Made by a program: the position numbers and the translations under genes. From positions 1 to 20,086 of the IMG/VR virus record IMGVR_UViG_3300012001_000040: a DNA stretch of 20,086 nucleotides; one strand, written 5' to 3'. Origin of the DNA: a virus. Below the pieces are notes generated by a model. That model ran no database searches and was not told where the DNA came from. It saw only the letters and a list, made by a program, of their open reading frames with translations. Below, piece by piece: positions 1 through 20,086 of this stretch (the first letter of the stretch is position 1; every line of letters begins with the position of its first letter).

Positions 1-1
1 G

Positions 2-55
2 GTCAAGCGGGAGATCGTCATGACGACGAGCAGTTGGGAGCACACCAATGAGTAA
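2..55 (+). CDS. C-terminal end of an unknown phage gene (5' truncated)
   Basis: The frame is open from the window edge and ends at TAA 53-55, giving the last 17 residues (VKREIVMTTSSWEHTNE). The stop overlaps the ATG of the next gene by 8 bases (ATGAGTAA), the close coupling seen through the rest of this operon. Too little is present to assign a function. It is taken as coding because of the overlap and because the next gene's ribosome binding site (GGGAG, 36-40) lies inside it, as is usual in compact phage operons. Confidence 0.5.
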   Translation, partial: VKREIVMTTSSWEHTNE

Positions 56-272
56 CACCACGAACCACCTCCAAGAGAGGGTTCTCCTGATGGGCGACTG
101 CAGCATCCGAGGTACTGGAGACCATGTCGTCGCAGCCATGAATAGCCTGCTGCTCCGGGTAGCCGCCGAAGGCCTCTCCCTGACCGCCGCAGACATCCGC
201 ATCCGGAAGTACTACGACCGCAACTATCTCCGAGACGAGATTCTGATTACCTGGGACAGAGTCAATGACTGA
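48..272 (+). CDS. Small hypothetical phage protein (74 aa)
   Basis: This is a 74-residue protein that I do not recognise. The ATG has a GGGAG ribosome binding site seven bases upstream. Its 5' end overlaps the preceding gene by 8 bases, and its 3' end overlaps the next gene by 8 bases (ATGACTGA, 265-272). The composition is soluble: an Ala/Leu-rich middle (VAAMNSLLLRVAAEGLSLTA, about residues 28-47) that could be helical, then a charged, Tyr/Arg-rich end (about residues 51-64). There is no Cys cluster, signal peptide or membrane segment. Its place in an operon with an exonuclease and a sigma-like gene suggests an early or accessory protein. The function is unknown. Confidence 0.75.
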   Translation: MSNTTNHLQERVLLMGDCSIRGTGDHVVAAMNSLLLRVAAEGLSLTAADIRIRKYYDRNYLRDEILITWDRVND

Positions 273-426
273 GGAAGAACTGAGCGAGTCATTCTGGGAA
301 ACGGATGGCCTTGCCGATCAGATCTACGAGTTTCTCCGCCAGCACTTAGACCTCACTTCCGTGGAGATGATGGTGCGCAAATCAACGTCGCCCTACCTCG
401 CCCGGGAGAGCTGGGATTGGGAATGA
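265..426 (+). CDS. Small acidic hypothetical phage protein (53 aa)
   Basis: A 53-residue frame starts at ATG 265 (MTEEELSESFWETDGL...) and ends at TGA 424-426. It overlaps the upstream stop by 8 bases and the downstream exonuclease start by 4 (ATGA, 423-426). The N-terminal half is strongly acidic, and the C-terminus is aromatic (ESWDWE). No motif is recognisable. It is called a gene because it exactly fills the space between two coupled neighbours that would otherwise be an unexplained gap of about 150 bases. A small regulatory or inhibitory protein is possible, but nothing in the sequence shows this. Confidence 0.65.
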   Translation: MTEEELSESFWETDGLADQIYEFLRQHLDLTSVEMMVRKSTSPYLARESWDWE

Positions 427-1229
427 CTAACCTGGCGGCGGCCCTTCGGGGGGCCGCGGCCGGTAAGCCGGCACACAACGTCAGGGTGCTCTTCTTTGAC
501 ATCGAGACCATGCCCCACGAGGTCTACACCTGGGGTCTCTGGGACCAGAACGTAGCCATCAGTCAGATCATCAAACCGGGTCACGTCTTTGGCTTCGCGG
601 CCAAATGGCTGGGTGAACCGAACGCGGCCTGGATATCCGACGACACTGTCGGCCATCAGGAGATGATCCGCTCGGCACACCAGCTGCTCACCGAAGCGGA
701 CATCGTTGTGACCTACAACGGGATCTCCTTTGACATCCCGCACATGCAGCGGGAGTTCCTGCTGGCCGGGCTACTGCCGCCCAAGCCCTACAAACAGATT
801 GACCTGATGAGAGTGGCAAAGAAGCAGTTCAAGTTCGCCTCCAACAAGCTGGACTACATCTCCCAGCAGCTGGGCCTGGGCCGGAAGACCTCACACGAGG
901 GCTTCGCCCTCTGGGTGAAGTGCATGGCCGGCGACGAGAAGGCCCTTCGCAAGATGGCCGTCTACGCCAAGCAGGACGTGAAGCTGACCGAGAAGCTCTA
1001 CCACTACCTTCTGCCGTGGCTTACCAACGTACCCCACATCGGACAGATGGACGGTCAGGCAAACTCCTGCTGGGCATGTGGTGGCACGAAGCTCAAACGG
1101 GATGGCGTGGCACACGCCTTCGTGACCAGCTACAGGCTCTACCAGTGCCTAAAGTGTGGCGCCTGGGTCCGCGGAAACCAGCGACTGCAGGAGGCCACCT
1201 CCACCCGCCAGCAAAGGATCAATTCATGA
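423..1229 (+). CDS. DnaQ/YprB-like 3'-5' exonuclease with C-terminal zinc ribbon
   Basis: This is an RNase H-fold 3'-5' exonuclease of the DEDDy type (RNase_H_2/YprB-like), 268 residues from ATG 423. Exo I is FFDIET (Asp26 and Glu28), Exo II is YNGISFDIPHM, and Exo III is YAKQD (the YxxxD form), so the metal-binding acidic residues all appear present. After the nuclease domain comes a zinc ribbon: CWACGG, then about 24 residues, then CLKCGAW. Proteins of this family trim single-stranded or mismatched 3' ends of nucleic acid. In phages they sit near replication genes and may act in proofreading, recombination or host DNA breakdown. The ATG overlaps the upstream stop (ATGA). A TTG six bases earlier (417) is better spaced from GGGAG (404-408) and is an alternative start. 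Family call firm; substrate unknown. Confidence 0.88.
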   Translation: MTNLAAALRGAAAGKPAHNVRVLFFDIETMPHEVYTWGLWDQNVAISQIIKPGHVFGFAAKWLGEPNAAWISDDTVGHQEMIRSAHQLLTEADIVVTYNGISFDIPHMQREFLLAGLLPPKPYKQIDLMRVAKKQFKFASNKLDYISQQLGLGRKTSHEGFALWVKCMAGDEKALRKMAVYAKQDVKLTEKLYHYLLPWLTNVPHIGQMDGQANSCWACGGTKLKRDGVAHAFVTSYRLYQCLKCGAWVRGNQRLQEATSTRQQRINS

Positions 1230-1471
1230 GCGACTTGACATACGCTGCCACGGCCCGCTGCCCCTGCGGGGCGGGCCTGGCCTACAACAAAAGCTGTCAG
1301 TTGGAGGATACTCCGGCGAGATGGCCGTACAACGGCTATTGGGACTGCTCGGCCATCCTCCTTGGCTCAGCTAATCACGCAGTGCAGCACACGGCCCAGC
1401 TGCCGTTCGCTTTCTACAACATCAAATCCGAGGGCCAGCCCTCGGCGCGGGGCGGGACCACGCGGCCGTGA
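1226..1471 (+). CDS. Small Cys-containing, possibly zinc-binding protein (81 aa)
   Basis: This 81-residue protein starts at ATG 1226, overlapping the exonuclease stop by 4 bases (ATGA). Near the N-terminus it has RCPCGAGLAYN, a CxCG knuckle, with further Cys at KSCQ and WDCS. The pattern suggests a small metal-binding fold, though the spacing is not that of a classical zinc finger. The rest is hydrophilic with a Gly/Arg-rich tail. It ends at TGA 1469-1471, sharing one base with the ATG of the sigma-like gene. Position suggests it is co-expressed with the exonuclease and may act with it or bind nucleic acid. The function is unproven. Confidence 0.7.
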   Translation: MSDLTYAATARCPCGAGLAYNKSCQLEDTPARWPYNGYWDCSAILLGSANHAVQHTAQLPFAFYNIKSEGQPSARGGTTRP

Positions 1472-2038
1472 TGACCATCAACCGTGAAGACGAGTGGAAG
1501 ATAGAAGGGTTGGAAATGACCGCACCATTGGACAGTGATCTGTATCTGTCCCTGGAGCCGCTCGTCAACGACGTCGCAGCGAAGGAATGGGCAGGCTCTG
1601 GTATCTACGAGCTGGAGGACGTCGTGCAGGCCGTATGGCTGCACGTCATGGAGCACTGGGAGGAGTACGAGGACGCGGGTGGCGGGCTTGTCCGCACAAT
1701 GGCCCGCCGCGCCGCGCGCACCTACTGCAAGAAGCAGCGGATCGACTACATGTACGCCAATGGGGCATTCATCTACACGCCGGGCATAGTCCGGCGGTAT
1801 CTGGTGGAGACCGTCTTCTGTGACCCCGAGCACGCTTCGGATCTCGAGGCCCGGGCTGACATCGACGAGGCGATGGGGCACCTGCCCCACGCCCAGCGGC
1901 GCGTCCATCTACAAGAAGTACGCCCTGAAGGAGCCATTGCTGACTCCGGGGGAAAAGTCCGCGGAGTCCCGCGGCATTACGGAAATCACCCATCGTCTCA
2001 ACACTGGTCTCCGGCTCCAGCCGGAGTTCCTCCCCTGA
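1471..2038 (+). CDS. Sigma-factor-like DNA-binding protein, frame broken by one extra base
   Basis: The start is ATG 1471 (GTG 1468 is also possible), one base overlapping the previous stop. The first part resembles sigma-70 region 2: acidic and helical, with ELEDVVQAVWLHVMEHW, then RTMARRAARTYCKKQR. After about 1890 the frame decays into Pro/Ser/His-rich sequence and would run to 2112, 64 bases into the next gene. One frame over (+1), from 1901 to TGA 2036-2038, lies a sensible end: SIYKKYALKEPLL, then AESRGITEITHRLN, a plausible region-4-like helix-turn-helix. Removing one base at about 1894-1903 joins the halves into 188 residues ending 10 bases before the next ATG. Expected role: redirecting host RNA polymerase, or another DNA-binding role. 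Whether the break is error, mutation or programmed shift is open. Confidence 0.68.
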
Positions 2039-2048
2039 AAGGAATCAC

Positions 2049-2240
2049 ATGCAAACCGCCGCCGCTATCCTTGCTTTCCTACTCCTCCTCACCATCGGCT
2101 TCGTTGGCCTGACCCTACTGCTCTGGTGGCTGGTTCCGCTGGCCTTCCCGGCCCTGGTCTTCGGGCCTTGGAATGCCATGGCACTGTCCGGCCTCACCCT
2201 GATCTTCGCCGGCATGGCATCGACCAAAGTATCCAAGTAG
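2049..2240 (+). CDS. Small two-helix membrane protein (63 aa)
   Basis: This 63-residue protein is almost wholly hydrophobic, with two predicted membrane helices (about residues 3-32, rich in Leu/Phe/Trp, and about 40-57, MALSGLTLIFAGMAS) and a short polar tail ending STKVSK. The ATG is preceded by AAAGGAATCAC, a good ribosome binding site lying just after the TGA (2038) of the repaired sigma-like gene. It is the last gene of the + strand operon, directly before the terminator. Small membrane proteins at such places can affect lysis or superinfection, but no motif here shows which. It is far from the lysis genes' own transcript. Function unknown. Confidence 0.75.
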   Translation: MQTAAAILAFLLLLTIGFVGLTLLLWWLVPLAFPALVFGPWNAMALSGLTLIFAGMASTKVSK

Positions 2241-2256
2241 CCCACAAACAAAAGCA

Positions 2257-2304
2257 CCCCCTTCCTCTAGGGTCCATTACGGATCCCGGGAAGGGGGTTT
2301 TCTT
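2257..2304. terminator. Bidirectional intrinsic terminator between converging operons
   Basis: CCCCCTTCC (2257-2265) and GGAAGGGGG (2289-2297) form a perfect 9-bp stem with a 23-base loop. The right arm is followed by TTTTCTTTGTTT for the + strand transcript. On the - strand the matching tract is GCTTTTGTTTG, so it should stop both the early operon ending at 2240 and the late operon ending at 2318. Confidence 0.85.
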
Positions 2305-2317
2305 TGTTTAGTCTGGT

Positions 2318-2557
2318 TTAGGAGGGATTCAGGTGCTCCGCGTTGGTCAGCGACGGGGAGCCGTCCGTGGCCTTCGCCACCAGGATGTTTTTGATCAGCG
2401 CGATGACGCCGGCAAGGGCAGCGACGTTCAGGGCCGCCACCCAGTCCACCCCGGTAAGGGTGGTAACCCCGGCGGTCAGCAGGACCGCCGTGAGTGCCTC
2501 AAGGAAAGAGAATGCAGACCGTTCAAGGACGGCCTTCCAAAATACGAGTGTGAACAT
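2318..2557 (-). CDS. Holin, r1t-like (79 aa)
   Basis: Holin of the phage r1t type: 79 residues with two hydrophobic helices (about residues 18-36 and 42-60) joined by a short turn holding the family's typical GVDWVAALNVAALAG. The N-terminus starts FWKAVLERSAFSFLEAL and the C-terminal tail is polar. Holins gather in the inner membrane and, at a set time, open holes that let endolysin reach the cell wall. The start has AAGGAG about five bases upstream, overlapping the stop of the preceding gene. It is the last gene of the leftward transcript, after the endolysin and a coiled-coil membrane protein, and just before the bidirectional terminator. Confidence 0.88.
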   Translation of the reverse strand: MFTLVFWKAVLERSAFSFLEALTAVLLTAGVTTLTGVDWVAALNVAALAGVIALIKNILVAKATDGSPSLTNAEHLNPS

Positions 2558-2565
2558 GATGCTCC

Positions 2566-3045
2566 TTAGTGAACCAATGAGAAGACGATGCCGGCCACGT
2601 TCATGACGACCGAGATCGCGAGAGCGATCCCAGCGAGCCGGTAGTTGGCCGTGGCGCGGGAGTTGGTGTTGGTGCGCTCCCCGTCTGCATGGCCGCCCTC
2701 CAGCTTGTTCATGTAGTCGTAAAGCGGCTTGATCTGCGCTTCCAACTTCGTGGCGACCTCGTTGATTGACTGCGCCAACTTGTCCAACTCGCCCCGGAAG
2801 CGGTCTGGATACCCGACACGTTCGTTCTCGAACTGCGCGCGCAGCTTGTCCGCGTTCTCGTCCTTGTATGTCTGGATCTCCCGAGCGAGGGCGAGGGCTG
2901 CCTTATCTGCCTCGTTCTTGATCTCCAGAGCCTTTTCCCGCTCAATGGCCACCTCCGCATAGCGGCGGTCGCGCTCCAGCGCGAACTGTTTGTCAGCCTC
3001 TCGCAGCATTTTTAGGTGCTTGAGCAGACTCACTCGCTTGGACAT
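2566..3045 (-). CDS. Coiled-coil protein with C-terminal membrane anchor, lysis cassette (159 aa)
   Basis: 159 residues. Residues about 8-120 are highly charged and rich in Glu, Lys, Ala and Arg with heptad-like hydrophobic spacing, so a long coiled coil is likely. A polar linker (GGHADGERTNTNSRATANYR) leads to one C-terminal hydrophobic segment (LAGIALAISVVMNVAGIVF, about residues 137-156). The AGAAGGAG ribosome binding site is strong. Lying between endolysin and holin, it fits the tail-anchored membrane proteins often found in actinophage lysis cassettes, which may act as a second holin, antiholin or spanin-like factor. The topology and coiled coil are seen; the role is inferred from place only. 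Confidence 0.8.
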   Translation of the reverse strand: MSKRVSLLKHLKMLREADKQFALERDRRYAEVAIEREKALEIKNEADKAALALAREIQTYKDENADKLRAQFENERVGYPDRFRGELDKLAQSINEVATKLEAQIKPLYDYMNKLEGGHADGERTNTNSRATANYRLAGIALAISVVMNVAGIVFSLVH

Positions 3046-3090
3046 TTACTTCTCCTTCTGGGTGAGCCGGGCCTCAAAGTCGGGCATGGC

Positions 3091-3991
3091 CTATTTGCCA
3101 CCGAGCAACTTCACAAGTTCGTCACGAACAGCAACAGCGAGGCCTGCAGCGTCGATCTGCGCCGCGATCTCCGGGGCCGAAGCGGATGCGTCCACACGGG
3201 CCACAGCGTTGATCAGGTCAGCCCAGTACTGAGCCTTGGGCAGTGCGGGGGTGTCGGTGTTGGTGTTGATCTTGTCTAGAACGTTGAACAGGGTTGTGAT
3301 TTGCTCCGGGGTCATGTCGTCCTCCTGGACGGGTGTGATCGTGCCTTCAGTGATGATGGTGCCGGTTCGTGCGGCCAGCCTGTCCCACGCCGCCGCGTCA
3401 CCGTAGAAAATGTTCAGGTCCAGTTCCCGGCCCCAACCGGGCAGGTAGCCCGTGGACGTGAACTGCCACATGGAAACGACCATGCCGTCCGGGACACCGA
3501 TAGGTCCGGCTGGTGGGTTGTAGCCGTCGATGCGCTGGTAACCGAGCGAATACCCGGCCGCCCAAATGGGGGAGTCCGCTTCGTAGCAGGGGCGCAGGTA
3601 CTCCAGCTGGGAGACCGACCCGTACATCACGCACCGGACGCCGCCTTCGGACTCCACCACCCGCTTGAATTCCAGCGCGTAAGCCGAGTCGGTGACGTTG
3701 TCGCCCTCCCAATCGCAGAGCACGATGGCCTCGCCCAGGTAGCCCTGAATGTTGGTCAGGAAGTGGTGGGCCTCGTCCACGGCTGAGCCCTCACCCTGCC
3801 CGGGGTCGTGTACGAAATGGTTAGACGGCCAGTTTCTTCCCGGCGGCCTTCGCGGCTCGGTAATGCTGATCGCAGTAAGGATTCACGTAGGTGGTGCCAC
3901 CAGTGGCCTTGATGATGACAAGGTCACCGGGCAACGCCCCCACGTCGATGCCTGCCTGCGCACTGGAGATGTCGAACCCGAACATGGCCAT
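3091..3991 (-). CDS. GH25 lysozyme-type endolysin, frame broken by one extra base
   Basis: A glycoside hydrolase family 25 endolysin, which cuts the N-acetylmuramic acid-N-acetylglucosamine bond of peptidoglycan. ATG 3991, with AGGAAG upstream, opens MAMFGFDISSAQAGIDV, the usual N-terminus with the first catalytic-face Asp (Asp7), and continues to KKLAV, then stops at TAA 3823-3821 after 56 residues. In the +1 frame the protein goes on as HFVHDPG, then IVLCDWEGD with the catalytic pair (Asp93/Glu95 in the repaired protein), SMWQFTSTGYLPGWG and LDLNIFYGD. Dropping one A at 3821/3822 turns TAACCAT into TACCAT and gives KKLAVYHFVHDPG, a typical GH25 join, and a 299-residue product. A tail of about 90 residues after the catalytic domain may bind the wall. 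As written, no full enzyme is made unless the ribosome shifts frame. Confidence 0.88.
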
Positions 3992-4016
3992 TACGGACTT
4001 CCTTTTTTTTGGGTGG

Positions 4017-4490
4017 TTACGGCAGTACTGGATCGAACGTCTGGACGCGGCAGGGAACCCAGGCGTCGAGGATGTTCACGTACTCGGTGGCGAAGAGGAC
4101 TTCGATAGCAATGGTTCCCATGCCCGACATGGATCCGTCGGCATAGTTGGCGACGACGGTCAGGGTGATGGTGTCCGTCTGGATGCTGGGCGGGGCAATG
4201 AAGGAGACTGCGCTGCCTACGGCAGTCAGTGTGACCGCAGTGCCGGAGAGCTGACCGTAGGTCCACGAGGTGGGCGTGCCGGGCGCTGTAGCCGTCAGGC
4301 TGACGAGGGTCCACGGCTCCTGGCCGACGATGTCCACACCAAGGCTTGCTGAGCCCCCGGCAACAAGCTCTGCACGGTAGACCTGGACGTGAGCGGACCC
4401 TGTGGGGTTCGCCGTCAACTCGGCCCGCTGAACGTGGATGGTGGCCGGCGAGGCCAGTATCTCACCCCGATATGCGCGGATGGTTGCCAT
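4017..4490 (-). CDS. Minor structural protein with short N-terminal repeats and an Ig-like domain
   Basis: 157 residues. The N-terminus has three related short units, each beta-prone: YRGEILASPATIHV, QRAELTANPTGSAHV and YRAELVAGGSASLGV (about residues 7-52). Residues about 58-143 are Thr/Ser/Val-rich, beta-type, and look like a PKD/Ig-like domain (VSLTATAPGTPTSWTYG, then TITLTVVANYADGS). Such domains decorate phage tails and capsids and bind surface sugars weakly. A GGAG site lies six bases before the ATG and touches the preceding gene's stop. It is the last of the tail-tip genes before the endolysin, so a small tail-tip or fibre accessory is likely. No exact family recognised. Confidence 0.72.
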   Translation of the reverse strand: MATIRAYRGEILASPATIHVQRAELTANPTGSAHVQVYRAELVAGGSASLGVDIVGQEPWTLVSLTATAPGTPTSWTYGQLSGTAVTLTAVGSAVSFIAPPSIQTDTITLTVVANYADGSMSGMGTIAIEVLFATEYVNILDAWVPCRVQTFDPVLP

Positions 4491-4499
4491 GGCTGGCTC

Positions 4500-5558
4500 C
4501 TAGGTCTGGTTGCCGGTCAGGCGGATTTGCAGGTCGTTGCGGGCGGTGATTGCCGACGTCTCACTGGTGGTGGTGGTGAACTGGAAATCCGTGATCGTGA
4601 CGGTCAGGCTAAACTGCCGGGTGGCGATCAGCGTAGTGCCCTGCATCAGGGCCACGTCGAGCGTGCCGGCTATGGCGGTGTCGATGTTCCCTCTCACCTT
4701 CACCGTTACCGGGCCGGTGTCCAGGGTGCCGTTCATGGCCAGTGTGATGGCCGCAGCAACCGGGTTGGCCGGCGTGATGATGTAGGTGGTGTCGATCTCG
4801 TCAGCCAGGGCAGCCGCAGGGCTGCCAGCCCCTCCGACGTCGGACCAGACTCCAGGGTTGGATACCGTGGAAGCGGGCCGCAGCGAGGAAACCGACGTAA
4901 TGTGCGGCCCAAGCAGCGCGGTGGTGGTGTTGTCGATCTTCAGCGAGTCGTAGAATATCTCGAGGTTGCCCGTGGTGCCGAGCTTGCCGAAGTTGACGCT
5001 GGCCAGCGCGGTCGTGAGCAGGTTGGCGTTCGTTGCGGTGAACATCGTCTGGATCGGAGTGGTGGAGTCCAGGGAGTAGTAGGCGAACCAGATTCCGCCA
5101 GTGGTGGTGGTGGTGCCTACCTGATGGGCGATCTCAACCCGGTACCAGGTGTCCAGAGCCAGCGCCAGGCTGGTGTAGAGCACTGCGTTGTCAGACTGGG
5201 AGACCTGCAGCGTCTTGGCGGTTGTCAGGTTGATGGCGCCGGCGAACAGGGTTGCGTTGCGCACGGAGAAGATCTGTTCGGCCACCGAAGGGGCCGACGG
5301 AATCCGGATGTAGAACCGGCTGGACATCGTGGTGGAGGCAGTGAAGCTGCCCGTCCACACGAACGTGGAGCGCACCCCGACGCCGTTGATGTGGTAACCG
5401 ACGGTGCCGTGGCTGGCTGTGGCTGTGAACTCCCAGACGCCAGCGCCGGACGCCTGATCGGCGGAGTCGAAGGCGTCACCGGAGAGCCCGCCGGTGTTGG
5501 CGATTGTGGCCGCTACGCCAGCGGTTCCGCCGGCGGCGGTATTGCTAAGGGTTGTCAT
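4500..5558 (-). CDS. Minor tail protein with lectin/LamG-like domain (352 aa)
   Basis: 352 residues, rich in Thr, Ala, Ser and Gly and almost wholly beta-type. Residues about 60-215 hold a concanavalin A/LamG-like pattern: RFYIRIPSAPSVAEQIFSV, then LALDTWYRVEIAHQVG, GIWFAYYSLD and LEIFYDSLKI. This is the standard jelly-roll series with the W-Y-R-V-E strand. The C-terminal third (about 245-352) is a second beta domain (ITLAMNGTLDTGPVTVKVRG). Phage proteins of this kind are fibre or baseplate appendages that recognise cell-surface sugars. It follows the beta-helix protein by 15 bases, so host binding is the likely job. The family call rests on pattern only. Confidence 0.75.
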   Translation of the reverse strand: MTTLSNTAAGGTAGVAATIANTGGLSGDAFDSADQASGAGVWEFTATASHGTVGYHINGVGVRSTFVWTGSFTASTTMSSRFYIRIPSAPSVAEQIFSVRNATLFAGAINLTTAKTLQVSQSDNAVLYTSLALALDTWYRVEIAHQVGTTTTTGGIWFAYYSLDSTTPIQTMFTATNANLLTTALASVNFGKLGTTGNLEIFYDSLKIDNTTTALLGPHITSVSSLRPASTVSNPGVWSDVGGAGSPAAALADEIDTTYIITPANPVAAAITLAMNGTLDTGPVTVKVRGNIDTAIAGTLDVALMQGTTLIATRQFSLTVTITDFQFTTTTSETSAITARNDLQIRLTGNQT

Positions 5559-5573
5559 GCCAGTCCTTGAGTG

Positions 5574-6761
5574 TTAGTAGCGGATTCCGCCGTTGGCTAC
5601 GGTGAGGATCTCGCCGTTGTCCTCGTACTTGTTGGTGGTGTACAGCCCGGTCACCTTGGCGCCGGTGGTTGACGACGTCGGCCGGATCGGGTACTCGTTG
5701 CTGAGGGTTCCGTTCCAGTAGTAGAACGCAGTCCGCCGGATCGTGTTGTTCTGGAAGACGTAGACGCCGTCCTTCAAGTTGCCGGACATGCCGCCGTTGG
5801 AGTACCAGTTCTGCTCGACGATGACGTTGTTGTCCAGCGCCTTCATGAGCACACCGCCCCAGCTGTTGCACTGGATGAGAGTGCCAGCACCCTGGATGTG
5901 TCCGACACCGTCGCCGTTGGTCTGTGTGAACGTTCCGGGCTTGGCTGTCAGGTCAGTGGAAAGCGATCCGCCCGCGTAGGCGGTCCCGTCCGGGTCCGGA
6001 TAGGCCCGGTCGTCGCCGAGCTTGACGGTTCCCTGCAGGTAGTTGCCGATGATGTGGACGTAGCCACCGCACTGGAGCTGGATCAGGTCGTTGTGTGTGC
6101 CGTCGGCGTGCGCCGGCTCAGGGGCCCAGTAGATGAGTTCATGGATCCAGCTGCCCTCCACCTTCAGGCGCGAGCCCTTGGTGGTGGATGAGGTGTCGGT
6201 GTTGTAGGAGCCGATGCCATCGTTCGTGTTGTAGATGTTGCAACGCTTCACCCAGGCGTGGCCGTCAATGCCGTCCCGGTAGTAAGAGGGGCGCTGCGCG
6301 TAGATCGTGCAGTCCTCGAAGTATGGGACGCCGTCCCATGGGGCGATGTCGGTAACCCGGGAGAGAACAGTCGCCGAACGGCAGTCCGCTACAGCGTCCT
6401 GGCCTGTGGGCCAGTTCGTCCCGCCGCGGAGGCGGCAGTTGATGAACTGCACGCCGGGAGCCTGTATGTTCAGGTCGCCATAGATGTCCAGGTTGGCGAA
6501 GATTGTATCGGCCGTGGTGATGTTCAGCACCGCACCGCCCGTGTTGTACGGGGTCAGGGTGATCCCGGCAATGACGCCGGTATTGGTGGCGTCCGGCTTG
6601 TACGTCCCGCTGACCAGCGCATCCCGAGGATTGGTTCCAGTGGACGTGGGGGCCGGAGTGGGATCGGGCGTGGTCGTGGCGGTGGGAGTTGTCGTGGTCT
6701 TCCTGCGCGCCCAAACGTTCCCGGCCGTCTGGGCGTAGGTGTATGCGTCACTGCCGGTCAC
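5574..6761 (-). CDS. Parallel beta-helix (pectate-lyase-like) tail spike or fibre protein
   Basis: 395 residues from GTG 6761, which overlaps the preceding stop by 4 bases (GTGA). The same frame is open up to 7133, but that upstream part is Arg/Pro/His-rich noise lying over the previous gene, so the later start is chosen. Residues about 20-45 form a Thr/Pro/Ala linker (TTTTPTATTTPDPTPAPTS). From about 62 on come short rungs typical of right-handed beta-helices: GVIAGITLTPYN, AVLNITTADTIFANLDIYG, GVQFINCRLRGG, FEDCTIYAQRP, NIYNTNDGIGSYN, VHIIGNYLQG, VIVEQNWYSNG, VYVFQNNTIRR. Asp/Asn-rich turns and His/Asp pairs (HADGTHND) could form a glycan-active or binding site. Role: surface polysaccharide recognition or cleavage. 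Enzyme activity is unproven. Confidence 0.83.
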   Translation of the reverse strand: MTGSDAYTYAQTAGNVWARRKTTTTPTATTTPDPTPAPTSTGTNPRDALVSGTYKPDATNTGVIAGITLTPYNTGGAVLNITTADTIFANLDIYGDLNIQAPGVQFINCRLRGGTNWPTGQDAVADCRSATVLSRVTDIAPWDGVPYFEDCTIYAQRPSYYRDGIDGHAWVKRCNIYNTNDGIGSYNTDTSSTTKGSRLKVEGSWIHELIYWAPEPAHADGTHNDLIQLQCGGYVHIIGNYLQGTVKLGDDRAYPDPDGTAYAGGSLSTDLTAKPGTFTQTNGDGVGHIQGAGTLIQCNSWGGVLMKALDNNVIVEQNWYSNGGMSGNLKDGVYVFQNNTIRRTAFYYWNGTLSNEYPIRPTSSTTGAKVTGLYTTNKYEDNGEILTVANGGIRY

Positions 6762-7351
6762 GGGGTCACTCTTCGGATCCACAGATCCGTCGGGTAGGCA
6801 CCTGCGGTGCCGGAAGTAACGCGGGCCGGCTCGGTCCAGCAGACCCAGAGCACGAGTACCGTGGTGTCCGACGTCGGCCGTGCCGGGATGACTCCCGTAG
6901 TCGGATCCTGGAGGACGAAGTTCACCTTGCCGGCGGCGGTTGAGGGCGGGATGACCAGGTCTTTCCATGCGGCAGTGCCAAGGGTGTTGCCAAGCCACTG
7001 GCCGTCCGTGCCGGCAGGGAGGCCGGCGGAGGTGTTTGCAGCAGCCAGCTCGGCGGCAGCTTGGGCTGCCACGGCAGCTGCCAGCACGCCCTGGAAGGAG
7101 TTCATGTAGCCGGAGTATGCGCCGCCCACCCACATGACCTGCGAGAGCACGGCCTGGAAGGCCGGGGCGAAGCCGCTAGGGCCCACCAGGACGGGGTTTG
7201 CCAGCGGGAGACCGTTGGGGTCCACAAGCGACAGCGGGGTCACATGGTTGGTGTCGGTCGGGTTGTAGAAGGTGGCGCTCGCGTTGGTCAGGACATGGTT
7301 GGGGTTGTCCGCGTCCACCACAAGCTGGGTTTCAAAGGCGTAGAGAGTCAT
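6758..7351 (-). CDS. Minor tail protein with Ala-rich collar segment (197 aa)
   Basis: 197 residues. The N-terminal domain (about 1-85: LYAFETQLVVDADNPNHVL, then FYNPTDTNHVTPLSL and SQVMWVGGAYSGY) matches the general pattern of actinophage minor tail proteins that fix fibres to the tail tip. A run rich in Ala (LAAAVAAQAAAELAAANTS, about residues 89-107) is likely a short coiled-coil or trimer neck. The C-terminal part (about 115-197) is a beta domain ending WIRRVTP. Its stop is coupled by a 4-base overlap to the beta-helix protein, so the two may form base and spike of one appendage. The start has GGAAAGAAAGCAC upstream. The family call is from memory of pattern. Confidence 0.75.
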   Translation of the reverse strand: MTLYAFETQLVVDADNPNHVLTNASATFYNPTDTNHVTPLSLVDPNGLPLANPVLVGPSGFAPAFQAVLSQVMWVGGAYSGYMNSFQGVLAAAVAAQAAAELAAANTSAGLPAGTDGQWLGNTLGTAAWKDLVIPPSTAAGKVNFVLQDPTTGVIPARPTSDTTVLVLWVCWTEPARVTSGTAGAYPTDLWIRRVTP

Positions 7352-7366
7352 TGTGCTTTCTTTCCG

Positions 7367-8317
7367 TTACCAGCCGACGGCGATGAAGTCGACCCGGTGC
7401 TGCAGGTTCGGGGCCAGGATCGGCCCGGCACCGTTCTGACTGCGCCACACGCTGTAAACCACGTCAGCCGGGCCGCCGGTGCCGGAGATGCCCCAAAAGG
7501 CGTTATTGCCCTCAACGGTGTAGAAGGTTGCCCCGGCCGTGGCTGAGTTGTCGCCATTCATCAGGAACACAGTGAGCAGTCCACCGGGGAACGATTGCGG
7601 GAAGGTCAATCGGGCATACCCGACCTGGTCTGTAGTCAGGATCGCGGAGCCAGCTTGGATAAGAAAACCCGGGACCAAGGCCGGGTTGCCGCTGAGGGCA
7701 CCGCCGACGCCGAAAAGTGAAGTGGTCCCCATGGGGGACGAGGAGATCCACGAGGGATTGCCATTGACGTCCGGAACGCACAGCCACATGGCACCGTTGA
7801 TGGTGACCTGAGCACCGAGCTCCTTCAGGAAGGTCAGGGCCAGAACATCCTTGGCTACCATGCCGCCGTTGCGGGCCCAGCAGCGCAGGGGCACAATCTC
7901 CTGAACCGCCGTCTGGCCGGCGGTGAACCGGATCAGCGCGATGGGCTGGTCGTCAAGAGTTCCGGGAGTGGTGTTCCTGGCTGGGAGCGCCTTGGCCGCC
8001 GAGCCTGCGATGATCACGAAGGTGGTTGCACCGCCGATACCCGACCAGTTGCGTCGGGCCACTACCATGTCCCACCGGTCGCCCGAGGAGACCAGGCCGC
8101 CCTGGAGCGACACGGTGGCGTCGGAGGTGTCCAGGACTCCGTGGCCCCAGCCGGAGCCGACCGAGATATTGATGCCGCGGTCCATGGTGGTAAGAGCTGA
8201 GACCCTCCAGTCGTCGGTGCCGGAAATGCCGTAGTGCGCAATGCCGACGCGCGGGACAAGACTTGCCCACTGCGTTTCGTTGACTGTGCCGTCATAGCCA
8301 ACACTGGTGATAGTCAT
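7367..8317 (-). CDS. Tail fibre protein with gp53-like C-terminal domain (316 aa)
   Basis: 316 residues. The N-terminal part (about 1-130) holds MTITSVGYDGTVNETQWA, a Gly/Ser-rich beta region with GWGHGVLDTSDATVSL. This form is common in actinophage minor tail proteins, where it fixes the fibre to the tail. The middle contains a linker region (PSWISSSPMGTTSLFGVGG). The last 100 residues, with ARLTFPQSFPGGLLTVFLMN and ending VDFIAVGW, match the C-terminal domain type of tail fibre gp53-like proteins, a trimeric receptor-binding head. The ATG directly abuts the preceding stop (TAAATG, 8320-8315). It lies between the tail hub and the collar/beta-helix pair. Role: host binding. Confidence 0.8.
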   Translation of the reverse strand: MTITSVGYDGTVNETQWASLVPRVGIAHYGISGTDDWRVSALTTMDRGINISVGSGWGHGVLDTSDATVSLQGGLVSSGDRWDMVVARRNWSGIGGATTFVIIAGSAAKALPARNTTPGTLDDQPIALIRFTAGQTAVQEIVPLRCWARNGGMVAKDVLALTFLKELGAQVTINGAMWLCVPDVNGNPSWISSSPMGTTSLFGVGGALSGNPALVPGFLIQAGSAILTTDQVGYARLTFPQSFPGGLLTVFLMNGDNSATAGATFYTVEGNNAFWGISGTGGPADVVYSVWRSQNGAGPILAPNLQHRVDFIAVGW

Positions 8318-9439
8318 TTACTTGCTCACCTTCAGGTCTGTAATGCCCTTCTTCAGCCGGGCGAGGAACTTTGCGATAGTGCGGTCGGGGCTGTCTTGGA
8401 TATCCCCGATCACGGGGGTTGCGACGTAGCCCTCGTCGCGTGTGTAGCTGAGCGTTACCTCACGCAGCACGTCTGTGCGGGTAACGAAACCGAGGTCGAT
8501 GGTGACCTGAGCACCGACGACGAGGCCGTCTGTGCCGTACTGGTAGTGCTCTGTCTCTGACAGGCTGACTGCGAACCCGGACTTCGGGGCGCTCTCGTCG
8601 AGCGACTCCTGGGCGCGGGACGCCAGAATGGCCAAGGTGTCCGCGTCACGGGCATCCCTGAACAGTTCAAAGATGTCGTTGTGGGCCACCTCCAGGGCGG
8701 TGTCCCGCACGTCGGTGAAAACCCGGGCGACTCCGTCCCCCGTACCGCCTGCCACAACGTGGGTTGCGATGGGATCCTCGGAAGCCCAGGACCAGCTATC
8801 AACGACCCCTGACGCCTCTGTGAGCGTCCTGGGAAACACTGGTGGTACAAATACGTCACAGACGATTCCTGTGCCCACCTGCTTGAACGTGACGCCGATG
8901 CCGGCCTTTTCAATGGCCGGGAACAGCCGCTCGTAGAGCGGGTGGAACCTCAGGGATACGCCGTCGGGAACGGTGGCTCCGCGGTTGCCGTTGGTGGCGC
9001 AGGTCACGGCCATACCCAGGCGGGTGATCATGTTGGCCATAACGATGTTCTTGACGATCGTCTCTGCGTTGCCGATGTAGACCCCGTACTCGGAGGTCTG
9101 CGCGGTGAGCGCAGCCCCTGGTACCGGGTAGCCGATGATCTGGTGCAGCAGCCGGAAGTCGTCCTTCACGTAGAAGGTCAGGGTGCTCTGGATGGTTGGG
9201 CCCTCCGCTTGGCGAAGGTTGACCTTGCCACTCATGAGGAACTGGCCCCGTAGGGACAGGACTACGCGGGCTCCATCTGCCAGCAGGAAGGGCACCGCGT
9301 GGTGCTCCGTCTCCACAACGATGGTGGCGGTGCCGGTCTGGTTGAACCGGGGTGTGGCAACCAGGGAGATGGGGTCACCGATGAATGCCTTGAAAGCGAA
9401 GCTCTTGTCGTAGACGGCGATCGTGAACGGATTGTCCAT
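8318..9439 (-). CDS. ReqiPepy6 gp37-like tail hub / minor tail protein (373 aa)
   Basis: 373 residues that match the Siphovirus ReqiPepy6 Gp37-like family: FTIAVYDKSFAFKAFIGDP near the N-terminus, then ATPRFNQTGTATIVVETEHH and GQFLMSGKVNLRQ. The middle holds a long alpha/beta part (IVKNIVMANMITRLGMAV). Towards the end come GAQVTIDLGFVTRTDVLREV and a C-terminus of EGYVATPVIGDI, typical of tail-hub (Tal/gp27-like) proteins. These form the ring under the distal tail protein, closing the tube and carrying fibres. Order after tape measure and distal tail protein is the expected one. A single base separates its ATG from the upstream stop (TGATATG). No lysozyme or peptidase domain was seen. Confidence 0.85.
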   Translation of the reverse strand: MDNPFTIAVYDKSFAFKAFIGDPISLVATPRFNQTGTATIVVETEHHAVPFLLADGARVVLSLRGQFLMSGKVNLRQAEGPTIQSTLTFYVKDDFRLLHQIIGYPVPGAALTAQTSEYGVYIGNAETIVKNIVMANMITRLGMAVTCATNGNRGATVPDGVSLRFHPLYERLFPAIEKAGIGVTFKQVGTGIVCDVFVPPVFPRTLTEASGVVDSWSWASEDPIATHVVAGGTGDGVARVFTDVRDTALEVAHNDIFELFRDARDADTLAILASRAQESLDESAPKSGFAVSLSETEHYQYGTDGLVVGAQVTIDLGFVTRTDVLREVTLSYTRDEGYVATPVIGDIQDSPDRTIAKFLARLKKGITDLKVSK

Positions 9440-9440
9440 A

Positions 9441-10370
9441 TCACCACGCCCTGTAGTAGAGCGGCGTGAAGCGTGCTGCTATCTCGCCGGTACCCGACAT
9501 GCTCAGGCTTAGGTTGACCGTCTGCTTTGGAGGCAGAGGGGCGAAGTCGATGGCGCCGAGGGAGCCGGTCATATCGACAGTGAGCTCCCCGCCCACCGGT
9601 CCCTGCATGGCCTGCTGGGCCCGGGGGTCGGTGTCGATCTCAAGCATCTGTCCATCGGCGATGGCGAATGGGATGGTGATGTTCCGGCCGTTGACGCCGA
9701 CAGTGGCCGAGCTGATCGGCCCGTAGATCTGCCAGAGCACGTAGGTCTGGACGTCTCCAGGGTTGTCGATCGCGGCCTCTGCCAGCGTGCCGCCCGGGGA
9801 GATGTAGAACGATGGGGCGCCGGTGCCGCCAAAGAACTGGCTGGACGTACCGGGCGACCACAGGCCGCCCAGGGGATCGCCTTCCCAGTAGGGCTGCTCC
9901 GCGTTGAGGGTAATCCCGTAGTTGGACCAGCCCTCCAGGACCGAGTCATGGTTCATGGAGAAGTCGGTGTCGTCGGTGAAGCGCAACTGCAGCCGGCGCT
10001 GCCGGCCGTCGGGGGTTATTACCACCCAGGTACCGGTCCTGGTCGGGTCCATGGTGCCCCAGAAGGCACTGTCCCTGGCGATCCAGTCAGCACTGCTGGT
10101 GCTGCAGAAGACCTGCAGCGGCCAGAAGACCGGACGGACATCCACGGTTGACCCACGCCACCGGGCGCCCGGCACGGATGCGTGGGCGGCCCGGTGGTGG
10201 ATGATCGGTGGCATGTTCAGTCCGCGGACGCCTGGCATCAGGACCGTACCGTCGGACTCGTCCGTGAGGGTCCATTCGGACCCGTCCCAGCCGATCCATT
10301 TCATGGTGAGGCCGAACCAGTCAACGTTGGTCGGCGCGACGGGCAGGACGGCACCAAAAATGAGGCCCAT
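9441..10370 (-). CDS. Distal tail protein (Dit-like), 309 aa
   Basis: 309 residues with the siphovirus distal tail protein pattern. N-terminal beta domain: MKWIGWDGSEWTLTD, a loop with GVRGLNMPPIIHH, then WRGSTVDVRPVFWPLQVFC. A middle part has GTWVVITPDGRQRRLQLRF and WSNYGITLNAEQPYWEGDP, features common in Dit proteins of actinophages. The C-terminal half is a galectin/jelly-roll-like beta domain (VLWQIYGPISSATVGVNGR, then VNLSLSMSGTGEIAARF and LYYRAW). Dit forms the hexameric hub joining tail tube to tip. It follows the tape measure by 12 bases; its AAAGGAG site overlaps the tape measure stop end. Confidence 0.87.
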   Translation of the reverse strand: MGLIFGAVLPVAPTNVDWFGLTMKWIGWDGSEWTLTDESDGTVLMPGVRGLNMPPIIHHRAAHASVPGARWRGSTVDVRPVFWPLQVFCSTSSADWIARDSAFWGTMDPTRTGTWVVITPDGRQRRLQLRFTDDTDFSMNHDSVLEGWSNYGITLNAEQPYWEGDPLGGLWSPGTSSQFFGGTGAPSFYISPGGTLAEAAIDNPGDVQTYVLWQIYGPISSATVGVNGRNITIPFAIADGQMLEIDTDPRAQQAMQGPVGGELTVDMTGSLGAIDFAPLPPKQTVNLSLSMSGTGEIAARFTPLYYRAW

Positions 10371-10382
10371 TGGTTTGCTCCT

Positions 10383-13300
10383 TTAGTGGATGCCCTCGAG
10401 TGAGAGAGCGTCCCGCTGCAATGCCCTCAGCTTCCTGATGGCGCTTTCGGGATCGACGGTGTTGATGGTTCCGACAGTGACGCTGGTGTTGGTGGTCCGA
10501 GTCGGGACGGTGGATCCGCCAGGAGTGCCGTTGGCAAGGCTGGTTGCCCGGGTGAGCTCGAAGCCGAACTTCTTGGCAACCTCACCGAGGATGGACAGGG
10601 ACCGTGGCCGCTTGGAGGCGGCCAGCGGGATGTATGCCTCGCCGCCGGTCTCGGGTTCCGCAAAAAAGCGGAGGACCGATGATGGCCGGAACAGCCCCGC
10701 GGTGTGGTTCTCGACCCCGCCGTTGGCGAAGGACTTGACCCCTGCCGGGAACTGGCCCTTGAACAGGTCGCTGAACTGCCGGACGGTCTGGAAGAGACCG
10801 CCGTCGGCATTGGTTCCGAAGCGGCCGTTGCCGGATACGTCGCCGTTCAGGTCGGACAGCTGGGAGCGGTCCACGATGGCCTTGAACATTACGGTGCGGT
10901 CATAGGCCGCGGCGTCCAACGCCGCCCTGGCGACCTCGATAGAGGTGCCGTCTGCGACCGCCTTGATGAGGGCCACATAGTCAACGGCAGCGCCGTTGCG
11001 GATCTGGATGACAGCCTCGGCCAGGCCAGGGACGCCATCGGCGACCCTGAGGATGGACGTAAAGTCGCCCGCGACCCACGTCTTGTCGGTCTGGTTGAGC
11101 AGTGCTGTGATCGTCGCCTGGGCAGGCTCCGGCAGGGCGCCTAGCGTAGCGTCCCAGGTGTGGTTGACGTAGTCGGTGGCTGCCTGTACCGGATTTTGGA
11201 TGGCCTCCATGGCCTTGTCCGGGTTGGCGTCGAGATAAGCGACGAAGTCCTTGCCGTCGAAGGTCCCCTTGAGGACCGTCACCAGGTTCTGGGCCCGGGC
11301 GGCTGCCTCCGTGGCGCCGTCGAGGGTGACCTTGAGGACCCAGTCGTGGCCGAAGACGGCGTCCCACTGGCCCTGGACCATATCGGCTGATACGCCTGAG
11401 GCCACGGCAAGGGCGTTGTAGTCGCCCTTGTGGTCGTTGATGAACGCCTGGGCCTTCTGGAAGGCCCCTGTGGCGGTGTCGCCCTGCTTGATGGCGGCAT
11501 CGTAGGCCGCCTTGGCGCCGGCCCAGACGTTATTGACCTCGTCCACGAGTGCCTGGTTGACCTGCAGCACGGCCTTGTTACCGCTGGCGACGTTGAGGAA
11601 CCCGTTTGCGCCAAAGGCCGCATCGCCGAGATTCCGCATCTCTCCGGCGACCGGTATCACCGAGTCCTTGATGTCGTTGAAGCCCTTGACGTAGGCACCC
11701 AGGGTCTCAGCTGCCGCCTGCGCGGCGTTGGTGCCGAGCAGGATCTCGAAGGTCTTGCGCATCGCGTCGATCTTGGACTGGCTGCTGGAGAAGGTGTCCG
11801 ACAGTGTGGCGGACGCCTGGGCCGCGGCACCGAGTGCCTGGGCCGTAAGGCCCGACTGGGCGGCGAGGGCCCTCTGGCTGGTGGCCTGCGCGTCAGTTTG
11901 GATGCCCGCTGCCTTGGATGCTTCGGCGTTGGCCTCGTTGGCAATTTGCATTGCGTCGAGGCTGTCCTTGTTATCGTTGAGCGCGTCGCGCAGCTTCTTG
12001 GCCGCACCGGCCTGATCGGCCATCGCGGCCGTCGGGGCACCGGACGGGGTGTCGCCGGCAAACTGCTGCTGGGCCGAGACGGCCTTCGCGGCCGCCGCCT
12101 GGGCGTCGTCGTAGGTGGAGATGGCCCCGGAGATCTTCTTCTGAAGATCGTCCCAGGCGGACCCGCCCTTGACGATGGCGTCCGTGACTTCCTTGTTGCC
12201 GATCCCGAGCTTCTTCGCGGCATCGTAAGCGCCGGAGGTGACGAGCTTATTGATTGCAACCTTGGTCGTGGCCAAACCCACGGCGCCGGCCACGGCACCT
12301 GCAGCCTTTGCATCCTCCTGGAGGGCGGCTGCGTATTCACTGGCGTAGGGGGCGGCGGCGTGCTGGGAGGTTGCGAGTGCGGTGATGCCGAACGCGATCA
12401 AACCGGTGAGGGCGGCGAGGACAATGCCGACGACCGGTACCATCAGCTGCACCCTGACGGCCGAGATAGCGGCCGTGACGCCGAAGGCTTCGAGGGCTGC
12501 TGCGGCAAGCGGGACGACCGTGCTGGCGAACTTGAACGCCGTGCCGAGCGAGAGGATAAAGCCCGCCATTGCGGCGAGGTTAGGGAGCGGCAGGCTGGTA
12601 ACCATGGTGACCGCCACGGCGGCGAAGGCAGCCATGAACCTGATCACAGGCACGAGGCCGTCGCCGATTTTCTGTATGCCGCTGGCGAAAGCCGGGATCA
12701 CCGTTCCGGCAACGGCCCCGAGGGCCGGGCCGAGGATGTTGACGACGGTCGTGCCGAACTGGATCAGCCCGGGCAGGAAGGGCGCCAGTGCCGACCATGC
12801 CACGGTCAGGACACCGGCTAGCTGCTGGAACAGGTTCTGGAACAACGGCCCCGAGTCGGTGGCCACCTGGCCGAGGACTTGCCCGACCGTCTGGAGGATT
12901 GTCGCAACCGATGCTGCAGCCGGGCGTAGCGCAATGAACATGCTCTGGAGCCCGGTCAGGAAGGCCGTCAGGCCAACGCCCACTAGGGGGCTGGAGAACA
13001 CATCGCCGATATCGGCGACGAGCGCCGCGAGGGCGTGCGCCGAGCCAACGAGGGTATTCTTGACCGTCACTGAGAAGGTGTCCATCGCCGGGCCGAGGGA
13101 GCCGAGGGACTTGAAGAAAATATCCGAGGCCTGTCCCGCGCCCTCGAAGATCGCCTTCATGTTTTTCTGGAAGCGGGGGCCGGAGGTGACCGCGTCGAGC
13201 TTGGCGAGCGCATCGGCGAAGGAATGCAGGGTGAGAGCACCGGCGGCCTGGGCCGCCTGGCCGATGTTGCCCCAGACATTGATCAGGGATACGCCGGCGC

Positions 13301-15080
13301 CGAAGAGGTCTTTCATGCCCTGGACGCCATCAGCTACCCAACGGTGGAGGGTGCCGTCAGCGGCGATCTTCGCGGCCCAGGTGCTGAACTTGGCGGACAT
13401 GTCGTTGAAGGCCCGCCCGATCTCTGGGAAGGCGGTCGAGCCGGCTACCGCAAGCGCGAGGAACCCGTCCATGAAACTCGACAGGCCTGTCTGTGCGACG
13501 TCGAAGCCATGGGACAGGTTGTCAAAGAAGACCTTGACCCCGTCCTGCTTGGTGAGTTTGGTGAAAGAGTCGAGGAGGGAGGAGAAGACACCCCCGAGGG
13601 AACCGGACAGTTGCCCGAGCCCGGACCCCACGGCAGGCAGGGCGGTCTCTACAAAGCGCAGCATACCGTCGCTTGCCTTGTCCCAGAAGTTCGCCGAGAC
13701 CAGCTCGCGGATGCTGGCGAAGACCGGCTTGATCTCTTCGGCGGCCTTCCGGCCCGCCGGAGACAGCCTTTCAAGGGCCTTTGTATCGCCGTTGACGGCG
13801 GCACCGAAGTCCTTGAACACACCCTTCATGACGACCATTACTGCACCGAGGCCGAGGAGCATCGCAGGAGCCATCACGGCGGCCATGCGGACGACCTCAC
13901 CCAGCCCATTGCCGAGGGAGAACGCGTCGCTAGTCAGGGACACGATCGAGGAGGATAGCTGGGAGACCCCGAGCACGGCAGCTGCCACGATGGGCAGGTT
14001 ACGGTCGAGGGTGCCGATGGACTCAGCGAACTCCTGGGCCCACCTGCTGGCGGCCCTCAGGCCGGTGAGCTTGGCGGCGGCCAGGACGAGGCTGGAATCG
14101 TTCATCTTGGCAAAGATGTTGACCGTCTGGTTCTTGGTCAGGAGCTTGATCGCGGCCAGGGTGACAAGGAAGTCCGACTGGGCGATCTCGGGCTTGATCT
14201 TGAGCTTGTTCTGCTCGGCTGCCTTGATCTTGGCATCGACGATGGCCAGCTGCTCACGCAGCGCGGCCTCGTCAAGCGTTGTCTCGATGTGGATCTTGTG
14301 GTCGATATGGAGAAGCTCTTCAATCCTGGCCTTAGCGACCCGGAGCCCGGCCTCGTTGTCGTCGTAGTCGATCCGGACGGTCAGGGTGCCCAGCTCTTCC
14401 TCAAGCCTGGCCTTGGCGAATGCCAGTTCCAGGGGGTTGAGGTTGACGCTGATCTTGACGGCGCCGACCTTGGCCAGTTCTGCGTCGATCTCCGCGATTG
14501 CCTTTTCCAGGCCGGCACGGTCCTGGTTGTAGGAGATATCGACCTTCATTACGGGCTTTGATGCCTCCAGGAGGGCCTTGTACTTGGCCTCCTCCCTGGA
14601 CAGTGATGCCTCGTCGGTCTTGAACTCGATGGTCTTCTCAAGCTTCTGCCGGCGGATGGCGTCGATCTTCGCCAGGACCTCCCTATAGCCCACTTCGTCC
14701 GGGGAGAAGGTGATCTCGACATTGGCGTCCTTGGCCATAGCGGCCAGATCGGCCTGCGCCTTGGCGATGCTGGCGGCGTCCTTCAGGTCAACCGGGATCT
14801 CGATCTTCTTCTTGAGCAGGGCCTCGAGCTGCTTCATCCCGGCGCGGACAGAGTCGTAGTCCAGACCGACGTTGAGCGTTATCTTGGTCCGCTCGGCTTC
14901 CTTCTTGGCCTTCTCGACGTCCACCTTGACCGCGGTGGTGTCGGCCTCGATCTTGATCTTGACAGTGGCTTCCACGCCAGCGAGCTCTTTGTTGATCGCG
15001 CGCTGTGCATCACCACGGAATCCGCGGGCATCCGGGCGCACCTTGATGGCAACGGCACCGACAAGTTTGAGGTCAGCCAA
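10383..15080 (-). CDS. Tape measure protein (1565 aa)
   Basis: At 1565 residues this is by far the longest gene, placed between the tail chaperones and the distal tail protein, as expected for the tape measure that sets tail length and is pushed out at DNA entry. At about 1.5 A per residue in helix it predicts a tail of roughly 230 nm, an inference from the general rule. Residues 40-346 are tandem beta-alpha repeats (separate entry). Hydrophobic stretches lie near 362-380, 399-418 and further on (VIRFMAAFAAVAVTMVTSL; LMVPVVGIVLAALTGLIAFG), as usual for pore-forming parts. The rest is Ala-rich helix. Near the C-terminus are GGLFQTVRQFSDL and GLFRPSSVLRFFAEPETGG, a known tape-measure end motif. 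The ATG overlaps the chaperone stop by 8 bases. No frame breaks. Confidence 0.95.
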   Translation of the reverse strand: MADLKLVGAVAIKVRPDARGFRGDAQRAINKELAGVEATVKIKIEADTTAVKVDVEKAKKEAERTKITLNVGLDYDSVRAGMKQLEALLKKKIEIPVDLKDAASIAKAQADLAAMAKDANVEITFSPDEVGYREVLAKIDAIRRQKLEKTIEFKTDEASLSREEAKYKALLEASKPVMKVDISYNQDRAGLEKAIAEIDAELAKVGAVKISVNLNPLELAFAKARLEEELGTLTVRIDYDDNEAGLRVAKARIEELLHIDHKIHIETTLDEAALREQLAIVDAKIKAAEQNKLKIKPEIAQSDFLVTLAAIKLLTKNQTVNIFAKMNDSSLVLAAAKLTGLRAASRWAQEFAESIGTLDRNLPIVAAAVLGVSQLSSSIVSLTSDAFSLGNGLGEVVRMAAVMAPAMLLGLGAVMVVMKGVFKDFGAAVNGDTKALERLSPAGRKAAEEIKPVFASIRELVSANFWDKASDGMLRFVETALPAVGSGLGQLSGSLGGVFSSLLDSFTKLTKQDGVKVFFDNLSHGFDVAQTGLSSFMDGFLALAVAGSTAFPEIGRAFNDMSAKFSTWAAKIAADGTLHRWVADGVQGMKDLFGAGVSLINVWGNIGQAAQAAGALTLHSFADALAKLDAVTSGPRFQKNMKAIFEGAGQASDIFFKSLGSLGPAMDTFSVTVKNTLVGSAHALAALVADIGDVFSSPLVGVGLTAFLTGLQSMFIALRPAAASVATILQTVGQVLGQVATDSGPLFQNLFQQLAGVLTVAWSALAPFLPGLIQFGTTVVNILGPALGAVAGTVIPAFASGIQKIGDGLVPVIRFMAAFAAVAVTMVTSLPLPNLAAMAGFILSLGTAFKFASTVVPLAAAALEAFGVTAAISAVRVQLMVPVVGIVLAALTGLIAFGITALATSQHAAAPYASEYAAALQEDAKAAGAVAGAVGLATTKVAINKLVTSGAYDAAKKLGIGNKEVTDAIVKGGSAWDDLQKKISGAISTYDDAQAAAAKAVSAQQQFAGDTPSGAPTAAMADQAGAAKKLRDALNDNKDSLDAMQIANEANAEASKAAGIQTDAQATSQRALAAQSGLTAQALGAAAQASATLSDTFSSSQSKIDAMRKTFEILLGTNAAQAAAETLGAYVKGFNDIKDSVIPVAGEMRNLGDAAFGANGFLNVASGNKAVLQVNQALVDEVNNVWAGAKAAYDAAIKQGDTATGAFQKAQAFINDHKGDYNALAVASGVSADMVQGQWDAVFGHDWVLKVTLDGATEAAARAQNLVTVLKGTFDGKDFVAYLDANPDKAMEAIQNPVQAATDYVNHTWDATLGALPEPAQATITALLNQTDKTWVAGDFTSILRVADGVPGLAEAVIQIRNGAAVDYVALIKAVADGTSIEVARAALDAAAYDRTVMFKAIVDRSQLSDLNGDVSGNGRFGTNADGGLFQTVRQFSDLFKGQFPAGVKSFANGGVENHTAGLFRPSSVLRFFAEPETGGEAYIPLAASKRPRSLSILGEVAKKFGFELTRATSLANGTPGGSTVPTRTTNTSVTVGTINTVDPESAIRKLRALQRDALSLEGIH
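14043..14963 (-). repeat. About 11 degenerate beta-alpha repeats (~28 aa each) in tape measure N-terminus
   Basis: Within residues 40-346 I can lay out eleven units, each with an alternating hydrophobic strand, usually an Asp or Asn turn, then an amphipathic helix. Unit starts are roughly residues 40, 67, 93, 121, 151, 178, 208, 233, 263, 293 and 320. Examples of strands: VKIKIEADTTA, ITLNVGLDYDS, IEIPVDLKDAA, MKVDISYNQDR, LTVRIDYDDNE, IHIETTLDEAA. Units vary from 25 to 30 residues and share pattern more than identity. The boundaries were set by eye. Confidence 0.7.
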
Positions 15081-15899
15081 GGGGGAATCCGTTCTTTCTG
15101 AAGAAGTCGAAGTTGTCCTCGTACTCCTGTTCGGCGGGCTTTATAGCCCCTTCAGTCCAGGCGGACGGACCTATCTGCTCGAACTTCGGTGGCCCGTCAG
15201 GGCCCCACGTTCCGGAGATAGCGGTGTTGAGATTGATTGCGTTGATTTCCATAGCGACCAGCCGGCGATCCAGGGTCCAGACACGGTGGTCCATGATCGC
15301 TTCCATGCGGGGATCGGGCTTGGGTTTGTCGGTTACTTCGGGAGGGTTCTCTTCGCGATCAACAGTGACGGCGGCGTAATAGCGGGATCCCTCGGGGAGG
15401 TTCCGGAGCATGGCGAAGATGATGGCGATAGAGGAAAAGACCTCGCCAGCAATGAAGCTGACGAGGTCAAGTCCCCAGAACTCCTTGAGATCAAGGTAGA
15501 TCTCCTCGCCGTACTCGTCGATCAGCTCTCCGAGGGCGAAGCTTCCCCCGGGCTGGTCACTTCGGAGTACTGCTCGAAGAGGTAAAGCCAAATGCCCAGG
15601 TCTTCCAGGCCAGCCCACTTCAGAAGCGCGGCGTGGTCCCCCCTGGTGCGCTCGGCCGCCTTCAGGGCGTCCGACATGACGCTGATCATCAGCTGGGCCT
15701 GGTCTACGTCATGCCCCTCCGGAAGGTCTTCCGTGCGCTTCTTCAGGTCCATCGCGTCATTTATAGCGCGACGCTTGACCTTCGGGAGCCGGAGTACGGG
15801 GCGGAAACCGAGGATCCTTCCGTCTTCGGTTTCAACTTCAAAATCGGGGTACTTGGCGGCCGCGCCTTTGCGCAGGTCGTCCAGTGAAAGTGCGGACAT
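15073..15899 (-). CDS. Tail assembly chaperone, long -1 frameshift product (gpGT-like, ~275 aa)
   Basis: Translation starts at ATG 15899, runs 118 codons in the short-chaperone frame, and slips back one base at CCCGGGG (15552-15546). It then continues as [18 protein letters not shown] to the stop at 15075-15073, giving about 275 residues. The second frame (open from 15618) lacks a convincing start of its own: its first 20 or so residues overlap the short chaperone and are Arg/Pro-rich. The extension has a hydrophobic helix ([20 protein letters not shown]) and a charged end. Lambda G/GT proteins work this way: both forms coat the tape measure and recruit tail tube subunits. Gene place, just upstream of the tape measure, and 8-base overlap agree. 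The shift site is read from sequence and is not tested. Confidence 0.85.
15522..15899 (-). CDS. Tail assembly chaperone, short form (gpG-like, 125 aa)
   Basis: 125 residues starting [19 protein letters not shown], with a strong GAAGGAG site upstream. The N-terminus is a small beta part ([19 protein letters not shown]), followed by charged helices ([16 protein letters not shown], then [20 protein letters not shown] and [20 protein letters not shown]), a layout shared by actinophage tail chaperones. It ends [18 protein letters not shown] when no frameshift occurs. It is expected in excess over the long form and binds the tape measure during tail assembly without staying in the virion. It lies between the major tail protein and the tape measure, its normal place. 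Confidence 0.88.
15546..15552 (-). promoter_or_regulatory. -1 ribosomal slippery heptamer CCCGGGG
   Basis: On the - strand the bases read C CCG GGG in the chaperone frame (codon GGG is 15548-15546), an exact X XXY YYZ heptamer. Slipping back one base re-pairs CCG with CCC and GGG with GGG, and joins the frame ending at 15522 to the one ending at 15073. The overlap of the two frames (15522-15618) contains no equally good site; GGGGGAA right beside it is weaker in this phase. Confidence 0.8.
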
Positions 15900-15943
15900 T
15901 TACTGACTCCTTCATGGAAAGCGGACGGTCTAAAGGGGCCCAC

Positions 15944-15968
15944 GGGGCCGGGGTCCGCACCCGGCCCC
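15944..15968 (-). terminator. Strong GC hairpin after the major tail gene
   Basis: GGGGCCGGG (15944-15952) and CCCGGCCCC (15960-15968) make a perfect 9-bp GC stem with a 7-base loop. It lies 16 bases after the repaired major tail protein stop and about 45 bases before the chaperone ATG. On the - strand it is not followed by a good U tract (only CCCCTTTAG further on), so it may be a partial terminator, a pause site or a 3' mRNA-protecting stem that lowers chaperone expression relative to tail tube. Confidence 0.6.
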
Positions 15969-15983
15969 ACGGGGGCTTGTTTA

Positions 15984-16758
15984 CTACGGAGCTGCGATAG
16001 CCACGGGAGGGGGCGGACGTGTAGCCCGAGCCTCCGTTGGTGACGTTGATCGCAGTCACCACGCCGTCGGTAACCACTGCAGTTGCAGCGGCGAGTGTGC
16101 CGCCACCTCCGGAGAAGGTAACTGCAGGAGTCGCGGTGTAGCCCGAACCGCCGGAAACGACCGTGACCGAGGAGACGGCGTTGGCCGTGACAGTCGCGGT
16201 AGCGGTAGCGGTCGAGAGGATGACAGCAGGGCTGATCCACTCGAAGGGCCAGTCGTTGGAGCCGTAGTTGAGCGGGGTGACCTTCAGCGACAGCTGGGCC
16301 AGGTTTTCGGTGTCCGCAACGGTCAGGTCGTCCGCGCGAAAGATCGAGACCCTGGGGGCGTAGATCCCGGCCGTGGACTGTCCGTCATAAAAGACGACCA
16401 TCCAGGCGACTTCTGTCGGGACAGGGTTGGAAGGGACGCGGACGTTGCCGGCGACGATAGCGGCATTGGAACCGTAGTAGAGCAGCAGGCCAGGGTGATC
16501 GAACTGGAGCAGCTTCATAACGAACGCTTCAGTACGGGCTGCGATGGTCTGGCGCAGGGTCTTGTTCTGCAGCGACCGCAGGGTGGTGGTGTCGCCACCT
16601 TCCGAGCTGCCGGCAAGAATGTCCTGAATGGAGGTGTGGCCAACTTCGGTCCACGGACTTGCGGGATTTCGCAGGTCGGTGGCGATTGCAGTGCCAACAG
16701 GCGCCGTGTAAAAGTGGCCGGTGCCAACCTTCAGCACGGCAGTGTTGTCAATTGCCAT
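15984..16758 (-). CDS. Major tail (tube) protein with C-terminal GSGYT domain; frame broken by one extra base near the end
   Basis: The major tail protein forms the tail tube. ATG 16758 has AAGGAG upstream and starts [19 protein letters not shown]. Middle: [40 protein letters not shown] and [19 protein letters not shown], typical of actinophage tail tube proteins. The last 62 residues of the repaired protein form a repeated GSGYT domain also present on the capsid protein. As written, the frame passes a run of five Cs (- strand, 16013-16009), misses a tandem stop (TAG TAA, 15986-15981) and runs to 15838, across a hairpin and into the chaperone gene, giving Arg/Pro-rich nonsense. One C fewer gives [12 protein letters not shown] then stop, parallel to the capsid end (YTSDPTVTVAAP), and 257 residues. 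+1 slippage at CCC-U is the alternative. Confidence 0.88.
15987..16173 (-). repeat. C-terminal GSGYT domain of the major tail protein (paralogue of 18551-18736)
   Basis: Here the units read [19 protein letters not shown] and [19 protein letters not shown]. The alignment with the capsid copy is gap-free over all 62 residues only if one of the five Cs at 16009-16013 is dropped, which supports the frame repair. Confidence 0.82.
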
Positions 16759-16774
16759 GAGATTTCTCCTTGAA

Positions 16775-16787
16775 GGGGCTTGGCCCC
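16775..16787 (-). other. Short hairpin upstream of the major tail gene
   Basis: GGGGC (16775-16779) and GCCCC (16783-16787) pair around a TTG loop in the 46-base gap before the major tail gene. A competing stem, GGGCTT (16776-16781) with AAGCCC (16795-16800), is also possible. There is no U tract in the - direction, so an mRNA 5'-end stabiliser or processing signal is more likely than a terminator. Confidence 0.35.
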
Positions 16788-16804
16788 AAAAGAAAAGCCC
16801 TCAG

Positions 16805-17311
16805 CTATTGCTGGGGCTTGAAGCGGTTTGTGATCGTGCTCTGGGCCGGAGGTCGGACGAGCAAGCGGAAGATGGACTCATAACGAACCGCCCCCTTGGG
16901 GAGCGATGCGTATTGGACCACCGTCGTTGAGGTCTGCCAATCGGAGACCTTTGCGGGGTGAGTTGAAGCGACGATGACCGCGAGATGACCGCAGCCGGGG
17001 TAGGAGGTCTGGCGCTGCTGCGCCAGGCGCAGGGCGTACCTGCACGCCTCTTGGAGCTCCTCGCCCTCCTGGTCCGCATCGACGCCCTCTGTCACGGTGC
17101 TGACCATGAGGATGGCCGGCTGCATGAAACGGTCGTCGCGGGTCGCCAGGGCCAGGGTGCCCGAGCGGCGGTCGCGTCGGGACACGATGGCCGGGGTGAG
17201 CATGTTCTCGGAGAAGGTGGTATAGACGTGGACGTCCATGCCGACGAAGTATTCCTCGAAGATCCTGCGGGACAGCTCGTCAATGGATCCGAAGTACGGG
17301 AGGTCATTCAT
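16805..17311 (-). CDS. Tail terminator / tail completion protein (168 aa)
   Basis: 168 residues starting MNDLPYFGSIDELSRRIFEE. It has the small alpha/beta layout of tail terminators of the lambda gpU type: MDVHVYTTFSENMLTPAIVS, then RFMQPAILMVSTVTEGVDAD, a helix with EELQEACRYALRLAQQR, and a later strand AVRYESIFRLLVRPP. These proteins cap the tail tube and make the joining surface to the head. It sits directly before the major tail protein and after the connector genes, where the terminator is normally found. Its start overlaps the preceding stop by one base (TAATG, 17313-17309). Call by place and pattern; no exact motif. Confidence 0.75.
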   Translation of the reverse strand: MNDLPYFGSIDELSRRIFEEYFVGMDVHVYTTFSENMLTPAIVSRRDRRSGTLALATRDDRFMQPAILMVSTVTEGVDADQEGEELQEACRYALRLAQQRQTSYPGCGHLAVIVASTHPAKVSDWQTSTTVVQYASLPKGAVRYESIFRLLVRPPAQSTITNRFKPQQ

Positions 17312-17724
17312 TAGGCCCCCCGGTACTTACCGACCGCGCGCTTCATGACGCCGCCAAGGATATGGAGGCCGTCGTGGTGGACAGGCGGCTTGAGCTTCTT
17401 GCCGAAGGCGGTCGTCTGGGTCCAGCCGAACTCGATGGACATCGCGGAGCGGTCGCCCGCGTTCCTGCCTGACCGGCCCTCGCCGCCGGGATCTGCATCC
17501 CGGAGATAGATGTAGGAGTCAAGCGTGCGCGGGGGCGCACCCTCGACTTCGATATGGGCGTGGCCCGTGCGGTGGTGGAGGGATAGCTCCATGGCGGCCT
17601 CGCGGCCCATGCCCATCGCCTTGCCGAATACCGCCTGGCGGACTGGCTCCATGTGGGAGACGGTGTCTTCCACGGAGCCTTTGCCACGAGCCGGGCCATA
17701 CCATTCGATGTTGTGGTCGGGCAC
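17311..17724 (-). CDS. Head-tail connector/tail completion protein, HK97 gp10-like or DUF5403-like (137 aa)
   Basis: Start GTG 17724 is chosen because GAGGA (17735-17731) lies six bases before it and it follows the upstream stop (17729-17727) by two bases. The frame is open further up to 17826, but that part lies over the previous gene. 137 residues: VPDHNIEWYGPARGKGSVED, a helix VRQAVFGKAMGMGREAAMEL, a His-rich HHRTGHAHIEVEG, and late AMSIEFGWTQ, a near match to the IEFG motif seen in HK97 gp10-like and DUF5403 proteins. Such proteins finish the neck or join the tail terminator. Ends MKRAVGKYRGA. The His cluster could bind metal; untested. Confidence 0.72.
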   Translation of the reverse strand: MPDHNIEWYGPARGKGSVEDTVSHMEPVRQAVFGKAMGMGREAAMELSLHHRTGHAHIEVEGAPPRTLDSYIYLRDADPGGEGRSGRNAGDRSAMSIEFGWTQTTAFGKKLKPPVHHDGLHILGGVMKRAVGKYRGA

Positions 17725-17726
17725 GG

Positions 17727-18077
17727 CTACTCCTCGAGTTTGTTGCGGGAGCGGATGATGAACTCGACGTGCTGAGTAGCCCGGGACAGTCCAACGGAGA
17801 AATGGGGAGGGGACGCCAGGTCCCACTCTTCCCCGCGGAAGACGAGGCGGGCCCAGGAGCCGACCGGGGCTTTGCGGGTCATGATGTAGAGGAGCTTCAC
17901 CGACACTTGGCCGGCGATCTCCGCATCGCCCTGACGCTGGGCCGTGGCGTAGACGCGCACCGACACCGGGGTGTCGGACGGGATCCGCACCTCGTCGCCG
18001 CGTGCGTTGTGTGTCAGGACTTCGGGGTAGATGAGCATCACCTCAGGACCGTGATCAAGCATCCTGGAGCGCACCAT
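17727..18077 (-). CDS. Head closure / stopper-like connector protein (116 aa)
   Basis: 116 residues of mainly beta type. RVYATAQRQGDAEIAGQVSV, then KLLYIMTRKAPVGSWARLVF, then GEEWDLASPPHFSVGLS and VEFIIRSR, match the small barrel of head closure proteins (SPP1 gp16/HK97 gp7 type; Hc1). These proteins close the portal channel after DNA is packed and make the tail docking surface. The ATG shares one base with the upstream stop (TAATG, 18079-18075). It lies between the adaptor gene and the gp10-like gene, the usual neck order. Good match to family layout; no single key residue is diagnostic. Confidence 0.78.
   Translation of the reverse strand: MVRSRMLDHGPEVMLIYPEVLTHNARGDEVRIPSDTPVSVRVYATAQRQGDAEIAGQVSVKLLYIMTRKAPVGSWARLVFRGEEWDLASPPHFSVGLSRATQHVEFIIRSRNKLEE
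17731..17735 (-). promoter_or_regulatory. Ribosome binding site that sets the GTG 17724 start
   Basis: GAGGA on the - strand, six bases before GTG 17724, just ahead of the upstream gene's stop. It is the main reason to prefer this start over the longer open frame to 17826. Confidence 0.7.
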
Positions 18078-18538
18078 TACCAGTACCCGAGCGGGAAGGG
18101 CTTGTTGGATCCCCAGTCAACCGGGGCGTAGCCACGGTCTAGGGGATTCATCTGTGAGCGCTGAACGGGCTGATCCGACTTCGTAACGCCCACGGAGCGG
18201 ACGTTGCCTTTATGGCCGAGGGCCTTGACGACCGTGACCTCGCCGGCGGTCAGAGCGCAGCCTGAGCTGTACTCCGTTGGGCGCTTGAACGTGACCATGT
18301 CGCCGCGTTCAAAGTCGAAACCTGCCGGGTTCAGGAAGCCCCGGGTAGCCGCCGCCACCGCAATGGTGATGGCGACTGCCGGAGCGGTCTCAGCAGTCCA
18401 ACCGGGCTGCTGAGCGTAGAACCTGACGAGGTTCGAGGCCTCTTCGAGGACGGCCATGGCCAGCTCGATGTCGTCGAGCGTTTCGATCGGCTCGCCAATG
18501 CGGGCCGCGAGCTGCGCGACGGTTCCAAGTGCTGGCAC
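18077..18538 (-). CDS. Head-tail adaptor (gp6/gp15-like connector), 153 aa
   Basis: 153 residues. The N-terminal helical part (LGTVAQLAARIGEPIETLDD, then IELAMAVLEEASNLVRFYAQ, APAVAITIAVAAATRGFLNP) is the helix bundle of HK97 gp6/SPP1 gp15-type adaptors, including the common hint RGFLNPAG. The C-terminal half (YSSGCALTAGEVTVVKALG and onward, ending GSNKPFPLGYW) is an extended arm usual in actinophage forms. The adaptor ring sits under the portal. It comes right after the major capsid protein, with 9 bases between. The GGAGTAACC site lies before ATG 18538. Confidence 0.82.
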   Translation of the reverse strand: MPALGTVAQLAARIGEPIETLDDIELAMAVLEEASNLVRFYAQQPGWTAETAPAVAITIAVAAATRGFLNPAGFDFERGDMVTFKRPTEYSSGCALTAGEVTVVKALGHKGNVRSVGVTKSDQPVQRSQMNPLDRGYAPVDWGSNKPFPLGYW

Positions 18539-18547
18539 TGGTTACTC

Positions 18548-19921
18548 CTACGGGGCAGCGACGGTAACGGTCGGGTCGGAGGTGTATCCGGAGCCCGCGG
18601 CGGTAACTGCGATAGAGGTGACCTGGCCGTTGAGGATGGTCGCAACAGCAGTTGCGAGAGTGCCACCGCCACCGGAGATGGTGACCGCCGGGGTGGAGGT
18701 GTAGCCGAAGCCCTGAGCGGTAACCGTGACCGAACCAAGCGTGTTGCCGGAGCGGACAGCCAGGGCCGTAGCAGCTGCCTTGGAGCCGGGGTAGTTGCCA
18801 CCGAGCGGGAAGGGTTCGCCAACGACCGAGGGACCGGTGATCGGCTGGAGGTTGTAGGCCTTGGCGAGGAAGGAGGCTGGGTCGCCGCCGGGGGTTGTGG
18901 TGGATCCGTCGCCGGGCTTCTTCTCGATGGCCGAGGTGGTAGCCTTCAGGGCCAGCTTCACGCCACGGACGAAGTACCTGTCGGAGGAGACGATCTCACG
19001 GGAAGATCCGTCGTAGACGGCCAGGAGATCCTTCACGTAGGAGTAGCCGGCGTAGCAGTCAAAGACCGAGCGGTCTGTCAGGTACGCGGTGTCGTAGTCC
19101 ATGAGCCAGCGAAGGGCCCAGCCACCGGCGGAAGCCTGTGCGCCGAAGGGCACGGACTGCGGGATGGACGGCACGCCGGTGAAGACCAGGAAGCCGGAGC
19201 CCGCGTACATGTAGGCCTCGTCGGCGGCGATGTGCGTCGAGGAGACGAACTTCACGCCGGCGATGGTGCCGAGAGTGGCCGTGGTCAGGGCGGAGTCGCC
19301 CGTGGCCTGGTCCTTCAGGAAGCGGTTGGACTTGATGATCTGCTCTTCAAAGTCCACGCCGCACACGCAGTACAGGGTCTCGCTCGGGGTCCTCATGAGG
19401 CGGATGGCCTTTTTGGCCTCCACGACGGCGTTGTAGAAGACTTCCTGGTTGGCGGCCTTGGCGTCGGCCAGCCCGGTCGTGTCGTTCTTGACCAGAACTA
19501 CACGCTCGTAGGGCGCCTTGAGGATCTCGTTGAGCACACCGTGCTCGAGGTAGGATGCGATCGCGATGGACTGGGCGGAGATGAGGTCGCCCCAGCCGTC
19601 CTGGAAGTCCCAGTCGCGCTGTTCGTCCGTCATCTTGATGGCAGAATATGGACGATCAGCGGAGATAGTCAGGGTCACGACTGTCTCCTGATAGGAGTCC
19701 GTGATGATGGGCTGGCTGCGGTCGTTGCGCGCCGTGTAGGTGCGGACGGGGACGGTGCCACGCACTCGCTGGGAGATTGTGTCGCCGGCGGACGCGAAGA
19801 AGGTCTTCATGTCGTTGCGCTTGGTGACGGTATTGGCAATTGACAATTCGTCACGAAGGGCAGACACAGCCGCCTGGACAAGCACTGCTGGCTTGACCCT
19901 GAGGCTCGGTGTGTAAGTCAT
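18548..19921 (-). CDS. Major capsid protein with C-terminal GSGYT domain (457 aa)
   Basis: 457 residues; HK97-fold coat protein, probably the P22 gp5-like branch common in actinophages. N-terminus: SLRVKPAVLVQAAVSALRDE, then a beta part (ISQRVRGTVPVRTYTARND and YQETVVTLTISADRPYSAIK), a helix-rich spine (AQSIAIASYLEHGVLNEILK), and FVSSTHIAADEAYMYAGSGF. Residues about 340-390 form a Gly/Pro/Thr linker, after which the last 62 residues form a repeated GSGYT domain ending VAAP, matched on the major tail protein. The RBS AAAGGG precedes the ATG, and an intrinsic terminator lies just upstream, so the gene may have its own transcript start or depend on read-through. No delta domain or scaffold fusion is visible at the N-terminus. 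Confidence 0.92.
   Translation of the reverse strand: MTYTPSLRVKPAVLVQAAVSALRDELSIANTVTKRNDMKTFFASAGDTISQRVRGTVPVRTYTARNDRSQPIITDSYQETVVTLTISADRPYSAIKMTDEQRDWDFQDGWGDLISAQSIAIASYLEHGVLNEILKAPYERVVLVKNDTTGLADAKAANQEVFYNAVVEAKKAIRLMRTPSETLYCVCGVDFEEQIIKSNRFLKDQATGDSALTTATLGTIAGVKFVSSTHIAADEAYMYAGSGFLVFTGVPSIPQSVPFGAQASAGGWALRWLMDYDTAYLTDRSVFDCYAGYSYVKDLLAVYDGSSREIVSSDRYFVRGVKLALKATTSAIEKKPGDGSTTTPGGDPASFLAKAYNLQPITGPSVVGEPFPLGGNYPGSKAAATALAVRSGNTLGSVTVTAQGFGYTSTPAVTISGGGGTLATAVATILNGQVTSIAVTAAGSGYTSDPTVTVAAP
18551..18736 (-). repeat. C-terminal GSGYT domain of the capsid protein (paralogue of 15987-16173)
   Basis: The last 62 residues of the capsid protein match the last 62 of the repaired major tail protein at 40 of 62 positions without a gap, counted by eye. 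Each copy is an internal duplication: SVTVTAQGFGYTSTPAVTI and SIAVTAAGSGYTSDPTVTV here. The middle SGGGGTLA is identical in both proteins. Confidence 0.85.
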
Positions 19922-19943
19922 TTCTGATCCCTTTCAGGGCATG

Positions 19944-19964
19944 AAAAAAGCGCCCGGAGGCGCT
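19944..19964 (-). terminator. Intrinsic terminator before the major capsid gene
   Basis: On the - strand, AGCGCC-TCCG-GGCGCT (19964-19949) forms a 6-bp stem with a stable four-base loop, followed by five more Ts (19948-19944). It lies between the stop at 19982 and ATG 19921, so it ends or lessens transcription from the upstream morphogenesis genes ahead of the capsid gene. Confidence 0.78.
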
Positions 19965-19981
19965 GGAGAAAGTTGGGTTTG

Positions 19982-20086
19982 CTAGAGGCGGGTGGCCTTG
20001 TATTTTTCCCATTCATCGAATCCGGTGGTCTCGCCGGGCTTGATGCTTGGGTTCTGGCCCCCGCGGGGGACATGCTGCGTCACGAC
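19982..20086 (-). CDS. C-terminal end of the gene before the capsid gene (scaffold expected; unproven)
   Basis: The frame is open from the window edge and ends at TAG 19984-19982, giving 34 residues: VVTQHVPRGGQNPSIKPGET, then TGFDEWEKYKATRL. It is polar, with Gly/Pro-rich sequence then a charged helix-like tail with aromatic residues. Scaffold proteins often lie just before the capsid gene and end in a short basic helix that binds the coat, which fits loosely. A small hypothetical protein is equally possible. A terminator follows. Confidence 0.6.
   Translation of the reverse strand, partial: VVTQHVPRGGQNPSIKPGETTGFDEWEKYKATRL

Follow-up and report, generated by a model that had tools for sequence, protein, structure and literature searches.

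A frame break in a sigma-70-like gene of an uncultured phage contig, most likely a sequence error

The DNA considered here, called the window throughout, is a virus record of 20,086 bases with 63% GC, and at the locus of interest it carries a DnaQ-like exonuclease gene, a small open reading frame (ORF), a sigma-like gene with a break in its reading frame and a further short ORF (Table 1). The neighborhood is shared with six relatives, in which the sigma gene lies directly 3′ of an exonuclease gene (71–86% identical to that of the window) and starts no more than some 20 bases away from where the exonuclease match ends, a spacing so short that the two are probably translated in succession. The window differs from these relatives in two ways: they have the sigma gene in one frame, and they lack the small ORF between it and the exonuclease. 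This small ORF gave no family match in Pfam, PHROG, or NCBIfam. The host group of these uncultured phages is apparently actinobacteria, as judged by the best isolated-phage matches of the neighboring genes. Beyond the short ORF, between convergent gene blocks, a hairpin-like stretch (2247–2308) contains GGGTCCATTACGGATCCCGGGA and is 85% conserved in the closest relative, contig L002, the other contigs compared giving no match at E ≤ 0.01; from its sequence it resembles a two-way terminator.

Table 1. Coordinates of the features discussed, in window positions
Feature	Position	Strand	Basis or remark
DnaQ-like exonuclease gene	417–1229	+	Pfam, PHROG 403
Small ORF, 81 aa, contains CPCG, in the exonuclease–sigma interval	1226–1471	+	ORF list
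Sigma-like gene, zero-frame part with region 2	1471–1899	+	Pfam PF04542, PHROG 354, L002 alignment
Frame break (+1)	1897–1901	+	L002 nucleotide alignment, protein alignment with six relatives
Spurious zero-frame continuation	1900–2112	+	No match to relatives' proteins above shuffles; 64-base overlap with next ORF
+1-frame end of sigma-like gene, region-4-like	1901–2038	+	Kept in gene frame of six of six relatives; codon-position differences; shuffles
Following ORF, 63 aa, product judged hydrophobic from its sequence	2049–2240	+	Partial L097 ORF match, same frame, 2109–2204
GH25 endolysin, rear piece, different frame	3091–3780	-	PF01183, profile 68–180 of 180
GH25 endolysin, front piece	3824–3991	-	PF01183, profile 2–53 of 180
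Tail assembly chaperone pair, two-frame gene (contrast)	15073–15899	-	GGGGGAA in overlap; two-ORF layout also in L094
Tail tube protein ORF	15838–16758	-	PF25681; true C-terminus in +1 frame near 16006–15984

The gene encodes a sigma-70-like factor of the PHROG 354 type. Region 2, the part of such factors that binds the core RNA polymerase and recognizes the −10 element, is supported by Pfam; region 4, the helix-turn-helix that reads the −35 element, is suggested by its fold only. The sequence-only reading that drew attention to the locus had called the gene sigma-like, and this is borne out by a Pfam Sigma70_r2 (PF04542) match to residues 27–91 of the zero-frame ORF (27.6 bits, cut-off 24) and by a match to the PHROG 354 profile, named "sigma-K factor". 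When the +1 frame is joined, the PHROG 354 score rises from 41.1 to 56 bits and the covered part of the 220-position profile extends from 19–120 to 19–163, so that the joined protein does have a sigma match; the same profile is matched by all six relatives, L002 reaching 63.5 bits over profile positions 21–163. The four intact relatives (of six) that were compared with Pfam all match Sigma70_r2, at scores just to well under the cut-off (15.9–23.9 bits). The NCBIfam sigma70-ECF model TIGR02937 also stays below its cut-off of 42.9 (29.5 bits for the zero-frame protein, 27.9 for L002), and the protein is therefore not filed under that model. A sequence-profile search of solved structures returned eight matches (E 0.097–0.91), none named as a sigma factor.

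For the C-terminal end, which had been described as region-4-like, the evidence is divided: no Pfam region 4 model matches the joined protein or four intact relatives at E up to 1, and the fold model comes closest to sigma region 4 domains. A model of the L002 protein built from six sequences (pLDDT 75.3, pTM 0.49) placed sigma factors or sigma chains, by their titles and chain letters, in rows 1–37 of a Foldseek search, at E 0.047 or worse, and its region 2 (model residues 19–100) superposed by VIA-align on RpoE residues 2–87 (5uxx_C) with Z 8.4 and an rmsd of 2.7 over 80 aligned residues. When the last 70 residues of L002 were modeled alone (pLDDT 79.8), rows 1–32 of the Foldseek search were again sigma factors or chains by their titles (E 0.36 or worse), and the best VIA-align row was sigma-28 (1rp3_G, residues 167–236; Z 8.5, rmsd 1.4, 61 aligned); on a small helical domain, a Z near 8 is modest evidence for region 4. 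The predicted domain (L002:6310–6519) is in L002 and its relatives about nine residues shorter than solved region 4 domains and, in the L002 model, has one long helix at its end; its DNA-reading part may therefore be reduced, possibly as a reduced helix-turn-helix.

PHROG 354 proteins also occur in actinobacteriophages, for instance as the "sigma factor" of Thermobifida phage P318 (31.3% identity to the joined protein, E 1e-7, tblastn) and gp51 of Mycobacterium phage Benedict (27.1%, E 2e-3, tblastn), and these proteins do not show the broken frame, which is confined to the window. Isolated phages are distant on the whole: the joined protein has matches in 131 records at E ≤ 10, all with less than 60% identity, and among the 60 of the 131 that were listed most matches are weak (E > 0.01); a blastn search with positions 1400–2300 found no match among isolated phages.

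How do the two reading frames divide the gene? The zero-frame ORF (1468–2112, plus strand) encodes 214 aa from ATG 1471 or GTG 1468, with ATG 1516 also possible. As had been claimed from the sequence alone, it degrades toward its end, and its last 64 bases lie within the next ORF, its stop lying at 2110–2112 and the next ATG at 2049. Equally correct was the description of the +1 frame, which encodes SIYKKYALKE and AESRGITEITHRLN and stops at 2036–2038, with exactly 10 bases, AAGGAATCAC, separating this stop from ATG 2049. The pattern of GC content at codon positions 1/2/3 changes frame, zero to +1, where the break lies: it is 0.69/0.41/0.83 in the zero frame over 1516–1899 and 0.57/0.46/0.78 in the +1 frame over 1901–2038, as against 0.76/0.56/0.45 in the zero frame over 1900–2048. 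Alignment with relatives narrows the site from 1888–1906 to about 1897–1901, because the zero-frame residues LPHAQR still align with a relative's LPRAQK and because, in the nucleotide alignment, the window has one extra base at the break as compared to L002. There is no long homopolymer at this site in the window sequence, a point that speaks against an indel error.

The same gene is uninterrupted in six distinct IMG/VR contigs (L002, L005, L006, L007, L008, and L009; L003, L004, and L080 belong to the same contig as L002, which is counted once). These were delimited by E < 1e-50 among the 79 loci of a tblastn search, the next best matches having E 0.097 or worse, and they are 53.6–71.8% identical to the joined protein over 168–188 residues, L002 being the closest at 71.8% to the 188-aa product. 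With the exonuclease as query, 76 loci were obtained. A profile scan of viral contigs recovered the same six contigs, and a viral-contig search with the joined protein returned one relative, L002; the viral-contig scan with the zero-frame protein gave five pattern matches and no relative, and a profile scan of genome contigs gave 106 pattern matches and no relative. In all six relatives a single open frame, free of internal stops, spans the gene, and the +1 end of the window is what aligns with the end of that frame, whereas the zero-frame end to 2112 is kept in the gene's frame by none of them.

The +1 stretch itself carries the marks of a coding sequence. Its 45-aa end scores 109–193 against the ends of the six relatives, a level reached by none of 500 shuffles for each relative, in contrast to that stretch read in the zero frame or the third frame, which scores 14–23 and is reached by 49–484 of 500 shuffles. 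Among the matches listed by tblastx, one to L003 has 78% identity over 51 aa. Relative to L002, the stretch differs at 5/5/20 sites at codon positions 1/2/3, and 19 of the changed codons are synonymous and 7 non-synonymous; from this pattern it appears to be under purifying selection, which argues that the +1 frame either still codes for protein or ceased to do so only very recently.

The sigma-like gene is not the only interrupted gene in the window. In the endolysin, one GH25 domain is split over two frames, in the same +1 sense as in the sigma gene. The tail tube gene ends in ...PTVTIAAP and ...PTVTVAAP in the related contigs L094 and L095, and in the window the corresponding ...PVAIAAP and stop are found only in the neighboring frame, the open frame itself continuing into the next gene. 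Thus, 3 of the 15 comparable genes, that is, those that a relative covers for the most part (the remaining ORFs have no such relative), are broken, all in the +1 sense, which amounts to three breaks in 20,086 bases or about 15 per 100 kb. The other 12 are full ORFs, each in one frame with its relative over most of its length: the exonuclease, three tail-region genes (7370–8317, 8321–9439, and 9444–10370), the tape measure gene (covered in one frame by L097 over 15053–10389), both chaperone ORFs, four genes of the tail tube–capsid stretch and the capsid gene. General decay is therefore not indicated. A fourth break had been suspected in the tail-fiber genes (minus strand, near 6760) from the codon-position GC and one long L003 ORF, and was dropped since the stop of 7351–6758 shares the sequence GTGA with a GTG start in the next frame, which fits two coupled genes; the rear part of the tail-fiber region has no phage match, and the site stands outside the count of three.

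Because all six relatives are unbroken and two further genes of the contig are broken alike, we regard the break as most likely an indel error in a contig assembled from a metagenome, with at least three such errors within 20 kb, and not as a programmed frameshift. The locus would then hold an ordinary phage gene for a sigma-70-like factor of about 188 aa, with region 2 and a region-4-like end, cut by a one-base difference at about 1897–1901, and in the real phage the gene, like those of the relatives, would presumably be one continuous frame. The encoded factor would use region 2 to bind host RNA polymerase and perhaps its C-terminal domain to contact DNA, and would thereby steer transcription to phage promoters. 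What the sequence-only reading observed about the frames is thus confirmed, and its proposal that the gene "needs a shift" does not hold as biology, given that the relatives need none and that two more genes of the contig are broken alike; most likely, no biological feature is behind the shift. PMC6487183 treats, in the available part, errors of this type in long-read assemblies, and the density of about 15 per 100 kb supports a sequence error as a consistency argument only. Against this reading, a search of viral contigs with the DNA pattern across the break gave no match, and hence no further contig of this phage, in a comparison that may pass over records closely resembling the window.

A real frameshift mutation, which deprived the sequenced phage or prophage copy of the end of its sigma-like factor and left a recent pseudogene, perhaps in a decaying prophage, is the alternative that fares best, and we consider it unlikely. 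Viewed in isolation, the break would look the same if one real mutation had caused it, which counts against a sequence error, and the six intact relatives together with selection in the +1 stretch that looks recent are as a fresh mutation would give. Against this, three separate one-base events would be required, two of which would hit genes for lysis and tail functions needed by a phage, and the 12 other comparable genes are full ORFs, the long tape measure gene among them.

A programmed +1 frameshift, by which one gene would yield both a region-2-only product and a full-length product, is very improbable in our judgment. It would be suggested by the two open frames overlapping over 110 bases, by a CCCC run at 1885–1888 within the overlap (the only slippery-looking run noted by eye at the sigma gene), and by a ribosome-binding-site-like AAGGA directly behind the +1 stop. 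However, all six relatives read straight through and none has the two-frame layout, the zero-frame end compares with the relatives' proteins no better than shuffles do, and the two unrelated genes elsewhere in the contig are broken alike. The CCCC run is rejected as a shift site: it is also present in L002, without a shift, and a +1 slip there would lead out of the gene; moreover, the zero-frame residues 3′ of it still match L002, which places the break downstream of the run. Overlapping frames are likewise a property of the programmed frameshift of tail assembly chaperones, and the window offers its own contrast in the chaperone pair, whose layout is conserved in L094 and which has GGGGGAA in the window, whereas the layout of the sigma gene is not conserved. 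We give just as little credence to a real +1 switch limited to a single lineage, in which most ribosomes would make a region-2-only factor and a few the full sigma-like factor; were it true, the region-2-only factor would attach to RNA polymerase but contact promoters only in part. A titles-level listing of literature on phage sigma factors and frameshifts contains no report of such a case, and the available part of PMC12363180 makes no mention of the PHROG 354-type sigma-like protein family.

Scarcely credible at all is the idea of two separate genes, or of a zero-frame product with its own function, to which a GTG at 1820 in the +1 ORF and matches of the zero-frame end to L002 and L005 DNA (E 1.6e-5 and 0.004) might lend color, but those matches lie in an out-of-gene frame and are what shared DNA alone would give, the split occurs in no relative, the +1 ORF 5′ of 1901 falls within the conserved zero-frame region, and the zero-frame end reaches 64 bases into the next ORF and has no match to the relatives' proteins.

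Taking the break as a sequence error has a practical side, in that single-gene frame breaks in this contig should be treated as likely sequence errors before recoding is proposed. The biological content of the locus is that a small group of uncultured phages encodes a sigma-like factor beside a DnaQ-like exonuclease.

Two further observations concern other genes of the window. ARAGORN calls a tRNA-Arg (acg) at 11442–11531 (minus strand) inside the tape measure gene, a call that is probably false since the whole window has no Rfam match at gathering scores. The C-termini of the capsid (18551–18772) and tail tube (16006–16170) proteins, both on the minus strand, have in common a GSGYT..P.V-type end domain, which is also matched by the capsid and tail tube ORFs of L094 and by the tail tube ORF of L095.

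Follow-up and report, generated by a model that had tools for sequence, protein, structure and literature searches.

The window analyzed here, the whole stretch of DNA of 20,086 nucleotides (20 kb), is an IMG/VR fragment that comes from a tailed soil phage, an uncultured virus known from this contig alone. Its minus strand encodes, in order, the major capsid protein, neck and terminator proteins, the major tail protein, two overlapping tail assembly chaperone frames, the tape measure protein (TMP), a Dit-like protein, and a Gp37-like protein (Table 1). Identification of the TMP as that of a siphophage is based upon this gene order, upon its being the longest open reading frame downstream of the major tail protein, upon PHROG matches, and upon the presence of overlapping chaperone frames upstream and Dit/minor tail genes downstream. 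The TMP start codon is TTG and lies inside the 3' end of the chaperone T frame; the start LKLVGAVAIKVRPD is kept across the relatives found among viral contigs. A slippery-like CCCGGGGGAAGC near position 15552 (15545-15560 of the window, minus strand) is located at the overlap of the chaperone frames and fits the usual G/GT frameshift.

Additional features were noted in and around the TMP gene. The major tail protein (15838-16758, minus strand, residues ~183-251) and the major capsid protein (18548-19921, minus strand, residues ~380-457) have a similar C-terminal GGSGYTxxPxVTxSGGGG decoration domain, the two domains being matched by identical PHROG families, and on sequence grounds the surfaces of head and tail probably display one common domain. 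In the major tail protein the domain pattern stops and an odd basic tail continues, overlapping the chaperone frame (15838-16010, minus strand); no clean continuation of the domain was found in another frame, and its abrupt end may reflect either an error in the sequence or truncation of a repeat. Toward the C-terminus of the TMP (residues ~1451-1509; 10554-10730, minus strand), the FANGGVENHTAG...AEPETGGEAYIPLAASKR region shows ~50-64% identity in otherwise unrelated TMPs, this peptide being common to Microbacterium, Corynebacterium, Gordonia, and Rhodococcus phages; it may perhaps serve as a conserved tip-binding plug. A tRNA-Arg called by ARAGORN within the TMP coding sequence (11442-11531, minus strand) is probably a false positive, and an open frame of 661 aa that runs antisense to the TMP (12382-14367, plus strand) most likely results from GC-rich codon usage.

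Table 1. Positions in the window of the TMP, its N-terminal units, and the neighboring tail genes.
Feature	Position	Strand	TMP residues	Evidence and remarks
Gp37-like minor tail protein	8318-9439	-		gene order, profile matches
Dit-like protein	9441-10370	-		gene order, profile matches
Tape measure protein (TMP)	10383-15080	-		1565 aa; phrog_305 TMP E=4.9e-44
TMP body	10383-14042	-		1219 aa after residue 346
Unit 12/cap (TVNIFAKMNDSSLVLAAAKL)	14043-14129	-	318-346	cap profile 50.1 bits at residue 319
Unit 11, divergent	14130-14204	-	293-317	seed HMM 2.6 bits; negative in leave-one-out
Unit 10, even type	14205-14291	-	264-292	window-free HMM, leave-one-out, typing profiles
Unit 9, odd type	14292-14375	-	236-263	window-free HMM, leave-one-out, typing profiles
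Unit 8, even type	14376-14456	-	209-235	window-free HMM, leave-one-out, typing profiles
Unit 7, odd type	14457-14540	-	181-208	window-free HMM, leave-one-out, typing profiles
Unit 6, even type	14541-14633	-	150-180	window-free HMM, leave-one-out, typing profiles
Unit 5, odd type	14634-14717	-	122-149	window-free HMM, leave-one-out, typing profiles
Unit 4, even type	14718-14801	-	94-121	window-free HMM, leave-one-out, typing profiles
Unit 3, odd type	14802-14879	-	68-93	window-free HMM, leave-one-out, typing profiles
Unit 2	14880-14960	-	41-67	weak but positive in window-free HMM and leave-one-out
Unit 1 (VAIKVRPD-ARGFRGDAQRAINKEL)	14961-15050	-	11-40	window-free HMM, leave-one-out; Bxb1 TMP residues 1-57 E=1.9e-4
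Chaperone T-like frame (frameshift extension)	15073-15618	-		phrog_393 E=7.9e-15; ends within TMP start
Chaperone G-like frame	15522-15899	-		phrog_330 E=5.6e-16, PF17388 E=2.4e-9

An Array of Beta-Alpha Units Forms the N-Terminus of the TMP

The N-terminus of the TMP consists of 12 beta-alpha units of 25-31 residues each, with a mean length of 27.9. The initial annotation had proposed about eleven such units of ~28 residues at residues 40-346, and eleven are indeed found at residues 41-346 (14960-14043, minus strand), with one additional unit ahead of them. This first unit is the N-terminal unit most widely common to actinobacteriophage TMPs. The last two units (293-346) are divergent, and the cap unit is conserved, closing the array in relatives whose unit numbers run from 7 to 20.

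The internal repeat signal was significant, with HMM scores far above those of shuffles. A seed HMM built from the units of BroPlease and phiScoe56 gave 10 in-register matches within TMP residues 12-316 and one other match, with a sub-zero score, in the remaining 1249 residues. When the HMM was trained on relatives, with the window left out, 10 positive units were obtained, for a total of 80.5 bits over residues 1-345; the same window-free HMM gave a mean of 0.45 and a maximum of 5.5 on 300 shuffles, and 0-0.5 on the rest of the TMP. In a leave-one-out test, each unit position was dropped from training in turn so that orthology could not carry the signal. Ten of the 11 units still scored above zero, and the total of 92.3 bits compares with 6.9 ± 3.1 (maximum 13.9) for 40 shuffles. 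No comparable units were found elsewhere in the TMP when the rest of the protein was scored by the unit HMMs. A Fourier test on the window alone gave a weak peak at a period of 27.5 that was equaled by 143 of 2000 shuffles and is not significant by itself, the signal being weak because unit lengths range from 25 to 31. TRF found no long array in the window DNA, as expected because the repeats are old and diverged. In relatives, the best copies share 58-70% DNA identity, at lags of 339-357 nt, and therefore no recent duplication was caught.

The VxVxxD-like strand motif described in the initial annotation is real, as judged from the column pattern over 490 units. Strand columns 2, 4, and 6 are occupied by VILMFYW residues in 97, 86, and 58% of units, columns 1, 3, 5, and 7 almost never are, and column 7 is Asp in 336 of 457 units. 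Helix columns 11, 14, 18, and 22 are likewise hydrophobic. The unit consensus is thus a short one-faced strand, (K/T)-phi-x-phi-x-phi-D, followed by an S/G/D helix cap and then an amphipathic helix. The array also differs from the body in composition: its charged fraction is 0.35 compared to 0.16 for the body, its Gly+Pro content is one third of the body's, and it contains 1.4 Phe+Trp per 100 aa compared to 6.1. Positive and negative charges in the array nearly cancel (net charge -5).

Units Are Repeated in Pairs

We built odd and even profiles from eight relatives having 12 units each and then applied them to arrays outside that set. Odd and even units alternated at 103 of the 108 adjacent junctions that could be confidently typed (hand-counted in the window and ten close relatives). 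Alternation was less clean in the more distant BroPlease, and phiScoe56 did not follow the odd/even typing. The true elementary repeat is a two-unit pair of ~56 residues. In long arrays the strongest self-similarity occurred at lags of 114-119 residues, equivalent to four units; the array often expands by two pairs (~115 aa). Arrays with the cap type of the window have 10, 12, 14, 16, 18, or 20 units; in the lineage whose cap is preceded by an additional unit, the numbers are 13, 17, and 19. All differences in count within a lineage are even, a parity that is suggestive given that some units were interpolated and that the events are perhaps not independent.

TMP Length Varies with the Number of Units

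Several dozen relatives were identified among viral contigs by alignment-based scans; a single-protein query of the viral contigs with the TMP gave no relatives. Unit number, which the initial annotation had pointed to as a potential determinant of tail length, ranges from 7 to 20 across relatives, and TMP length shifts with it one for one. Among the 7 complete TMPs in the subclade of the window, array length ranges over 315-556 aa, as against 1225-1250 aa for the remainder of the protein, and the regression is TMP length = 1.01 × array + 1236 (r = 0.997). Body length has a standard deviation of about 8 aa in this subclade, and the array varies 1.8-fold without compensation. A second subclade gave a slope of 1.03 with bodies of 1294-1317 aa. 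Since the slopes are close to 1 on bodies of near-constant length, the variation in TMP length is variation of the array.

The named relatives are Streptomyces phages of the Arquatrovirinae, with arrays of 13 units in Hautrevirus, 11 or 7 in Camvirus, and 7 in Likavirus and Sentinelvirus. Individual examples are phiHau3 (Hautrevirus, 13 units), Lika (Likavirus, 7), and, among Camviruses, phiJoe, Saftant, and Endor1 (11) and Kaine (7). The dependence of TMP length on the array recurs here: Hautrevirus combines a body of 930 aa with an array of 343 aa, and Likavirus a body of 933 aa with an array of 174 aa. The Camvirus arrays of 11 or 7 units are found on bodies 60-69% identical. When phiScoe56 was compared with Kaine and Vanseggelen, the DNA similarity of the 7-unit phages to the 11-unit TMP began at nt 925-966, near the array end; from such alignments, the N-terminal array of Camvirus TMPs appears as a module that is exchanged.

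The TMP of the window belongs among actinobacteriophage TMPs with an N-terminal array, in that its profile score exceeds that of shuffles, its register is ~28 aa, and the array starts at the N-terminus and ends with the cap. Rhodococcus phage PhailMary, Gordonia phage Marietta, and Streptomyces phage Attoomi were also positive, with shorter or looser arrays, and the cap profile was not found in their TMPs. Among mycobacteriophage TMP N-termini, the array profile matched that of Bxb1 (E = 1.9e-4) and, weakly, that of Douge (E = 0.049). Of 396 genomes searched within a single phylum, to which a Streptomyces genome belongs, only the one already known to bear an array matched strongly; four others matched at threshold only.

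Predicted Structure of the Array

An AF2 model of residues 66-291, based upon 44 rows, had a mean pLDDT of 77 and a pTM of 0.39 and contained eight helices (TMP residues 75-89, 102-118, 129-147, 157-174, 188-205, 216-232, 243-261, and 271-290). The inter-helix segments of ~10 residues were extended and locally confident, and in this monomer they were unpaired by DSSP. A model of 420 residues with 13 rows had a pLDDT of 42 and the same secondary structure. We infer that, in a protein known as a trimer from the related phage Douge (PMC13033339), such unpaired segments would be compatible with strand pairing between TMP chains. Mutual information between unit i and units i+1 to i+4 gave inter-unit z ≤ 2.3, with no strand-strand signal.

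Foldseek searches of PDB and BFVD with the array model gave no significant match, and a Pfam search with the window TMP gave none. None of the families in Pfam, NCBIfam, PDB, or BFVD accounts for the repeat. In particular, no link to leucine-rich repeats (LRR) was obtained from Pfam, the window TMP giving no match and the matches listed for 44 array segments including no LRR family. Weak profile matches were obtained with HMA domains of the copper ATPase CopA (E 7.5e-5, with a further local PDB profile hit at 0.0012) and with the de novo protein M7 (0.012). Membership with CopA HMA and M7 was rejected, the resemblance being a local beta-alpha-beta one; the HMA domains differ in fold order. A ferredoxin-like HMA domain was rejected as well: the units are strictly beta-alpha, not beta-alpha-beta-beta-alpha-beta, and the Pfam HMA match stayed below cut-off (E 0.087; HMA_PCA1, 13 bits against 24.5).

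A Modular Ruler Segment as a Candidate Role for the Array

It has long been asked how the tape measure counts the rings of the tail, and most direct tests have come from lambda and TP901-1. The TMPs of the relatives differ in length almost only through the count of one defined repeat, and this natural series of 10, 12, 14, 16, 18, and 20 units on a near-constant body makes the relationship of ring number to unit number directly measurable.

In the mycobacteriophage Douge, a TMP trimer runs through the tube with its C-terminus in the baseplate, the ring rise is 41.8 Å, and the N-terminal side of the TMP is near the connector, where it is unresolved in the structure (PMC13033339). In TP901-1, the tail shortens or lengthens proportionally when an N-terminal region of the TMP is deleted or duplicated, and the fit places only ~127 aa in total outside the ruler (PMC5099701). 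Based on the topology of Douge and the scaling in TP901-1, the array is therefore most likely the head-proximal part of the ruler, with unit pairs as the quantum of change. We favor this reading tentatively, at somewhat short of even confidence: the array would be a modular, head-proximal ruler segment of a trimeric TMP within the tube, and gain or loss of pairs would resize the ruler with the body untouched. The N-terminal 346 residues form a tandem beta-alpha array built of ~56-residue pairs. We infer that in the assembled tail the array would run in the TMP trimer inside the tube lumen, that its strands and helices would pack between the three TMP copies and not within one chain, and that tail length would follow unit number. 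Pairs, often two at a time (~115 aa), could be gained or lost through tandem duplication, deletion, or module exchange, lengthening or shortening the ruler and leaving the membrane-active and tip-binding body unaltered.

In numerical terms, one unit might correspond to approximately one tube ring (27.9 aa × 1.5 Å = 41.8 Å) and a pair to two (8.4 nm). We regard the equality of this product with the ring rise of Douge as no more than a coincidence that merits a test, since 1.5 Å per residue is not a given for a strand-helix unit; a fully extended unit would span about 60 Å. A digital ruler, in which each unit of the trimer would register with one ring and, units acting in pairs, the tail would change by two or four rings with the body constant, is a stricter proposal that we regard as unlikely.

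Published tail lengths from electron microscopy bear upon the ruler reading. The tail of phiJoe (11 units, TMP of 1464 aa) measures 199.5 ± 12 nm; the tails of three phages whose TMP, at 1370 aa, matches the 7-unit class in length measure 223.4 (Kamino), 228.7 (Vanseggelen), and 200.4 nm (Verabelle). The predicted increase is thus absent among these four Camviruses with 7 or 11 units, whose capsids range from 46.5 to 63 nm between laboratories, so that the scales are not comparable. If anything, the published lengths do not favor a ruler role. Also against such a role, TP901-1 needs the first 154 residues of its TMP, so that an N-terminal stretch can be non-ruler, and where the array varies on a body that stays constant, the body alone could be the ruler.

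The chief rival explanation is that the array is a folded module near the neck, situated at the terminator, stopper, or lower portal, where it would act as a plug or touch the DNA end, with the constant body alone setting tail length. The near-invariance of the body against the uncompensated variation of the array, the proximity of the TMP N-terminal side to the connector in related phages, and a phiJoe tail no longer than those of 7-unit Camviruses all fit such a module. However, variation from 7 to 20 units is large for a component that has to fit a fixed ring, no compact fold was predicted (pTM 0.39), the nearly neutral charge of the array gives no sign of DNA binding, and most of the TMP of TP901-1 belongs to the ruler. 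We consider a neck module rather unlikely.

The initial annotation had also raised docking of chaperones. The array would then be a scaffold for G/GT, binding one per unit or pair, and would be needed in assembly but be neither ruler nor neck part. The chaperone genes immediately precede the TMP gene, both in the window and in those annotated relatives that were inspected, a repeated surface with a high charged fraction suits repeated binding, and a partner could complete the strands that are unpaired in the modeled monomer. Published work, however, ties chaperone binding to hydrophobic regions of the TMP and the array is highly charged, and unit number varies widely among phages with an ordinary G/GT arrangement; a docking scaffold is thus improbable. 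Least supported is a self-contained alpha/beta solenoid within one TMP chain (an LRR-like horseshoe or a ferredoxin-like chain), likewise suggested at first, which we consider very improbable: ribonuclease-inhibitor LRRs resemble the array in their period of 28 and paired A/B types, hydrophobic residues line a single face of both strand and helix, and CopA HMA and M7 gave weak matches, but the strands were unpaired in both AF2 models with no intramolecular sheet, Foldseek found no match in PDB or BFVD, the listed Pfam matches included no LRR and an HMA match only below cut-off, and neighboring units showed no strand-strand covariation.

Comparison with Known Systems

The 28-residue repeat has no Pfam or NCBIfam model, and no description of it was found in the open-licence literature. 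This repeat, for which there is neither a family model nor a matched fold, spans Streptomyces, Rhodococcus, and Gordonia phages, with short forms in two mycobacteriophages. A structural parallel to the ruler segment proposed here may be provided by alpha/beta coiled coils and beta-interrupted trimeric fibres, in which short strands alternate with short amphipathic helices in a trimer, as proposed for the array, and with which the unpaired extended segments of the AF2 model are compatible; their known beta-layers are shorter than the array strands, and no sequence link between them and the array was found.

The other close counterparts are phage TMPs. Those of the Arquatrovirinae (Hautrevirus, Camvirus, Likavirus, and Sentinelvirus) resemble that of the window in array, cap, and gene order, but have 7-13 units and are only ~25% identical to it over the whole TMP. 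In the N-termini of actinobacteriophage TMPs such as those of Bxb1 (PDB 9d93) and Douge (8zdo), the initial one or two units are homologous (VGRLSIKVxPDxxGF..., IKADTAAM...), and a further strand-helix unit comes after them; from alignments by eye they contain only ~2-3 units, compared to 10-20 in the window and its close relatives.

Tandem TMP repeats of 11 and 11-11-18 residues marked by Trp/Phe are found in Staphylococcus and lactococcal phages (Belcaid 2011, PMC3271669; Mahony 2016, PMC5099701). These share with the array a tandem arrangement, a number that varies by duplication and loss, and an expected effect upon tail length. The array differs in its period of 28 in pairs of ~56, its strand-helix units, its lack of an aromatic marker, and its restriction to the extreme N-terminus; with units of 25-31 residues (mean 27.9) and a low Phe+Trp content, it does not belong to the 11/18-residue class. 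Variable-number TMP repeats as such were already known, and it is in length, composition, position, and pair structure that the repeat described here is new.
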